From assembly GCF_004362195.1 (NCBI RefSeq), contig NZ_SNWG01000001.1, positions 248,001 through 312,000 on the forward strand: a stretch of DNA of 64,000 nucleotides, read 5' to 3'. The notes beneath the pieces are model-generated. The model saw nothing but the letters and a program-made list of their open reading frames with translations, was not told the DNA's origin and searched no databases. The DNA comes from Microbacterium sp. BK668. Lineage in GTDB: Bacteria > Actinomycetota > Actinomycetes > Actinomycetales > Microbacteriaceae. Position numbers and translations under genes: made by a program. Shown here one piece after another: positions 1 through 64,000 of the stretch (the first letter of the stretch is position 1; each line of letters opens with the position of its first letter).

Positions 1-229
1 CGGCGGAAGGGCTGGGACGCCACTCGTCGCTCGTCACCGGCGCGCCCGGAGGCAGTTCGAACGAGTAGATGTTCGTCCGGAACGTCGGCGCCATCCCGCC
101 GATGAACATCGTCCACCGATCCCCCACCAGCGCGACGCTCGGGTCGCTGAATCCCAGCACGTTGCGAGCGAAGGGGTAGCCGTCGCGCATGTCGAACAGC
201 TTCGTGCAGTTCCGGACGCGAACCCGCAT
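1..229 (-). CDS. Partial hypothetical protein (N-terminus only)
   Basis: The first 76 codons of a leftward gene run off the left edge of the window. The ATG at 229 opens an uninterrupted frame with typical high-GC third positions. The peptide reads RDGYPFARNVLGFSDP, then VALVGDRWTMFIGGM. A phrase of the type F-x-D-P-x-V followed by W-x-M-F resembles the opening blade of GH43-like five-bladed propellers, but that rests on a short stretch. No signal peptide is visible. It is divergent from the polyphosphate kinase gene to its right. The product stays unassigned because most of it lies outside the window. Confidence 0.55.
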   Translation of the reverse strand, partial: MRVRVRNCTKLFDMRDGYPFARNVLGFSDPSVALVGDRWTMFIGGMAPTFRTNIYSFELPPGAPVTSDEWRPSPSA

Positions 230-346
230 GCGCCGACTCTACTTGCGCGGCCGGAGTCGGTAGGGTGGCGACGTCAGTGACGACCGAGGGTCTGCGTGCT
301 CATCGCGAGATCGTCGCCGCCGACGCGGTGCTCACGAAGGGGTGCG

Positions 347-1174
347 ATGGCGAAGAAGGTCAGCAGCAAGACGACGGTGAAGCGGGTCCCCAAGGGGCCG
401 TACAAGGCGGAGCTGAAGCGCTTGCAGGTCGAGCTGGTGGAGATGCAGCGGTGGGTGGCGAAGAACGACGCCCGTGTCCTGGTGATCTTCGAAGGCCGTG
501 ATGCCGCCGGCAAGGGCGGAGCGATCAAACGGGTCACCGAGTACCTGAGCCCCCGGCATGTGCGCGTCGTCGCGCTCACGAAGCCGACCAAGCGCGAGCG
601 CGGCCAGTGGTACTTCCAGCGGTACATCGAGCATCTCCCGAGCAAGGGCGAGCTCGTGCTGATGGACCGGTCCTGGTACAACCGCGCGGGGGTCGAGCGG
701 GTCATGGGGTACTGCTCGGAGGAGGAGTACCAGAGGTTCCTGCGGCAGGCGCCGCTCGTGGAGCAGCATCTGATCGAGGACGGCATCATCCTGATCAAGT
801 ACTGGTTCTCGGTCTCGGATGACGAGCAGCAGGCGCGCTTCGCGGCGCGGCTGGAGGATCCGATGAAGCTCTGGAAGCTGTCTCCGACCGACCTGGAATC
901 GATCCGCCGGTGGGAGGACTACTCACGCGCGAAGGATGCCATGTTCGCCGCGACGGATACCCCCGGTTCCCCGTGGTGGGTCGTCGAGAGCGACGACAAA
1001 CGCAGCGCGCGACTCAATTCGATCAGCCACCTGCTCGACAGCATCCCCTATCGTCACCTGGACCGGCCGAAGATCACGATCCCGGACCGGCCGAAGGCCG
1101 ACGACTATGAGCGGCCTCCCATCGAGCAGTTCCACTACGTGCCCGACATCGCCGCTGACCTCGGCAAGAAGTAG
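347..1174 (+). CDS. ppk2: Polyphosphate kinase 2, class I (PPK2 family)
   Basis: The 275-residue product belongs to the PPK2 family, cytoplasmic enzymes that transfer phosphate between polyphosphate and nucleoside diphosphates. The Walker A loop GRDAAGKGG is at residues 50-58 and the Walker B/lid segment DRSWYNRAGVE at 107-117. The later EDPMKLWKLSPTD and the basic surface around residue 80 (TKPTKRERGQW) are family hallmarks. The length fits the single-domain type. The ATG at 347 is preferred over an upstream in-frame ATG at 296 because AAGGGG (337-342) precedes it and the family begins near here. It stands alone between divergent and downstream genes. Direction (ATP or GTP production against polyP synthesis) cannot be read from sequence. 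Confidence 0.93.
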   Translation: MAKKVSSKTTVKRVPKGPYKAELKRLQVELVEMQRWVAKNDARVLVIFEGRDAAGKGGAIKRVTEYLSPRHVRVVALTKPTKRERGQWYFQRYIEHLPSKGELVLMDRSWYNRAGVERVMGYCSEEEYQRFLRQAPLVEQHLIEDGIILIKYWFSVSDDEQQARFAARLEDPMKLWKLSPTDLESIRRWEDYSRAKDAMFAATDTPGSPWWVVESDDKRSARLNSISHLLDSIPYRHLDRPKITIPDRPKADDYERPPIEQFHYVPDIAADLGKK

Positions 1175-1222
1175 TCGGCGACCCCCGCACACCATCCGGT
1201 GATGCGCCGCGCCCGCCGTCTC

Positions 1223-1301
1223 TACAACGTTGCAATTTTCTCTTGACGCCGACGCGCCCGAAAGACACGATGGGCGTGCACGGGAATTTACGACGTTGTA
1301 A
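1223..1301 (+). promoter_or_regulatory. Promoter with two LacI-type operators upstream of the secreted esterase
   Basis: Two related near-palindromes flank a promoter-like pair. TACAACGTTGCA lies at 1223-1234 and TTACGACGTTGTAA at 1288-1301; both share the core ACGTTG and a central CG, as LacI-family operators do. A -35 box TTGACG sits at 1243-1248 and a weak -10 CACGAT at 1266-1271, spaced 17 bp. The operator centres are about 66 bp apart, suited to looping or to blocking both ends of the promoter. The binding regulator is not known; the LacI protein at 19115-20110 is one candidate. Confidence 0.55.
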
Positions 1302-1316
1302 TCCGAGAGGAAATCG

Positions 1317-3554
1317 ATGTTGATGTGGACAGAGCGAGGACGGGGCATGCAGACGCGCTCCCGTCGAATACTGGTGGCGATGACCACCGCTGCGGCGTTG
1401 GGCGTATCCACCCTCCTCGCGGCGCAGCCGGCCGCGGCCGCCGAGGACCCGTGGGTCGCCGAGGTCGACAACGTCGTCCCGGACGTCTACCGTTTCTCCG
1501 TCCCCGACTCGGCGATCCAGCCGGCGACGGGCATCAACGGGAGCGTCGTGGCGGTGGAGGGCAACTTCGCCCCCGGCAAGACGTGGACCACGCTCAACAT
1601 GGGTTCGAGCAATACGCCGAACGGCCGAGTCTGGTCGACGACTCTCGGACCTCTCGAGCCCGGCCTGTACTACTACCAGTACTCCGCTCGTCCGGCCTGG
1701 AACCAGGATGCGATCGCCTTCCGCAACCCGGCGAGTCCGCAGGAGGTGACCTCGAAGCCGACCTGGAACACCCTGTTCGTCGACGGTCCGGGCGCCGAGT
1801 GGCTCGCCGACGTGCCCGACGGAGGGGCGCTGACGGATCTCACGTACCGGAGCTCCGTCACCGGCGGAGAGCGCTCGGCGCTCGTATGGACGCCCCCGGG
1901 CTATGACGAGAACCGCGCTGAACCCTACCCCGTGCTCTACCTCCTGCAGGACGAGGGCCAGAGCTATCGCGAATGGGTGGAGCTCGGGCGACTGAAGCAG
2001 ATCCTCGACAACCTGACAGTCGACGGCGACGCCGAGCCGATGGTCGTCGTCATGGGTGACGGCCAGTCGGATGAGATCCGCGGTGAGGTGGTCAAGAACC
2101 TGCTGCCGGCCGCGGAAGGGTCGTTCAACATCTCGAGCGACGGCGACGATCGCGCCATCGCCGGCATCGGGCGAGGGGCTTCGCAGGCTCTTCAGCTCCA
2201 GGTGAACGCGACGGGAGAGTTCGCGAATGTCGGCTCGTTCTCAGGCCGGCTCGAGCAGAACATCGGCAAGGGCAAGGCGCGGCAGATCAACAACGCGACC
2301 GACCTCATCCGTCTTTACGTCGGCAACGTCACCGATCCGCGATACAACGCGACCGTGAGCCTCGCCGACAAGCTCGCGAAGGCCGGCGTCGAGTTCCAGT
2401 CGGACGGCTCCGACCCGGAGACGGGGGGCACGTGGGACACGTGGCAGAAGAATCTGCACGACTTCGCGCAGCGTGTGTTCCAGGAGCCGGGCGACACAGG
2501 ACCGAGCGAGGGCCACCTCGCGCTCGAGCCGCACGCGCTTCCGGCGCCCGGCACGACCCCGACGCCGTGGATCGATGAGAACGGCGTCGTGACGTTCGAG
2601 ACCGGCACCGAGTTCGCCGGCGCGAACAACGTCACGGTGTGGGGCAACTTCGGCCCCGCCGGGAGCTGGCCGCGCACGCCGATGACCAAGCAGCCGGACG
2701 GGCGCTGGCGCCTCACGATGCCGGTCGAGGCGGGTTCGTACTACTACAAGTTCGTCGTCGAGGGCTCGGACCGCAAGGACACCGCCAACCCGACGACCGT
2801 GCTCTCGGAGCCCAACTGGAGCACGTTCCAGGTTCCCGGCGGCGAGACGCTCCGTGGCGAGTACACGACGCCGGTCGCACCCGAGGCGCGGGGCCACGTC
2901 CAGGTCATGGACTACACCAGCAGCGCGAGCGGCAACCCCACTCGCTCGGCGTACGTGTGGACGCCCCCGGACTACGACCCCGAGCGCGCCGAGGCCTATC
3001 CGGTGCTGTACCTCCAGCACGGTGGCGGACAGACGTGGACGGACTGGATCCAGGTCGGCTTCGCCGCCCAGATCCTCGACAATTACTACGCCAAGGGGAA
3101 CATCGTCCCGATGGTGGTCGTGATGGCCAACGGCAACGGCGTGAACTTCCCCAACGAGATCACGCAGCGCATCACGGTGGCCGCCCAGGCGCAGTACAAC
3201 GTCAGCGGCGACCCCGCGGATCGTGCCCTTGCGGGCCTGTCCATGGGATCGCAGGCGGCACTGAGCACCATGTACACGTTCCCCGGCCAGTTCGCCTACA
3301 TCGGTGCGATGTCTGCATTCACCAATCCTCCGGCGAGTGCCGATGTGACGGCGATCAACGACGGCACGGAGCTCCTGCGCATCTACTCGGGTGACATCCA
3401 GGACTTCACCTACCAGCAGACGCTGGGCCTGGTCACTGCGCTGAACAACCGGGGGATCGAGCACGAGTTCGCGCCGATCATCCCCGGTCCGCACAGCTGG
3501 GACGTCTGGCAGAAGGCGTTGATCGACTTCCTGCCGCGGTTGTTCGAGGGGTGA
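1317..3554 (+). CDS. Secreted tandem esterase (enterochelin-esterase-like), first domain inactive
   Basis: The 745-residue product has an export signal (hydrophobic core about residues 18-35, Ala-rich cleavage region near 40). After it come two copies of the same module: a beta-sandwich domain of the CBM48/E-set type and an alpha/beta-hydrolase esterase domain of the Fes/esterase D family. In the second copy the nucleophile elbow GLSMGS has Ser642, and His726 lies in GPHSWD. In the first copy the elbow reads GIGRGA, with Gly285 in place of Ser, and the His-bearing loop reads GGTWD. The first module is therefore probably non-catalytic, perhaps binding substrate. GAGAGG (1305-1310) supports the ATG at 1317; an ATG at 1347 is possible. 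Substrate is unknown; acylated polysaccharide or siderophore esters are family precedents. Confidence 0.8.
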   Translation: MLMWTERGRGMQTRSRRILVAMTTAAALGVSTLLAAQPAAAAEDPWVAEVDNVVPDVYRFSVPDSAIQPATGINGSVVAVEGNFAPGKTWTTLNMGSSNTPNGRVWSTTLGPLEPGLYYYQYSARPAWNQDAIAFRNPASPQEVTSKPTWNTLFVDGPGAEWLADVPDGGALTDLTYRSSVTGGERSALVWTPPGYDENRAEPYPVLYLLQDEGQSYREWVELGRLKQILDNLTVDGDAEPMVVVMGDGQSDEIRGEVVKNLLPAAEGSFNISSDGDDRAIAGIGRGASQALQLQVNATGEFANVGSFSGRLEQNIGKGKARQINNATDLIRLYVGNVTDPRYNATVSLADKLAKAGVEFQSDGSDPETGGTWDTWQKNLHDFAQRVFQEPGDTGPSEGHLALEPHALPAPGTTPTPWIDENGVVTFETGTEFAGANNVTVWGNFGPAGSWPRTPMTKQPDGRWRLTMPVEAGSYYYKFVVEGSDRKDTANPTTVLSEPNWSTFQVPGGETLRGEYTTPVAPEARGHVQVMDYTSSASGNPTRSAYVWTPPDYDPERAEAYPVLYLQHGGGQTWTDWIQVGFAAQILDNYYAKGNIVPMVVVMANGNGVNFPNEITQRITVAAQAQYNVSGDPADRALAGLSMGSQAALSTMYTFPGQFAYIGAMSAFTNPPASADVTAINDGTELLRIYSGDIQDFTYQQTLGLVTALNNRGIEHEFAPIIPGPHSWDVWQKALIDFLPRLFEG

Positions 3555-3594
3555 CGCCCCAGCCGGCATCCCGGTCGAGATGACGACACCGTGG

Positions 3595-3617
3595 GGGCGA
3601 GGGCAGCGCTCTCGCCC
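3595..3617. terminator. Hairpin between convergent genes
   Basis: GGGCGAG (3595-3601) pairs with CTCGCCC (3611-3617) around a 9-nt loop, between the converging ends of the esterase and response-regulator genes. There is no T-tract, as is usual in this GC-rich genome, so termination is inferred from structure and position. Confidence 0.4.
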
Positions 3618-3676
3618 TCACGGGCCGTCGGCAGGGCCGGACATCGCCTCCCGTTCCGCGGTCGAGTTCGCCGCGG

Positions 3677-4330
3677 TCACTGCCTCGTCTCCCGCAGGTA
3701 GAGGAGCGCGGCCAGCACGCGGCGATGCGAATGGGTACTCGCGGTGAGCCCGAGCTTGTCGAAGACGTTGGCGACGTGCGATTCGACCGTCCGCTCGCTG
3801 ATGAAAAGCCTGGCTCCGATCCCTTCGTTGGTGAGCCCCTCGGCGACGCAGGCCAGCACATCCCGCTCGCGCGGGGTGAGAGCATCCAACGCCCCATCGG
3901 GCCGCGGCCGATGCATGAGCCGCGCGACGATGGTCGGGTCGACCACCGTCTCGCCCTCAGACAGGCGTCGCAGGGCGTCCGTGAGGACCGCCAGCTCGTT
4001 CACACGCTCCTTGAGCAGATACCCCGTGCGCTCGGGATAGTCGGTCAGCATCCGCATCGCGTACGCCGGCTCGAGGTATTGCGAGAGGATCAGAACGGCC
4101 GTGCCCGGATAGTCGCGACGGATCTCACGGGCGGCCACGATCCCCTCGTCGCGGTAGGTCGGCGGCATGCGGATGTCCACGATCGCGACATCGGGCCGAT
4201 ACTCGGCCACGAGTCGGAGCAGGGCCGCACCATCGGATGCCGCTCCCACGACGTCCAAGCCGGCGTCGGCGAGCAGGAACGCGAGGCCCTCCCTCGTGAT
4301 GAGCGTGTCATCGGCGATCACGGCGCGCAT
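3677..4330 (-). CDS. NarL/FixJ-type response regulator
   Basis: The 217-residue product has an N-terminal receiver domain (acidic pair ADD at 6-8, phospho-acceptor Asp52 in VDIRMPP, Lys107 in YLLKE) and a C-terminal LuxR-type helix-turn-helix (LTPRERDVLACVAEGL from 151, recognition helix near SERTVESHVANVF). It should act as a DNA-binding transcription factor switched on by phosphorylation. Its ATG at 4330 overlaps the end of the histidine kinase gene by 13 bp, so the two are translationally coupled and almost certainly partners. Longer upstream in-frame starts only read the kinase gene in another frame. Likely targets are the divergent lipoprotein genes at 6193-8696, but this is inference. 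Confidence 0.92.
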   Translation of the reverse strand: MRAVIADDTLITREGLAFLLADAGLDVVGAASDGAALLRLVAEYRPDVAIVDIRMPPTYRDEGIVAAREIRRDYPGTAVLILSQYLEPAYAMRMLTDYPERTGYLLKERVNELAVLTDALRRLSEGETVVDPTIVARLMHRPRPDGALDALTPRERDVLACVAEGLTNEGIGARLFISERTVESHVANVFDKLGLTASTHSHRRVLAALLYLRETRQ

Positions 4331-6027
4331 GGGACCACCGCCGTGACCGTGTCGCCATGCCTGTCGACTCGGCCGCCGAGGACGCCGATCTCGTCGAGGA
4401 TCGCGGCGGGAGGCGACTCGCGAGCGCCCGACAGCACCACCCGTGCATCGCCGCCGATCGAGACGTCGACCGTGAGCGGCGCACCGCCGTCGCTCGCGGC
4501 TCGCACCAGTCGGTAGAGCGCGTGTTCGACCGGCATGGGAGCCCGCTCGCCGGCAACGGTGACCGACAGGGGCCGCGTGCTCGCAAGTTCGCGCAGGGCT
4601 TCGCTCAGGCCGACGCCGTCCAGCAGTGCGGGATAGACGCCGTGCGCGAGCTCTCGCGCGCGGCCGTGGGCGCGGGTCAGCGCTCGTTCCAGGCGATCCG
4701 CCTCGGGTGACGGGCCCTTGTCCGCGCGAAGTCGCGCGAGTTCGAAGAGCGCCGCCACGAGACCCGCCTGCACGCCGTCGTGCAGTCCTCTCTCGATGGC
4801 GTGCCGCTCCGTCGAGGATCGGTCGACGATCGCCCGTCGGGTCGCCTCGAGTTGATGGCTGCGGTGAGCCATCTCGGCGAACCACCGCTCGTTGTCGATC
4901 GCGAGGCTAGCGCTCTCGCCGATCGACCGGACGGCGACGGCGGCCTCGTCCGCTCGGCGGCTCGTGGCGATCATCGCGAGCGGTCGACCACGGCGCGACA
5001 GCCGGATGCGGGTTGCACCGTGGGGCGCGTCGGCGAAGGCCCCCTGTTCGTCGACGAACCGTCCGGCCTCCGGGATCCAGAATCCAAGCGACAGGGACGG
5101 ATCGTCGAGGATCGCCGCAAGGCGAGCACGAAGCCCTCCAGGCTCGGCCTCGTGCCCGATCCGGCGCGTCAGCTCGCGGACCGCCCGCAGCCGTCTCGCG
5201 AGCGCCGCCCCCGCGACCAGGGCGGTCGCCCCCAGCGCGACGTAGGCCAGCAGACGCACCAGGTCCCAGGCCAGCAGAGCATCCGAGCGGGCGAGTACGG
5301 CGACCCCCCGGATCGTCTCGGCGAGCAGCGTCGCGGTCGCGGCCCCGAGGACTGCCGGGCCGAACCACGCGTCGGCCGCAGGTGCGCCTGTACGCGCGCG
5401 TGCCCACAGCAGAGCCCCCGCCAGCGCGGATGAGGCGGCGAGTGCGGCGAGATACCACCCCGAGAGAGCCGCCGACGTCGCGGGCGAGGGAACGGCGATC
5501 CAGCTGTCGAGCCCGCAGTCGTACCTGCAGGCGAGATCGTAGAGCGGAACCCTCACCAGCGCGATTGCGGCCGCGAGCACACCGATGGCCACCGCAACGC
5601 CGATGGACGCGCGGCGGAGCCACCCCACCCAGAGCGCTTCCTGCTCCGCCGCACCGGAGGCAGGCGCCGAGTTCCGCGGGGGCAGCGTGAGCACGACCAC
5701 GGCCACGGGCGCCGCGAGACCGATCGCGGTGAGGACCGTGCGGGCGACGGGTGGTGTGAGCGGCGCGTTCCGGAGGATCTCGGCCTGCAGCGCGAGCGCG
5801 GATGCGGAAAGGGCGATGACCTGAGCCGGCCGGATTCCGGTGACGGCGAGGACAGCGGATGCTGCGATCAGCATCGCACCCGCCATGACGTGGGCGGCGA
5901 ACAGCACCTCGCTCGCCGTCGACGACGCGCGTGGCTCGGACGTGGCGCCGAGCCATCCCGCCACGAGCATGGCGGCGATCGCGAAGAGGATCGCGATCGC
6001 ACCCCATATGCGCGCCTGGCGCCGCAT
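4318..6027 (-). CDS. Membrane histidine kinase with phospho-accepting His but decayed ATPase domain
   Basis: The 569-residue product has about eight predicted membrane helices in its first 300 residues and a GAF-like segment around 320-390. A HisKA_3 dimerisation box ERHAIERGLHDG follows, with His416. The C-terminal catalytic region is short and lacks the expected motifs: the N-box (EALTNAxKHA in relatives) reads VRAASDGG, the DDGRGG loop reads LSGARES, and the GTGL lid motif is absent. By itself it should not bind ATP normally. The neighbouring kinase at 8614-10095 has exactly the opposite defect. The ATG at 6027 lies 6 nt behind the -10 box CAGAAT, which has TTGACG 17 bp upstream, suggesting a leaderless transcript. 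It is cotranscribed with the response regulator. Confidence 0.88.
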   Translation of the reverse strand: MRRQARIWGAIAILFAIAAMLVAGWLGATSEPRASSTASEVLFAAHVMAGAMLIAASAVLAVTGIRPAQVIALSASALALQAEILRNAPLTPPVARTVLTAIGLAAPVAVVVLTLPPRNSAPASGAAEQEALWVGWLRRASIGVAVAIGVLAAAIALVRVPLYDLACRYDCGLDSWIAVPSPATSAALSGWYLAALAASSALAGALLWARARTGAPAADAWFGPAVLGAATATLLAETIRGVAVLARSDALLAWDLVRLLAYVALGATALVAGAALARRLRAVRELTRRIGHEAEPGGLRARLAAILDDPSLSLGFWIPEAGRFVDEQGAFADAPHGATRIRLSRRGRPLAMIATSRRADEAAVAVRSIGESASLAIDNERWFAEMAHRSHQLEATRRAIVDRSSTERHAIERGLHDGVQAGLVAALFELARLRADKGPSPEADRLERALTRAHGRARELAHGVYPALLDGVGLSEALRELASTRPLSVTVAGERAPMPVEHALYRLVRAASDGGAPLTVDVSIGGDARVVLSGARESPPAAILDEIGVLGGRVDRHGDTVTAVVPCAP

Positions 6028-6033
6028 GGTCTG

Positions 6034-6062
6034 ATTCTGGAAGCGCGGGCGGACGCCGTCAA
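6034..6062 (-). promoter_or_regulatory. Leaderless promoter of the kinase-regulator operon
   Basis: On the minus strand TTGACG (6062-6057) and CAGAAT (6039-6034) are separated by exactly 17 bp, and the kinase ATG begins 6 nt after the -10 box, where transcription would start. Confidence 0.55.
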
Positions 6063-6192
6063 CGCTTCCGGACGATGACCCGTGCCAGCACGGAGACACC
6101 GCGGAGAACCGGGTGCGGGCACGGTGGGTCGAGGATCTGCCTCCCCATAGCGTCGGTTCATCGGACACAATCGATCCTGTAAGGAGCCGACG

Positions 6193-7596
6193 ATGGCCAT
6201 CCGGACACTCCCCGCGATCGCCGCCTTGACGGCGATCGCGCTCGGCAGCGCCGCGTGCACGGCGAACCCCACGGCGGAGGCGGCGGCCGAGGCGGTCACC
6301 CTCACCATCGGAACGGACGACAGCCCCGGCGTGCCCGCCGCCGACCAGATCACCGCACTGGCGGCCGAAGCGGCGAAGTCGGGAGACGTCGTGCTCGAGC
6401 CGGTGTGGCACGCCGCCGGCGACACCGCCGACTGGGACCAGGCGATCGCCCGGATGGTCGTGGACAGCGAGCTCGACCTGGCGGTGGTCCCGTCGCGGGC
6501 GTGGGCGAGCCTGGGCGTGACCAGCCTCGACCCGCTCACCACCCCTTTCCTGATCCAGAGCGATGAGGCGCTGGATGCCGTGCTCAGCGACGATGCGGTG
6601 ATGACGCCGATGCTTCAGGGCCTGGATGAGCTGGGGCTGGTGGGGATTGCGGCGATGCCCGAAGGGCTGCGGCGACCGTTCGGCTATCACGGCCCGCTGG
6701 TGGATCCCAAGGATTATGCGGGCGGAACCGTCCGCTCAGCCACCGCCGAGGTGAACCGAGCGCTCTACGAAGCGCTCGGGGCCGGCGCGGTGACCGACGA
6801 GCACCCCGACTTCGAGAAGCACCTCGGCACCGACTCCTCCTACTTGCTGGATCCGTACGGCACCGCGACGGGGAACGTCGTCTTCTACCCGAAGGTCAAT
6901 GTGCTCGTCGCGAACGCCGATGCGTGGGCGTCTCTCGACGAGCGGGCCCGGCAGGCGATCACCGAGGCCGCGGGCGCGACCCGGGAGTGGGTGCGCGAGA
7001 ACCAGCCCACAGACGCCGACGCCGCGAACGCGTGGTGCGCGGGCGGCGGCTCGATCGTGGCGGCCACCGCGGACCAGGTCGCCTCCTTCCGGGCGGCCGC
7101 TCAGCCGGTCGTCGACGCGATCGCCGCGAATGGCGGCAACGCCGACATCATCGCGGCGATCTCCGAGGTCGTCGCCGGCGTTTCCGCGCCGGACCCCGTT
7201 ACGGGGTGCGAGACGACGACGGCCGGCCCAGGGTCGGACACCTCCATCGCCGGCACCTACCGCTGGGAGGTAACCGCGGAGGTGCTCGAAGCCGCGGGCG
7301 TGTCAGCCGACCAGTGGTGCCCCGAAGTCTGCGGCATCTACACGCAGACCCTCGTGGCCGACGGCACGTGGACCCACCGGTGGGAGGATCCGGACGGAAA
7401 GGGCGAGTCCGTGTCTGCACACGGCACGTGGTCGTTCGACGGAGAGAACCTGATCAAGGAGGAGAGCGGGTATCAGGCTCTCTCCATGGTCGTGCGGCCT
7501 GACGCCGCCGGCAACCTCACGGTCACGCCGTTCGGCGACTTCCCCGAGATCGACGTGCTGGCGATCACAGCCACCCCCTGGATCAAGGTGCAGTGA
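6193..7596 (+). CDS. TRAP-type solute-binding lipoprotein with C-terminal lipocalin-like domain
   Basis: The 467-residue product has a lipoprotein signal with lipobox GSAAC (Cys22). A DctP-like TRAP substrate-binding domain follows to about residue 340; ALYEALGAGAVTDE and the segment VFYPKVNVLVANADAWASL are typical. A further 110 residues start at GTYRWEVTAEVLEAAG, rich in short beta strands and ending in WIKVQ, suggesting a small lipocalin-like barrel. TRAP binding proteins normally deliver organic acids to DctQM permeases, but no permease is near. Its neighbours are a two-component system, which suggests ligand sensing at the membrane surface (inference). AAGGAG (6181-6186) precedes the ATG by 6 nt. 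It is followed by a paralogue overlapping by 4 bp. Confidence 0.8.
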   Translation: MAIRTLPAIAALTAIALGSAACTANPTAEAAAEAVTLTIGTDDSPGVPAADQITALAAEAAKSGDVVLEPVWHAAGDTADWDQAIARMVVDSELDLAVVPSRAWASLGVTSLDPLTTPFLIQSDEALDAVLSDDAVMTPMLQGLDELGLVGIAAMPEGLRRPFGYHGPLVDPKDYAGGTVRSATAEVNRALYEALGAGAVTDEHPDFEKHLGTDSSYLLDPYGTATGNVVFYPKVNVLVANADAWASLDERARQAITEAAGATREWVRENQPTDADAANAWCAGGGSIVAATADQVASFRAAAQPVVDAIAANGGNADIIAAISEVVAGVSAPDPVTGCETTTAGPGSDTSIAGTYRWEVTAEVLEAAGVSADQWCPEVCGIYTQTLVADGTWTHRWEDPDGKGESVSAHGTWSFDGENLIKEESGYQALSMVVRPDAAGNLTVTPFGDFPEIDVLAITATPWIKVQ

Positions 7597-8696
7597 GCAG
7601 GGCGCGCGCGGGGATGAGGGTCGCCGGCACGCCGGCGATCCTCATCTGCGCGCTCGCACTCCTGGTCGGCTGCGACTTCGCAGCCGACTACAGCGGGACG
7701 AAGGGCGGGTCGGGCGCGCTGGCCAACGTGCACGGCTTCGCGGTCCCCGAGGGGCGGAGCAGCCCGACGGGTCGTCTGGCGCAGGCTGTCGCCCTCGATC
7801 CCCGCGGACCGGAGGCCGGCATCGTGCTGGAACCGGCATGGGACGACGGAACTCCCGACCCTTACCGCGAGGCCGACCTGGCGGAAGCTGTTGCACAAGG
7901 TGCGTCCTCGTTCGGCCTCATCCCCGCCCGCGCTTTCGATCGCTGGCCCGAGGCCTCGCTGCCCGCGCTGTCGGCGCCGTTCCAGCTTCACTCCATGGAG
8001 CAGGCTGCGGCCGTTGCGCGCAGCGGGGCCGTGGCCGACTACCTGTCCCGGCTCGAGTCGGTCGGTCTCGTCGGGATCGCCGCGATCCCCGAAGAGATCC
8101 GGCATCCGGCATCCCTCTCCCCCCTGCGGCATCCGGACCAGTTCCGTGCATTGCGCTTCCGGACCGCTCAGGCGGACGCTCTGTTCGAGGCCGATCTCCT
8201 CGGCGCGCTGGGAGCGACGCCGGTCGCGGACGCGCCGCCGAGTGGGATCGCTTCAGGCGAGGTTGACGCCGCCGAGACGAGCCTCGGGTGGCTTCCGACC
8301 CTCGCCGGCAACCTGACCATCACGGGCGACATCGATCTCTGGGTGAAATTCGACGTGCTGGTCGCCGATTCCGAGGCGTGGGAGGCCCTGAGCGATGCAC
8401 AGCGGGAGGCGCTGAGAGCCGTCGCTGAAGACCTCGCTCTGTCGCCCATCGACCGGGATGACGCCGCCACTCGCGCGTGCGCCCTCGGCTACCGGGTCGC
8501 CGTCACGAGCGCGGCGGCCCGCGACGCGTTCGCGGAGCGAGTGTCGCCCGCTGTTCGAGGGCTCCTCGCCGATCCGGCGCATGCTCCGGTCGTGGAGGCG
8601 ATGCGGGATGCTGTCAGCGCGCACCCTGCTCGGGAGTACGAGCCCCCGGAGCTCTGCCGTCCGCGGACGGGCGACGCGGCACGACCCGACCACTGA
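7593..8696 (+). CDS. Second TRAP-type solute-binding lipoprotein
   Basis: The 367-residue product is a shorter paralogue of the preceding lipoprotein. It has a clean lipobox LVGC and a DctP-like domain. The segment DLWVKFDVLVADSEAWEALSD corresponds to VNVLVANADAWASLDE in the first protein, and LESVGLVGIAAIPEEIRH to LDELGLVGIAAMPEGLRR. It lacks the lipocalin-like extension. The GTG start at 7593 overlaps the previous stop (GTGA), so translation is coupled. An ATG at 7614 is a possible alternative start. The gene's last 83 bp overlap, tail to tail, the end of the histidine kinase gene at 8614-10095, which can give antisense coupling. With no permease in the locus, a sensory role beside the split kinase pair is inferred. 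Confidence 0.78.
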   Translation: MSRARAGMRVAGTPAILICALALLVGCDFAADYSGTKGGSGALANVHGFAVPEGRSSPTGRLAQAVALDPRGPEAGIVLEPAWDDGTPDPYREADLAEAVAQGASSFGLIPARAFDRWPEASLPALSAPFQLHSMEQAAAVARSGAVADYLSRLESVGLVGIAAIPEEIRHPASLSPLRHPDQFRALRFRTAQADALFEADLLGALGATPVADAPPSGIASGEVDAAETSLGWLPTLAGNLTITGDIDLWVKFDVLVADSEAWEALSDAQREALRAVAEDLALSPIDRDDAATRACALGYRVAVTSAAARDAFAERVSPAVRGLLADPAHAPVVEAMRDAVSAHPAREYEPPELCRPRTGDAARPDH

Positions 8697-10095
8697 ACCG
8701 CGGCAGCCGGATCGACACCCAGGTGCCGCCCTCGACAGGCGACGTCACCTCGATCCGAGCACCGATCTCGCTTGCGCGCTCGATCATGCCGCGCAGGCCC
8801 GTCCCCCGTCGTTCGTCTGCCCCGCCGCGGCCGTCGTCTACGACGTCGAGGGTCCATGCGCCCCTTCGACGACGTCCGCCGATCCGGATCGTGGTCGCAC
8901 CGGAATGCTTGACGGCGTTGGTCATCGCTTCCGCGCACATCCGGAGTACCGGTTCGACCCACGCGAGCGGGAGGCGAGGCAGATCGCCGACCCGGACGGG
9001 GATGGGGCTCTGCGATGCAAGCCGGAGGATGCCGTCGGCCAGGCTGGGGTCGCCGGCTGCCGACAGGTCGGCCCGGAGCGCGGCGAGCTCGTCCGCAGAC
9101 TCGGCGACTCGCTGCCGGATCCGCTCGGAAGCGGGTGAGGGCGGCAGTGCCGCGAGCGCGGCATCCACTTCCGAATAGAGAGGATCGAGTTCCTCGCTGA
9201 GGAGGTCAAGGATGCGCGCACGCTCCTCGGTGTCGGCTGCCGCGAGCCTGTCCAGCGACTCGGCGAGCGCGCGCAGCCGCCCGTCCGCCTCCCGCTGGAG
9301 CCGGGCATTCGTTGCAGCGAGGCGGTCTGCGGTGGCGAGGGCGTGGATGATCGCAGGATCATCGACATCCCCCAGCGCATCGCGCAGCGCCTGCGCCGCC
9401 TCCGCGGCGGGCGAACGGCGCCGGATCTCGATGATCAGGTCGGCCGGATCCGACACGTCGGGGCGCAGCGTCGACAGCGCCAGGATGAAGGCGATCGCTG
9501 CGATCGCCGCGTCGTAGACGAGAAGACCCGCATAGACGCCGGTCGGCCCCGGGACGATGCTTCCCAGCACCTGGTATCCGGCGACGCCGATGCCGAAAGC
9601 GAGCGCGACCGCAAGCGGGGCCGACCCGGAGCGTCGAGTGCGCATGCGGAGGAGGGCCACGACGATGAGGGCCGCGGCGAGGGCGAGAGAAACGTCGGGC
9701 CGGCCCCCGAAGCTCGGGATCAGGTTGACCGCGTACCCGGCTACGACCGCGACCACCGCGAACCATGGCGCGACGGCGATCAGCGGCAAGGCGATCACGA
9801 GGTGGGCGATCGCGCCGCGGTGCCAGAGGCTCGCGACCGGGAGGGCGCTCCCCAGGAACCACAGACATCCGATGAGGAGCGCGTAAATCGTCAACACGCG
9901 CGACGACCGGGACGACAGTCCGGCCGCGGCGAAGAACAGCAACCCCACCAGGAAGTCGGGGAACCAGGACACATACGACGACGCGGACGGACTGGCGAGC
10001 GCGGCCGGGATGCCGACGGCAACGCCGAGGACCGGGATGCCGACGCTGATCGCGGTCGTCGTCGACCGATCAGCGACCCATGCGCGTGCGATCAC
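8614..10095 (-). CDS. Membrane histidine kinase with intact ATPase domain but no phospho-accepting His
   Basis: The 493-residue product has about seven membrane helices (residues 15-215) and a coiled-coil-like stretch around 250-300. The segment aligning with the HisKA_3 H-box reads EERARILDLLSEEL: Ser300 replaces the His and Glu replaces the following Asp. The ATPase domain, in contrast, is complete, with N-box CAEAMTNAVKHSG (Asn393), DDGRGG at 420-425 and GTGL at 431-434. It should bind and hydrolyse ATP but cannot autophosphorylate at the usual site. The adjacent kinase gene has His but no ATPase motifs, so trans-phosphorylation is the natural inference. The GTG start lies 6 nt behind CAGGAT (10107-10102), pointing to a leaderless transcript. 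Confidence 0.85.
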   Translation of the reverse strand: MIARAWVADRSTTTAISVGIPVLGVAVGIPAALASPSASSYVSWFPDFLVGLLFFAAAGLSSRSSRVLTIYALLIGCLWFLGSALPVASLWHRGAIAHLVIALPLIAVAPWFAVVAVVAGYAVNLIPSFGGRPDVSLALAAALIVVALLRMRTRRSGSAPLAVALAFGIGVAGYQVLGSIVPGPTGVYAGLLVYDAAIAAIAFILALSTLRPDVSDPADLIIEIRRRSPAAEAAQALRDALGDVDDPAIIHALATADRLAATNARLQREADGRLRALAESLDRLAAADTEERARILDLLSEELDPLYSEVDAALAALPPSPASERIRQRVAESADELAALRADLSAAGDPSLADGILRLASQSPIPVRVGDLPRLPLAWVEPVLRMCAEAMTNAVKHSGATTIRIGGRRRRGAWTLDVVDDGRGGADERRGTGLRGMIERASEIGARIEVTSPVEGGTWVSIRLPRFSGRVVPRRPSADGRAPGARTPEQGAR

Positions 10096-10101
10096 GCGGG
10101 C

Positions 10102-10107
10102 ATCCTG
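10102..10107 (-). promoter_or_regulatory. -10 box of leaderless kinase gene
   Basis: CAGGAT on the minus strand ends 6 nt before the GTG start of the kinase at 10095. The spacing matches the leaderless pattern seen elsewhere in the window, though the first T of TANNNT is replaced by C. Confidence 0.35.
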
Positions 10108-10185
10108 CCACTCGGCTGGACGAGGTGGAAGAGCCGAAGTCGGGCGGCTGCGGAACAGCTGTCGATGGCGAGCCCGGGCAACGGC

Positions 10186-11088
10186 TCACAGGTCCGCGGC
10201 GTCGAGGATGCGGGCCAGCGTCGTTCGCCCCAACGCCGACATCGCGGGATTCGTGTCCCGGTAGTACCAGACCACACCCATGGCTTGCTCGAATGCCCAT
10301 GCCGCGCCGCGCCGCCACTCGAGTTCGTCGCTGCCCACCAGATCGCGCAACACCGCTCTGGCGGGCGCATCGAAGAGGTGCCACGCGACGATCAGGTCGA
10401 GCGCCGGGTCCGCACGACCGAACCCGCCGCCATCGAGCACGCCCACAAGCCGGTTCCTCCGCACGAGGAGATTGAACGGAGTGAGGTCGCCGTGACACAG
10501 AACGGATTCCGCCGGCGGCGGGAGAACGCGGAACTGCTGCCACCGTTCCGCCGCGCGGTCACGCTCGAGCAGGCCCTCGCTCCGGCGGAGGCACTCCTGC
10601 ACCCACGCGTCGTGGGAGCTGAGATCCCCGCCGCGACCGGAACCGTTCACGCGGAATCCGGAAGGATCCGTTCCACGCATACGGAGAATCAGCTCCGCCA
10701 CGTCCTCCGCGACCGCGGTGGCGTCGGCCACGCCCGTCGGAGTCGCCGTCGTACCGGCGGCCCAGCTCTGCAGCATCCACGGCATGGGGAAGCCATGTCC
10801 CGGATCCCCGATGCCAACCGGCACCGGACTGGGAAGACGTGAGACGGCGTGGAACGAGCGCAGACCGTCGGCTTCCCTCGTCAGCCACGAAGCCGCATGC
10901 TCCGGATCCTGGCGCCGCAGCGGGAACTTCGCCGCCAGCGCGGTGCCCACGCGAAAGAGCTTGCTCACGGTCGCAGGCGATCCCGATACGGGTCGCACCT
11001 CCAGCTGCCGATACTCCGGGAACTGCTCAGCGATCAGGCGTCGTACCGAGTCGATCTCGATGTCGACCTGATCATCATGAAGCCTCAC
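10186..11088 (-). CDS. Aminoglycoside phosphotransferase-like (APH) family protein
   Basis: The product of about 300 residues has the APH/choline-kinase fold signature: catalytic loop VLCHGDLTPFNLLV (HGDxxxxN) and metal-binding segment GVLDGGGFGRADPALDL, where Asp begins the usual D-W/F-G motif but Gly follows. The N-lobe includes VSKLFRVGTALAAKFPLR, with the ATP-contacting Lys in AAKFPL. Family members phosphorylate small molecules such as aminoglycosides, macrolides or homoserine; the substrate here cannot be read. The start is uncertain by one codon: TACTCT (11100-11095) sits 6 nt before the GTG at 11088, while an ATG lies at 11091. No Shine-Dalgarno sequence is visible. A farther TTG start at 11151 is unlikely. 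Confidence 0.8.
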   Translation of the reverse strand: MRLHDDQVDIEIDSVRRLIAEQFPEYRQLEVRPVSGSPATVSKLFRVGTALAAKFPLRRQDPEHAASWLTREADGLRSFHAVSRLPSPVPVGIGDPGHGFPMPWMLQSWAAGTTATPTGVADATAVAEDVAELILRMRGTDPSGFRVNGSGRGGDLSSHDAWVQECLRRSEGLLERDRAAERWQQFRVLPPPAESVLCHGDLTPFNLLVRRNRLVGVLDGGGFGRADPALDLIVAWHLFDAPARAVLRDLVGSDELEWRRGAAWAFEQAMGVVWYYRDTNPAMSALGRTTLARILDAADL

Positions 11089-11094
11089 CATGCG

Positions 11095-11100
11095 AGAGTA
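11095..11100 (-). promoter_or_regulatory. -10 box deciding the start of the APH-like gene
   Basis: TACTCT on the minus strand ends 6 nt before GTG (11088) and 3 nt before ATG (11091). The 6-nt spacing common to leaderless genes here favours the GTG. Confidence 0.4.
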
Positions 11101-11210
11101 GAGCCGCCGTGAGTCGCCTTGGGGCGTTGCCCCGATCACTCCCGATGTCAACGTGAGTTCCTGCAGCGCAGAGTCTCTTCACTCCTCGTCAACGGGTCCT
11201 CTGACGAATA

Positions 11211-11262
11211 GGAAACCCCCGCTGAGCAGGGGCTTCCCTGGCGGTGACGGTGGGATTTGAAA
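11211..11262 (-). repeat. tRNA-Ser 3'-end remnant with degraded terminator (possible attachment-site scar)
   Basis: Bases 11239-11261 are identical, in the same orientation, to the 3' end of the intact tRNA-Ser(CGA) gene (22100-22122, 23 bp). To their left lies a degraded version (11214-11236) of the hairpin terminator that also follows the intact gene. Beyond 11262 the similarity stops, so this is only a fragment and cannot fold as tRNA. A copy of the tRNA 3' end at the far boundary is what integration into a tRNA gene leaves behind. A decayed duplicate tRNA-Ser gene is the alternative. The rest of the gap 11092-11323 shows nothing else. Confidence 0.6.
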
Positions 11263-11323
11263 CCATACTCCCCAGGTTGGTAGATGCGAGGCTGACCGGG
11301 TTACGCTGACTCGGTCGTCCGGC

Positions 11324-11938
11324 TCAGGATCCGTCGCGGAGGTCGGCGAGGGTCTCGGATGCGAAGTCGATGTCGCGGAAGGACACGCGGCAGCCGGAGC
11401 CGAGGGGACTCTGCGCTTCGAAGCCGACTGCCACAGGTTCGCCCTCGAGCACGAACGCGCGCACGAACCTCCACCGCGCACCGTCGACGGACGCGTGGAA
11501 CGCGAAGACCTCCCCCACGCGAGCCACGCGCAGCCAGACGGATGCCTCGTCCAGTGCGAAGCCGTTCGCATCGTCCGACACGTCCCGCGTGACCACCGAG
11601 ACGACCATCGGCTCGCCGCCCGGCGCGTATTCCAGGCAGAGTTTCGCCCAGCGGGAGTGGTCGATCCACACGACGAGGGCGCCAGCGTCGAACGTGGAAC
11701 GGAAGTCGACGTCGACGCGCGCGCTCAGCTGGAAGTCTCCCTCAGGCGGAGTCCCGGTGAGGGTGACGGCGTTCAGCTGGGTTCCCGCGCCGACGCTGTC
11801 CGAATCGCTCGGCTCCACGAAGAGGTCGCTGTGCGGCTTCGCCGCCACCTCCACGACGTTCGCCGCGATCCGCCACTCCCACTCCTCCGAGCCGTGGAGA
11901 GCGAAGGGCAGGGAGGGGAGCGAGTAGGTCTGGGTCAT
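11324..11938 (-). CDS. DUF1349 concanavalin-like protein
   Basis: The 204-residue product resembles DUF1349 proteins, cytoplasmic beta-sandwich proteins of the concanavalin-A-like fold often found beside carbohydrate genes. Typical phrases are the early EWEWRIAANVVEVAAKPHSDLF, the central FDAGALVVWIDHSRWAKLCLE, and VSFRDIDF near the end. There is no signal peptide. The ATG at 11938 has AAGGAA 6-7 nt upstream; in-frame codons farther upstream are not supported. It lies 124 bp downstream of the GH13 gene on the same strand, so it may be the last gene of the maltodextrin operon or have its own promoter. Its molecular role is unknown. Confidence 0.8.
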   Translation of the reverse strand: MTQTYSLPSLPFALHGSEEWEWRIAANVVEVAAKPHSDLFVEPSDSDSVGAGTQLNAVTLTGTPPEGDFQLSARVDVDFRSTFDAGALVVWIDHSRWAKLCLEYAPGGEPMVVSVVTRDVSDDANGFALDEASVWLRVARVGEVFAFHASVDGARWRFVRAFVLEGEPVAVGFEAQSPLGSGCRVSFRDIDFASETLADLRDGS

Positions 11939-12062
11939 CTGCGGTTCCTTCGTGTGGAGGCGTCGCTTCATCGAGTCATCGTCGCGTCGGGCTTGGTGAC
12001 ACTGAACACCGAGTCGCGGTCGCGGCCCAGCATGCGAGTGCGGATGCCGCCGGCGGCACCGT

Positions 12063-13892
12063 CTACTGGCCGGCCGGACGCGTGACACCGGGGAGCCGCC
12101 ACGCGACGAAAGCCGGACCCGTCACCGTGGCGCTGACCTCCCCGTCCGCAACAGATAGCGCGGCCTCGCCGTGGACGAGCGCGGCGTCTTCCGCCCGGAA
12201 GAGGCCCAGCGCCTCGCACGGGATGGCCACTCGCTGTGTGCCGCCCCGCGCCGCGACGCACCACATGGTCTCGTCGAGGTGCTCGCGCACGTAGCTGATC
12301 GCGTCGTCGCTCGCATGCACCCAGCGCAGTCCGCCTTCGCGGAGAGCGGTGCTCCCCCGTCGCAGGGCGATCAGGGCCCGGTAGCGCGCGAAGGTGTCGG
12401 CGTCGCGGGACTCGGGCCGGTCCCACGGCATCGGGCGCCGCGAGTCCTCTCCGTCCACCCCTTCGCCGCCCCACTCGTCTCCCATGAACATCATCGGGAC
12501 TCCGGGGAAGGTGAACAGGATGCCGGCCGCGACGCCCGCACAGTCGCCGAGCACGGTGCGGACCCTCGCGGTGTCGTGCGATCCGATCAGTGACCATGAT
12601 GCGGTCATCTCGCGCCACGGGGTCGCCGCGATGAAGGCCGTGACCGTGGCCACCGCCGACTCGCCGGACGACCGTGGAACGTCGGCGGGCAGGCCGAGGA
12701 AGTTCGAGCGGTAGCCCGGGTAGCGCAGCCACGACCACAGCGGGCGGAGGAATCCCGCGTAGTTCATCGCGCCGTGCCAGCCTCCGGCGCGCAGATCGGC
12801 GCTGGCGTCATGGCAGTGCTCGGCGACGAGGTAGGCGTCGCTGCGCTCCTCGACCATCGCGGTGCGTAGTCGATGCGCGACCTCCCGGTTCGCGTCCACC
12901 TCTCCTTGCCGGCCGGTCATGTTAGCGACGTCGATGCGCCACCCGTCCAACTCGAACGGCGGGGCAAGCCATCGCCGCGCGACCGAGTCGGGGCCGTCGA
13001 TCAGGCGATCGAAGAACTCGTCGCTCGGGCGGAACTTCGGCAGGGTGGCAAGGGCGTACCAGCCGACGTAGGTGCCATCCGGCTGCATGAAGTACAGGTC
13101 GCGCTCCGCGGCATCCACATCCGCCCGTGCCGCGAGGAACCACTCGTGCTCCCAGCCGGAGTGGTTGGTGGTGAGGTCGCCCATCACCCGCAATCCCCGG
13201 GCGTGGGCCGCGGAGGTGAGTCGCGAGAGAGCATCGTCGCCTCCGAGCAGCGGGTCGACCTCGGAGAAGGTCGTCGAGTCGTAGCGATGCGAGGACCCCG
13301 CGGGGAAGAACGGGGTGAGGTAGATCACGTCCACCCCGAGGTCTTCGAGGTAGTCGAGCTTGCCGCCGACCCCGTCGAGGTCGCCTCCGTATACCTGGTA
13401 GGCGACATCCGGGCGGCGCTGCTCGACCGGGTCATCCCACCCGCTCGCGACAGCCCACGACGGGAGCTCGCGCTCGGAGGCGGCATCCGAGCGGGCGAAG
13501 CGGTCGGGGAAGATCTGGTACACGACGGCGCTCGTCACCCACTCGGGGGCAGGGTCGCTGACCAGCAGGGTGAAGTCCTGATCGTCCGGCACGTCGTGCG
13601 CGACCAGCCCGCCACCGGTGAACCACGAGTATCCCTCGTCGGCGCTGAGCAGCCAGCGGTACCGCATGACGGGGTTGTGCACGGTGACGCGGGCGCGGTA
13701 CCACCACCATCCCGCGTGCTCGCCAACGCGTTCGGCCGCGTCGTACCAGGGTTCGGCGTCGGGCGCGGATCGCACCCAGACGGCCGGTGGGGCCTCGGCG
13801 TCGGTGACGCGCAGCCAGAGCGTCACGCGTTCGCCCAGCCGGGGGGAGCGGGTCGACACGTAGAGAGAAGATCCGTCGTGGTGTGCGTGCAT
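12063..13892 (-). CDS. GH13 alpha-amylase-family enzyme (neopullulanase/cyclomaltodextrinase type)
   Basis: The 609-residue product has an N-terminal E-set domain (residues 1-120) and a (beta/alpha)8 barrel with all four GH13 regions: DLTTNH, GWRIDVAN (nucleophile Asp), LVAEHCHD (acid/base Glu) and IGSHDTAR (third Asp). The early VYQIFPDRFA and HRYDSTTF are typical of enzymes that open cyclodextrins, pullulan or maltodextrins. There is no signal peptide, so it acts inside on imported oligosaccharides. It follows the two permease genes with almost no gap. Three ATGs stand close together (13901, 13898, 13892); AAGGGA at 13906-13901 is best spaced for 13892. Substrate preference within GH13 is not decided by sequence. 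Confidence 0.9.
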   Translation of the reverse strand: MHAHHDGSSLYVSTRSPRLGERVTLWLRVTDAEAPPAVWVRSAPDAEPWYDAAERVGEHAGWWWYRARVTVHNPVMRYRWLLSADEGYSWFTGGGLVAHDVPDDQDFTLLVSDPAPEWVTSAVVYQIFPDRFARSDAASERELPSWAVASGWDDPVEQRRPDVAYQVYGGDLDGVGGKLDYLEDLGVDVIYLTPFFPAGSSHRYDSTTFSEVDPLLGGDDALSRLTSAAHARGLRVMGDLTTNHSGWEHEWFLAARADVDAAERDLYFMQPDGTYVGWYALATLPKFRPSDEFFDRLIDGPDSVARRWLAPPFELDGWRIDVANMTGRQGEVDANREVAHRLRTAMVEERSDAYLVAEHCHDASADLRAGGWHGAMNYAGFLRPLWSWLRYPGYRSNFLGLPADVPRSSGESAVATVTAFIAATPWREMTASWSLIGSHDTARVRTVLGDCAGVAAGILFTFPGVPMMFMGDEWGGEGVDGEDSRRPMPWDRPESRDADTFARYRALIALRRGSTALREGGLRWVHASDDAISYVREHLDETMWCVAARGGTQRVAIPCEALGLFRAEDAALVHGEAALSVADGEVSATVTGPAFVAWRLPGVTRPAGQ

Positions 13893-13897
13893 GGTCA

Positions 13898-14764
13898 TCA
13901 TCCCTTCACAGCGCCGGCGGTGAGACCGCCGACGATGAACCGCTGGAGCCCGTAGAAGATCGCGACCGTGGGGATCGCCGTCAGCAGGGTCCCCGCGCAG
14001 AACAGGCCGAAGTTGTTGTCGCGCTGGGAGGCGACGAGACCGTACAGCCCCACCGCGAGGGTCTTCGACGGCGACTGCGTGAGGAAGATGTTCGCGAGCA
14101 GGAACTCGTTCATGATCGTGATGAACGACAGCAGCCCCACCACAGCGAGGACGGGTGCGACCAGCGGCAGCAGGATGCGGAAGAACGTCTGCGCGTGGCT
14201 GGCCCCGTCGATCGTGGCGGCTTCGTCGAGACTCGACGGGACGGTGTCGAAGAACCCCTTCATCAGCCAGGTGTTCACGCCGAGCGCCCCGCCGAGATAC
14301 AGCAGCATCAGCCCCCAGCCGGAGTTGAACCCGAGCGGCGGGTACAGCTCGGTCACCCTCGCGAAGATCAGGTAGATCGTCACCACGGCGAGAAACTGCG
14401 GGAACATCTGCACGAGCAGGAGGAACATCAGCCCTGGACGTCGGCCGCGGAACCGGAAGCGCGAGAACGCGTAGGCGGCGAGGGCGGAGACGAACACCGC
14501 GCCGAACGACGAGAACGTGGCGATGAGGATCGAGTTGGCGAACCAGCGGGGGAAGTCCGTCTCGGTGAGCAGCCGTTGGAAGTTGGTCGCGGAGATCTCG
14601 TCGGGGATGAGCTTCGCCGACGAGAGCGTGCCCTGCGGGTTGAGCGCGGCCGAGACGACGAAGACGACGGGGAAGAGCGAAACGATGACGGCGGCGATCG
14701 CGACCAGGTAGCGCCATCCCACTTCGGGGAACCACAGTGTCGTGAAGCGGCGGAAGGGGGACAT
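13898..14764 (-). CDS. malG: ABC sugar permease, MalG type
   Basis: The 288-residue inner-membrane protein of the CUT1 family has six predicted helices and the cytoplasmic EAA loop near EAATIDGASHAQTFFRILLPLV, which docks the ATPase. It should form the importer with the MalF-type protein encoded 2 bp upstream and the binding protein at 16357-17643. No ATPase gene is present; in actinobacteria a shared MsiK-type ATPase encoded elsewhere usually serves such systems. GGAGG inside the end of the upstream gene precedes the ATG. The stop codon overlaps the ATG cluster of the GH13 gene. The name malG follows from operon type, not from proven substrate. Confidence 0.9.
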   Translation of the reverse strand: MSPFRRFTTLWFPEVGWRYLVAIAAVIVSLFPVVFVVSAALNPQGTLSSAKLIPDEISATNFQRLLTETDFPRWFANSILIATFSSFGAVFVSALAAYAFSRFRFRGRRPGLMFLLLVQMFPQFLAVVTIYLIFARVTELYPPLGFNSGWGLMLLYLGGALGVNTWLMKGFFDTVPSSLDEAATIDGASHAQTFFRILLPLVAPVLAVVGLLSFITIMNEFLLANIFLTQSPSKTLAVGLYGLVASQRDNNFGLFCAGTLLTAIPTVAIFYGLQRFIVGGLTAGAVKG

Positions 14765-14766
14765 GG

Positions 14767-16347
14767 TCAGCCTCCTCGGTTGATCTCTTCGAGCGCGGCC
14801 GTGCGGCGGAATCCGATGAGGGAGATGACCGCGACGATGAGGAAGATGAAGACGGATACCGCCGCCGCGAGACCGTAGTCGGCGCCGGCTGACCCGAATG
14901 CGAGTCGGTACGTGTAGGAGATGAGCAGGTCCGTGGCGCCCGCCTGCGGGGAGTCCGGCGGGAACGGCCCGCCTTCGGTGGTGAGGGCGATGGCGTTGTA
15001 GTTGTTGAAGTTGAACGCGAAGCTCGCGATGAGGAGCGGCGCCACGGCGACGAGCAGCAGCGGGAACATCACGTGCCGGAAGTTCTGGAATCGCCCCGCC
15101 CCATCGAGGGTCGCCGCTTCGCTCAGCTCGGCGGGGATCGCCTGCAGCGCGCCGGTGCACACCAGGAACATGTAGGGGTACGCCAGCCAGACCTGGATGA
15201 GCACGACGGCGATGCGGGCGGTGGTCGGGTCGCCGAACCAGTTGACGTCGATCCCCAGGAGGGTGTTGATCAGGCCGAAGTCACGGTTGAAGATGTCTCG
15301 CCAGAGCAGCATCATCGCGAACGCGGGCATCGCGTACGGGAGGACGATCAAGGCCCGGAAGGTCTTGAGCCCGCGGACGCGCGGCGAGTTGAGCGCGAGC
15401 GCCATCACGAGTCCGAGCCCGAAGGTGACCCCGACGACCGCCGTGGCGAAGACGAGGTTCCAGACCAGGATGCTGAGGAAGTTCGCACGGATGATGGGGT
15501 CGGTGAGCACTCGTGCGAAGTTGCTGAGTCCGACCGGGACCTGCCAGCCCTGCGCGAGCCGATCGCCCTCCTCGTTGACGAAGGCACCGCGCGTCTCGTC
15601 CGCGGAGTAGACGTCGCCGTCGACCGAGGTCACGCAGTCGCAGTCCGGGTCATAGGAGAGGGTCGCGACGCCTTCGAAGGCTTGCGAGAATCCCTGGGCA
15701 GCGATGCCGCCGTTCTCGGTAGGAACGATGAGGGCTTGCACGTCGGCGCTCCGCGCGGAGGCTTCCGCGACGGTGAGGGTGGTGTAGCCGGGTGCCGTGA
15801 TCCCTCCGGTGGCGCTTACCTCGGCGTCGATGGGTTCGAGGCCGTCGACGGTGCCGAGCAGCACCTCGCCGGTCGACGGATCCTGGAGGAGGAAGACGAC
15901 ATCACCGCCAGGGTCATCGGCCGGCACGGCGACGGCCAGTCGATAAGCCGGCGCTCCCTCGACCTGGCGCACGGAGCTCGTCTGGATGGCGGTGATCGCC
16001 TGCTCTTTCGTGCCGCGGTGCGCGTCGCCGTAGTTGGTGAACGCGATGAAGATCGTGAAGATCACCGGGATCACCTGGAACGCGATCAGCAGGAGCGTTC
16101 CGGGGACGAGGTACTTCGCCGGGATGAGTCCTGGGATGAGGTAGATGGCGTAGATGGCCAGGGTCACGGCGACGAGGATCGCGACGAGACCCCACGATCC
16201 TTCGGCGATGAGGGGGACGGTGAGGGCGACGGCGAGGGCGGTGACGAGGGCGAGCACGCCGATCTTGGCGACGAGGCCCGCGGTGCTCCGTGCCGAGAGG
16301 GCGACTCTCGGCACGGAGCGACGGGGCCCGGAGGCGACTGCGGTCAT
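14767..16347 (-). CDS. malF: ABC sugar permease, MalF type with large periplasmic loop
   Basis: The 526-residue membrane protein is unusually long for CUT1 permeases because of an extracytoplasmic insertion of about 180 residues (around 130-305) after its first helices. MalF of the maltose importer has such a P2 loop, which contacts the binding protein. After the loop come the helices and the EAA motif SEAATLDGAGRFQNFRHVMFP. The insertion is a strong sign that the operon imports maltose or maltodextrin-like sugars. The ATG at 16347 follows the binding-protein stop by 9 bp. It pairs with the MalG-type protein; the ATPase is missing from the locus. Confidence 0.9.
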   Translation of the reverse strand: MTAVASGPRRSVPRVALSARSTAGLVAKIGVLALVTALAVALTVPLIAEGSWGLVAILVAVTLAIYAIYLIPGLIPAKYLVPGTLLLIAFQVIPVIFTIFIAFTNYGDAHRGTKEQAITAIQTSSVRQVEGAPAYRLAVAVPADDPGGDVVFLLQDPSTGEVLLGTVDGLEPIDAEVSATGGITAPGYTTLTVAEASARSADVQALIVPTENGGIAAQGFSQAFEGVATLSYDPDCDCVTSVDGDVYSADETRGAFVNEEGDRLAQGWQVPVGLSNFARVLTDPIIRANFLSILVWNLVFATAVVGVTFGLGLVMALALNSPRVRGLKTFRALIVLPYAMPAFAMMLLWRDIFNRDFGLINTLLGIDVNWFGDPTTARIAVVLIQVWLAYPYMFLVCTGALQAIPAELSEAATLDGAGRFQNFRHVMFPLLLVAVAPLLIASFAFNFNNYNAIALTTEGGPFPPDSPQAGATDLLISYTYRLAFGSAGADYGLAAAVSVFIFLIVAVISLIGFRRTAALEEINRGG

Positions 16348-16356
16348 CGGATGGTC

Positions 16357-17643
16357 CTATCCGATCGCGGTGCGGATCGCCTCTGCCGCTGCCGACAGCG
16401 TGCTGGCGACGTCCGCGCCGCCGACGATCGCGGCTTCGGCCTTTCCGAGCGGGTCCCACACGGCAGCCATCTGCGGGATGGACGGCAGGGGCTGTCCGCC
16501 TGCGCCGGCCTCGGCGAATGCGGCGAGGTCGGGGTCGTCGGCCGCGACCGCTTCACGTGCGGCGAGCAGCGCCGGCGGGCGAGGCTCCGCCTCGTAGAGG
16601 GCGATCTGGGTGGACTCCAGCGATCCGAACGCGGTCGCGAACTCCTGAGCGAGGGCCTGGTTCTCGTCCTGCGCGGCGACATAGAAGACCTGAACGCCCA
16701 CGAACGGCCGGGCGGGGCCCGCACCCTCCCAGCCGGGGATGGGCGAGATGGCGTAGTCGATTCCCGCATTGCGGATGTCGGTGAGAGCCCACGGACCCGA
16801 GATCAGGAACGGGGATGCGCCGGAGGTGAACGTCGCGATCGCGTTCTCCGGGCCGATCGAGCGTTTGAAGACGTTCTGGCCGGTCTCCGCCATGCCCTGC
16901 ACCCGGGTCATCGCGTCGTTCGTCTCCGCGGAGTCGACGATGACGTTATCGGGATCCCAGTCGCCGTCGGCTGTGGTGCCGAAGATGCCGCCCCCGGTCG
17001 ATGTCACGAGCGGGTTCATGTGGTAGACCTCGCCGTTCTGGCCGACGGGCAGGATCGCCGCCTCGGTCGCGACGCCCTCGGCGATGGCCGCCTGGCCGAC
17101 GGCGACCATCTCCTCGACGGTGGCGGGCGCGTCGGGCGCCTTGGACACGTCGCGGAAGAGGGCGAGGTTCTCGACCGCGTACGGCACCCCGTAGGGCTGC
17201 CCGTCGAAGGTGACCGCCTCCACCGCGACCGGATCGAACGCGTCGGGATCGGCGAGGTTCACCGGGGCGATGACGCCGTTCTGCACCAGGTTGCCGATCC
17301 AGTCGTGTGCGCCGATCACGACGTCCGGAGCTGTGCCGGCCTGGCTCGCGGTGACGAAGTTCGTCTGCAGATCCTCGGAGATCTCCTCGAACGTGACCGA
17401 CACCCCGTTCTCCTCGCCCCACGCGGCGGCGAGGTCGCCGAGGGCGGCGACGCGCTTGGCGTCGGCCCAGACGGTCAGTTCGGACGTGGCCGCGCCTCCG
17501 CCGTCGGCGTCGCCGGTCGACTCGGCCGAGCCACCGGCCGAACAGGCGGCGAGCGCGACGGCGAGCGCGACGGCCGCCGCGCCGACGCCGAGTCGGCGGC
17601 GGATCAGGGGTGAGCGGGTGAGATGTCTAGCTGTTCGGGACAT
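16357..17643 (-). CDS. malE: Sugar-binding lipoprotein of the maltodextrin-type ABC importer
   Basis: The 428-residue product has a basic N-terminus, a hydrophobic signal and lipobox LAAC, then a CUT1-type extracellular binding domain. LTVWADAKRVAALGDLAAAWGEE is the usual first strand and helix, and SGASPFLISGPWAL and PARPFVGVQVFYVAA are typical of maltose/maltodextrin-binding proteins. It captures the sugar outside and hands it to the two permeases encoded just downstream. AAGGAA lies 6-7 nt before the ATG at 17643. It follows the esterase gene by 37 bp and likely shares its promoter, under the divergent LacI regulator. Confidence 0.9.
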   Translation of the reverse strand: MSRTARHLTRSPLIRRRLGVGAAAVALAVALAACSAGGSAESTGDADGGGAATSELTVWADAKRVAALGDLAAAWGEENGVSVTFEEISEDLQTNFVTASQAGTAPDVVIGAHDWIGNLVQNGVIAPVNLADPDAFDPVAVEAVTFDGQPYGVPYAVENLALFRDVSKAPDAPATVEEMVAVGQAAIAEGVATEAAILPVGQNGEVYHMNPLVTSTGGGIFGTTADGDWDPDNVIVDSAETNDAMTRVQGMAETGQNVFKRSIGPENAIATFTSGASPFLISGPWALTDIRNAGIDYAISPIPGWEGAGPARPFVGVQVFYVAAQDENQALAQEFATAFGSLESTQIALYEAEPRPPALLAAREAVAADDPDLAAFAEAGAGGQPLPSIPQMAAVWDPLGKAEAAIVGGADVASTLSAAAEAIRTAIG

Positions 17644-17680
17644 CGGCGTTCCTTTTCGTTGCGTGCTGGATGGGGAGAGG

Positions 17681-19048
17681 TCACAGCGGGTCGGGGCTCG
17701 GCATCCACCGGTGAACGGTGATGTCGACCGTGTCGTCCGCGAGGAGGCGGAGGGGCCACCGTTCCGGGTTGCCGTTGCTGTCGGCGGGTGTGAAGGAGTC
17801 GGAATGTCGAGTGAGGCTTCCGTCGAATGCGAGGCCGACCGGCAGGTGGAAGACGCCGCCGAAGGTGTTCTGGCTGAGTCGTTCGAGCGGCAGCCACGAG
17901 TAGGTGAGCGCGTCTTCGCCGTCGAGTCCCTCGCCGTGCACGGTGACCTGCAGCCGCGCGACGTGCGGGGAGGGGGTGACCTCGACCGCTCCGCGGAGGT
18001 CCCCGATCGAGGTCGAGATGGCGGCCGCGAACTGGCCTGGCTCCCGCACGAGGACGTCGCCGAGGCGGCCGGCCGTGGCGGTGTGATCGTCGAACACCTG
18101 GACGGGCAGGAGCGTGTTGCGCTGCATCCCGTTCTCGTGCGTGACGAGCGGAGCGACCGGCATCCGGCGCTGACCCACGGGGATCTCGTGCGGGAGGTCG
18201 AGGCCTGCCTCGACGATCGGCGCCGGGGGTGCGAAGAGGTGGAGGAGCACGCTCGGAAGTCGTTCTGCCCAGCACTCTTCGTTGTGGGTCCCGCCGCGGT
18301 GGAGCCTCCAGGCGAGGTTCTCGCCGTCGCGGTAGCCGAGGTCGAGGAGGTGATCGCGCAGGTCGGTGATCTGCGCCACGGTGAGCGTCGCCTCCGTGTC
18401 GCCGACATCGAGCCAGATCCGTCGCGGACCGGCCTGGGGGAACGACGCCCACACCCGGTGCTCGCTTCCCCGATGGGGATCGATGTGCGCCAGGTATGGG
18501 GACAGGATGCCGGCGAGGCCGAACACCTCGGGATGCCGGAACGAGAGGTGGTACGAGACGAGTCCGCCGAGTGAGGAGCCGATCACCGCAGTGTGTGCCG
18601 CATCCCGGGTCAGCGGGTAGCGCTCGCGCAGCTCAGGGATGATCTCGTCGATCACAAGCTCCTCGTAGCGCTCGCCCTCGGCGGGCGCTCCCGGCTGGCG
18701 TGGGAACGGCACGACGTGGGAGTACTCCACCGCACGCTCCGGTCCCGCGTTGTCGATCCCGACCGCGACGACCGGCGGGATGAGCCGCGCTTCGACGAGG
18801 CTCGCGATCGTCTCGGCTGCACGCCACGACGCACCCTCCGTCGCGAACACTCGCTGGCCGTCCTGGAACACGACGAGCGGGAGCGTGACGGACGCGTCGA
18901 GGGGCGAAGGGTGAAACACGCGAACAGTTCGTTTCCCTCGCGACGTGGCGATCTCGAGCACATCCAGCGCCCAGCGGTCTGCCCACTCGTGGCCTTTCAT
19001 GGCCTGCTCTGGCGCCACGTCGATGCGGTGGGTGCTTCCGGACTGCAT
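17681..19048 (-). CDS. Cytoplasmic esterase of the enterochelin-esterase family
   Basis: The 455-residue product has a Fes/esterase D-like alpha/beta-hydrolase domain in its first about 290 residues. The nucleophile elbow is VIGSSLGGLVSYH, the acid lies near DVGDTEATL and the His in GGTHNEECW. A separate C-terminal beta-rich domain follows, ending HRWMPSPDPL. No signal peptide is seen. The strange point is its place as first gene of an operon for oligosaccharide import and GH13 hydrolysis, facing a LacI regulator. That suggests removal of acyl groups from an imported sugar or sugar conjugate (inference). The ATG at 19048 is the first in the frame after the divergent promoter region. Confidence 0.82.
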   Translation of the reverse strand: MQSGSTHRIDVAPEQAMKGHEWADRWALDVLEIATSRGKRTVRVFHPSPLDASVTLPLVVFQDGQRVFATEGASWRAAETIASLVEARLIPPVVAVGIDNAGPERAVEYSHVVPFPRQPGAPAEGERYEELVIDEIIPELRERYPLTRDAAHTAVIGSSLGGLVSYHLSFRHPEVFGLAGILSPYLAHIDPHRGSEHRVWASFPQAGPRRIWLDVGDTEATLTVAQITDLRDHLLDLGYRDGENLAWRLHRGGTHNEECWAERLPSVLLHLFAPPAPIVEAGLDLPHEIPVGQRRMPVAPLVTHENGMQRNTLLPVQVFDDHTATAGRLGDVLVREPGQFAAAISTSIGDLRGAVEVTPSPHVARLQVTVHGEGLDGEDALTYSWLPLERLSQNTFGGVFHLPVGLAFDGSLTRHSDSFTPADSNGNPERWPLRLLADDTVDITVHRWMPSPDPL

Positions 19049-19063
19049 GGCACCCACGGTAGA

Positions 19064-19085
19064 GTTGCCCGAAACGCTGGGCAAC
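19064..19085. promoter_or_regulatory. Operator-like inverted repeat in the esterase/lacI divergent region
   Basis: GTTGCCC (19064-19070) and GGGCAAC (19079-19085) form a perfect 7-bp inverted repeat around 8 nt, in the 66-bp space between the divergent genes. A GCAAC repeat follows at 19092. The LacI-family protein encoded next door is the obvious ligand, which would make it self-regulating and a repressor of the operon. Confidence 0.55.
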
Positions 19086-19114
19086 AAATCTGCAACATGT
19101 TTCTGGGAGGCGAA

Positions 19115-20110
19115 TTGGCTACCTCGGTCAGACAGCTCGCGCGGGATCTGAATGTCAGCCCGGCCACCGTCAGTCGCGTCCTCAACGATCGGCCCGGCGT
19201 CTCCCCCGAGCTGCGACAGCGCATCCTGGACGCGATCCGCGCCGACGGCTACCCCACGGCACCTCAGCCGGGCCGGTCGACGCCGTTCGTCGGCATCATC
19301 GTGCCCGAGCTCGAGAACCCCGCGTTCGCCTCCCTGGCCTTCGCGATCGAGACTCAACTGGCGCGGTACGGCGTCACCGCGATGATCGGCAGCTCGACCC
19401 TCGTCGGATACGCGGAGGAGAACTACGTCGAGACCCTCCTCAGACACGGCGTGCACGGTCTCGTGCTCGCATCCGGCTCCCACGCCAACCCAGAGGCCGA
19501 TCACAGCCTCTACCGCGAGCTCTCACGCCGCCGCGTCGCGATGGTGCTCATCAACGGCAGCGTCCCGGGCCTGCCGATCCCCTCGATCAGCACAGACGAG
19601 CGGCTCGGCGCTGTGCTCGCCGTGCGCCACCTCGCCGATCTCGGGCACGAGGTCATCGGGCTGGCCGGAGGCGAGGGCTTCTACCGGCCCTCGGTGCACC
19701 GGCTCGCCGGGTTCCGCGCTGAGATCGCGCGGCTGGGCCTGAACGGTCACGTCGCCGAGACCCACTACACGATGGAAGGAGGGCGCGAAGCAGCAGAGGA
19801 GCTGCTCGCAGCGGGGGTGACCGGGATCGTAGCCGGAAGCGACGTGATGGCGCTCGGCGCGCTCCGCGTCGCGCACGAGTCCGGGCTCGGCGTCCCCCGC
19901 GACCTGAGTGTCATCGGCTACGACGACACCGTCCTCTGCACGATCGCCACGCCGACGCTCACCAGCGTCCGCCAGCCCTTCGACTGGATCAGCGCGGCAG
20001 TCGCACGGGCCATGAGCGCACAGCTCTCCGGCGGCCGCCCCGTCGCACGGGAAATGAAAGCCGAGCCGCTGCTGGTGGCACGCGCCTCCACGGGCCCGCG
20101 CCGACGATGA
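19115..20110 (+). CDS. LacI-family transcriptional regulator
   Basis: The 331-residue product starts with the LacI helix-turn-helix (VRQLARDLNVSPATVSRVLND) and the hinge, followed by a periplasmic-binding-protein-like sensor domain (FVGIIVPELENPAFASLA; near the end DLSVIGYDDT). Such proteins repress sugar operons until a sugar ligand binds. The TTG at 19115 with GGGAGG 4 nt upstream is preferred because the protein then begins exactly at the domain edge. An in-frame ATG at 19097, adding six residues, has no ribosome site. It faces the esterase-transporter-GH13 operon, its probable target, and may also act on the related operators at 1223-1301. Confidence 0.88.
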   Translation: MATSVRQLARDLNVSPATVSRVLNDRPGVSPELRQRILDAIRADGYPTAPQPGRSTPFVGIIVPELENPAFASLAFAIETQLARYGVTAMIGSSTLVGYAEENYVETLLRHGVHGLVLASGSHANPEADHSLYRELSRRRVAMVLINGSVPGLPIPSISTDERLGAVLAVRHLADLGHEVIGLAGGEGFYRPSVHRLAGFRAEIARLGLNGHVAETHYTMEGGREAAEELLAAGVTGIVAGSDVMALGALRVAHESGLGVPRDLSVIGYDDTVLCTIATPTLTSVRQPFDWISAAVARAMSAQLSGGRPVAREMKAEPLLVARASTGPRRR

Positions 20111-20162
20111 CCGCCCAGACGACGTGAATGATCGGCCTCAGGATGCCTTCGCCGAGCGGCGC

Positions 20163-21026
20163 TCAGCGAGGCGTGAGGGCCTTGTCGGCGAGGATGAGGC
20201 TGGCGCGGAGCAGGTCCGCTTGCCTTTGATCGTCCGCGATGAACGCGGGTGTCGGGAAGCGCCCGTCGCGATCGAAGAACGCGGTGTCGCCCGGCTGGAG
20301 TGCGGGATCGGCGAAGATGTCCGCGAGTTGACGCCCGACGTCTTCCGGACGGCGCGTTCGGCGGGCGTAGAACGGCTTCATGATCGCGCGGATCAGATCA
20401 GGCACCTCACGGCGGATGCTGGTGTCGACCGCTCCCGGTCCGTAGCCGATCGCGATGATGCCGTACCGGGCGGCCGCCTGGGCCGTGAGCAGATCGTTGG
20501 CGAGCTGCGCTTGGCCGTGGCTCGTCATCCCGGTACGCGCCTCGACAGCGACGAGGTCGTGGAACTCCATCCGCGCGAACTTCGGCACCTCGCGGCCCGA
20601 CGCGGCGATCGTGATCACCCGGCCCTCGAGGCGGAGCGCGCCGCGCTCGGCCAGGGTCTCGAGAATGACGAAACGGGAGAGGTAGCCGACGGCGAAGTCG
20701 AGCTCGATGCCCTCTTCGGTGTGCGCGGTGCGGGTGATCAGAATGCCGACGGCGTTCAGCAGCAGGTCGATATGGCCGAGTTCGTCGGCCAGCCGCTCCC
20801 CGACGTCTCGCGCGGTACGCATGAGGCTGAGATCGGCGCTGATCGCGCGCAGGCTGCCGGGCCCCGGCAGCGCGGCGGCGCGCGCCACGATGGCGTCGGC
20901 CTTGGTCGCGGAACGGCCGACGATCGTGACCTCCGCGCCGCGGGCGCGGAGCTCGAGCGCGGTGGCCGCACCGATGCCGTCGGTGCCGCCGGTCACGACT
21001 GCGGATCGTCCGGTCAGGGTGTTCAT
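20163..21026 (-). CDS. SDR-fold protein lacking the catalytic Tyr and Lys
   Basis: The 287-residue product has the short-chain dehydrogenase fold with the NAD(P) loop TGGTDGIG at 12-19 and NAVG at 91-94. The active-site segment, AYGQSKLAN in normal relatives, aligns without gaps to SHGQAQLAN: His170 replaces the Tyr, Ala173 the Ser and Gln174 the Lys. Classical hydride transfer is therefore unlikely; it may bind nucleotide for another purpose or have changed chemistry. Its ATG overlaps the DUF6069 gene stop by 4 bp, and the pair lies under a MarR-type operator. GAGGAGG precedes the start. Confidence 0.85.
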   Translation of the reverse strand: MNTLTGRSAVVTGGTDGIGAATALELRARGAEVTIVGRSATKADAIVARAAALPGPGSLRAISADLSLMRTARDVGERLADELGHIDLLLNAVGILITRTAHTEEGIELDFAVGYLSRFVILETLAERGALRLEGRVITIAASGREVPKFARMEFHDLVAVEARTGMTSHGQAQLANDLLTAQAAARYGIIAIGYGPGAVDTSIRREVPDLIRAIMKPFYARRTRRPEDVGRQLADIFADPALQPGDTAFFDRDGRFPTPAFIADDQRQADLLRASLILADKALTPR

Positions 21027-21451
21027 GAGCGTGCCTCCTCAGGCGTGCGGGTGAGTGCCGCCACGAGCGTGACGGCCGGGATCAGGTGAAGCGGGATCAA
21101 TGCGAGGGCTGCGGCCGGCGAGCTGCCGGGGAAGCTGCCCGAGCTGTCCACGGCGAGAGCGACGGGTGCGACGAGGCTGACGAGTGCGACGCCGAGCGCG
21201 ATCACGGTGAACCATGGCGCAGCATGCGCCGTGACTCGGATGAGGACCGCGAAGAACAGGGTTCCGGCGAGCATGGTCCCCACGGTGACGGTCGCCACCG
21301 GGCCGGGTTGCAGGGCGACGAACTCTCCGGCGTCCAGCACGGCGGCCGCGACCGCGGCGATCGCGACGTTGAGCACGGTGGCGATCCCCACCGCAACGAG
21401 CGCTCTCGTCCAGGGCACGCTGGTGCGAGTGGCGGGAGTGGAACGGGTCAT
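21023..21451 (-). CDS. DUF6069-type four-helix membrane protein
   Basis: The 142-residue product has four predicted membrane helices, starting at about residues 15, 50, 80 and 110, short loops and no known catalytic motif. It resembles DUF6069 family proteins, which are small and uncharacterised. The ATG at 21451 has GGAGAA about 5 nt upstream; in-frame codons farther upstream run through the operator. It is the first gene of a two-gene unit with the SDR-like protein (4-bp overlap). The operator GTTTAGTTCTAAAC sits 18-31 bp upstream, matching the one in front of the adjacent marR gene, so expression should be MarR-controlled. Confidence 0.78.
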   Translation of the reverse strand: MTRSTPATRTSVPWTRALVAVGIATVLNVAIAAVAAAVLDAGEFVALQPGPVATVTVGTMLAGTLFFAVLIRVTAHAAPWFTVIALGVALVSLVAPVALAVDSSGSFPGSSPAAALALIPLHLIPAVTLVAALTRTPEEARS

Positions 21452-21468
21452 CGGTTCTCCTAACGAGT

Positions 21469-21482
21469 GTTTAGTTCTAAAC
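21469..21482. promoter_or_regulatory. MarR operator copy 1, before the DUF6069-SDR unit
   Basis: GTTTAGTTCTAAAC is a palindrome with perfect 6-bp arms and a 2-bp centre. The same arms recur at 21926-21939 in front of the marR gene. Position just upstream of the ribosome site suits repression. Confidence 0.7.
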
Positions 21483-21516
21483 ATTTGTATGTCCGAAGTT
21501 TCGGCGGCATCGCTGC

Positions 21517-21918
21517 TCACGGCCGCGCGAGGCGCATGATCAGCCGCATGAGGGTATCGAGCTCGCCGCGGTCCAACGCGGCGAACTGTCGGTCCATGAA
21601 CTCGTCATGCGCGGGCATGACTCGTTCTAGAAGCGCCCGACCCGAGTCGGTCAAGGACAGCTCATCGGAAGCCTTGACCCGGGCCCGCTCCACCAGCCCC
21701 GCCTGCTCGAGCCGCTTGACGAGTTGGCTCACGTTCCCCTTCGTCACCCCGAACGCCTCGACGAGCTGCCACTGGGCCACCCCCGGCCGACGCCCCACCT
21801 GCACGAGAAGCTGGTACTGCGCCGGCGTGAGCCCGAACTCGCGCAGCTCCGCCGCACCCTCTTGGGCGACGGCGTGGATGAAGCGCAGCATCGCTGCGTA
21901 GGTCGCCTGGGATCGCAC
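21517..21918 (-). CDS. MarR-family transcriptional regulator
   Basis: The 133-residue product has the MarR winged helix: LTPAQYQLLVQVGRRPGVAQWQLVEAFGVTKGNVSQLVKRLEQAGLVER contains the helix-turn-helix, and the wing follows at RVKASDELSLTDSG. Flanking helices should form the dimer. The GTG start at 21918 lies 6 nt behind TAAACT, so the transcript is probably leaderless. That -10 box is inside a palindrome identical in its arms to the one before the neighbouring DUF6069-SDR unit. Autorepression and control of that unit are therefore likely. The ligand is unknown; MarR proteins often sense phenolic or oxidising compounds. Confidence 0.88.
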   Translation of the reverse strand: MRSQATYAAMLRFIHAVAQEGAAELREFGLTPAQYQLLVQVGRRPGVAQWQLVEAFGVTKGNVSQLVKRLEQAGLVERARVKASDELSLTDSGRALLERVMPAHDEFMDRQFAALDRGELDTLMRLIMRLARP

Positions 21919-21925
21919 GACGATA

Positions 21926-21939
21926 GTTTAGCACTAAAC
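21926..21939. promoter_or_regulatory. MarR operator copy 2, overlapping the marR -10 box
   Basis: GTTTAGCACTAAAC has perfect 6-bp arms and matches the operator at 21469-21482. Read on the minus strand its end forms the -10 box TAAACT (21930-21925), 6 nt before the GTG start of the regulator gene. Confidence 0.72.
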
Positions 21940-22072
21940 ATCCGACTTAGGCCGCGAAGTGGCCGCCAGTCCGCGGAATTCCGCACCTCGAGGGCGGCGG
22001 GTGCGCCCGCAGCTGGCCGCAAACAAGCCGGCGTTCTTGTCGAGTCTTGTCAAACGGCGGCCGGGCAAACAG

Positions 22073-22097
22073 AAAACCCCTGATCAACAGGGGTTTT
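22073..22097 (-). terminator. Terminator of tRNA-Ser
   Basis: AAAACCCCTG and CAGGGGTTTT form a perfect 10-bp stem with a 5-nt loop directly behind the tRNA 3' end. It gives a run of U on the leftward transcript. A degraded relative is at 11214-11236. Confidence 0.8.
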
Positions 22098-22099
22098 CA

Positions 22100-22193
22100 T
22101 GGCGGTGACGGTGGGATTTGAACCCACGGTAGGGGGTTACCCTACACAACTTTTCGAGAGTTGCACCTTCGGCCGCTCGGACACGTCACCGCC
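22100..22193 (-). tRNA. tRNA-Ser(CGA)
   Basis: The minus strand folds as a class II tRNA. Acceptor arms GGCGGTG and CACCGCC pair fully. The anticodon stem CAACT/AGTTG closes the loop CTCGAAA (anticodon CGA, reading UCG). The long variable arm GTAGGGTAACCCCCTAC and the T arm GGGTTCAAATCCC are present. CCA is not encoded. Its 3' end is repeated at 11239-11261. Confidence 0.95.
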
Positions 22194-22348
22194 GAAGAGT
22201 TTACGTCACGCCGCGCGGCAAGGCGAATCGGCGCCAGCCCGCCCTCCGCGCGGACCGGCGAAGGGGGCGGGACGCGGCATCCGTGTCCTCTCTCTCCAGG
22301 CCGAGAGGGGTGACACCCTCCGGCTGGCACGCCGCCCAGCGCCACTGC

Positions 22349-22354
22349 CAGACT
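22349..22354 (+). promoter_or_regulatory. -10 box of leaderless lactate dehydrogenase gene
   Basis: CAGACT ends 6 nt before the ATG at 22361. No ribosome site is visible, so a leaderless start is likely. Confidence 0.35.
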
Positions 22355-22360
22355 GACGGC

Positions 22361-23314
22361 ATGAGCGTGATCGAGAACTCGAAGGTGACCGTCGTCGGCG
22401 CGGGGAGCGTCGGCTCGAGCGCGGCGTATGCCGCGCTCATCCGCGGGTCGGCCCGGCACGTCGCGCTCTACGACATCGCCACCGAAAAGGTCGAGGCCGA
22501 GGTGCTCGACCTCGCGCACGGCACGCAGTTCACCGGATCGAGCGACATCGTCGGCGGAAGCGACCTGTCGGTCGTCGAGGGCTCGCACGTCGTCGTCATC
22601 ACGGCGGGCGCCAAGCAGAAGCCCGGTCAGACGCGCATCGAGCTGGCGGGAGTGAATGCGGGCATCATCCGCTCGATGATGCCCCAGCTCCTCGAGGCCG
22701 CACCCAACGCCGTGTACGTCATCGTCACCAACCCCTGCGACGTGCTGACGGTGCTCGCGCAGGAGGCGACCGGCCTTCCCCCCGAGCGCATCTTCGCCTC
22801 CGGCACCGTGCTCGACACCTCGCGCCTGCGCTGGCTGCTCGCGCGACGCGCGGGGGTGTCGACGAGCAGCGTGCACGCCTACATCGTCGGCGAGCACGGT
22901 GACACCGAGTTCCCGATGTGGTCGGCAGCGACGATCGGCACGGTGCCGATCCTCGAGTGGAAGAACCACGGGCATCCTCCGATGACGGTGGACGAGCTGG
23001 ACGCGATCGCCGTGGACGTCCGGGATGCCGCGTACAAGGTCATCCAGGGCAAGGGCGCGACGAACTACGCGATCGGACTGTCGACCGCGCGGATCATCGA
23101 GGCGATCCTGAACGACGAGCACGCGGTCATGCCGGTCTCGACGGTGCTGAGCGATTTCCACGGCGTCGACGGGGTCGCCCTGTCGGTGCCGTCGATCGTG
23201 AGCGCGTCGGGAGCGGCGCCCATCCGCGAGACGCGGTTCTCGCCCAGCGAGCTGGGACTGCTTCGCCGCTCGGCGGACGCGCTGCGCGACGTCGCCCGGT
23301 CGCTCCGGGACTGA
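22361..23314 (+). CDS. ldh: L-lactate dehydrogenase
   Basis: The 317-residue product is a cytoplasmic NAD-dependent 2-hydroxyacid dehydrogenase of the LDH/MDH family, interconverting pyruvate and lactate. Evidence is the Rossmann loop GAGSVGSS at the start, the substrate loop AGAKQKPGQTR (Gln at the specificity position favours pyruvate over oxaloacetate), VIVTNPCDVLT, DTSRLR and the catalytic HVGEHGDTE-like segment IVGEHGDTEFP. The length is normal. The ATG at 22361 is chosen because the family begins here and CAGACT lies 6 nt upstream. It stands alone behind the tRNA-Ser gene. The gap 22194-22360 shows no other gene. Confidence 0.93.
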   Translation: MSVIENSKVTVVGAGSVGSSAAYAALIRGSARHVALYDIATEKVEAEVLDLAHGTQFTGSSDIVGGSDLSVVEGSHVVVITAGAKQKPGQTRIELAGVNAGIIRSMMPQLLEAAPNAVYVIVTNPCDVLTVLAQEATGLPPERIFASGTVLDTSRLRWLLARRAGVSTSSVHAYIVGEHGDTEFPMWSAATIGTVPILEWKNHGHPPMTVDELDAIAVDVRDAAYKVIQGKGATNYAIGLSTARIIEAILNDEHAVMPVSTVLSDFHGVDGVALSVPSIVSASGAAPIRETRFSPSELGLLRRSADALRDVARSLRD

Positions 23315-23360
23315 CCGCGACTCCGGCCGCCGACGCGCGGCGACGGCTGCGCTGCCGCTC

Positions 23361-23810
23361 TCAGCCGAGCACGCGCGCGAGGTTGGCGAGCGAGGACGCG
23401 AGACCGACCGCGTGGTCGTGCGGGTCGATGCCGGACGGCACATCCGTCGCCTCGACCGTGACGAGCGTGCCGTCGGGGCCGGGCTCGAAGGTCCAGGTCA
23501 TCGTCATGGTGCCGGCGTATGCCGGGTCGGCCGAGGGGAAGTCGACGACCTCGACGATCCGCCGCGGCCGGGTCGTCTCGACGCGCGCGACGTCGACGAC
23601 GTCCGCGTCGGCCGACGCCTTTCCGCCGCATTCGGGCGGCGTCTCGTACGTCAGCACGAGGCGATAGCCGCCGTCCGCGTCGAACCGCTCGAAGCGGCCG
23701 GTCATGCCGTCGGGCGGCAGCCACGCGAGCAGTCGCTCCGCGTCGGTGAAGGCGTCGAACACCTCATCGGGCGTCCCGCGGACGAGCCGCGACGCGGAAT
23801 CCACCCGCAT
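23361..23810 (-). CDS. SRPBCC/AHSA1-like domain protein
   Basis: The 149-residue product has the START-like fold of the AHSA1 group: the opening SRLVRGTPDEVFDAFTDAERLLAWLPP, the central GTMTMTWTFEPGPDGTLVTVEAT and a C-terminal helix with HDHAVGLASSLANLARVL. Such proteins bind small hydrophobic ligands or assist other proteins; the partner is unknown. The ATG at 23810 is preferred to the GTG at 23819 because TATCGT (23823-23818) lies 7 nt upstream and would overlap that GTG. It is divergent from radA, with 59 bp between starts, both apparently leaderless. Confidence 0.82.
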   Translation of the reverse strand: MRVDSASRLVRGTPDEVFDAFTDAERLLAWLPPDGMTGRFERFDADGGYRLVLTYETPPECGGKASADADVVDVARVETTRPRRIVEVVDFPSADPAYAGTMTMTWTFEPGPDGTLVTVEATDVPSGIDPHDHAVGLASSLANLARVLG

Positions 23811-23817
23811 GCCGCTC

Positions 23818-23823
23818 ACGATA
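23818..23823 (-). promoter_or_regulatory. -10 box of leaderless SRPBCC gene
   Basis: TATCGT on the minus strand ends 7 nt before the ATG at 23810 and excludes the alternative GTG start at 23819. Confidence 0.45.
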
Positions 23824-23857
23824 CGCCGAGCCGCGGACGGATGTCGCCGCCCCCGGT

Positions 23858-23863
23858 TAGCCT
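23858..23863 (+). promoter_or_regulatory. -10 box of leaderless radA
   Basis: TAGCCT ends 6 nt before the radA ATG at 23870; there is no ribosome site in the short leader. Confidence 0.5.
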
Positions 23864-23869
23864 GAACGC

Positions 23870-25234
23870 ATGGCGACCCGACGGCCGACGACCGCGCCCT
23901 ACCGGTGCACCGAGTGCGGATGGACGGCGGTCAAATGGGTCGGTCGCTGCGGCGAGTGCCAGCAGTGGGGGACGGTCGTCGAGGCCGCCGAGCAGACGGG
24001 GATCGTGCGATCGGTCGCCCCCCTCTCGCCGCCTGCCGACCGAGCGGCGCGCCCCATCACGCACCTGACGACGAGCGAGGCGTCGCGCCGCACCACGGGC
24101 GTCGGAGAGTTCGACCGCGTGCTCGGGGGCGGCCTGGTGCCGGGCGCTGCCATACTGCTGTCCGGCGAGCCGGGCGTCGGCAAGTCGACGCTGCTCCTCG
24201 AGGTGGCGGCCCAATCCGCGCGGGCGGGCCGGCGGGTGCTGTATGCCTCGGCCGAGGAGTCGACGGCGCAGGTGCGCCTCCGCGCCGAGCGGACCGCGGC
24301 CCTTCACGACGAGCTCTACCTCGCGAGCGAGACCGACCTGGCCACGATCCTCGGCCACGTCGACGACGTGCAGCCCGAGCTGCTCATCGTCGACTCCGTG
24401 CAGACGGTCTCGTCGGCGCTGTCCGACGGCACGGCCGGGCACCCGTCGCAGGTGCGGGAAGTGGCATCCACCCTCATCCGCATCGCGAAGGAGCGCGACC
24501 TGCCGGTCGTGATCGTCGGTCACGTGACGAAGGACGGCTCGATCGCCGGCCCCCGCATCCTCGAGCACCTGGTCGACGTCGTCTGCCACTTCGAGGGCGA
24601 CCGGCAGACGTCGCTGCGCTTCGTCCGCGCGCTCAAGAACCGCTTCGGTCCGACCGACGAGGTGGGATGCTTCGACATGACCGGCGCCGGCATCGCCGAG
24701 GTCGCCGACCCCAGCGCCCTGTTCCTCGGGCACGGCGCTCCGGTCGCCGGCACGTGCGTCACGATCGCGCTCGAGGGGCGTCGCGCCCTCCCCGTCGAAG
24801 TGCAGGCGCTGACCATCAAGAACAGCGGCCCGAACCCCCGCCGCATCGTGAGCGGGGTCGATGCGGCGCGCGTCGCGATGGTGCTGGCCGTGCTCGAACG
24901 GCGGGCGGGAGTCGTGGTGTCCGACCAGGACGTCTACGTCTCCACCGTCGGCGGAGTGCGGCTCGTCGAGCCCGCGGCCGACCTGGCGATCGCGGTCGCG
25001 GTCGCCGGGGCCGTGCGCGACAAGGCCCTGCCGAAGGGCACGGCCGCGATCGGCGAGCTCAGTCTCGCGGGCGAGATCCGCCCCGTGACGCAGGGCGGGC
25101 AGCGGCGGGCTGAGGCCGCGCGGCTCGGGTACCGGACGGTGGTGGATGCCTCGTCCCAGTCGCTGGCGAAGGCCCTGCGCGACCTCGCGACGCGCGGCGT
25201 GCCGAGCGGCGACGAGGGCCTGCCCGACTTCTGA
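23870..25234 (+). CDS. radA: DNA repair protein RadA
   Basis: The 454-residue product matches RadA (Sms), the DnaB-like branch-migration helicase used in recombinational repair. In order it shows a zinc finger (C-x2-C in YRCTECG, second pair GRCGEC), Walker A GEPGVGKSTLLL, the RadA-specific motif LKNRFGPTDEVG, and a Lon-protease-like domain (ending near KGTAAIGELSLAGEIRPVTQ). The length is normal. The start lies directly behind a -10 box, giving a leaderless transcript. A small SseB-like gene converges from the right, 18 bp beyond the stop. Confidence 0.96.
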   Translation: MATRRPTTAPYRCTECGWTAVKWVGRCGECQQWGTVVEAAEQTGIVRSVAPLSPPADRAARPITHLTTSEASRRTTGVGEFDRVLGGGLVPGAAILLSGEPGVGKSTLLLEVAAQSARAGRRVLYASAEESTAQVRLRAERTAALHDELYLASETDLATILGHVDDVQPELLIVDSVQTVSSALSDGTAGHPSQVREVASTLIRIAKERDLPVVIVGHVTKDGSIAGPRILEHLVDVVCHFEGDRQTSLRFVRALKNRFGPTDEVGCFDMTGAGIAEVADPSALFLGHGAPVAGTCVTIALEGRRALPVEVQALTIKNSGPNPRRIVSGVDAARVAMVLAVLERRAGVVVSDQDVYVSTVGGVRLVEPAADLAIAVAVAGAVRDKALPKGTAAIGELSLAGEIRPVTQGGQRRAEAARLGYRTVVDASSQSLAKALRDLATRGVPSGDEGLPDF

Positions 25235-25252
25235 GTAGAGCCGGCGCCCGGA

Positions 25253-25660
25253 TCAGGCGTCGAGGGCCTTGAGAACCTCGGACGGGGTCGCCTGCATGGG
25301 GTGCGGGCCGGCGATGTCGAAGAAGACGGTCGTGATGGACTCGCCATGGGCCCCGAGGAACGCCCGCAGCGCGGCGGGCGACTGCAGCGCGACGGCGGGC
25401 GGGAGGGCCGCCGGCTTGTGCTTCGCGTCGCTGAACAGCAGCAGCGCGATGTCGCCCGTGTTGGCGTCGCGATAGGTCCAGACCTCGCCCACGTCGAGCG
25501 GATTGTCGCGATCGCCGGGCGCCATGAGCGGCATGATCGTCGGACCGTGGCGCAGCGCGAAGGCGACGGCCGCGACATCCTGGGTCTGCAGAGCGTCGCT
25601 CAGCGCGGTGTTGCGGAACTCGTCGGGCCCCGGCTTCTTCGGGCGCTTCTTCCCGGCCAT
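25253..25660 (-). CDS. Small SseB-like protein of unknown function
   Basis: The 135-residue product starts with a basic tail (MAGKKRPKKPGPDEF) followed by a compact domain with the pattern of SseB N-terminal-like proteins: DVGEVWTYRDANTGDIALLLFSD, then LQSPAALRAFLGAHGES. No membrane segment or catalytic motif is seen. The ATG at 25660 lies 6 nt behind TAGGGT; the six bases between, GGAGGG, resemble a ribosome site, so either mode of initiation is possible. It converges with radA. Function is unknown; the family call is moderate. Confidence 0.65.
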   Translation of the reverse strand: MAGKKRPKKPGPDEFRNTALSDALQTQDVAAVAFALRHGPTIMPLMAPGDRDNPLDVGEVWTYRDANTGDIALLLFSDAKHKPAALPPAVALQSPAALRAFLGAHGESITTVFFDIAGPHPMQATPSEVLKALDA

Positions 25661-25666
25661 CCCTCC

Positions 25667-25672
25667 ACCCTA
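25667..25672 (-). promoter_or_regulatory. -10 box before the SseB-like gene
   Basis: TAGGGT on the minus strand ends 6 nt before the ATG at 25660. Confidence 0.4.
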
Positions 25673-25699
25673 GACGCGGCCGCCCGGTCGGCCGGCGCG

Positions 25700-25817
25700 G
25701 GCGGTTCGACCGGCTCAGGGACCGGCGGCGCTCCGGTCGTCGAGCGGGGCGAAGCGGAGACGAAACTCGCCCAGCGTCCCGGTCGTTGAGCGGAGCGAAG
25801 CGGAGACGAAACGCGCC
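25700..25817. repeat. Composite dispersed repeat, two tandem copies
   Basis: Two direct copies of a unit related to GGTCGTTGAGCGAGCGAAGC plus GAGACGAAACGC lie at 25733-25771 and 25778-25817. They follow a third element, TTCGACCGGCTCAGGGACCGG, near 25705. The same unit recurs at 28748-28826 and 52580-52670. It fills the gap between the SseB-like gene and the FadR-type regulator. Confidence 0.7.
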
Positions 25818-25839
25818 CCGCGCTCGAGAGGGGACGGCG

Positions 25840-26556
25840 TCAGGCCAGGAACCCGCGGAGGAGGGCCTCCGACCCGGCGAGGTGTTCGAGGATCGCCGCC
25901 TCCGCGGCATCCGCTCGCCCGGCGAGGATCGCTGTCACGATGCGCTCATGCTGCTCGTTCGAGTGCTCGATGTTGCGCGGCAGGAGGGGGAACGTGTCGA
26001 GCCAGCCGTTCACGCGTGCGCGGTTGTCAGCCACCAGCGCGACGAGGGAGGGGATGCCCGCGACCTCCGCGATCGTGAGGTGCAGCAGGGTGTCGAGGCG
26101 GCGGTAGTCGCCTTCGCCTGCGGCAGCCGCCGCCTCGTGACGCGCCCAGAGCTCGTCGCGCGTCTCCGGAGGAAGCGTTCGTGAGGCCGCGGTGCGTGCC
26201 GCGCCCGCCTCGAGCACGCGCCGGAGGCCGAGCACGTCCTCGAGCTCGGCGACCGGCACGACGACGGGTTCCGACGGACGCGGAAGCGGGTCGGCGACGA
26301 ACGTGCCGCCATAGCGTCCACGGCGTCGCACGAGGAAGCCCGTGTCGGCGAGCTCCCGGATGGCCTCGCGCACGGTGTCGCGGCTCACGGCGTAGAGCGC
26401 CGCGAGCTCCCGCTCGGGCGGCAGGGACTCCCCCGGCGCGACGACTCCGAGTCGGATCGTCTGCGCGATGCGGGCGACGGTGTCTTCGAGCGCATTGCCC
26501 TCGCGCACCGGCCGGTAGACGGCCCGTCGCACCTCCTGCAGGGGCGCCTCACCCAT
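25840..26556 (-). CDS. FadR-type GntR transcriptional regulator
   Basis: The 238-residue product has a GntR winged helix (ESLPPERELAALYAVSRDTVREAIRELADTGFL from about residue 40) and a FadR-type helical ligand domain (FCD) with metal-binding-type positions in LDTLLHLTIAEVAG and HSNEQHERIVTAI. It probably senses an intermediate of the gamma-glutamyl pathway it sits in. The ATG at 26556 is 7 bp behind the SDR stop, with GAGG as ribosome site, so it is the last gene of the five-gene leftward operon. Confidence 0.88.
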   Translation of the reverse strand: MGEAPLQEVRRAVYRPVREGNALEDTVARIAQTIRLGVVAPGESLPPERELAALYAVSRDTVREAIRELADTGFLVRRRGRYGGTFVADPLPRPSEPVVVPVAELEDVLGLRRVLEAGAARTAASRTLPPETRDELWARHEAAAAAGEGDYRRLDTLLHLTIAEVAGIPSLVALVADNRARVNGWLDTFPLLPRNIEHSNEQHERIVTAILAGRADAAEAAILEHLAGSEALLRGFLA

Positions 26557-26563
26557 CGAAGCC

Positions 26564-27337
26564 TCAGAGCGGGGTGACGTACGCGTTGGTGATGCCGCCG
26601 TCGACGACGAACGCCGTCGCCGTGATGAACGAGGCGTCGTCGGAGGCGAGGAACGCGACGGCGGCCGCCATCTCCTCCGGCTCGGCGAAGCGCCCCATCG
26701 GAACATGGACGAGCCGGCGCTGCGCGCGCTCGGGGTCCTTCGCGAAGAGCTCGCGCAGCAGCGGGGTGTTGACCGGCCCCGGGCAGAGCGCATTGACCCG
26801 GATGCCCTCGCGCGCGAACTGCACCCCCAGCTCCCGCGTCATCGCAAGCACGCCGCCCTTCGACGCCGTGTACGAGATCTGCGACGTCGCCGATCCGAGC
26901 AGCGCGACGAACGAGGCCGTGTTGATGATCGACCCCCGGCCCTGCGGGACCATGTGCCGCAGCGCCGCGCGCGAGCAGAGGTACACGCTCTTGAGGTTGA
27001 CGTCCTGCACGCGGTCCCAGGCGGGAAGCTCGGTCGTCTCGATCGAGTCGTCGTCGGGGGGCGAGATGCCGGCGTTGTTGAAGGCGATGTCGAGGCGCCC
27101 GAACTGGTCGAAGACGCCGTCGAAGAGCTCGTCGACGGATGCCTCGTCCGCGACGTTCACGCGACGGTACAGCCCCTTCACCTCCGCCGCGGCCCTCTCG
27201 CCCGTCGTCGGGTCGAGGTCGGCGATCACGACGGCGGCTCCTTCTGCGGCGAACCGGCGCGCGGTCGCGAGGCCGATCCCGGACGCGCCGCCGGTGATGA
27301 TCGCGACCCGGTCCTTCAGGCGCTGCGTCAGATCCAT
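26564..27337 (-). CDS. SDR oxidoreductase, probable gamma-glutamyl-aminoalcohol dehydrogenase
   Basis: The 257-residue cytoplasmic enzyme has all classical SDR motifs: TGGASGIG, NNAG, the catalytic Ser in NTASF and YTASK (Tyr and Lys). The C-terminal segment SFITATAFVVDGGITN is typical. It lies in one operon with a glutamine-synthetase-like ligase, a hydrolase and an aldehyde dehydrogenase. In that setting an alcohol dehydrogenase fits oxidation of gamma-glutamyl-ethanolamide to the aldehyde, a step that putrescine breakdown instead does with the flavin oxidase PuuB, absent here (inference). AAAGGA lies about 11 nt before the ATG at 27337. Confidence 0.85.
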   Translation of the reverse strand: MDLTQRLKDRVAIITGGASGIGLATARRFAAEGAAVVIADLDPTTGERAAAEVKGLYRRVNVADEASVDELFDGVFDQFGRLDIAFNNAGISPPDDDSIETTELPAWDRVQDVNLKSVYLCSRAALRHMVPQGRGSIINTASFVALLGSATSQISYTASKGGVLAMTRELGVQFAREGIRVNALCPGPVNTPLLRELFAKDPERAQRRLVHVPMGRFAEPEEMAAAVAFLASDDASFITATAFVVDGGITNAYVTPL

Positions 27338-27362
27338 CGTGGTGGGGTTCCTTTCTGGGGGC

Positions 27363-28724
27363 TCAGGCATCCGTCGCGAAGAAGACGTTCTTCGTCTCGG
27401 TGAAGTGCTCGGCGGCGTCGGGACCGAGTTCGCGGCCGAGGCCCGACGCCTTCATGCCGCCGAACGGCGTCCAGTACCGCACCGACGAGTGCGAGTTGAC
27501 CGAGAGCACGCCGCTCTTGACACCGCGCGCGACGCGGACGGCTCGGCCGAGGTTCTCGGTCCACAAAGACCCGGCGAGACCGTAGATCGTGTCGTTCGCC
27601 AGGCGGATGGCGTCGGCCTCGTCCTCGAACGGAAGCACCGCGACGACCGGACCGAAGACCTCCTCGCGTGCGATGCGGTCGTGGCGCCCGGCGAGGACCA
27701 CCGTCGGCGGGAACCAGAAGCCGGCACCGGCCGGAGCCTCGCCCTGGAAGGCGATGTCCGCTCCGTCGAGGAACCCTGCCACCGTGGAACGGTGCGCCGC
27801 CGAGATGAGCGGCCCCATCTCGGTCGTCTCGAGCCCGGGGTCGCCGACCCGCCAGCGGCGCACCGCGGGCTCGAACAGCTCGAGGAACCGGTCGTATACG
27901 GATCGCTCGACGAGGATGCGACTGCGGGCGCAGCAATCCTGCCCGGCGTTGTCGAACACCGCGCCGGGCGCCGACGCGGCGGCCTTCTCGAGATCGGCGT
28001 CGGCGAAGACGATGTTGGCGCTCTTGCCGCCGAGCTCGAGCGTGACGGGCTTGAGGCCCTCCGCACAGCCGGCCGCCACCGAGACGCCGACCTCCGTCGA
28101 CCCCGTGAAGACCACCTTCCGTACGTCCGGGTGCGAGACGAACCGCTGACCCACGACCGAACCGGCTCCCGTGAGGACCGTGAACAGCCCCTCCGGGAGC
28201 CCGGCCTGCAGCGCGAGCTCGCCGATGCGCACCGCCGTGAGGGGAGTGAGCTCGGCGGGCTTGAGCACGACGGCGTTGCCCGCCGCGAGCGCGGGCGCGA
28301 AGCCCCATGACGCGATCGTCATGGGGAAGTTCCACGGCACGATGATCCCGACCACGCCGTACGGCTCGTGGAAGGTGACGTCGAGACCGCCCGCGACCGG
28401 GATCTGCTGCCCGCTCAGGCGCTCGGGCGCCCCCGCATAGAAGTTCAGCACCTGCGCGACGTGCGACGCCTCCCACCGGGCGGACGAGATGGGATGCCCC
28501 GAATTGCGCACCTCGAGGGCGGCGAGCTCCTCGACATGCTCTTCGACGACGCGCGCGAACGCCCGGAGCGCGTCTGCGCGCGCCAGCGGAGGCAGGCCTG
28601 CCCAGGCGCGCTGCGCGACCATCGCGCGGGCGACCGCGGCATCCACCTCCTCGAGGGATGCGCGCGGAACGTCCTGGAAGCCCTCACCCGTCGCAGGATC
28701 GACGAGCGTGAACGTCGAGGTCAT
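27363..28724 (-). CDS. Aldehyde dehydrogenase of the gamma-glutamyl pathway
   Basis: The 453-residue NAD(P)-dependent enzyme has the full ALDH set: PWNFPM, the cofactor loop FTGSTEVG, the general-base Glu in LELGGKS, catalytic Cys in NAGQDCCARSR and EEVFGPVVAV. It should oxidise the gamma-glutamyl aldehyde to the acid. The ATG at 28724 overlaps the hydrolase stop codon (ATGA), so the genes are translationally coupled. It is slightly shorter than many relatives (about 480), with no gap in the motifs. The SDR gene follows after 25 bp. Confidence 0.92.
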   Translation of the reverse strand: MTSTFTLVDPATGEGFQDVPRASLEEVDAAVARAMVAQRAWAGLPPLARADALRAFARVVEEHVEELAALEVRNSGHPISSARWEASHVAQVLNFYAGAPERLSGQQIPVAGGLDVTFHEPYGVVGIIVPWNFPMTIASWGFAPALAAGNAVVLKPAELTPLTAVRIGELALQAGLPEGLFTVLTGAGSVVGQRFVSHPDVRKVVFTGSTEVGVSVAAGCAEGLKPVTLELGGKSANIVFADADLEKAAASAPGAVFDNAGQDCCARSRILVERSVYDRFLELFEPAVRRWRVGDPGLETTEMGPLISAAHRSTVAGFLDGADIAFQGEAPAGAGFWFPPTVVLAGRHDRIAREEVFGPVVAVLPFEDEADAIRLANDTIYGLAGSLWTENLGRAVRVARGVKSGVLSVNSHSSVRYWTPFGGMKASGLGRELGPDAAEHFTETKNVFFATDA

Positions 28725-29602
28725 GCGACCGCTCCCGTCGGTCCGAGGCGTTTCGTCTCGTCGCTTCGCTCCTCGCTCACCGAGCGGGACTCCGGTCGTC
28801 GAGCGAGCGCAGCGAGACGAAACGCGGATGCCTCGGCCACCAGCCCTTCGAAGAGCCGCTTGTCGTCGGAGTTCTCCTCGGGATGCCACTGCACCCCGAG
28901 GAGGTACTGCTCGTCGTCGGACTCGACCGCCTGCACGAGGCCGTCGTCGGTCGCCGCGACCGGCACGAGGCCGTCGCCGAGCCGGTCGATGCCCTGGTGG
29001 TGGTAGCTGTGCACGTCGAAAGCCCCCGGCCCGAGGAGACCGGCCAGTCGCGAGCCCGCAGCCACCTCGACGGTGTTCGTCGCGAAGACCCCGCCGCCGA
29101 CGCGGTACCGCTCGGTGCCCAGCGCCTCGGGCAGGTGCTGGTGGAGCGTTCCGCCCCGCGCGACGTTGACGAGCTGGAGCCCCCGGCAGATCGCGAGCAC
29201 CGGCATCCGGCGCTCCTCCGCGCCCCGGAAGAGGGCGAGCTCCCACTCGTCTCGATCGGCCCGGGCCGGGTCGGTGAGGGGATGCCGCTCGGCGCCGTAC
29301 AGCTCGGGCTGCACATCGCGGCCGCCGGTCAGGATGAGGCCCTCGAGACCGTCGAGCACGGCGGCGGCCGCAGCATCCGTGTCCACCCCCGTGGCGGTTC
29401 CGCGCTGAGGCGGTAATAGCACCGCGATGCCGCCGGCATCCGTCACCGAGAGGAAGTACTGCTCGGGCAGGAAGGCGGCCCGCACGTCCCAGACCCCCTG
29501 CTTCGCCTGCTCGAGATAGGTCGTCAGTCCGATGACGGGAGGCGTCGCAGGACCGGCGGGTCGCGTCCGGCGAGCGGGATCTTCAGAGTCGTTCGAAACC
29601 AC
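28721..29602 (-). CDS. Class I glutamine-amidotransferase-type gamma-glutamyl hydrolase (PuuD-like)
   Basis: The 293-residue product is of the peptidase C26 group that frees glutamate from gamma-glutamyl compounds. It has the nucleophile Cys in AICRGLQLVNV, a histidine loop SYHHQGID and the His-Glu pair in GVQWHPEEN. The GTG at 29602 overlaps the ligase gene end by 20 bp, and no later start fits. The last about 25 residues (ARRPESRSVSEERSDETKRL and on) are translated from a dispersed DNA repeat (28748-28826) and are not part of the family domain. The ancestral stop was probably displaced by repeat insertion. Confidence 0.9.
   Translation of the reverse strand: MVSNDSEDPARRTRPAGPATPPVIGLTTYLEQAKQGVWDVRAAFLPEQYFLSVTDAGGIAVLLPPQRGTATGVDTDAAAAAVLDGLEGLILTGGRDVQPELYGAERHPLTDPARADRDEWELALFRGAEERRMPVLAICRGLQLVNVARGGTLHQHLPEALGTERYRVGGGVFATNTVEVAAGSRLAGLLGPGAFDVHSYHHQGIDRLGDGLVPVAATDDGLVQAVESDDEQYLLGVQWHPEENSDDKRLFEGLVAEASAFRLAALARRPESRSVSEERSDETKRLGPTGAVA
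28748..28826. repeat. Inverted pair of the dispersed repeat inside a coding end
   Basis: Two copies of the repeat unit face each other: GCGTTTCGTCTCGTCGCTTC leads the left copy and its reverse-complement version ends the right copy with GAGACGAAACGC. They can form a long hairpin and supply the C-terminal codons of the hydrolase gene. Confidence 0.7.
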
Positions 29603-30938
29603 GCACGCGCTCCCAGTCCGTCACTGCCGCATCGAAGGCCTCGACCTCGATGCGGGCCTGATTGAGATAGTGCTCGACCACGTCGTCGCCGAATGCGGCT
29701 CGCGCGATGGCGGACTCGTCGAACAGCTGCGCAGCCTGGCGCAGCGTCGTCGGCAGGTGCTCCACTCCCGACGCGTAGGCGTTCCCCGTGAGCGCTTCGG
29801 GCAGCTGCAGCTCGTGCTCGATCCCGTGCAGCCCGCCCGCGATGATGGCCGCGATGCCGAGGTAGGGGTTGACGTCACCGCCCGGCACGCGGTTCTCGAC
29901 GCGCAGCGACGACCCGTGACCGACGATGCGCAGTGCGCACGTGCGGTTGTCGACGCCCCACGCGACTCCCGTCGGCGCGAAGGAGCCCTTGGCGTATCGC
30001 TTGTACGAGTTGATCGTCGGCGCATAGAGCAGCGTGAACTCGCGAAGCGTCGCGAGGATGCCCGCGATCCAGTGCTCCATGAGCGGGCTGAAGCCGTGCC
30101 GGCCGTCCCCCGCCATGACGGGCTCGCCGGACTCGCTCCGTAGCGACAGGTGGATGTGGCAGCTGTTGCCCTCACGCTCGTTGAACTTCGCCATGAACGT
30201 GATCGCCTTGCCGTGCCGGTCGGCGATCGCCTTCGCGCCGTTCTTGTAGATGGTGTGCTGATCGGCGGTCTCGAGCACCTCGGCGTAGCGGAATGCGATC
30301 TCCTGCTGTCCGAGGTTGCACTCGCCCTTCACGCCCTCCGTGTAGAGGCCGGCGCCGTCCATCGAGAGTCGGATGTCGCGCAGCAGGGGCTCGAGGCGCC
30401 CCGAGGCGAGGATGTCGTAGTCGACGTTGTAGTCGGTCGACGGCTTCAGGTCGCGGTAGCCCTTGGCCCAGGCATCCCGATAGGTCTCGTCGAAGACGAG
30501 GAATTCCAGCTCGGTGCCCGAGTAGGCGACGAGACCGCGGTCCGAGAGGCGCTTCCGCTGCGCCTTGAGGATGTCGCGGGGCGACTGGACGACGGGGGCG
30601 CCGCTCTCCCAGCCGAGGTCGGCGATGACGAGGGCGGATCCGGGGAGCCACGGGATGCGGCGGAGCGTCGCGGGATCGGACACGAGCATCATGTCGCCGT
30701 AGCCGGTCTCCCAGCTCGACATCGCATATCCGTCGACGGTGTTCATGTCGACGTCGACGGACAGGAGGTAGTTGCACGCCTCGGCGCCGTGCGGGAGAAC
30801 CTCCTCCTGGAAGAGGCGCGCCGACACGCGCTTGCCGACGAGCCGTCCCTGGGCATCGGCGAAGGCGACGACGACCGTGTCGATCTCGCCGGCGGCGATG
30901 GCGGCTTCGAGTTCCGGCACGCTGAGGTTCCCCGGCAT
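29583..30938 (-). CDS. Glutamine-synthetase-like gamma-glutamyl-amine ligase (GlnA4/PuuA type)
   Basis: The 451-residue product belongs to the GS-like ligases that join glutamate to an amine with ATP. Metal and glutamate residues are seen in GTELEFLVF, GECNLGQQEIAF, NSCHIHLSL and RVENRVPGGDVNPYL. Sequences before residue 110 differ from true GlnA. It would catalyse the first step, gamma-glutamylation of ethanolamine or a polyamine; GlnA4 of Streptomyces coelicolor does this with ethanolamine. AAGGTGA lies 5 nt before the ATG at 30938. It heads the leftward operon and is divergent from the permease. Confidence 0.9.
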   Translation of the reverse strand: MPGNLSVPELEAAIAAGEIDTVVVAFADAQGRLVGKRVSARLFQEEVLPHGAEACNYLLSVDVDMNTVDGYAMSSWETGYGDMMLVSDPATLRRIPWLPGSALVIADLGWESGAPVVQSPRDILKAQRKRLSDRGLVAYSGTELEFLVFDETYRDAWAKGYRDLKPSTDYNVDYDILASGRLEPLLRDIRLSMDGAGLYTEGVKGECNLGQQEIAFRYAEVLETADQHTIYKNGAKAIADRHGKAITFMAKFNEREGNSCHIHLSLRSESGEPVMAGDGRHGFSPLMEHWIAGILATLREFTLLYAPTINSYKRYAKGSFAPTGVAWGVDNRTCALRIVGHGSSLRVENRVPGGDVNPYLGIAAIIAGGLHGIEHELQLPEALTGNAYASGVEHLPTTLRQAAQLFDESAIARAAFGDDVVEHYLNQARIEVEAFDAAVTDWERVRGFERL

Positions 30939-31086
30939 CGGTCACCTTCCTCTCGCGCCTCCCGGCGGTGGCGCCCGTCCACCATAACCAGCAAGTTCCC
31001 CGCAAAGGTAGACAGAACCAACCAATGGCGTCACAATCTTGCGCAAGGCGCATCCCCCGCGCCGCACCCGAGCGCACGGAGGACCG

Positions 31087-32631
31087 ATGACTGAGTCGAG
31101 GAGCGAAGCCCGGAAGGTCGCCGGAGCGACCTATAACCGTGCAGGGCAGGAGTACTTCGAGAAACGGACGCTGAAGCGCTCCGCCGGCATCTGGGGGCTG
31201 TGGGGTCTCGCCGTCGCCGCCGTCATCTCCGGCGACTTCTCGGGATGGAACTTCGGCATCGACTTCGCCGGCTTCGGCGGGATGCTGATCGCCTTCGCGA
31301 TCCTCGTGCTGATGTACTACGGCATGATCTTCTCGATCGGCGAGATGGCCGCCGCGATGCCGCACACCGGCGGCGCCTATTCGTTCGCGCGCTCGGCGAT
31401 GGGGCCCTGGGGCGGCCTGGTGACCGGTGCCGCCGAGACCATCGAGTACGTCGCGACGACCGCGGTCATCGTCTACTTCTCGGCCTCCTATGCGGATGCC
31501 ATCACGAGCGAGCTGCTGCAGTTCTCCATGCCGACGTGGGTCTGGTGGATCATCCTCTACGTCGTGTTCATCGCTCTCAACTCGGCGGGGGCGAACATCT
31601 CCTTCAAATTCGCCATCGTCGTCTCGATCATCTCGATCGGCATCATCCTCGTCTTCTCGGCGATGGCGATCTTCTCCGGCGCCTTCCAGTGGGCGAACCT
31701 GTGGGACATGGCGCCCGATCCCGGGCAGACCGCCTTCCTGCCGCACGGGGTGCTGCCCATCCTGTTCGCCCTGCCCTTCGCGATGTGGTTCTTCCTCGGC
31801 ATCGAAGAGCTGCCGCTCGCCGCGGAAGAAGCGCACGACCCCGTGCGCGACATCCCGAAGGCGGGCTTCTGGGCCCGCGGCACGCTCATCGTCACCGGCC
31901 TGCTGGTCCTGTTCCTCAACACCGGCGTGCTCGGCGCTGAGGCGACCGGTGTCGCGGCGGAGCCGCTCCTCGATGGATTCCGCGCGATCGTCGGCGACCA
32001 GCTCGCGGCCCTGCTCGCACTCTTCGCGCTCGTCGGCCTCCTCGCGTCGCTGCAGGGCATCATGTTCGCGTACGGACGCAACATGTACTCCCTCTCGCGC
32101 GCCGGCTACTATCCCCGCTTCCTCTCGCTCACCGGCAAGCGGCAGACGCCGTGGGTCGCGCTCACCGTGGGCGCCGTGATCGGCTTCATCGCTCTCGCGG
32201 TGCTCGACACGGTCGCGGCCGTCAACGAGGGCGCCGGAGCCGTCGCCGGCGCGATCGTGCTCAACATCGCGGTGTGGGGCGCCGTGCTGGCGTACCTCCT
32301 CCAGATGATCTCGTTCGTCATCCTGCGTCGGAAGTTCCCGAACGTGCAGCGCCCGTACCGCAGCCCGTGGGGCGTGCCGGGCGCGGTGATCGCCGCCGTC
32401 ATCGCCGCGCTCATCTTCGTCGGTTTCCTCCTCAACCCGACGTTCGTCCCCGCGATCATCGCCATCTTCATCGTGTACGTCGTGATCCTGGTGGGCTTCG
32501 CGCTCTACTTCCGCCACCGCCTCGTGCTGTCGCCGGAGGAGGAGTACGCGCTGTCGGGCGGCCACCACGGCGACCCGCAGGCGGAGGGCTACGACGCGAT
32601 GGAGAACGAGGTCTTCGACGGCAAGCCCTGA
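31087..32631 (+). CDS. APC-superfamily permease, probable ethanolamine/amine importer
   Basis: The 514-residue membrane protein has about 12 predicted helices and a long hydrophilic N-terminus (MTESRSEARKVAGATYNRAG). The phrases GDFSGWNFGIDFAGFGGML, AMPHTGGAYSFARSAMGPWG and GIEELPLAAEEAHDPVRDIPKA are of the type found in Eat-like ethanolamine and related amine permeases. It faces the gamma-glutamylation operon and should supply its substrate. GGAGG at 31078-31082 marks the ATG at 31087. A strong hairpin follows the gene. The exact substrate is inferred from neighbours. Confidence 0.88.
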   Translation: MTESRSEARKVAGATYNRAGQEYFEKRTLKRSAGIWGLWGLAVAAVISGDFSGWNFGIDFAGFGGMLIAFAILVLMYYGMIFSIGEMAAAMPHTGGAYSFARSAMGPWGGLVTGAAETIEYVATTAVIVYFSASYADAITSELLQFSMPTWVWWIILYVVFIALNSAGANISFKFAIVVSIISIGIILVFSAMAIFSGAFQWANLWDMAPDPGQTAFLPHGVLPILFALPFAMWFFLGIEELPLAAEEAHDPVRDIPKAGFWARGTLIVTGLLVLFLNTGVLGAEATGVAAEPLLDGFRAIVGDQLAALLALFALVGLLASLQGIMFAYGRNMYSLSRAGYYPRFLSLTGKRQTPWVALTVGAVIGFIALAVLDTVAAVNEGAGAVAGAIVLNIAVWGAVLAYLLQMISFVILRRKFPNVQRPYRSPWGVPGAVIAAVIAALIFVGFLLNPTFVPAIIAIFIVYVVILVGFALYFRHRLVLSPEEEYALSGGHHGDPQAEGYDAMENEVFDGKP

Positions 32632-32652
32632 ATCCGACCCGGCAGGGGGGCG

Positions 32653-32678
32653 GGGCCGGGCGCGGGGGTGCCCGGCCC
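32653..32678 (+). terminator. Terminator of the permease gene
   Basis: GGGCCGGGC (32653-32661) pairs with GCCCGGCCC (32670-32678), followed by TT, 22 bp past the permease stop. Confidence 0.65.
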
Positions 32679-32734
32679 TTCGCCCGCCGCGCGGGTGCCC
32701 GGCACGCGGAGGAAGGCCGTCAGGCAGGAGGCCG

Positions 32735-33427
32735 TCAGTAGAGCAGGATCTGCTTCGAGGCCGTAGCGGGAATCCCGCCGATCTCGACGGTCACGTGATA
32801 CGACGCTCCGCCCGCCGGCGCCAGCGGCCGGTTGCCGGTATCGCAGGTCGACACGGACGAACGTGTGCGGTCCCACGTGAGCGGCGCCGCACTGGAGACC
32901 GTCTGACCGGCAGCGAGCGTCACGATCATGTCGCTCGGTTCGGTCTGGCAGTCCGTCGACCGCCACCACACGTCGCTCCCACTCGTGATCGTGAAGACCT
33001 GAGTCGTCGTCCCGACGTTCAGCGTGCAGTCGACGGCGCCCTCGTTGGTGAGCCGGATCGACAGCTGCGGATTCTGTCCGGCGGCGTAGGTGTCGGCATC
33101 CGTCACCGTCTCGACGAGCACGGCGCTCGAGAGGCAGGGCTTCGCCGTGCCGGTGGCATCGGGCGTCGGCGTGTCGGTCGGCGTCGGCTCCGGGGTCGGA
33201 GTGGGCGTCGGAGTCGGGGTGGGCGTGGATGACGGGGTCGGCGTCGACGACAGCGTCGGCGACGGGATCGGATCCGATGCGAACGCGAGGCCCCGCCATG
33301 GCTGGGCGACGAGGAGCCAGACGATCGCCGAAACGACGACGAGCCCGACGACGAGCACGGCGAGCCGTCGCCGACGGTACACGGCGGCCGAGTGGGCGCG
33401 CCGACGCGTCGTGCTCGATGGGGGCAT
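32735..33427 (-). CDS. Membrane-anchored extracytoplasmic protein with Thr-Pro linker
   Basis: The 230-residue product has a basic cytoplasmic start, one membrane helix (about residues 22-42), a stalk of PTPT repeats (about 55-92) and a C-terminal beta-rich domain with four cysteines that may form disulfides (PCLSSA, VDCTLN, TDCQTE, STCDTG). The layout is that of DUF4232-like or similar cell-surface domains of actinobacteria, but no function is known. The ATG lies 6 nt behind TAGCCT (33439-33434), suggesting a leaderless transcript. It is convergent with the permease gene. Confidence 0.75.
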   Translation of the reverse strand: MPPSSTTRRRAHSAAVYRRRRLAVLVVGLVVVSAIVWLLVAQPWRGLAFASDPIPSPTLSSTPTPSSTPTPTPTPTPTPEPTPTDTPTPDATGTAKPCLSSAVLVETVTDADTYAAGQNPQLSIRLTNEGAVDCTLNVGTTTQVFTITSGSDVWWRSTDCQTEPSDMIVTLAAGQTVSSAAPLTWDRTRSSVSTCDTGNRPLAPAGGASYHVTVEIGGIPATASKQILLY

Positions 33428-33433
33428 GACTCC

Positions 33434-33439
33434 AGGCTA
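33434..33439 (-). promoter_or_regulatory. -10 box of the membrane-anchored protein gene
   Basis: TAGCCT on the minus strand ends 6 nt before the ATG at 33427. Confidence 0.45.
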
Positions 33440-33560
33440 AGCGCGCGCGCCGCTCGGTGCTCCCCGGCGCGCGCGGCCGGCTCTCGGCGCGCCGACTGGG
33501 CCTTCGCTCAGGAACGACGCCTAGCGTCTGGCATATGGTCGAACCGACCTAGGAGGAACA

Positions 33561-33893
33561 ATGCAGTGTCCCAATGACGGCGCCGTCCTCGTCATGAGCG
33601 AGCGCGCCGGCGTCGAGATCGACTACTGCCCGACGTGCCGAGGCGTCTGGCTCGACCGCGGTGAGCTCGACAAGATCCTCGAGCGCGCCGCCCGCGAGTC
33701 AGCGCCGTCGGGGTCCGGAAGCGACTCCGGCTACGGCAGCAGGTCGGGCGGTGCGCAGCCCGGGTATCCCCCGCAGGGCTACCCCGAGCCCGGCTACCCG
33801 TCGCAGCCCGGGTACGGACAAGCGAGCTACGACCCGCGGTACCACGGCAAGAAGAAGAAGCGCGAGAGCTGGCTCAGCGAGCTCTTCGACTGA
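33561..33893 (+). CDS. TFIIB-type zinc-ribbon protein
   Basis: The 110-residue product begins with a zf-TFIIB zinc ribbon (CPNDG near residue 3, CPTCRGVWLDRGELDKI at 24-40), then a flexible Gly/Pro/Tyr-rich segment with PGYP-like repeats, and a basic and acidic tail KKKKRESWLSELFD. Such small proteins are widespread in actinobacteria and their job is unknown. AGGAGGA precedes the ATG by about 6 nt. It converges with the acetyltransferase gene 6 bp beyond its stop. Confidence 0.85.
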   Translation: MQCPNDGAVLVMSERAGVEIDYCPTCRGVWLDRGELDKILERAARESAPSGSGSDSGYGSRSGGAQPGYPPQGYPEPGYPSQPGYGQASYDPRYHGKKKKRESWLSELFD

Positions 33894-33899
33894 AGCCCA

Positions 33900-34415
33900 T
33901 CACCCGGATGGTACGAGCTGCTTGAGCATCCGCGTGTTGCCGAGCGTGTTCGGCTTGACGTGCGCGAGGTCGAGGAACTCGGCCACACCCTCGTCGGGAG
34001 AGCGGATGAGCTGCGAATAGACGTCGGGGTCGACGACCTGCTCGCCGATGGGCGAGAACCCGCGCCGTGTGAAGAAGTCGACCTCGAAGGTGAGGCAGAA
34101 CAGCCGCGTGACGCCGAGCTCACGGGCGTTCTCCTCGAGGCCCTCGACGATCGCGCGGCCCACGCCGTGCTGGAGCCACTCGTCGACGACGATGAGCGTT
34201 CGGATCTCGCCGAGGTCCTCCCAGATCACGTGGAGCGCGCCGCAGCCGATCAGGCGGCCTTTGTCGTCCTCCGCGACGAGGAACTGCTGCACCGATTCGT
34301 ACAGGACGACGATGTCCTTGCCCAGCAGGATCCGCCGCTGCACGAACGGCTCGAGGATCTGCTGGATGCCGCGAACGTCGGCCGTCCGGGCCGGGCGTAC
34401 GCGGAAGGAGGTCAC
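33900..34415 (-). CDS. argA: Amino-acid N-acetyltransferase (short NAGS type)
   Basis: The 171-residue GNAT-fold protein resembles the short N-acetylglutamate synthase of mycobacteria and relatives, which makes N-acetylglutamate for arginine synthesis. The acetyl-CoA loop lies in DEWLQHGVGRAIVEGLEENA, and LTFEVDFFTRRGFSPIGEQ is typical of the group. The GTG start at 34415 lies 6 nt behind TAGGCT (34427-34422). The C-terminal DLAHVKPNTLGNTRML is conserved in the group. Other arg genes are not in the window, so the name rests on family resemblance. Confidence 0.8.
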   Translation of the reverse strand: MTSFRVRPARTADVRGIQQILEPFVQRRILLGKDIVVLYESVQQFLVAEDDKGRLIGCGALHVIWEDLGEIRTLIVVDEWLQHGVGRAIVEGLEENARELGVTRLFCLTFEVDFFTRRGFSPIGEQVVDPDVYSQLIRSPDEGVAEFLDLAHVKPNTLGNTRMLKQLVPSG

Positions 34416-34421
34416 CCGACA

Positions 34422-34427
34422 AGCCTA
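34422..34427 (-). promoter_or_regulatory. -10 box of the acetyltransferase gene
   Basis: TAGGCT on the minus strand ends 6 nt before the GTG at 34415. Confidence 0.5.
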
Positions 34428-34502
34428 CGACCGGCGGCCGGACGGACCGGCCGCGCCGCTCCCGCGCTGCTTTCCACCCCGGCGCGCGCGGGCCGCGGAC
34501 GG

Positions 34503-34536
34503 CGAAGGGGCGGTTGCCGCAGCATCCGCCCCTTCG
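34503..34536 (-). terminator. Terminator of clpC
   Basis: CGAAGGGGCGG (34503-34513) and CCGCCCCTTCG (34526-34536) form an 11-bp stem with a 12-nt loop, 17 bp beyond the clpC stop. Confidence 0.7.
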
Positions 34537-34552
34537 TGCTCGTCCGTGCGGG

Positions 34553-37078
<2,526 letters not shown>

Positions 37079-37230
37079 CGCTTTTCCTCCGGGACGCACT
37101 GCGCGCGGATGCACTCCGGGCGTCTTGTAAACGAGGGTAACGAGCGAGCGGATGCCGCATGCCGCTGTTCGCCGTGGGCATAGCGCGGCCCGGCCGCTTG
37201 TCATTCGGCGAAACAGCGCGCGCAGGAAGC

Positions 37231-37292
37231 CGGAGATGTGCAGAATGACGGAGCCGGCGAGCCCGCATCATCCGTGATCCTGCACATCTCCG
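37231..37292. repeat. Large imperfect inverted repeat
   Basis: The arms 37231-37252 and 37271-37292 are reverse complements with two mismatches over 22 bp (outer 13 bp CGGAGATGTGCAG exact), around an 18-nt spacer. It lies in the 289-bp gap between clpC and a lipoprotein gene, which holds no coding sequence. It resembles a small non-coding mobile repeat or a regulatory hairpin. Confidence 0.6.
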
Positions 37293-37319
37293 CTGTCCGG
37301 CACGAGCGGACGAGGCAGA

Positions 37320-37350
37320 TTCAGGATGCCTCGACGCGAGGCATCCTGAA
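37320..37350 (-). terminator. Hairpin behind the lipoprotein gene
   Basis: TCAGGATGCCTC (37321-37332) and GAGGCATCCTGA (37338-37349) form a perfect 12-bp stem with a 5-nt loop, 18 bp beyond the lipoprotein stop. Confidence 0.65.
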
Positions 37351-37367
37351 ATCCAGACGATTCCGCG

Positions 37368-38102
37368 TCAGCTGTTGGTGCCGTAGATCGGGACCCGGAC
37401 GTTGTCGAACTCAGCGCCCGTGAGGATCGCCTCGATGTCGGACGACACGGCCATGTCGTTGACCGCCGCGACCGCCGCGCGGGGCGCCATGTCCATGGTG
37501 CAGGCCTGATCCGCAGGCGGGGTCTGGTAGGTCACGGTCACCTCGGTCTCGCCCGTCGCCTCGACGCTCTCGATCACGGGCGGGCAGCCCGACGAGCCCC
37601 ACGTGAGGATGACGAACTGGCCGGCCACCGAAGCCCAGCCGGCGCTCGGAAGGTAGTCGGTCTCCCCGCCCGGCGCGAGCCCCGGCACCCCGGCGAGGTC
37701 GACCTGGCCGAAGTAGTCCTCGCCCGTCACCTCGATCGTGAGGTCGAGCTCGGGGTCGACCTCCTCGGGCACGCCCACGAGGGTGACCCGGGGAACGAGA
37801 TCGCTCGTGCACGGCTGAGTCGCCTCGGGCGCCACGAAGGTCACCTGGAGCACGCCGTCGTCGTCGAGCTGCGGCTCTTCCGCGACGGGCACGCAGGTGG
37901 AGCTCCCCAGCGTGACGAGCCCGATCATGCGACCGTTGTCGAGCCATGCCGCGCCCAGATCGGGGTCGGGCTCGATCGCCTGCGTCGAGGAGCCCGTCGG
38001 CGACGGCGTCGCGGCCCCCCCGGAGGTCGAGGCGCATCCGGTGAGCAGGAGGGCGGCGAGGGCGACTGCCCCGGCGCCGGCGAGAACGGAACGAGGTGTC
38101 AT
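37368..38102 (-). CDS. Lipoprotein with two related beta domains
   Basis: The 244-residue product has a lipoprotein signal ending in LTGC, a Ser/Thr/Pro linker and two similar halves. Each has the pattern G-x-F/L-V-x-L-T-x-G-S-S-x-C-x-P, then a strand of the type VTVTYQTPPADQACTMDMAPR (TFVAPEATQPCTSDLVPR in the first half). Each half has a conserved Cys pair. The function is unknown. The ATG at 38102 is chosen because AAAGG lies 7 nt upstream; the ATG at 38108 would leave only 1 nt. It is followed by a strong hairpin. Confidence 0.8.
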   Translation of the reverse strand: MTPRSVLAGAGAVALAALLLTGCASTSGGAATPSPTGSSTQAIEPDPDLGAAWLDNGRMIGLVTLGSSTCVPVAEEPQLDDDGVLQVTFVAPEATQPCTSDLVPRVTLVGVPEEVDPELDLTIEVTGEDYFGQVDLAGVPGLAPGGETDYLPSAGWASVAGQFVILTWGSSGCPPVIESVEATGETEVTVTYQTPPADQACTMDMAPRAAVAAVNDMAVSSDIEAILTGAEFDNVRVPIYGTNS

Positions 38103-38232
38103 CAGCATGCCTTTCGACGAGGGGTGCTTCGCGTGGCAGGAACACCCTCGCTCGGCAGGTCAATCATGGCCCTGCGACCCTGACGGAACACGGAGAGACC
38201 GGTAACGTGCTGATCACGAATCCGCCGATCCA

Positions 38233-39699
38233 TCACTGGAGTGCGGAAGTGAGCCTGGCAAGATTGTCGAGCACGGTCGACCTCAGCGGCTGCTTCTCCC
38301 ACTCTTCGAGGGTGAGTTCGCGACTGAGGTCGCGGTAGTGCTGCTCGACCTGCCGCATCTCGCGGATGAACTCCTCGCCGCGGACGAGCATCGAGATCTC
38401 CATGTTGAGACCGAATGAGCGCATGTCCATGTTGCTCGAGCCGATGATGGCGACCTCGTCATCGATCGTCATCGACTTCGAGTGCAGGATGAACGGCTTC
38501 CGGTACATCCAGATCTTGACGCCCGCACGAAGCAGCACCTCGTAGTAGCTGCGCTGCGCGTGGTAGACGACGGCCTGATCGCCCTCCTCCGACACGAACA
38601 GCTCGACCTGGAGCCCGCGGTGGCACGCGGTGGTGATGGCGTTGAGGAGCGCCTCGTCGGGCACGAAGTACGGGCTCACGACGATCACCCTGCGCTGCGC
38701 GTAGTACATGAGCCCGAGGAACAGGCGCAGGTTGTTCTCGAACTCGAAGCCCGGCCCGGAGGGGATGATCTGGCAGTCGAGGTCGCCCGGCCCGGTGGTC
38801 ACGTCGAACAGGTCGATCTCGTCGGTGAGCACCTCGTCGGTCTCGCTGTACCAGTCCGATAGGAAGACGGCATTGATGGATGCCACGACCGGACCCTCGA
38901 CGCGCACCATGAGGTCGACCCAGTGCAGCCCCCTGCGGATGTTGGCGCGCAGGTTGTAGGTCGAGTCGGTCACGTTCTGCGATCCCATGAAGGCCGTGCG
39001 GCCGTCCACGACGAGGAGCTTGCGGTGGTTGCGCAGATCGGGCCGCTGATACTTCCCCTTGAACGGCTGCACCGGGAGCATCAGGTGCCATTGGGCGCCC
39101 ATCGCGTCGAGACGGCGGAGGGTCTTCTTGTAGAACGGCTTGCCGCGATTGGCCCAGTGGTCCAGCAGCACCCGCACCGTCACTCCCCGCGCCGCGACCT
39201 CTTCGAGCGCCCGGAAGAAGTTGTCGGTCGAGGCATCCGCCTGCAGGATGTAGAACTCCACGTGCACGTAGCGCTCGGCCTCGCGGATGGCGTCGGCCAT
39301 GTTGTCGAGGCTGACCTGGTAGTCCGACGTGAGGTGCGCCCCGTTGTCGCCCGCGAGCGGCATGGCGCCGAGGTTGCGGTTGAGCGTCACCAGGGATGTG
39401 AACCACTCGGGGGCGTTCGGCCGGTAGGTGCCGAAGTCGAGGTGCGCACTGGTGTCGTGGATGTACTCGTTGATGCGCTCCTGCTTGCGACGGCGCTTGC
39501 GGGGCAGGCGGGGATTGCCGATGAGGAGGAACAGCAGCACGCCGATGAGCGGGATAAAGTAGATCGCCAGGAGCCAGGCCGTCGCCGACGTGGGGCGCCG
39601 GTTGCGCGGCACGAAGATGATCGCGAGCACGCGCACTGTGAGGTCGAACAGGAACACGAGGATGAGCCACCACGACGCGTCGAACGTGACGGTGATCAC
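38233..39699 (-). CDS. cls: Cardiolipin synthase
   Basis: The 488-residue inner-membrane enzyme has two N-terminal helices (residues 8-60) and two phospholipase-D catalytic motifs, NHRKLLVVDGRTAFMGSQN and LHSKSMTIDDEVAIIGSSN, so both HKD sites are intact. It makes cardiolipin from phosphatidylglycerol or related lipids. The start is GTG at 39699, where GGAGGG stands about 9 nt upstream and membrane helix 1 follows at once; a longer frame upstream lacks support. The length fits the family (about 480-510). Confidence 0.93.
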   Translation of the reverse strand: MITVTFDASWWLILVFLFDLTVRVLAIIFVPRNRRPTSATAWLLAIYFIPLIGVLLFLLIGNPRLPRKRRRKQERINEYIHDTSAHLDFGTYRPNAPEWFTSLVTLNRNLGAMPLAGDNGAHLTSDYQVSLDNMADAIREAERYVHVEFYILQADASTDNFFRALEEVAARGVTVRVLLDHWANRGKPFYKKTLRRLDAMGAQWHLMLPVQPFKGKYQRPDLRNHRKLLVVDGRTAFMGSQNVTDSTYNLRANIRRGLHWVDLMVRVEGPVVASINAVFLSDWYSETDEVLTDEIDLFDVTTGPGDLDCQIIPSGPGFEFENNLRLFLGLMYYAQRRVIVVSPYFVPDEALLNAITTACHRGLQVELFVSEEGDQAVVYHAQRSYYEVLLRAGVKIWMYRKPFILHSKSMTIDDEVAIIGSSNMDMRSFGLNMEISMLVRGEEFIREMRQVEQHYRDLSRELTLEEWEKQPLRSTVLDNLARLTSALQ

Positions 39700-39764
39700 C
39701 CCGAAGCCCCCTCCCCGACCGCCGTGCGGCGGCGGTGTGCCCAGCGTAGTGCCCGGGCTGGAGG

Positions 39765-39959
39765 TCAGCGGGTTGCGTCGCCGGAGGGGTCGACGGGGGG
39801 AAGACCGCGCTTGGCGCGCTGCTCGGCCTCGATGCGCGCGTACGCCCGGCGCTCGGTCCGGTCGGCGCGCAGGATCCCGCGGATAATGAAGAAGAAGAGG
39901 GCGCTCACCACGACGGTCGGGATGAGCGACCAGAAGACGGCGACCCAGTAGTTCTCCAC
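39765..39959 (-). CDS. Small single-helix membrane protein
   Basis: The 64-residue product has one membrane helix (WVAVFWSLIPTVVVSALFFF) and a charged C-terminal half RADRTERRAYARIEAEQRAK. The GTG at 39959 has no ribosome site but lies 6 nt behind TATCCT (39971-39966), fitting a leaderless transcript. Third-position GC is high, as in real genes. Similar short proteins are common beside cls-type genes in related bacteria; the function is unknown. Confidence 0.6.
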   Translation of the reverse strand: MENYWVAVFWSLIPTVVVSALFFFIIRGILRADRTERRAYARIEAEQRAKRGLPPVDPSGDATR

Positions 39960-39965
39960 GGGACA

Positions 39966-39971
39966 AGGATA
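39966..39971 (-). promoter_or_regulatory. -10 box of the small membrane protein gene
   Basis: TATCCT on the minus strand ends 6 nt before the GTG at 39959, deciding the start of a gene too short to judge otherwise. Confidence 0.45.
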
Positions 39972-40110
39972 CCCGGGGGATCCAGGCGCCGGCGGGGCGG
40001 CCGTCGGGGGGGCGCACGCCCTCTCCTCACCAGCCCGGGGATCGCTCCCGGTTCCCCCCAGCCCACGTCGCCGCCGGTTCAGGGCCGCATCGCGCAGCGA
40101 CGCTCGAGGC

Positions 40111-41235
40111 ATGACCACCATCGTGAAGGCCGCAAGCGCGGCGCAATTCCTCTCGCTCGTTCCGCGCATGCTCGGGTTCCGCCCGACGCGGAGCCTCGTC
40201 GTGATCCCGTTCGCCGGATCACGCAGCCTCGGCGCGATGCGCCTCGACCTCCCCGACGACGAGGCGGACCTCGACGCCGTCGCGGCGACGGTCATCGGCA
40301 TGGTCTGCCGCCTTCCCGACGCCGAAGCGCTCACCGCGGTCGTGTACGCCGATGAGGCCTTCGGCGAGCGGATGCCGCGCGCGGCGCTCGCGACGGCGCT
40401 CGGGTACCGCGCCGACGAGTGCGGCCTGAGGCTCGTCGACGCGCTCTACGTGGGCGCCGAGGCATGGGGCTCGTACCTCGACCGCGACCTCCCCGCGGGC
40501 GGCCGGCCGATCGAGGAGCTCGGCGACGAGCCACCCGGAGCCGCTCACCTCGCGGTCGCCGACGGCGACCAGAGCACCGGCGCGGAGCTCGAGGCATCCG
40601 ATCCCCGAGAGGCCGAGGCTGTCGACGGGGCGCTCCGCGGACTGGCTGACGCGGTCGATCTCCTCTGCGGGACGGATGCCGGGGCCGCGGCCCTCGAGGA
40701 CGGCCCCCGGGTCGATCCCCTCGCCCTCTCGGCGGTCTGCTCCCTCGACGACCTGCCGACGCTCTTCGAGGGCATGCTGGCGTGGGACACGGCCGACCTG
40801 GCGCCGTACGACATCGCGGTCGTCGTGTGGTGCCTCGCGCGCCCGGCGCTGCGCGACATCGCCCTCGTGGAATGGTGCGGCGGCCTGGACGCGGGCGACG
40901 AGGCCTTCGCTGCGCAGCTGCGCTGGGAGGCCGGGGAGGAGTACCCGGCGCACCTCGCGATGCACATGTGGGGTGAGGGCGAGCGTCCCGATCCGGAGCG
41001 CCTCGAGCGTGCGCTCGCGCTCGCGCGCCGAGCCGCAGCGGCGGCGCCCGAGCCGCTGCGCGCGGGGCCGCTCGCCACGTGCGGGTGGCTGTCGTGGGCG
41101 CTCGGGCGCTCCACGCATGCCGAGCGGTACGCGGTGCAGGCCTGCGAAATCGAGCCGGAGCACGGACTGGCCGAGATCGTCCGATCGTTCGTGCACGCCG
41201 GCCACCTGCCGGACTGGGCGTTCCGGCCTCGGTGA
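40111..41235 (+). CDS. DUF4192 family protein
   Basis: The 374-residue product is a typical DUF4192 protein, an actinobacterial family of unknown function. It opens with VKAASAAQFLSLVPRMLGFRPTRSLVVIPF, the family hallmark, and later has LAPYDIAVVVWCLARPALRD and LRAGPLATCGWLSWALGRSTHAERYA, which look like helical repeat segments. There is no signal or membrane helix. It is alone, convergent with lysS. GAGG lies close before the ATG and a weak -10 GACGCT 6 nt upstream, so the mode of initiation is open. Confidence 0.9.
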   Translation: MTTIVKAASAAQFLSLVPRMLGFRPTRSLVVIPFAGSRSLGAMRLDLPDDEADLDAVAATVIGMVCRLPDAEALTAVVYADEAFGERMPRAALATALGYRADECGLRLVDALYVGAEAWGSYLDRDLPAGGRPIEELGDEPPGAAHLAVADGDQSTGAELEASDPREAEAVDGALRGLADAVDLLCGTDAGAAALEDGPRVDPLALSAVCSLDDLPTLFEGMLAWDTADLAPYDIAVVVWCLARPALRDIALVEWCGGLDAGDEAFAAQLRWEAGEEYPAHLAMHMWGEGERPDPERLERALALARRAAAAAPEPLRAGPLATCGWLSWALGRSTHAERYAVQACEIEPEHGLAEIVRSFVHAGHLPDWAFRPR

Positions 41236-41254
41236 GGGCGGCGGAGGGATGCCG

Positions 41255-42784
41255 CTACTTGACCAGCGGGAAGAGGATGGTCTCGCGGATGCCGAGGCCG
41301 GTGAGCGCCATGAGCAGCCGGTCGATCCCCATCCCCATGCCGCCCATGGGCGGCATCCCGTGCTCCATCGCACGGAGGAACTCGTGGTCGATGCGCATGG
41401 CCTCGAGATCGCCCCGTGCCGCGAGCCGCGCCTGCTCCTCGAAGCGCTCGCGCTGGATGACGGGATCGATCAGCTCCGAGTAGCCCGTCGCGAGTTCGAA
41501 TCCGCGGACGTACAGGTCCCACTTCTCCACGACTCCCTGGGTCGTTCTGTGCTCGCGGACGAGCGGGCTCGTGTCGACGGGGAAGTCCATGACAAACGTC
41601 GGCCGAGTGAGCCCCGGCTTGACGAAGTGCTCCCACAGCTCCTCGACGAGCTTGCCGTGCGTCGCGTGAGGCGGAGGCTCGACGTCCTGGGCCTCGGCGA
41701 AGGCGAGCAGGTCGTCGAGCGGCGTCTCGGGGTTGACGTGCCGACCGGAGGCCTCGGACAGCGACGCGTACATCGAGATCCGGTCCCACTGTCCGCCGAG
41801 GTCGTAGACGGTCCCGTCCGCCCACGTCACGGTGGTGGAGCCGGCGACGGCGACGGCGGCGTTCTGGATGAGCTCCTGAGTCAGGTCGGCGATGCCGTCG
41901 TAGTCGGAGTAGGCCTGGTAGGCCTCGAGCATCGCGAACTCCGGGCTGTGCGTCGAGTCGGCACCCTCATTGCGGAAGTTGCGGTTGATCTCGAACACGC
42001 GCTCCAGGCCGCCGACGACGGCGCGCTTGAGGAAGAGCTCCGGCGCGATGCGCAGATAGAGGTCGGTGTCGAAGGCGTTGGACTTCGTGATGAACGGACG
42101 CGCGCTCGCCCCGCCGTGCTGCACCTGCAGCATGGGCGTCTCGACCTCGAGGAATCCGTGCGCCGCGAATGTCTCGCGAAGGCTCGCGTTGGTCTTCGCG
42201 CGGGCGATCACGGTCTCACGGGCGCGGTCGCGGACGATGAGATCGAGGAAGCGGCTGCGGACGCGGCTCTCCTCGCTGAGCTCGGAGTACATGTTCGGGA
42301 GCGGGAGGATGGCCTTCGACGCGATCGCCCAGTCCGACACCATGATCGACAGCTCGCCGCGACGGCTCGAGATCACCTCGCCGCTCACGTACACGTGGTC
42401 GCCGAGGTCGACGAGCTCCTTCCACTCCTGGAGCGATTCCTCACCGACGGCCGCCAGCGACACCATCGCCTGGATGCGACTGCCGTCGCCCGCCTGCAGC
42501 GTCGCGAAGCAGAGCTTGCCGGTGTTGCGGCTGAAGACGATGCGACCGGCGACGGCGGCCGTCACACCGGTCTCGGCGCCCGCCTCCAGCTCGCCGTAGC
42601 GCTCGCGCAGCGCCGGGATCGTGTCGGTGATCGGAAGCGCGACGGGATAGGGCCCGCCCGAGGCATCCGTCCGCTCGGCGAGGAGCCGCTCGCGCTTGGC
42701 GAGGCGGACCGCCTTCTGCTCGAAGACGTCATCCTCGGGCATCGCGTCGTCGGCGGTCTCCGCGGGCGCGGTCGTATCGGTCAT
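41255..42784 (-). CDS. lysS: Lysyl-tRNA synthetase, class II
   Basis: The 509-residue enzyme charges tRNA-Lys. It has an OB-fold anticodon domain ([22 protein letters not shown]) and a class II catalytic domain with motif 2 [20 protein letters not shown] and motif 3 [15 protein letters not shown], ending in ILFPLVK. The ATG at 42784 has GAGGAG about 10 nt upstream, and TAGACT (42819-42814) is a likely -10 box. The N-terminal extension [13 protein letters not shown] is acidic and non-conserved. It lies downstream of the DUF2520 gene but with its own promoter. Confidence 0.96.
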
Positions 42785-42813
42785 CGCAGGGGGCTCCTCG
42801 GAAGTCGCCGTCC

Positions 42814-42819
42814 AGTCTA
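42814..42819 (-). promoter_or_regulatory. -10 box of lysS
   Basis: TAGACT on the minus strand lies 29 nt before the lysS ATG, giving a short leader with a GAGGAG ribosome site. Confidence 0.4.
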
Positions 42820-42902
42820 TCGGCGGCGTCCTGTGGGCCCCTCGGTCGGTGCCTCCGCGGCGCGGCCGTGGACGTTCCACGCGTCGACCCTGTTCGGGCT
42901 CG

Positions 42903-43616
42903 TCAGCCCTCCAGTGCCTCCGCGGGCGGGCCGGCACCCGCCGAACCCGCCTGCGAGAGCGCATGATCCACGGTCGAGTGCACGAGAGCCGACAGGTACG
43001 AGCCGGGATGCGGCACACCCGCCCCGCGCAGCAGCTCGGCCGCCTGCGCGACGATCGAGCGGGAGAACTCCGTCGAGATGGCGATCGCCTCCGCGTAGGC
43101 GAGCCGGTCGGACTCGGCGATGACGACCGGCTCGCACCCGAGCTCGACCGCGAGGGCCTGCGCGATGGGCAGCACCGCGGCCGGAGCCGTCACGGCCGCG
43201 TAGGCGTTCGAGAGCTGCCGCAGGTCCATCGACGTTCCGGTGAAGGCGATCGCGGGGTGCACGGCGAGCGGGATCGCTCCGGACGCGGCGGCGGGAGCCA
43301 GCACGCCGGTCCCGAAGGAGGCGTCCGTGTGGAGCACGAGCTGCCCCGGCTGCCAGGCGCCGACCTCGGCGAGACCGGTGACCAGCCCCGGCAGCTCGTC
43401 CCGCGGCACGGCGACGACCACGAGCTCGCTGCGGCGCACGACCTCGAGCGCGTCGAGCACGGGGATCCCGGGGAGGATCGCCTGCACCCGCTCCTCGTCG
43501 ACGCCTGCGGTGATGCCGGTGAGGGCATGACCGGCCCCCGCGAGGGCGGCGCCGATGACGGGCCCCACCTTTCCTGCGCCGATGATCCCGACGCCCAGCC
43601 GCCCCGCCCTGCTCAC
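42903..43616 (-). CDS. Rossmann-fold/DUF2520 protein
   Basis: The 237-residue product has an N-terminal Rossmann domain (GVGIIGAGKVGPVIGAALAGAGH, then VVVAVPRDELPGLV) and a C-terminal helical DUF2520 domain (TDASFGTGVLAPAAA, HPAIAFTGTS, then GVPHPGSYLSALVHSTVDHAL). Relatives resemble ketopantoate-reductase-type proteins and often sit beside panC. Here panC is missing and lysS follows. The GTG start at 43616 overlaps the previous stop (GTGA), with AGGAGA before it, so it belongs to the fol-PH operon. The substrate is unknown. Confidence 0.85.
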   Translation of the reverse strand: MSRAGRLGVGIIGAGKVGPVIGAALAGAGHALTGITAGVDEERVQAILPGIPVLDALEVVRRSELVVVAVPRDELPGLVTGLAEVGAWQPGQLVLHTDASFGTGVLAPAAASGAIPLAVHPAIAFTGTSMDLRQLSNAYAAVTAPAAVLPIAQALAVELGCEPVVIAESDRLAYAEAIAISTEFSRSIVAQAAELLRGAGVPHPGSYLSALVHSTVDHALSQAGSAGAGPPAEALEG

Positions 43617-45259
43617 GCGCTCTCCTGCGCCCACCGGTGGGAACGGTCGACGGATGCCGCGCGCACGGCGCCGGCCGCGGCATCCGTGAACAGCTCCAGC
43701 GCGGCGTCGCGATCGATCGCGTTCACCGCGGAGTACACCGGCCCCATGACGGTGTGCGCACGGGCGCTCGCGACGCGGGCCAGCCGGTCGACCGGCCCCT
43801 GGTGCAGTGCGAGGCTCTGCATGCGGGCGAGGGGGATGACCGCGAGCTTGCGCCAGATGACCCCACGGCGGAGGAGCAGGGCGTCTGCGGTCAGCCGGAA
43901 GCCGTTGCGGCGCCACGACAGCGGCCGCAGGAACCAGGCGCGGCGGGGCGTGGTGACGAAGGTGTCGTCCTGCTCGGGGCCGAGCATCCCCTCGCGGACG
44001 ATGACGGGCCACTCGTCGGGCGGCACATCCGGAAGCAGAAGCCTCAGCACGCGCTCGACGTCGGCTGTCGTGCCGACGGGGAGCACCGTCGTGAACTGGT
44101 CGGTCGAGCTGTCGCTGAGGCTCCGGCCGGTGAGGCGGTTGATGCGGATCGTCCACCACCCGAACGCGCGCCACAGGATCGACTGCGTGACCTCCACAGC
44201 GTGGACGCGACCCGGCGGGACGATCTCGGTGATCGTGGTGAGCAGGCCGAAGGTGATTCGCACACCGTCGGGCGTCGGCGCGATCGAGTAGCGGAGCGAC
44301 CGGACGATCGAGCGGATCCAGTACGCCACGAAGCCGATGATCGTCGGCACCATCGCGAAGAGCACCCACGGCGACCCGAGGGCGGAGCCCGTCGCGATCG
44401 CGGCGATGCCGACGAGGAGGAAGACCGTCGACGGACTGATGACGTGGGAGACGATGAGCCGGGGAACCGGGATGCTGACGACGGAGTCCGGAACGGGCGC
44501 GGGCGCCTCGTCGCCTTCGATGAGGCCGGTGATGCCGCGCGAGACCGACTGGCCGAGCGCGCCGACGCGGGAACGGGCGGCCCCGTCGGATGCTCGCGCC
44601 CCGCCCTCGCCGAGGCGACGACCCGATGCGAGCCGGAGGATGTCCGCCCTGACGGCCTCGGCATTGGCCGTGGAGAGGTACTCGAGCTTGACGTTCGCGT
44701 CGGTTCCCGCGCCGACCACCTCGAGCTTGGCCATGCCGAGCAGGCGGGCGAGCATCGGGCGCGTCAGGTTGACCCCCTGGACGCGGTCGAGCGGAGCCCG
44801 GCGCTGCGTGCGGAAAAGGATGCCACTGCGCACTTCGACGTCGTCGCCCGTGATCCGGAAGGTGTGGAAGCGCCAGGAGAGGTAGAAGATCACCGTGAGC
44901 GCGATGAGCACCAGGAGCACGGCGACGCCGGCGGCGAGGTACAGGTTGTTCGCGACGATGAAGTCGATCGGGTCCCCGGCTCCCTCCCATTCCTCGAGCT
45001 CCTCGGCCGGGAGGTCGGGAGCGAACATCGGGAGGAAGAGGTACACCAGCCGGTCGCGCAGATTCGCGATCACGATGCCGATGACGACGACGAGGAACAG
45101 CCCGCCCCGCAGGAGCGGGGTCAGGGGGTGCAGGCGGTGCCAGTCGCCGTCGCTGAGCGGGGAGCGCACGAGGGTCTGCGGGGGCGCGGGGGACGCGGCA
45201 TCCATCGCCGTCGCCTGAGGATCCGGCGGCGCGCCGCCCGGCCGGGGGTCGTCGGTCAT
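43613..45259 (-). CDS. PH-domain membrane protein (YdbT type)
   Basis: The 548-residue product has three bacterial PH-like (bPH2) segments separated by paired membrane helices, as in YdbT of Bacillus. The first is recognisable at FRITGDDVEVRSGILFRTQRRAPLDRVQGVN, the second near RYSIAPTPDGVRITFGLLTT, the third near RLTADALLLRRGVIWRKLAVIPLARMQSLAL. Helices lie about 50-70, 110-135, 255-305 and later. The ATG at 45259 overlaps the stop of the partner PH gene (ATGA). The two proteins are thought to act together in the membrane; YdbST contributes to defence against antimicrobial peptides in Bacillus. Confidence 0.85.
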   Translation of the reverse strand: MTDDPRPGGAPPDPQATAMDAASPAPPQTLVRSPLSDGDWHRLHPLTPLLRGGLFLVVVIGIVIANLRDRLVYLFLPMFAPDLPAEELEEWEGAGDPIDFIVANNLYLAAGVAVLLVLIALTVIFYLSWRFHTFRITGDDVEVRSGILFRTQRRAPLDRVQGVNLTRPMLARLLGMAKLEVVGAGTDANVKLEYLSTANAEAVRADILRLASGRRLGEGGARASDGAARSRVGALGQSVSRGITGLIEGDEAPAPVPDSVVSIPVPRLIVSHVISPSTVFLLVGIAAIATGSALGSPWVLFAMVPTIIGFVAYWIRSIVRSLRYSIAPTPDGVRITFGLLTTITEIVPPGRVHAVEVTQSILWRAFGWWTIRINRLTGRSLSDSSTDQFTTVLPVGTTADVERVLRLLLPDVPPDEWPVIVREGMLGPEQDDTFVTTPRRAWFLRPLSWRRNGFRLTADALLLRRGVIWRKLAVIPLARMQSLALHQGPVDRLARVASARAHTVMGPVYSAVNAIDRDAALELFTDAAAGAVRAASVDRSHRWAQESA

Positions 45260-45894
45260 AGTCCGGTCCGGCGGCTCTCGGCGACGGCCACCAGGTGGTC
45301 GCGCAGCGTCTCGGCCGTCGCCTGCTCGAGCCCCGGGATCGTCACGCCCGTCGTCGCGGCGGCGGTCACGAACTTGAGCTGCGCGATGCCGAAGCCCCGG
45401 TCGAGGGGTCCGTGGGTGATGTCGACGAGCTGCATGCGGCCGTACGGGACCGCCACCATGCGCTGCCACAGGATGCCGCGGCGGAAGACGAGGTCGTCCT
45501 CGCGCAGCTGGTATCCGATCGCCTTCAGCTGCCGCGGCAGGATCACCATCGTCCAGACCATGATGACGGCGACGATCGTTCCGGGGATGAGCGCCCACGG
45601 CTGGCCCAGCACGAGGGTGATCACGGCGACCGCGACGACCACGAGCACGAGCACCGTCCCCGACGAGATGAGCTGGACCCACAGATACTTGCGCGAGATC
45701 TGGTGCCAGACGCCCTGCGCGAGCTCGAGGCGGTGGGGCGATCTCGGCTCGGCCAGATGCGTGTAGGTGCCGTGGTCGAGGGCGGCCGCCGGGCCCGCTG
45801 ACGGCTCGAGCGGTGAGGACGGCGCCGCGTGCGGGACGGCGTCAGTGCGGCTGGGCGTCGAATCCGGGACCGGGGTCGCCGGGGTGTTCGTCAT
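45256..45894 (-). CDS. PH-domain membrane protein (YdbS type)
   Basis: The 212-residue product has a Pro/Ala-rich cytoplasmic start, two membrane helices (about 75-95 and 100-120) and one bPH2 domain: LKAIGYQLREDDLVFRRGILWQRMVAVPYGRMQLVDITHGPLDR. This is the short partner of the long PH protein encoded next, as in YdbS-YdbT pairs. The ATG at 45894 lies 53 bp inside the end of the DUF3180 gene, so the reading frames overlap and translation is likely coupled. Confidence 0.85.
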   Translation of the reverse strand: MTNTPATPVPDSTPSRTDAVPHAAPSSPLEPSAGPAAALDHGTYTHLAEPRSPHRLELAQGVWHQISRKYLWVQLISSGTVLVLVVVAVAVITLVLGQPWALIPGTIVAVIMVWTMVILPRQLKAIGYQLREDDLVFRRGILWQRMVAVPYGRMQLVDITHGPLDRGFGIAQLKFVTAAATTGVTIPGLEQATAETLRDHLVAVAESRRTGL

Positions 45895-46333
45895 CGTCGT
45901 CCTTCCGGATGGTGCACAGGTGTTCGGCGATCAGGCCCGCGGCGACGAGCAGCGCTCCGCTGGCGATCGTCGCGAGCACCGCTCCCCAGGAGCCTACCGA
46001 GGGCGTGACGGGGCGGGTCAGGAGGAAGATCGTGAGCCCGCCGCCGAAGCCCGCGAACACCGCTCCGACGATGCTCGAGGCTTTTGCGAGCATCGCGATG
46101 CGCAGCGCGCGGAACGGATTCACCGGCGTGCCGGCCGTGCCTCGGGTCGCGCGACGGATCGGCACGGCCAGGAGGACGACGAACACGCCGAGCAGCACGA
46201 GCAGGATCGGCAGCGTCACGCTCGGGATGAACGTCGGCCTGCCCGCAGCCGTCAGCAGCTGGTCGACGAGGAATCCCGCGGCGAGGCCTATGGCGACGGC
46301 TACGACGAGGACGCCGGGTCCGGTGCGCTTCAC
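45842..46333 (-). CDS. DUF3180 membrane protein
   Basis: The 163-residue product is a DUF3180 family protein, four membrane helices (starting near residues 8, 40, 85 and 115) and a charged tail RKDDDDEHPGDPGPGF. The family is found in actinobacteria directly after folK and has no known role. The GTG start at 46333 overlaps the folK stop (GTGA). Its end overlaps the next gene by 53 bp. Confidence 0.87.
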   Translation of the reverse strand: MKRTGPGVLVVAVAIGLAAGFLVDQLLTAAGRPTFIPSVTLPILLVLLGVFVVLLAVPIRRATRGTAGTPVNPFRALRIAMLAKASSIVGAVFAGFGGGLTIFLLTRPVTPSVGSWGAVLATIASGALLVAAGLIAEHLCTIRKDDDDEHPGDPGPGFDAQPH

Positions 46334-46863
46334 GAAGCCCCCCGGATGCGCGCCAGGAGGTCGGCGACGCGGCCTCGTCCGGGCAGCTCGGCGTCCGGAT
46401 CGAGCGTGAGCCAGGGGGCGAGCACGAAATCGCGCTCGGCGGCACGGGGATGGGGCAGCCGGAGGTTCGGCTCGTCGCTGACGACATCGCCGTAGGCGAT
46501 CAGGTCGAGGTCGAGCGTGCGGTCGCCCCAGCGCTCCCGGCGCTCGCGTCCGTGCTGCGCCTCGATCGCGTGCAGGTACGACAGCAGCACCGACGGGGCG
46601 AGGCGGGTCTCGACGATGGCGACGGTGTTGAAGTACGTCGGGGCCGAGGCATCCGGCCCGTCGATCTTGAGGGCGACCGATTCGACGACGTCAGCGGTTC
46701 GCACGGAATCGGTGAGGGGCAGCGCCTCTAGTGCCGCGACGGCCTCGCGCAGTGTCGCCGCCCGGTCGCCGAGATTCGCGCCGAGCGCCACGACGGCGCG
46801 CACCGGCTCGCGGTCGACCGACGCCGCGTCGCCGTGGAAACCCTGAGCCAGCCGGCGGTTCAT
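46330..46863 (-). CDS. folK: 2-amino-4-hydroxy-6-hydroxymethyldihydropteridine diphosphokinase
   Basis: The 177-residue enzyme transfers pyrophosphate from ATP to the pterin in folate synthesis. The motifs are ALGANLGDR near the start, the central RWGDRTLDLDLIAYGD with paired Asp for Mg, and LRLPHPRAAERDFVLAPW. The ATG at 46863 overlaps the folB stop (ATGA). The order folE-folP-folB-folK is the usual actinobacterial folate operon, so the four genes give successive or neighbouring steps to dihydropteroate. Confidence 0.95.
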   Translation of the reverse strand: MNRRLAQGFHGDAASVDREPVRAVVALGANLGDRAATLREAVAALEALPLTDSVRTADVVESVALKIDGPDASAPTYFNTVAIVETRLAPSVLLSYLHAIEAQHGRERRERWGDRTLDLDLIAYGDVVSDEPNLRLPHPRAAERDFVLAPWLTLDPDAELPGRGRVADLLARIRGAS

Positions 46864-47234
46864 GATGCGATCCGCCCCCGATGGAGCGTCACCGCGACGT
46901 CGCCGAAGGGCACCGCGATGGGGGCCGAGGGCTTGTGCACCGTGACCTTCACGACCTGCACGAGGTCATTCGCGAGGACCGCGTCGGCGATGCGGCTCGC
47001 GAGCGTCTCGAGGAGGTCGACGGGCTCGCCCGAGACGATGCCCGCGATCTGCTCGGCGAGTTCGCCGTAGTGGACGGTGTCGGCCACGTCGTCGGTCGCC
47101 GCAGCCGCGCGCAGCGGGAGGTGCAGCGCGACGTCGACGACGAACTCCTGACCATCGCGCTTCTCGTCCTCGTATACGCCGTGATGGCCGAATGCGCGGA
47201 TGCCGGTGATCGTGATCTCGTCTAAGAAGTCCAT
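46860..47234 (-). CDS. folB: Dihydroneopterin aldolase
   Basis: The 124-residue enzyme splits dihydroneopterin to the hydroxymethyl pterin and glycolaldehyde. The motifs are ITGIRAFGHHGVYEDEKRDGQEFVVDV (with the Glu and His region of the active site), VHYGELAEQI and VTVHKPSAPI with the catalytic Lys. The length is normal. Its ATG overlaps the end of folP by 13 bp and its stop overlaps the folK start, showing tight coupling. Confidence 0.94.
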   Translation of the reverse strand: MDFLDEITITGIRAFGHHGVYEDEKRDGQEFVVDVALHLPLRAAAATDDVADTVHYGELAEQIAGIVSGEPVDLLETLASRIADAVLANDLVQVVKVTVHKPSAPIAVPFGDVAVTLHRGRIAS

Positions 47235-48043
47235 CGCGATCCACTCTCCCAGGCCTCGGCGACCTTGAGCGCATCCACGGTCGCGGCGACGTCGTGCACG
47301 CGCACGCCCCACACGCCCGCGTGCGCGGCGAGGACGCTCGTGACCGCGGTCGCGAGGTCGCGACGGGCGACGGATGCCTCGTCCCCCGCCGGTTCGAGCG
47401 TCTCGGCGAGGAAACGCTTGCGGCTCGTGCCGACGAGCACTCGCGGACCCATCCCCACCACGCGGGCGAGGCCGTGGAGCACCGCCCAGTTCTGCGCGCC
47501 CTTCTTCCCGAAGCCGATACCGGGATCGACGATGACGCGCGACGGCGGGATGCCCGCAGCCATGGCGGCGTCGACGCGCGACGACAGCTCGAGCACGACG
47601 TCGGTGACGACCTCGTCGTAGACCGCGCGCGCGTACATGTCGGCCGACGACCCGCGCCAGTGCTGCAGCACGATGTCGGCATCGGTGCCCGCGACCGCGG
47701 CGAGCATGTCGGGGTCGGACAGGCCGCCGGACACGTCGTTGACGAGCCGCGCGCCCGCTTCCACAGCGGCGATCGCCGTCGAGGAGTTCATCGTGTCGAT
47801 GCTGACCGTCGCACCCGACCCGGCGAGGGCCGACACGACGGGGAGGACCCGCTCCTGCTCGACGGCGGGGTCGACGCGCTCGGCGCCCGGCCGCGTCGAC
47901 TCTCCTCCGACATCCAGGATCGAAGCCCCCTGCGCGCGCAGCAGCAGCCCGTGCGCGATCGCGGCATCCGCGGCGAGGAAACGTCCGCCGTCGCTGAACG
48001 AGTCGGGCGTGACGTTCACGATCCCCATGACGAGGCAGGTCAT
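47222..48043 (-). CDS. folP: Dihydropteroate synthase
   Basis: The 273-residue enzyme joins the pterin pyrophosphate to p-aminobenzoate and is the target of sulfonamides. The motifs are MGIVNVTPDSFSDGG at the start, DVGGESTRPGAERV, the central DTMNSSTAIAAVEAGA with VNDVSGG, DPGIGFGKKGAQNW and GTSRKRFL. The ATG at 48043 is chosen because the family begins at this strand; GAGG lies 12 nt upstream, within the folE stop region. It is 13 bp behind folE. Confidence 0.95.
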   Translation of the reverse strand: MTCLVMGIVNVTPDSFSDGGRFLAADAAIAHGLLLRAQGASILDVGGESTRPGAERVDPAVEQERVLPVVSALAGSGATVSIDTMNSSTAIAAVEAGARLVNDVSGGLSDPDMLAAVAGTDADIVLQHWRGSSADMYARAVYDEVVTDVVLELSSRVDAAMAAGIPPSRVIVDPGIGFGKKGAQNWAVLHGLARVVGMGPRVLVGTSRKRFLAETLEPAGDEASVARRDLATAVTSVLAAHAGVWGVRVHDVAATVDALKVAEAWESGSRWTS

Positions 48044-48056
48044 CGCGTGCGCGGCC

Positions 48057-48647
48057 TCAATCCCTGCCGGCGCCGATGAGGGCGATGAGCTCGGCCCGGG
48101 CGGCGGGCTCGGCGAGCTCTCCCCGCGCCGCGATCGTGACGGTGGATGCCTCGCGCTGCCGCTCGCCGCGCATCGTGACGCAGCCGTGGGTCGCCTCGAG
48201 CACCACGAGCACGCCCCGCGTGTCGAGGGCGTCCGAGATCGCGTCGGCGATCTGCTCACCCAGTCGCTCCTGGACCTGCGGGCGCGCCGCGAGCACATCG
48301 ACGACCTTCGGGAGGGCTCCGAGGCCCACGACCTGGTCGCCCGGGAGGTAGGCGATGTGCGCCTTGCCGCGGAAGAGCAGCAGGTGGTGCTCGCAGACCG
48401 AACGGAAGTGGATGTCGCGGAGCATCACCGCCCCCGAGGCGGAGGTTTCGGGCGCCGGCCCGTGCGAGATCGAGATGGTGTGCTGCAGTGGAGCCGAGGC
48501 ATCCTCCCCCACCCCCGCGAAGAACTCCGCGTAGGCGTCGGCGACCCGCTGCGGAGTCGCCTTCAGCCCCGGGCGGTCGGGGTCCTCCCCGATCGCCTCG
48601 AGGATCTCGCGCACGAGCGCGGCAACGCGCTCCCGATCGACGGCCAT
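48057..48647 (-). CDS. folE: GTP cyclohydrolase I
   Basis: The 196-residue enzyme converts GTP to dihydroneopterin triphosphate, the first step of folate synthesis. The zinc ligands are in SVCEHHLLLFRGKAHIAYLP (Cys and His) and ATHGCVTMRG (Cys). DPDRPGLKATPQRVADAY and VVGLGALPKVVDVLA are family motifs. The ATG at 48647 lies 6 nt behind TAGGCT, which overlaps the end of ftsH, so the fol genes may have a leaderless promoter of their own as well as read-through from ftsH. Confidence 0.96.
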   Translation of the reverse strand: MAVDRERVAALVREILEAIGEDPDRPGLKATPQRVADAYAEFFAGVGEDASAPLQHTISISHGPAPETSASGAVMLRDIHFRSVCEHHLLLFRGKAHIAYLPGDQVVGLGALPKVVDVLAARPQVQERLGEQIADAISDALDTRGVLVVLEATHGCVTMRGERQREASTVTIAARGELAEPAARAELIALIGAGRD

Positions 48648-48656
48648 GGGCCGAGC

Positions 48657-50660
<2,004 letters not shown>

Positions 50661-50855
50661 GGTGCGGGCGACGCCCGTTCCCTTCGTCAGCCAGCCGCCG
50701 ACACGCAGAGGGCATTGCGGCGACGGTGGATTCAGGGTATCGCGGGCCGACTATGCCTCCGCTGTGCATTCGCCCACGGCGTACAGCGCGACTCCGGGTC
50801 GTCGAGCGGGCGCGGCGAGCCGTAGGGGCCGTATCAGGACGAGGCGAACGCCCGG

Positions 50856-51407
<552 letters not shown>

Positions 51408-51414
51408 GCGTCCG

Positions 51415-51420
51415 AGTCTA
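51415..51420 (-). promoter_or_regulatory. -10 box of leaderless hpt
   Basis: TAGACT on the minus strand ends 7 nt before the hpt ATG at 51407. Confidence 0.5.
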
Positions 51421-51558
51421 TTGTCCCGCCCTCGCGGGCACCCCGCGGCATCCCCTCGCTCGCTCGGCGCACCCCGTCGTGAGACGGCGGCCGAAGCGAC
51501 GGCATGCGCCAAGTGACAGCCTCGCGCGGTGAAAGTCTCGGGAGCGGGCGGTTCGGGG

Positions 51559-52554
51559 TCACCGGGCGGCGAACTCCAGCCGCGCGCCGACGCGGCGGGC
51601 CCGGCATCCCGGCAGGTCGATCGGCCCCTGGCCCGACCACGCCGTGACCAGGCGGGCGACCTCGAGGGTCTGCATGCGCGTGAGGCTCTCGCCGAACTCG
51701 GCGTGGACCACGTGCCGGATGATGCGGTTGCGCAGCGCCGGCGGGTTCGCGGCGAGCGCCGGCACCGACACCGAGATCCCTGCCTCGGCGTGCTCGACCA
51801 GGTCTTCGATCGTCTCGTCGATCATCTCGTCGAACGCCTCGGAGTCCTCGCGGAGCTGCTCGGCCGTGCGGGCGAGCGCCTCGGCCATGCCCGGCCCGAG
51901 CTCGGCCTCGAGCACGGGCAGCACGCGCTGCCGCACCCGGACCCGGGCGTAGGACGGGTCGCTGTTATGCGGGTCGTCCCACGGCTCGAGGCCCTCGGCG
52001 GCGCAGGCGGCGCGCGTCGTCGCCCGCCGGACGCCCAGCAGAGGCCGCAGCAGCGCGATGCCGTGCGCGAGCTCCGAGACCGCGGCCATGCCCTGCAGGC
52101 TCGCGGCGCCCGATCCGCGGGACAGTCCGAGCAGCACCGTCTCGGCCTGGTCGTCGAGGGTGTGCCCGGTGAGGACGGCGGCCGCCCGGAGCGTGGATGC
52201 CGCGTCCCGCAGCGCTGCGTAGCGCGCAGCGCGGGCGGCGGCTTCGCGTCCGCCCTCGCGGCCGACCTCGACCCGCACCACGCGCGCTTCGAGCCCGAGC
52301 GACCGCGACTGGGCGGCGGCGGTGGCCGCGGCATCCGTCGACCCGTCCTGAAGCCCGTGGTCGACGGTGACGGTCACCGCTTCGAGCCCGGCGTTGCGGG
52401 CCTCGAACGCGGTCGCGGCGGCGAGAGCCAGGGAGTCGGCGCCACCCGACAGCGCGACCAGGACGGACGAACCGGCGGGGATGCCGCTGAGCGCCGCCCG
52501 CACCGCACGGCGGATCTCCGCGACGGCGGGGGCGAGGCTCGGGCGATGCGGCAC
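51559..52554 (-). CDS. tilS: tRNA(Ile)-lysidine synthetase
   Basis: The 331-residue enzyme attaches lysine to the CAU anticodon of an isoleucine tRNA so that it reads AUA. The ATP loop is VALSGGADSLALAAA; TVDHGLQDGSTDAA, TGHTLDDQAETVLLGLSRGSG and EPWDDPHNSDPSYARVRVR are family motifs. The length fits the short actinobacterial form without the last C-terminal domain. The GTG start at 52554 lies 6 nt behind TAGCGT (52566-52561). It is followed by hpt after 151 bp. Confidence 0.95.
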   Translation of the reverse strand: MPHRPSLAPAVAEIRRAVRAALSGIPAGSSVLVALSGGADSLALAAATAFEARNAGLEAVTVTVDHGLQDGSTDAAATAAAQSRSLGLEARVVRVEVGREGGREAAARAARYAALRDAASTLRAAAVLTGHTLDDQAETVLLGLSRGSGAASLQGMAAVSELAHGIALLRPLLGVRRATTRAACAAEGLEPWDDPHNSDPSYARVRVRQRVLPVLEAELGPGMAEALARTAEQLREDSEAFDEMIDETIEDLVEHAEAGISVSVPALAANPPALRNRIIRHVVHAEFGESLTRMQTLEVARLVTAWSGQGPIDLPGCRARRVGARLEFAAR

Positions 52555-52560
52555 GGCACC

Positions 52561-52566
52561 ACGCTA
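52561..52566 (-). promoter_or_regulatory. -10 box of leaderless tilS
   Basis: TAGCGT on the minus strand ends 6 nt before the GTG at 52554. Confidence 0.5.
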
Positions 52567-52579
52567 GTCCGCGGATCAG

Positions 52580-52670
52580 GCGCGTTTCGTCTCGGTCGCT
52601 GCGCTCCCTCGCTCAACGACCGGGAGCACAGGCCCGGTCGTTGAGCGAGCGAAGCGAGACGAAACGCGCG
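52580..52670. repeat. Inverted pair of the dispersed repeat between tilS and ppa
   Basis: The left copy (52580-52624) and right copy (52632-52670) are near reverse complements, from GCGCGTTTCGTCTCGGTCGC to GCGAGACGAAACGCGCG, with a few bases between. They can form a stem of more than 30 bp between the divergent genes. Same unit as at 25733-25817 and 28748-28826. Confidence 0.75.
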
Positions 52671-52682
52671 GAGGGCCCCTAC

Positions 52683-52720
52683 TAGGCTGGTCGCGGCATC
52701 CCCACCGTCTTCTGAAGGAG
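52683..52720 (+). promoter_or_regulatory. -10 box and ribosome site of ppa
   Basis: TAGGCT (52683-52688) is followed by a leader of about 32 nt with GAAGGAG (52714-52720), 6 nt before the ATG at 52727. Confidence 0.5.
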
Positions 52721-52726
52721 TCCCCC

Positions 52727-53260
52727 ATGGGCGCGTACGACGCCGTCATCGAGATCCCGCGCAACAGCAAGATCAAGTACGAGGTCGACCACGGCACGGG
52801 CCGCGTCTTCCTCGACCGCATCCTGTACACGCCGATGGGCTACCCGACCAACTACGGCTTCTTCGAGAACACCCTCGGTGAGGACGGCGACCCGCTCGAC
52901 GTGCTCGTGCTGCTCGACCACGATCTCGCCCCCGGCATCCTGGCGAAGGTCCGCCCGGTCGGCGTGCTGAAGATGAGCGACGAGGCCGGCGGTGACGACA
53001 AGGTCGTCGCGGTGCTCGCGAAGGACCCGCGCTGGGCGCACATCCAGGACGTGGGCGACATCCCCGAGTACACGCAGAAGGAGATCACCCACTTCTTCGA
53101 GCACTACAAGGACCTCGAGCCCGGCAAGTGGGTCAAGGTCGACCAGTGGGCGGACGCGGCGGAGGCCGAGCGCCTCGTCGCCGAGGCTTTCGAGCGCTTC
53201 ACCGAGCACGAGGGTCAGACCGCTACCCAGGGTGAGGGCGAAGCGCCGAACACCCTCTGA
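52727..53260 (+). CDS. ppa: Inorganic pyrophosphatase
   Basis: The 177-residue family I enzyme hydrolyses pyrophosphate, pulling biosynthetic reactions forward. The active-site acid residues are seen in [14 protein letters not shown] and [33 protein letters not shown] is also conserved. The tail after about residue 160 ([18 protein letters not shown]) is variable. A strong ribosome site precedes the ATG. A hairpin follows the gene. It is divergent from tilS across a repeat. Confidence 0.97.
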
Positions 53261-53275
53261 TCGGGTTTCGTGCGA

Positions 53276-53303
53276 GGGGGCGGATGCTGCGGCATCCGTC
53301 CCC
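53276..53303 (+). terminator. Hairpin behind ppa
   Basis: GGGGGCGGATGC pairs with GCATCCGTCCCC around TGCG (one bulge), between the converging ppa and M23 peptidase genes. Confidence 0.6.
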
Positions 53304-53343
53304 TCCCGCGTCCCGTGAGGCGGAGGGAGCGCGCCCAACCGAT

Positions 53344-54717
53344 TCAGATGTAGACGCCGCGGTCCGCCATGAAGGGCGCGGGGTTTGTCGGGCTGCCGTT
53401 GATGTACACCTCGAAGTGCACGTGGCAGCCGAAGGAGTTACCGGTGTTTCCCTCGAGGGCGATGAGCTGACCCGAGTTCACCCACTGCCCGCTGCGGACG
53501 AGGATGCCGCCGTTCTGGATGTGGCCGTAGCCCGTTCCGATGCCGCCGCCGTGGTCGATCTTGACGTAGTTGCCGTAGCCGCCGTTGGGGCCCGCGTACC
53601 GGACGGTGCCGCTGTTGGCGGCGTAGATGGCCGAGCCGCAGCCGGAGGCGAGGTCGACGCCATAGTGCCAGCTCGTCGAGCAGTAGCCGTTGCCGCACTG
53701 CTGCGACCGCGGCCCGTACCCGGACGTGCGCCACCCCGACGACGGGCGCGACCAGCCGGACGCCGTGACGGCTCCGCCGTTGCCGCCCCCACCGCCGCCG
53801 CCTCCTCCGCCGCCGCCGCCGCTCTGAGCGGCCAGCCGCGCGAGGCGCTCGGCCTCCTCCCGCGCCTTGCGCTCGGCCTCCTCGCGGGCCCTGCGCTCGG
53901 CCTCGACGCCCGCCTGGTAGTCGGCGAGGGTCTTCGCGGTCGTGTCCTGGAGCGCTGCCAGCTGCGCCTGCAGCTCGACGAGGTGCGTCTGCTGGGCCTC
54001 GAGGGCCGCCGCCGCCGCATCGGCGGCCGCCTGGGCCTCGTTCATCTTCTGCTCGGCGACCTGCTGGAGGCGGTCGCGCTCGTCGCGGGCGACGACGGCC
54101 TGATCGCTCAGGCTCTGCGCCGCGTCGCGCGCCGTGATGGCGTCGGCATAGACCGCCTGGTTGCGGCCGATGAGCTGGTCCATCGTGCCGAGCCGCGCGA
54201 GCAGGTCGTCGGCGCTGGCGGCCGAACCGGCGAAGAAGAGCTGGAGCGACGTGTCGTCGCCGCCGTTGCGGTACAGCTGGGCGGCGACGCGGCCGGCCTT
54301 GTTCGCGGCATCCACCGCCTTCGACGCCTGCTCGTCCGCCTGCGCCTGCAGCTGGTCGGCGCGCTGCGAGGCGTCGAAGTACTCCTGCTGCGCCTGGTAG
54401 AACTCCGCGGCCCGGGCCTCCGCCTCGGCCTGGGTCCGGGCGACCTCGCTGGTGAGGCTCGCGATGAGACCCTGGATCCTCTGGATCTCCTGTCCCTTGG
54501 CGGCCTCGTTGGCGCGGGCAGCCTGCACGTCGTCCCACGAGGGGTAGTCCGCGGCGAAGGCGGCGGGAAGAAGCGGACCGCCGACCGCGGCGAGACCGAC
54601 GATCCCGATGACGCCGAGACCCAGCGCGGTCCGGCGGTTCATCGCGGGCCAGAGGGCGCGACGCTCCTGCGGAGTGGGCGCGCAGCCGCAATCCACAAGG
54701 GCGTGATCCTGCTCCAC
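53344..54717 (-). CDS. Secreted M23-family peptidase with coiled-coil and poly-Gly linker
   Basis: The 457-residue product has a hydrophobic export segment (about residues 30-55, GLGVIGIVGLAAVGGPLLPAA), a long coiled coil (65-300, rich in Ala, Gln and Glu) and a run of 13 glycines. A C-terminal M23 domain follows, with zinc ligands in SWHYGVDLASG and CHVHFEVY. Proteins of this layout cleave peptidoglycan or activate other hydrolases. The start is GTG at 54717, with GGGAGG 7 nt upstream; a longer frame is unsupported. The Gly tract is a GC-rich triplet repeat (53781-53822) that may vary in length. Confidence 0.88.
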   Translation of the reverse strand: MEQDHALVDCGCAPTPQERRALWPAMNRRTALGLGVIGIVGLAAVGGPLLPAAFAADYPSWDDVQAARANEAAKGQEIQRIQGLIASLTSEVARTQAEAEARAAEFYQAQQEYFDASQRADQLQAQADEQASKAVDAANKAGRVAAQLYRNGGDDTSLQLFFAGSAASADDLLARLGTMDQLIGRNQAVYADAITARDAAQSLSDQAVVARDERDRLQQVAEQKMNEAQAAADAAAAALEAQQTHLVELQAQLAALQDTTAKTLADYQAGVEAERRAREEAERKAREEAERLARLAAQSGGGGGGGGGGGGGNGGAVTASGWSRPSSGWRTSGYGPRSQQCGNGYCSTSWHYGVDLASGCGSAIYAANSGTVRYAGPNGGYGNYVKIDHGGGIGTGYGHIQNGGILVRSGQWVNSGQLIALEGNTGNSFGCHVHFEVYINGSPTNPAPFMADRGVYI

Positions 54718-54871
54718 GCGGGTCCTCCCGATTCGGACAACTCTTTTCACACTAGCAACGTCAGTCACAGGCGCAAGAGGTGGTCTCGTTCCATGGTGCC
54801 CCGGATCGGGCGGTTTCGCACGGATTATCCGCGGCGACCTCGCCCCCGCGCGAACGTGCGACGTGCGTCGA

Positions 54872-54901
54872 TTGGCGGTTTCGATTCCGATCTCGTATGC
54901 T
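54872..54901 (+). promoter_or_regulatory. Promoter of the tRNA-Glu gene
   Basis: TTGGCG (54872-54877) and TATGCT (54896-54901) are spaced 18 bp, about 48 bp before the tRNA. Confidence 0.45.
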
Positions 54902-54949
54902 TGAGCGTCGGTAAGCGTGAGCGCCGGGCGATGAGCCAGGGGTTCATCC

Positions 54950-55022
54950 GGCCCCATCGTTTAGCGGCCTAGGACGCCGCCCTTTCACGGCGGTAGCACG
55001 GGTTCGAATCCCGTTGGGGTCA
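54950..55022 (+). tRNA. tRNA-Glu(TTC)
   Basis: The 73-nt cloverleaf has acceptor arms GGCCCCA and TGGGGTC, anticodon loop CTTTCAC (anticodon TTC) and T arm GGGTTCGAATCCC. CCA is not encoded. Confidence 0.97.
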
Positions 55023-55049
55023 CCCAGCCGAACACAATTGAACAAGCAT

Positions 55050-55123
55050 GGCCCTGTAGCGCAGTTGGTTAGCGTGCCGCCCTGTCACGGCGGAGGTCGC
55101 GGGTTCAAGTCCCGTCAGGGTCG
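55050..55123 (+). tRNA. tRNA-Asp(GTC)
   Basis: The 74-nt cloverleaf has acceptor arms GGCCCTG and CAGGGTC, anticodon loop CTGTCAC (GTC) and T arm GGGTTCAAGTCCC, 27 bp behind tRNA-Glu. Confidence 0.97.
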
Positions 55124-55136
55124 CTCCGGAGCGACA

Positions 55137-55163
55137 GGCCCTTTGGTTTCAGAGGGCCTTTCG
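55137..55163 (+). terminator. Terminator behind tRNA-Asp
   Basis: GGCCCT (55137-55142) and AGGGCC (55153-55158) form a stem with a 10-nt loop followed by TTTCGT. Confidence 0.6.
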
Positions 55164-55198
55164 TCTAGGACGCGGAGGATGCCTCGGCACCTCCGTGC

Positions 55199-55271
55199 GG
55201 CTCTGTAGCTCAGTTGGTAGAGCGTTCGACTGAAAATCGAAAGGTCACCGGATCGATGCCGGTCGGAGCCA
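55199..55271 (+). tRNA. tRNA-Phe(GAA)
   Basis: The 73-nt cloverleaf has acceptor arms GGCTCTG and CGGAGCC, anticodon loop CTGAAAA (GAA) and T arm CCGGATCGATGCCGG (ATCGATG loop in place of the usual TTCGAAT, still pairing). Confidence 0.95.
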
Positions 55272-55299
55272 CAAGGGTGATCGTTACAATCACCCCAGG

Positions 55300-55332
55300 A
55301 ACCCCCGCGTAGCTTCTACATCGCGGGGGTTT
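55300..55332 (+). terminator. Terminator behind tRNA-Phe
   Basis: AACCCCCGCG and CGCGGGGGTTT form a strong stem with a T-tract, 29 bp past the tRNA. Confidence 0.8.
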
Positions 55333-55381
55333 CGCACTTCCCGCGAAGCCCCCGCCCGGCCGCCGACACGATCCTCGCCGC

Positions 55382-55387
55382 TATGCT
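55382..55387 (+). promoter_or_regulatory. -10 box of leaderless surface-protein gene
   Basis: TATGCT ends 6 nt before the ATG at 55394. Confidence 0.5.
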
Positions 55388-55393
55388 TCCCGC

Positions 55394-57274
55394 ATGAGGT
55401 TCATGGGTGAGCCGCAGAACGGCGCTGAGAAGTCCCCCCGTCACGGCAGCCGCTCGCGACCATCCGCGTGGGCGCTCGCTCTCGTGGCGGCCCTGATCGC
55501 GATGTGTGCGTCCGCCGGTGCCGGCATCGTCGGCGCGCTCCCGGCCGCATCGGCGGCTCCACGCGCCGCCGGCTGGGGGCTGACGTCGTTCTGCACGCCG
55601 TCCCAGGACTTCCCGGAGTCCCGCCGCTTCCGCGTGACGAACAACACGGGTGCGATGACGACGGTCACGCTGCGCAATCAGAACTCCGGCGCGACGGTCC
55701 AGCACTCCGCCCCGCCCGGACAGTCGTTCGTGCTGGTGCCGGCCGCCGCCGACCCGAATGCGGCGAACACGACTCAATTGATCGTGGAGGGCGTGACGGT
55801 GGCGACGAAGGCCGCCAACAACAAGGCCTGCTCCTCCCTCGAGGGCGACGCCGTCTGCGTGCCCGGGACGGGCGCCTTCACAGTCACGTGGAAGCTCCGC
55901 AACAACGGCACCGGCCCATCCACGGTGACCTCGGTCAGCATCCCGGGCCTCGTCCTGACCCCGAACCCGGTCCCGCCGAATGTCGTGGCTTCCGCGACGG
56001 AAACCGTCGGTGCGCCGGCCTCGGGGAGCGTCACGCGCCCGCTCACGGTCGGTGTCGATCTCGGGTCCGGGATCACGGAGACTCTCACGAGCACCGTCGT
56101 GCTGGGCAAGTGCGAAGGGCCCGTTGCCTCCTTCACCTTCACCAAGAGCGCGAGCGTCGAGACCGCCGGCGTCGGGGACGTCATCACGTACACCTACGCC
56201 GGCACGAACACCGGCGCCGTCGACCTCGAAGTGACGCAGCTCGTCGACGACCGTCTGGGCATCGTGATCCAGGAGCCCGAGGTCACCATCGTTCCGCCCG
56301 GGGGGTCGCTCACGAGGGAGGTTCCGTACACGGTGACCGCGCAGGATGCCGCGCTCGGCCGGATCGACAATGCGGCGGTCGTCACGGTGCTCCCCGTCGG
56401 CGCCACCGACTCCCTCAGCGCGGTCGCGGATGCAAGCGTCTCCGTTCTCCCTGATCCCCCTGCGCCGGATGCCCTGGCCGGGTCCGCGACGTGCGACCCG
56501 GTGACGAGCACCTACACGATCGAATGGGTCCTCTTCAACGGCGGTCCCGGTGACGCCGTCATCGCCGACTCCAACCGCGCGCTGACCTTCTCGCCGGAGG
56601 TCATCGGCGAGGGATCCATCGCCACAGCGACGGAGACCGTGCCGAGCCCCGCGGACACCGAAGTCATCACGCTCGAGCTGGACATCGCCGCGGCGCCCGA
56701 CGCTCCCGCGCCCAGACCCCCGGCATCCCTCTCCGCGGATGTGACCATCGGTCGATGCATCGGCCAGGTGAGCTTCACCTTCACCAAGACGCCGGATGTG
56801 GCCTCGGCGCGGGTCGGCGATGTCGTCACCTACACGTATGCGGGGACGAACACCGGGACGGTGCCGCTGCTGATCGACCAGCTGGTGGATGACCGGCTCG
56901 GAGTGGTGATCGACGATGATCCCGACCTCCTGCCCCTGCCCCCGGGCGAGTCGATCTCGCGAAGCGTGCAGTACGTCGTCACTGCTGAGGACGCCAGTCT
57001 CGGCGAGATCGACAACGCCGCAGTCGTGACCGGCTCTCGGGGCGACGTCGAGGGCGCTGATCAGTTGAGCGCCGTCGCGCTCGCACGTGTCGTCATCGAG
57101 CCGATCCCGGAGGGCACCGATCCCGATACTCCGGGGCCGGAACTCGCGCCGACGGGATCCGACAGCTGGCCGCTGCTGGTCCTGGGAATGCTCACCGTGA
57201 TCGCGGGGGCGGCTGTGTCTCGGGTCGCCCGGTCGAGGAGTGGCGCACGCGCCACCGGTACGAGCACTCGGTGA
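55394..57274 (+). CDS. Cell-wall-anchored surface protein with repeated beta domains (LAPTG)
   Basis: The 626-residue product has an export signal (helix about residues 25-50), a Cys-containing N-terminal domain, and repeated beta-sandwich segments of the DUF11/DUF7507 conserved-repeat kind. FTFTKSASVETAGVGDVITYTYAGTNTGAVDL near residue 235 recurs in FTFTKTPDVASARVGDVVTYTYAGTNTGTVPL near 460. At the end stand the sortase motif LAPTG, a membrane helix (SWPLLVLGMLTVIAGAAV) and basic residues. It is probably exported and covalently linked to peptidoglycan. The ATG at 55394 has a -10 box 6 nt upstream (leaderless). Its binding partner is unknown. Confidence 0.82.
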   Translation: MRFMGEPQNGAEKSPRHGSRSRPSAWALALVAALIAMCASAGAGIVGALPAASAAPRAAGWGLTSFCTPSQDFPESRRFRVTNNTGAMTTVTLRNQNSGATVQHSAPPGQSFVLVPAAADPNAANTTQLIVEGVTVATKAANNKACSSLEGDAVCVPGTGAFTVTWKLRNNGTGPSTVTSVSIPGLVLTPNPVPPNVVASATETVGAPASGSVTRPLTVGVDLGSGITETLTSTVVLGKCEGPVASFTFTKSASVETAGVGDVITYTYAGTNTGAVDLEVTQLVDDRLGIVIQEPEVTIVPPGGSLTREVPYTVTAQDAALGRIDNAAVVTVLPVGATDSLSAVADASVSVLPDPPAPDALAGSATCDPVTSTYTIEWVLFNGGPGDAVIADSNRALTFSPEVIGEGSIATATETVPSPADTEVITLELDIAAAPDAPAPRPPASLSADVTIGRCIGQVSFTFTKTPDVASARVGDVVTYTYAGTNTGTVPLLIDQLVDDRLGVVIDDDPDLLPLPPGESISRSVQYVVTAEDASLGEIDNAAVVTGSRGDVEGADQLSAVALARVVIEPIPEGTDPDTPGPELAPTGSDSWPLLVLGMLTVIAGAAVSRVARSRSGARATGTSTR

Positions 57275-57338
57275 TCACGGGCGCGTTCCGCTCCGGGTCC
57301 ACCGTCCGACGGCCGAGCGACAGCCTGCGTGCGTCGTC

Positions 57339-58232
57339 TCAGTGCGAGGCGTCGACGGGGGCGCCGGCCCTGAGGACTCTCCTCACCGCCAGGACGATGC
57401 CCGCGATGATCAGTCCGAGCACGAGACCGAACACGCCCGACAGAACGGTGTCCACGACCCACGCTACGACCGGCCCGAGCGACTCCACCCAGTGGGTGAC
57501 GGTGTGCAGCAGGTCGTACGGTCCTTCCCAGACCGTTTCCGCCAGATTCGCGATCACGAGGTGACCACCCACCCACAGCATGGCCACCGTGCCGACGATG
57601 CTGATGATGCGGAAGACCGTAGGCATGGATCGCACGATCGACTCCCCGGTGCTGCGCACCCTCCCCACCGGGCTTCGCGTCATCCCGACTCCGACGTCGT
57701 CTATCTTGACCAGCAGGGCAACGGCTCCGTAGACGAGCAACGTCATGGCGAGAGCGATCACGCACAGTGCACCCAGCGTCATCCAGATACCGAAGCCGGC
57801 GTCGAGGCTCGCCAAGGAGATCAGCATGATCTCCGTGCTCAGGATGAGGTCGGTCCGGATCGCGCCGAACACGAGCTTTCGCTCGTCCCGCGGACCGTCC
57901 TGACCGGGCCCGTGGTGGACGCCGAACCATTCCAGTACCTTCTCCGCGCCTTCGAAGCACAGGTACATGCCGCCCACGATGAGCAGCCACGGAAGCACCC
58001 ACGGTGCGAAGGCGGTGAGCAGCAGGGCGAGCGGAATGATGATGACGAACTTGTTGACGAGGCTACCGAGGGCGATCGCGCCGACGATCGGCAGCTCGCG
58101 CGCGGGCGTCACTCCCTGCACGTACTGAGGAGTGACGGCCGCGTCATCGATGACCACACCGGCTGTCTTCGCGCTCGCCTTGACGGCGGCGGTGAGGATG
58201 TCGTCCACCACCGCGAGCAGACCGACCGACAT
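57339..58232 (-). CDS. DUF808 membrane protein
   Basis: The 297-residue product is a DUF808 family inner-membrane protein with about seven helices. It opens with GLLAVVDDILTAAVKASAKTAGVVIDDAAVTPQYVQG and has KLVFGAIRTDLILSTEIMLISLA in the middle, both family hallmarks. The family (YedI in Escherichia coli) has no established function. GGAGG lies 7 nt before the ATG at 58232. It converges with the surface-protein gene. Confidence 0.9.
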   Translation of the reverse strand: MSVGLLAVVDDILTAAVKASAKTAGVVIDDAAVTPQYVQGVTPARELPIVGAIALGSLVNKFVIIIPLALLLTAFAPWVLPWLLIVGGMYLCFEGAEKVLEWFGVHHGPGQDGPRDERKLVFGAIRTDLILSTEIMLISLASLDAGFGIWMTLGALCVIALAMTLLVYGAVALLVKIDDVGVGMTRSPVGRVRSTGESIVRSMPTVFRIISIVGTVAMLWVGGHLVIANLAETVWEGPYDLLHTVTHWVESLGPVVAWVVDTVLSGVFGLVLGLIIAGIVLAVRRVLRAGAPVDASH

Positions 58233-58398
58233 GCTGGAACCTCCGCTCGGAACCTCCGACGCGCGGACGCGCGCGGATCGACTTCACGCACGCTAGTTCA
58301 GGCGCGGCTCGCCGCCAAACGGGTTGCGCTCAGCCGGTCGTCCCGCAAGGGATGACGCCGAACCCCTGTGCCGGGCGTGATGCCACTCCTTCACGGTG

Positions 58399-59190
58399 TT
58401 ACGCGAGCGACAGCACGAAGGAGAGGAGGAAGCCGGCCGCAGTGCTGAGAGCCACCGCGGGCCCTCCGTGCTCGAAGGCCTCCGGCATCAGGGTGTCCGC
58501 CAGGGAGGCGATGACGGCGCCGGCTGCGAAGGCCAGCGGCAGTGAGACCACTGCCGGATCCGTGTCGGCCAGCCACGCCGCACCCGCGAGGACGGCGAGC
58601 GTAAGGAGTACCGCGCAGACCGTCCACAGGCCGATGATCTGGGCCCTCGACCGACCCTGCTCGCGCATGGAAGCGGAACCCACCAGCGCCTCCGGGAAGT
58701 TGGAGACGAAGATCGCGGCGAGCAGCGCGACCCCTCCCGTTCCCTCCGTCAACGAGATGCCCAGCGCGAGGTTCTCCGGCACGCCGTCCAGTGTGACCGC
58801 GGCCAGCAGCGCTAAACCGGCCGCCCCTCGCGTCGTGGCTGCCGAGGGAGCGCGCCGTTCTGCCGCAGCATCCGTATCGAGCTTCGCGCTCCCCTGATAT
58901 TCGTCAGCGGGCTTCGTCCTTGCCGCGGGCTGCGCCCAGCGGTCCAGCAGCGCGCTCAACACCGTGAAGACGATCGCCCCGACGAAGAGGCCGATGGCAG
59001 CCAGCCAGATGCCGCCCCGCTCGTACGAGTCCTCGAACAGCTCGAAAGTCAGCGCCGTGATGAGCGCACCGGCGGCGAAGGCGAGCAGCATGGCGAGGAT
59101 TCGTTTGGGAAGCTCGAATCGCACGCCGATCACGGCGCCGATGACGAGAGCGCTCGATGCGACTGCACCGAACAGGAGTGTGCCCCACAT
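58399..59190 (-). CDS. ZIP-family metal transporter
   Basis: The 263-residue product has eight predicted helices and the ZIP metal-site helices: HxxPE-type motif TLDGVPENLALGISL, the following SNFPEALVGSASM, and a His/charged loop around residues 100-145. These carriers move zinc or other divalent metals into the cytoplasm. The ATG at 59190 has AAGGAG 8 nt upstream; a longer frame to 59247 is unsupported. A perfect palindrome lies at 59243-59259, about 53 bp upstream, and may be an operator. The gap between this gene and glycerate kinase holds only that. Confidence 0.85.
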   Translation of the reverse strand: MWGTLLFGAVASSALVIGAVIGVRFELPKRILAMLLAFAAGALITALTFELFEDSYERGGIWLAAIGLFVGAIVFTVLSALLDRWAQPAARTKPADEYQGSAKLDTDAAAERRAPSAATTRGAAGLALLAAVTLDGVPENLALGISLTEGTGGVALLAAIFVSNFPEALVGSASMREQGRSRAQIIGLWTVCAVLLTLAVLAGAAWLADTDPAVVSLPLAFAAGAVIASLADTLMPEAFEHGGPAVALSTAAGFLLSFVLSLA

Positions 59191-59242
59191 TCCGACCGCT
59201 CCTTCGCATTGTGGCGACCTGTACCGCTGTTGGGCACAGACT

Positions 59243-59259
59243 GACACGCCAGGCGTGTC
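59243..59259. promoter_or_regulatory. Palindrome upstream of the ZIP transporter gene
   Basis: GACACGCC and GGCGTGTC form a perfect inverted repeat around one base. It may be a regulator site for the ZIP gene or a hairpin; no known consensus was recognised. Confidence 0.35.
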
Positions 59260-59350
59260 CGGAGTAAAGCTTGACGTCGTCGCAGCACCGGCTGGTCGCC
59301 CGACGAGAGGCCCGCTCGCGCGGCTCCGCTTTCCTCTCCGGCTCGGGTGG

Positions 59351-60478
59351 TCAGATCGCCCCGGCCAGCCGTCGGCCTGCCGCGACGAGCCACCGCCGCG
59401 GGTCCGCCATCGAGGCCGCGCTCGACCCGGCCACTTCGGTCAGTGAGACGCACGACGCGAACGCCTCGACGGGCGCGTCGGTCGAGATGCGGCCGGCGAT
59501 GAGTGACACAGGCACGCGGGCCGAGGCGGCGAGACCGGCCACGTACAAGGGAACCTTGCCCTCAGCGGACTGACCGTCGAAAGAGCCCTCGCCGGTGATG
59601 ACGACGGATGCCGCGGCCACCGCGGCGGGAAGTCCCACCAGCCGTGCCACGGACATCGCCCCCGAGGTCAGGCGAGCACCCCAGGCCAGAAGGGCGAAGC
59701 CGGTTCCGCCCGCCGCACCGGCGCCGGCGGTACGCGGGTCGCCGGGCAGGACCTCGGCCAGCCGAGCAAGCCCGCGTTCCAGGAACGCGATGTCCGCGAC
59801 CGTGGCGCCCTTCTGCGGGCCGAACACCGCGGCCGCGCCGCGGGAGCCGAGCAGCGGATTGCCGACGTCGGAGAGGACGGTCACACCGAGCGGCGGCAGC
59901 GGCGGCATCCCGGAGAGGTCGGCCGACCTCACCCTGTGGAGGCCGCGGTTGCCAGGCGGCACGGGCCGGCCGTCCCGATCGCGGAGCCGAGCGCCGAGTG
60001 CCGACAGCATGCCGGCTCCGCCGTCCGTGGAAGCGCTGCTTCCGATGCCGAGAACGAGACGCGACACACCGCGGCCGAGTGCGTCGGCGATCGCCTCGCC
60101 GAACCCGCGCGTGTGCGCATCGAGTGGGCGCAGAGTCGGCGGGGAGCCGAGCATCTCGATCCCGGATGTGCTGGCGAGTTCGACGACCGCGACCCCGGCG
60201 GGTGCGTCCGTCGTGGGTGGAAGCAGAAGCCAGGAGGACTCGACCGGCCGGTCGTCGGGACCCGTGACCGTCAGGTACTGCCGGACGGCACCGGGAACGG
60301 ACGCCTCGAACGCGTCGAGCGTTCCCTCACCGCCGTCCGCCATGGGGAGGAGCCGGACGTCGTCGGCACGGCGGATCGCGAGCCAGCCCTCGCGGACGGC
60401 GGTGACGGCGTCCGCGGCGGTGATGGATCCCTTGAACGAATCCATCGCGATGACGACGAGGGCCGGATCGGACGACAT
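59351..60478 (-). CDS. glxK: Glycerate kinase
   Basis: The 375-residue enzyme of the GarK/GlxK family phosphorylates glycerate using ATP, feeding glycolysis. The start AMDSFKGSITAADAV, the central LGIGSSASTDGGAGMLSALGA and near the end TGEGSFDGQSAEGKVPLYVAGLA are family motifs. The ATG at 60478 follows the ROK regulator stop by 3 bp, so they form one transcript. The regulator faces an ABC sugar importer, which suggests a shared carbon source, possibly one metabolised through glycerate. Confidence 0.93.
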   Translation of the reverse strand: MSSDPALVVIAMDSFKGSITAADAVTAVREGWLAIRRADDVRLLPMADGGEGTLDAFEASVPGAVRQYLTVTGPDDRPVESSWLLLPPTTDAPAGVAVVELASTSGIEMLGSPPTLRPLDAHTRGFGEAIADALGRGVSRLVLGIGSSASTDGGAGMLSALGARLRDRDGRPVPPGNRGLHRVRSADLSGMPPLPPLGVTVLSDVGNPLLGSRGAAAVFGPQKGATVADIAFLERGLARLAEVLPGDPRTAGAGAAGGTGFALLAWGARLTSGAMSVARLVGLPAAVAAASVVITGEGSFDGQSAEGKVPLYVAGLAASARVPVSLIAGRISTDAPVEAFASCVSLTEVAGSSAASMADPRRWLVAAGRRLAGAI

Positions 60479-60481
60479 GGT

Positions 60482-61627
60482 TCAGCGGGCCAGCGACTCG
60501 TTCACGACAGCGGCGGAGAACTCCCGATCGACGACGAGAGCGGCAAGGCCCACGGTCGCCGCCTGCTGGCCGAGTGTGGACAGACTGACGGTGAGGTGAC
60601 GGGTCGCACGGGGCAGCGAGCGGGAGTAGAGCGTCTCCCGCACGCCGGTCAGCAGTGGCGCGGAGGCGAGCATCCCGCCGAGGACGACTTCGCCGGGATT
60701 GAGGAGCGATACGACCATCGAGACGACCTCGCCGATCGCGCGCCCGGCCTCCTGGGTCAGTCGCGCGGCGTCCGTGTCTCCCGCGGCGAGGTAGGCGCCG
60801 ACGTCCGAGCCCGAGGAGGCCGGCTTGCCCAGCGCGGTGAGCGATCTGGCGACGGCTCGACCGGACGCGCCGGCGGCGAGGCATCCGTGCGATCCGCACT
60901 GGCAGAGCAGATCCTCGTAGCCGGCGATCTTGACGTGTCCGATGTCGCCGGCGCCGCCGTCGGTTCCGCGGTACACCTGTCCGCCGAGCACGATGCCGGT
61001 GCCGATGCCCGACGAGACCTTGATGAAGCACAGTGAGCGCGAGTCGGGATGGGCGGTGCGCTGCTCGCCGAGCGCGGCGGCGTCGGCGTCGTTGGCGACG
61101 AGCACGGGGACGCCCAGCCGATCGTGGAGATGATCGGCGATGGGGTACGCATCCCATCCCGGCATGATGGGCGGCTGACTGGGACGCCCGCTGTCCGGAT
61201 CCACCGGTCCCGGCACGCTGATGCCGATCGCGGCGACCGGGCTGCGCTCCGCAGCCACGGCGAGGAGATGCTCGGCGCGGCCCGCGATCGCGTCGAGGGT
61301 CTCACTCGGCCCATGCGCCACGGCCACGTCGATGCGATCCTCGGCCACGACACGTCCCCGCAGATCGGTGAGCGCGACGGTCGTGTGCGTGGTGTCCACG
61401 GACGCTGTGATCACCGTTGCATGCGACGTGTTGAACTCGAGACGCTTGGATGGCCGACCGCCGGTCACGCGCTCGGTGCCCCGCTCGGCGATGAGCCCGG
61501 ACTCCAGAAGCGCATCGATGCGCGACGACACCGTCATCCGCGACAGGCCGGTGATGTCGAGCACATCACCCCTCGTGAGCGGTCCGCGCTCGCGGATCAG
61601 CTCCAGCACGTCGCCGGGTCCGGGCAT
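60482..61627 (-). CDS. ROK-family transcriptional regulator
   Basis: The 381-residue product has an N-terminal winged helix (GPLTRGDVLDITGLSRMTVSSRIDALLESGLI) and a ROK sugar-kinase-like domain with the sugar loop in ISVPGPVDPDSGRP, GTGIVLGGQVYRG, and the zinc motif GHVKIAGYEDLLCQCGSHGCLAA. NagC/XylR-type proteins of this kind repress sugar genes. GGAGGAG precedes the ATG at 61627. It is divergent from the sugar-binding lipoprotein at 61759, whose promoter lies in the intervening 131 bp. Confidence 0.92.
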   Translation of the reverse strand: MPGPGDVLELIRERGPLTRGDVLDITGLSRMTVSSRIDALLESGLIAERGTERVTGGRPSKRLEFNTSHATVITASVDTTHTTVALTDLRGRVVAEDRIDVAVAHGPSETLDAIAGRAEHLLAVAAERSPVAAIGISVPGPVDPDSGRPSQPPIMPGWDAYPIADHLHDRLGVPVLVANDADAAALGEQRTAHPDSRSLCFIKVSSGIGTGIVLGGQVYRGTDGGAGDIGHVKIAGYEDLLCQCGSHGCLAAGASGRAVARSLTALGKPASSGSDVGAYLAAGDTDAARLTQEAGRAIGEVVSMVVSLLNPGEVVLGGMLASAPLLTGVRETLYSRSLPRATRHLTVSLSTLGQQAATVGLAALVVDREFSAAVVNESLAR

Positions 61628-61650
61628 GAGCTCCTCCTGTCGCCGTCATC

Positions 61651-61689
61651 CTACTTATGCTTGACAGTTATACATAACGGCTCTACTTT
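61651..61689 (+). promoter_or_regulatory. Promoter and operator between the ROK gene and the ABC operon
   Basis: TTGACA (61661-61666) and TACTTT (61684-61689) are spaced 17 bp and drive the rightward operon. The inverted repeat TTATG...CATAA (61655-61677, 13 nt between arms) overlaps the -35 box and is a likely ROK site. This AT-rich patch stands out from the GC-rich surroundings. Confidence 0.7.
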
Positions 61690-61758
61690 CTTTACATATC
61701 GCCACGCAGGCTCGAGCGCGCGGCGGGGAATCCACAGCGAAGCGCGAGGAGGCGCACG

Positions 61759-63153
61759 GTGAAGATCCGTTCCACAGCAATCGTCCTGACGGCGGTCGGC
61801 GCGACCGCGCTCGTCCTGTCGGGGTGCACATCCGGCGGCGACAGCAGCGAAAGCGGCGACGCGGAGAGCATCACCTTCTGGGTTCAAGAGGACCTCCCCG
61901 ACCGGGTCGCCGCGACCGAGGCGATCGTGGCCTCGTTCGAGCAGGAGTCCGGGGTCGATGTCGAGGTGGTGTCGGTCGCGGAGGACCAGTTCTCTCAGCT
62001 GATCACATCGTCGGCGGCCGCCGGCGACCTGCCCGACGTCATCGGAGGCATCTCGCTGCCGCAGGTGCGGACGCTCTCGGCGAACGAGCTGATCGACACG
62101 GATGCCGTGGGCGCCGTCATCGACTCACTCGACGCCTCGACCTTCTCGGAGAAGGCCCTCGAGCTCACCGCCGACGGCGACACGCAGCTGGCCGTCCCGA
62201 GCGAGTCCTGGCTGCAGATGCTGTTCTATCGCACCGACCTCTTCGAAGCCGCGGGCCTCGAGGCACCCGACACGTACGACAAGATGCTCGAGGCGGCGGA
62301 AGCCCTGAACTCGCCGGAGGTGGCCGGATTCGTCGGTGCGACCGCGCCCGGGGACGCCTTCACCGAGCAGACGTTCGAGCAGGTCGCTCTCGGCAACGAC
62401 TGCCAGCTCGTCAACTCGGACGGCGACATCGAGCTCGACTCCGAAGCCTGCGTGGGCGCGCTGCAGTTCTACGGCGATCTGACCACCAACTACTCCGTGC
62501 CGGGTGCGCAGGACGTCGACACGACGCGCGCGACGTACTTCGCCGGAGAGGCGGCGATGTTCATCTGGTCGAGCTTCGTCCTCGACGAGATGGCCGGCCT
62601 GCGCGAAGACGCCAAGCCGACGTGCCCGGAGTGCGCTGCCGACCCCGCGTTCCTCGCTCAGAACAGCGGCGTGGTGACGTCGATCGCCGGCCCCGACAAC
62701 GACGGTCCCGCCCAGTTCGGCGAGATCACCTCGTGGACCATCACCGATGGCGCGAACGCGGAGGCGTCGCAGCAGTTCATCGAGTACATGATGAGCGACG
62801 GTTACCAGGACTGGATCGCGATCGCCCCGGAGGGCAAAGTACCTGTGCGCTTCGGCACGACCGACAGCCCGACGGAGTACTCCGACCTCTGGGCGACGCT
62901 TCCCGCCGGCGTGGACACGAAGGCGCCGCTGTCGGACTTCTACTCGGCGGAGGTGCTGGACGCGGTCGCCGCCGGCCCGGAGGACATCGCCCGCTGGGCG
63001 ATCCCGCAAGGGCAGGGCGACCTCCTCGGCGCGCTTCAGGGCGAGCAGCCCGTCGCCGAGGCCGTCAGCGACGTCGCGCAGGGCGGCGATGCCGAGCAGG
63101 CGGCACAGACAGCTGCCGAGGCGGCGCGTTCCGTGCAGGAGTCGCTGCAGTGA
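61759..63153 (+). CDS. Sugar-binding lipoprotein of a CUT1 ABC importer
   Basis: The 464-residue product has a lipoprotein signal with lipobox LSGC and a CUT1-type binding domain (ITFWVQEDLPDRVAATEAIVASFEQESG, then PSESWLQMLFYRTDLFEAAGLE; a Cys pair at PTCPECAAD). The C-terminal segment is Ala/Gln-rich. The GTG start at 61759 has GGAGG 6 nt upstream. Its stop overlaps the permease start (GTGA). The substrate is unknown; the divergent ROK regulator and glycerate kinase suggest a sugar or sugar-acid-related compound. Confidence 0.9.
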   Translation: MKIRSTAIVLTAVGATALVLSGCTSGGDSSESGDAESITFWVQEDLPDRVAATEAIVASFEQESGVDVEVVSVAEDQFSQLITSSAAAGDLPDVIGGISLPQVRTLSANELIDTDAVGAVIDSLDASTFSEKALELTADGDTQLAVPSESWLQMLFYRTDLFEAAGLEAPDTYDKMLEAAEALNSPEVAGFVGATAPGDAFTEQTFEQVALGNDCQLVNSDGDIELDSEACVGALQFYGDLTTNYSVPGAQDVDTTRATYFAGEAAMFIWSSFVLDEMAGLREDAKPTCPECAADPAFLAQNSGVVTSIAGPDNDGPAQFGEITSWTITDGANAEASQQFIEYMMSDGYQDWIAIAPEGKVPVRFGTTDSPTEYSDLWATLPAGVDTKAPLSDFYSAEVLDAVAAGPEDIARWAIPQGQGDLLGALQGEQPVAEAVSDVAQGGDAEQAAQTAAEAARSVQESLQ

Positions 63154-64000
63154 CGCAGCTCTCAGGGGGGTCGGACCTCTCAGGTCCGCCCCCCGTCCTG
63201 CGGGACGACGAGGATGTCCGCCCCGGCGAGCACCTCGTCCCGACCAAGCCCGGCAGGTCCCGCCGCAGCCGAGAGGAGAACCGGGCCGGTCTCCTCCTCA
63301 TCACCCCGACGCTGATCATCATCACCGTCGCGGTGATCATCCCGATCATCTGGGCCGTCTCGCTCGCCTTTCAGAAGGTCCGCCTCCTGAACATCCGTCG
63401 GACCGGCCTGTTCGGCTCCTATACCCTCGACAACTTCATCGAGGTCATCACCTCGCCGGGCTTCCTCAGTGCTCTGTGGACGACGGTCCTGTACTCCGTC
63501 CTCGGCACGGCCCTCGCCATCGGAGTCGGCCTCATCGCCGCCCTCGCACTGCGCAAGCCGTTCCGCGGACGCGGCATCATCCGCGCGTCTCTGCTCCTCC
63601 CTTATGTCGCTCCGGTCGTCGCCGCGACCTTCGTCTGGTCGACGCTGCTGAATCCCCAGTTCGGGTTCGTGAACTGGTTCGGCCAGACGGTGCTGGGCTG
63701 GGAGGAACCCGTTGCCTTCCTCTCCCAGCGTTGGCTCCCCGTGTCGATCTTCGGTGTCGAGATCCAGATCCCCATCGCCCTGCTGACCGTCATCTGCTTC
63801 GAGGGCTGGCGGTCGTTCCCGTTCGCGTTCCTCTTCCTCACGGCGCGACTCCAGGCCGTGCCCGACGTCCTCGACGAAGCGGCGCGGATCGACGGAGCCA
63901 CTCCGAGCCAGCGCTTCCGCCACATCCTCTGGCCGCAGCTTCTCCCGACGATCGCCGTGCTCAGCGTCCTCCGCTTCATCTGGACGTTCAACAACTTCGA
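63150..64000 (+). CDS. ABC sugar permease (3' end beyond the window)
   Basis: From the GTG at 63150 the frame is open to the window edge (283 codons). The product has a long cytoplasmic tail (MTQLSGGSDLSGPPP and on) of about 50 residues, five helices in view (ITPTLIIITVAVIIPIIWAV first) and the EAA motif DEAARIDGATPSQRFRHILWP. It is the CUT1 permease partner of the preceding binding protein. The start overlaps its stop by 4 bp. The gene is complete at its 5' end only. Confidence 0.9.
   Translation, partial: MTQLSGGSDLSGPPPVLRDDEDVRPGEHLVPTKPGRSRRSREENRAGLLLITPTLIIITVAVIIPIIWAVSLAFQKVRLLNIRRTGLFGSYTLDNFIEVITSPGFLSALWTTVLYSVLGTALAIGVGLIAALALRKPFRGRGIIRASLLLPYVAPVVAATFVWSTLLNPQFGFVNWFGQTVLGWEEPVAFLSQRWLPVSIFGVEIQIPIALLTVICFEGWRSFPFAFLFLTARLQAVPDVLDEAARIDGATPSQRFRHILWPQLLPTIAVLSVLRFIWTFNNF

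Follow-up and report, generated by a model that had tools for sequence, protein, structure and literature searches.

A putative heteromeric HisKA_3 sensor kinase, divided over two membrane proteins and associated with DctP-type lipoproteins, in Microbacterium sp. BK668

In the genome of Microbacterium sp. BK668 the acceptor histidine and the ATP-binding motifs of a membrane histidine kinase are found on two different paralogous proteins, here denominated kinase A and kinase B. We suggest, with a probability of roughly three in four, that B phosphorylates A in trans, that A serves a NarL-type response regulator and that DctP-type lipoproteins act as co-receptors. Somewhat more cautiously, A and B can probably be considered as an undescribed, old actinobacterial obligate heterodimeric membrane kinase, in which HisKA_3 duplicates became an acceptor and regulator-facing subunit and an ATP subunit, and which captured permease-free TRAP co-receptors in step.

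Gene arrangement

The window, i.e. the whole analysed stretch of 64,000 nucleotides, contains the five genes and the divergent intergenic region given in Table 1. Coordinates and decisive residues were correct in the original prediction (His416 in A, Ser300 in B, Asp52 in the regulator); B further has Asn393, DDGRGG at 420 and GTGL at 431. The cytoplasmic parts correspond to about residues 288-569 of A and 215-470 of B. The regulator that had been coupled to the first kinase lies mostly beyond the range covered there, and its first 13 nt overlap the end of gene A. Both genes described as lipoprotein genes between the kinases indeed encode DctP-family proteins with a lipobox cysteine. They overlap by 4 nt, the first protein has an extra C-terminal stretch, and both Arg positions examined are kept in each of the two. 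Gene B is convergent with the second lipoprotein gene and the tails of these genes overlap by 83 nt. An imperfect inverted repeat in the intergenic region (6036-6052/6056-6072) is possibly a site for the regulator.

Table 1. Features of the module in the window
Feature	Position	Strand	Properties
NarL/LuxR-type response regulator	3677..4330	-	217 aa, phospho-acceptor Asp52
Kinase A	4318..6027	-	helical membrane domain, linker domain, HisKA_3 helix with His416, reduced ATPase domain
Divergent intergenic region, kinase A / first lipoprotein	6028..6192	.	165 bp
First DctP-type solute-binding lipoprotein	6193..7596	+	467 aa, lipobox Cys22
Second DctP-type lipoprotein	7593..8696	+	367 aa, lipobox Cys27
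Kinase B	8614..10095	-	helical membrane domain, dimerisation helices with Ser300, intact HATPase_c

Complementary losses in the two kinases

As predicted, kinase A has His416, whereas its N, G1 and G2 boxes are missing (Pfam and motif comparison). The histidine belongs to the HD motif (H416-D417) of the HisKA_3 helix, for which the window's A scores 21.4 bits in Pfam, just below the cut-off of 24, and 26.4 bits in the genome scan. Its counterpart A2 in the second module of the same genome reaches 21.3 bits, and six other locus A's reach 35.0-41.7 bits. No HATPase match was obtained with Pfam in the window's A; in the predicted structure the core of the ATPase domain is retained and the binding motifs are missing. 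A profile of the A's matches DesK in the His helix only (1.9e-4), and three relatives of A with 50-51% identity likewise show an intact H-box and missing ATP motifs.

Kinase B keeps all three ATP boxes (N393, DDGRGG, GTGL) and has Ser300 at the His site, which also agrees with the prediction. The window's B matches HATPase_c in Pfam with 34.6 bits, over the cut-off, and gives no HisKA_3 match. Its predicted structure is similar to nucleotide-bound VraS and DesK, and a profile of the B's matches DesK in both the dimerisation and the ATP domain (E 3.7e-22). In two relatives with 52-61% identity the histidine is missing as well.

As the relatives share this pattern and the whole set recurs elsewhere, neither chance nor sequencing error explains it. 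It is also very improbable that the pair is a decaying duplicate with both genes becoming pseudogenes. Each kinase does lack a normally essential part, and in one sampled locus (L125) a frameshift or assembly error interrupts A. Yet two full copies stand in one genome, the same pattern is seen in relatives at 50-61% identity, and the H-box residues are invariant among the A's of several genomes, a conservation that already contradicts decay.

Recurrence of the module

The window's own genome holds a complete second copy of the five-gene set (L063), where B2 carries Asp for His, B2 and A2 overlap by 4 nt and A2 overlaps its own regulator. Split modules were found in at least nine other sampled genomes, at least four of them outside the window's class. 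A-type proteins are further present in two Kribbella strains. The module scan comprised 63 stretches, 14 called split and 49 others. Fourteen regions were taken from the matches listed for two profiles, same-place matches of both being counted as one-protein kinases; matches left out of the regions read include G434, G219, G195, G324, G316, G295 and G323. A further list of eight matches comprised two from the window's genome, five that were read and G365, which was left out; from another list of 46, 40 were added, four were already in the sample and G333 and G365 were left out.

Ten split stretches contain both kinases, with His in 10/10 A's and 2/10 B's, and one (L128) contains B only. Over all locus-derived A's His occurs in 13/13 and the N-box Asn in 0/13, counts that are circular for L129, L130 and L176, which contain A only and owe their split label to the pattern of A itself. 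The locus-derived B's show the N, G1 and G2 boxes in all 11 cases, His in two and Gln at H+5 in one. The two His-keeping B's (L124 with LHDG, L125 with LHEG) and two A-like database proteins that retain ATP motifs (P0013, which falls within the A clade, and P0011, which was omitted from the tree) count against the proposed scheme and mean that the division is not strict everywhere. Two kinase-like frames are also present in three of the 49 non-split stretches: L001 combines a full kinase with a short A-like protein, the second frame of L153 has an ATP domain, and L179 apparently represents one kinase broken by a frameshift.

Co-conservation was checked across the sampled genomes, and both kinases, the regulator and the lipoproteins recur together. 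The five-gene unit originally proposed thus returns, but elsewhere usually with one further gene, a single-domain receiver. This receiver, intact, stands at the start of B in 9/11 loci with B; it is superfluous to the scheme and counts against it. It was not found beside either module of the window's genome. Since it also occurs beside several one-protein kinases (e.g., L131, L134, L173, L178), it is probably older than the division.

Such receivers are relevant for another reading, in which A would be a Spo0B-like phosphotransfer protein standing between a single-domain receiver, charged by another kinase, and the regulator, with B only modulating. Spo0B has a His-bearing helical bundle and a dead ATPase domain without a sensor region and takes its phosphate from a single-domain receiver. 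The dimerisation helix and dead ATPase core of A are similar, the large membrane region of A is not. The receivers at B's start and the His retained in two B's would fit such a relay, and so would the Kibdelosporangium locus (L001), where the neighbours of a 193-aa A-like protein are a complete kinase, a regulator and a single-domain receiver. We nevertheless regard this reading as rather improbable: no receiver adjoins the modules of the window's genome, the ATP motifs kept in 11/11 B's are needless for pure modulation, and the receiver beside one-protein kinases probably predates the division.

Phylogeny and co-inheritance

In the phylogenetic reconstruction the A's form one clade (SH-aLRT 100) and the B's another one (99), both separate from 25 one-protein kinases. 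For this tree the A's of L125 and L130 were omitted, 18 locus-derived one-protein kinases were added, and the database rows of A and B had been sorted beforehand by motif or domain annotation. With the sensor region only, the A clade holds (99) and a free search splits B, but the tree with B held together had a higher likelihood than the free-search tree. Over 10 loci, including one assumed A/B pair on two contigs, distances among A's and among B's agree (Mantel r 0.925, permutation p 0.0001). In G204, with two modules in one genome, each kinase sorts with its own partner. Loci, trees and distances mean that the A and B genes are inherited together, which by itself is no proof of contact between A and B.

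The two proteins could also act separately, B as an ATP-binding allosteric partner (like DivL or the ChrS pseudokinase) and A either phosphorylated by another kinase or working as a phosphatase only. Allosteric pseudo-histidine-kinases are among the subjects of PMC9491836, and the genome has eight HisKA_3 matches, of which two are A and A2 and the other six could supply A's kinase. This reading appears quite improbable, because in the modules seen the losses are reciprocal and run the same way, the branching is matched and the genes overlap in L063; a phosphatase-only role is unlikely for the window's A, since it lacks the phosphatase Gln.

DctP-type lipoproteins

Both lipoproteins of the window match DctP (PF03480) with 66.9 and 41.2 bits against a cut-off of 23.4. 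DctP-type lipoproteins are present in 11/14 split stretches but in 0/49 others (Fisher p 5.9e-10). A search for the DctM permease gave no match in the window's genome, whereas the same search was positive in 7/14 control genomes; DctM was also not found in 8/9 other genomes searched. The best reading is that these lipoproteins are not parts of a transporter.

Proposed mechanism and significance

According to the preferred scheme A and B would descend from one-protein HisKA_3 sensor kinases that shared out the work, and would form an old and co-inherited hetero-complex in the membrane. B would bind ATP and phosphorylate His416 of A in trans, and from phosphorylated A the phosphoryl group would go to Asp52 of the NarL-type regulator encoded alongside. 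Outside the membrane the two DctP-type lipoproteins may signal to the membrane domains that a ligand, perhaps a carboxylate, has bound. The heteromeric sensor of the original prediction thus gains support at the sequence level from B without a usable His, A without ATP motifs and the co-conservation of both. As the Gln at H+5, responsible for phosphatase activity, is not present in the window's A, the scheme does not account for switching off the signal.

Histidine kinases are generally homodimers, both halves of which have equal jobs. Here paralogs lack opposite halves of the reaction and possible intermediates survive, namely His-bearing B's and A-like proteins that retain the ATP motifs, so that the evolution of an obligate heteromer becomes directly testable. 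The module would further represent a natural route by which two membrane sensors and at least one ligand-binding lipoprotein are brought onto one output. Permease-free TRAP binding proteins gain a likely sensory job, and the same pair with binding-protein lipoproteins recurs in distantly related bacteria.

Comparison with known systems

The precedent named originally, CheA3/CheA4, stands, but as the sole one it is too short a list, to which HK1/HK2/TcrA and Hik36/Hik43 belong too. For CheA3/CheA4 of Rhodobacter sphaeroides the source describes His and ATP domain on separate proteins, neither active alone, that serve a response regulator, and modelling that predicts ultrasensitive or bistable responses of split kinases (PMC3591291). 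In the window this separation of acceptor His from ATP domain is strict. However, CheA3/CheA4 are cytoplasmic chemotaxis proteins without whole domains, whereas A and B are full-length membrane HisKA_3 paralogs that lack residues and occur with a NarL-type regulator and lipoproteins. No CheA (P1-P5) or Hpt domain was detected in the kinases by Pfam and NCBIfam scans at E up to 1.

HK1 and HK2 of M. tuberculosis are fragments of one kinase, and we know of no TRAP-type lipoproteins with HK1/HK2/TcrA. Set beside A and B by description, this system (Rv0600c-Rv0601c-Rv0602c) is similar as a two-protein histidine kinase with one regulator (PMC9274095, PMC8965865). Synechocystis Hik36-Hik43/Rre6, reported as a split histidine kinase shown with its regulator by two-hybrid (PMC7656254), differs in that a CheA homolog is there divided over two genes. 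The HisKA_3 kinases DesK and VraS differ in having both activities on one protein. DctB of B. subtilis belongs to the DctP family. DctB-DctS-DctA is described as a co-receptor plus membrane kinase (PMC6978683). It differs by its single complete kinase of another class and by the transporter.

ChrS/HrrS of C. glutamicum resembles A and B in pairing a kinase whose ATP domain is dead with an active paralog. Both belong to the HisKA_3 class. This ChrS pseudokinase is described as a product of laboratory evolution whose own His is dispensable; the native proteins heterodimerise, and for truncated ChrS no significant heterodimer is reported (PMC9491836). Split kinases are already known; among the papers listed in our literature search none describes their membrane HisKA_3 form with TRAP-type lipoproteins.

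A probable divided kinase in a five-gene locus

The five genes annotated in the span 3677-10095 of the window (69.8% G+C) are compiled in the table. The complementary defects originally observed in the two membrane kinases were confirmed: the translated proteins contain His416 in kinase A and Ser300 at the corresponding position of kinase B, and a Pfam scan detected HisKA_3 and no HATPase in A, HATPase_c and no HisKA_3 in B. The tails of kinase B and the second lipoprotein overlap by 83 nt. Named relatives of A and of B, together with the G+C content, point to an actinobacterial genome. In the spacer between A and the first lipoprotein lies an imperfect inverted repeat with two arms of 17 nt (76% complementary), a possible binding site of the regulator.

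Coordinates of the five-gene locus, its flanks and selected features of related loci (the latter prefixed with locus handles)
Feature	Position	Strand or orientation	Remarks
PPK2 (Pfam)	296-1174		flank
putative esterase with glycogen-binding-like domain (Pfam)	1317-3554		flank
NarL-type regulator	3677-4330	minus	Asp52; downstream of A, 13-nt overlap with it
kinase A	4318-6027	minus	569 aa
inverted repeat	6036-6072
first DctP-family lipoprotein	6193-7596	divergent from A	165 bp from A; 4-nt overlap with second
second DctP-family lipoprotein	7593-8696	divergent from A	overlapped 4 nt by first
kinase B	8614-10095	minus	493 aa; convergent with second lipoprotein
APH-family phosphotransferase (Pfam)	10186-11151		flank
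DUF1349 protein (Pfam)	11324-12088		flank
receiver at start of B	L124:6482-7435
receiver at start of B	L125:107-655
receiver at start of B	L126:7111-7719
receiver at start of B	L127:12889-13488
receiver at start of B	L128:7081-7575
receiver at start of B	L152:3776-5668
receiver at start of B	L154:7619-8083
receiver at start of B	L165:12323-12775
receiver at start of B	L166:3454-3864
lipoprotein in two frames	L125:2202-3814
A in two frames	L125:5167-6843
A-like protein with neighbors	L001:5316-8711

A search of 99 sampled genomes of the genus found matches covering most of A in the window's genome only, where two are near full length. The second belongs to a complete five-gene module (L063, C1:938000-952000) comprising two DctP lipoproteins, B2, A2 and a regulator. 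B2 carries Asp at the His position, with its ATP motifs intact; A2 reads ERDLHDGLQQDL and lacks those motifs. There is a 4-nt overlap between B2 and A2, and a further one between A2 and its own regulator. Directly downstream, on the opposite strand, lie what we read as a putative ABC-2 type permease and an ABC ATPase.

Distribution and gene order

We searched 396 genomes of the phylum with profiles of both kinases; a further A profile was applied to 27 genomes of one order, three of another, 198 from the order of the window and 374 from its class, these sets overlapping one another. We then scanned 63 stretches (the window, L063, a Kibdelosporangium locus termed L001 and the surroundings of many best profile matches) with kinase core, lipoprotein, regulator and receiver profiles. 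The split module is widespread: 14 of these stretches are of the split type (the window, L063, L124-L130, L152, L154, L165, L166 and L176, with L128 and L129 being separate contigs from a single genome). Ten genomes are represented, four of which belong to other classes than the window. Most often the genes run receiver, B, lipoprotein(s) in opposite orientation, A and regulator, as in L125, L126, L127 and L152, in L124 as far as the contig end, and in the window minus the receiver. Other arrangements are A, lipoprotein, receiver, B (L154, L165), lipoproteins, B, A, regulator (L063) and receiver, B, A (L166, a 5-kb contig). Two genes of L125 lie in two frames each, owing to a frameshift or assembly error.

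Reciprocal loss of motifs

All 13 A proteins from these loci retain the His and none the N-box Asn, the split call for three (L129, L130, L176) being based on the pattern of A alone. The B proteins have the N, G1 and G2 boxes of the ATP site in 11/11 cases and the His in two (L124, LHDG; L125, LHEG); Ser, Asp, Arg, Gln, Tyr or Ala occupies the column in the other nine. For the ten stretches holding both kinases the counts are 10/10 (His) and 0/10 (Asn) in A, and 10/10 (motifs) and 2/10 (His) in B. In HisKA_3 kinases a Gln at H+5 holds in place the water molecule of the phosphatase reaction (Gln193 in DesK; PMC5231405). Ten of the 11 locus A's included in the tree have this Gln, the exception being the window's own (Ala), and so does one of 11 B's (L165). 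Because of this pattern and the reciprocal losses, A looks like the regulator-facing and B the ATP-facing subunit. ATP motifs are retained in two A-like database proteins, P0013 within the A clade and P0011 (6e-169 against the A profile; left out of the tree). We read these and the His-retaining B's as intermediates or looser forms, and both groups equally warn that the division of labor is not absolute. Another database protein, P0052 (349 aa), has precomputed HATPase_c, receiver and LuxR-type DNA-binding domains and no listed His domain.

Phylogeny and co-inheritance

A quick reconstruction of 72 kinases (SH-aLRT supports only) places all 22 A's on one side of a branch (100) and likewise separates all 25 B's (99), the 25 one-protein kinases sitting between them. 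With the region before the H-box alone the A's still form one group (99) and the B's are broken up in the free search; constraining the B's together gave a tree 30 log units better than that search (p-AU 0.88). Distances among A's follow those among partner B's (r 0.925, permutation p 0.0001, ten loci, including the L129/L128 pair, an assumed partnership across two contigs of the same genome). In one genome with two modules (G204) the A's belong to separate subclades, matched by those of the B's, so the history of the species alone does not account for the agreement.

Lipoproteins

DctP-type lipoproteins occur in 11/14 split stretches versus 0/49 others (Fisher p 5.9e-10), and the three lacking them (L128, L129, L166) are truncated where a contig stops or lie on a short contig. 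By sequence, the nearest solved structure to the first window lipoprotein is the TRAP binding protein 4p47 (E 5.1e-12). The Arg of GLR is kept in all 14 lipoprotein frames covering the position. A second Arg, which we take to be the carboxylate-binding TRAP signature residue, is kept in four of 14 (both window lipoproteins, one of the L063 pair and one in L152). No DctM was found in the window's genome or in eight of nine other module-bearing genomes, some of these incomplete; G600 has one. These lipoproteins are therefore probably sensory, and their ligands may vary from lineage to lineage.

Proposed signal transfer

Structure models show about eight helices preceding the cytoplasmic part in A and B alike; a simple hydropathy count gives five membrane helices for A and eight for B. 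A-type proteins conserve a Cys-x3-Cys (residues 167-171 of A; C171 does not vary, and C167 hardly or not at all) in a membrane-domain loop that is probably extracytoplasmic by inferred topology. Most likely, ligand-loaded lipoproteins would act on the membrane domains, A and B would pair via their dimerization helices, and the ATP domain of B would phosphorylate His416 of A, which would then serve the NarL-type regulator. The main rival to such direct transfer is a relay, to which a single-domain receiver may point: it stands, with Asp and Lys intact, at the start of B in 9/11 loci, although neither module of the window's genome has one beside it. Alternatively, this receiver may be a phosphate sink. 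In L001 (Kibdelosporangium banguiense) a 193-aa A-like protein (intact H-box, N-box Asn kept, G1 and G2 lost, no membrane part) has a NarL-type regulator on one side and, on the other, a single-domain receiver, with a complete kinase adjoining; the set resembles a Spo0F/Spo0B-style relay. For the window, the sequence comparisons support the heteromeric sensor originally proposed, in which B would phosphorylate A.

Comparison with known split kinases

Known split kinases include CheA3/CheA4 (PMC3591291), Hik36/Hik43 (PMC7656254) and HK1/HK2/TcrA of M. tuberculosis (mentioned in PMC9274095 and PMC8965865). Of these, CheA3/CheA4 and Hik36/Hik43 are of the CheA type, whereas A and B are membrane HisKA_3 proteins. 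PMC9491836 describes the pseudokinase ChrS of C. glutamicum, which arose beside active HrrS, and PMC6978683 B. subtilis DctB as an example of a kinase co-receptor. Among the literature matches listed, judged by titles and abstract openings, none was seen to combine a divided membrane HisKA_3 kinase with TRAP-type lipoproteins. Split kinases as such are already known, and the membrane HisKA_3 form with TRAP-type lipoproteins would be a new variation on this theme.
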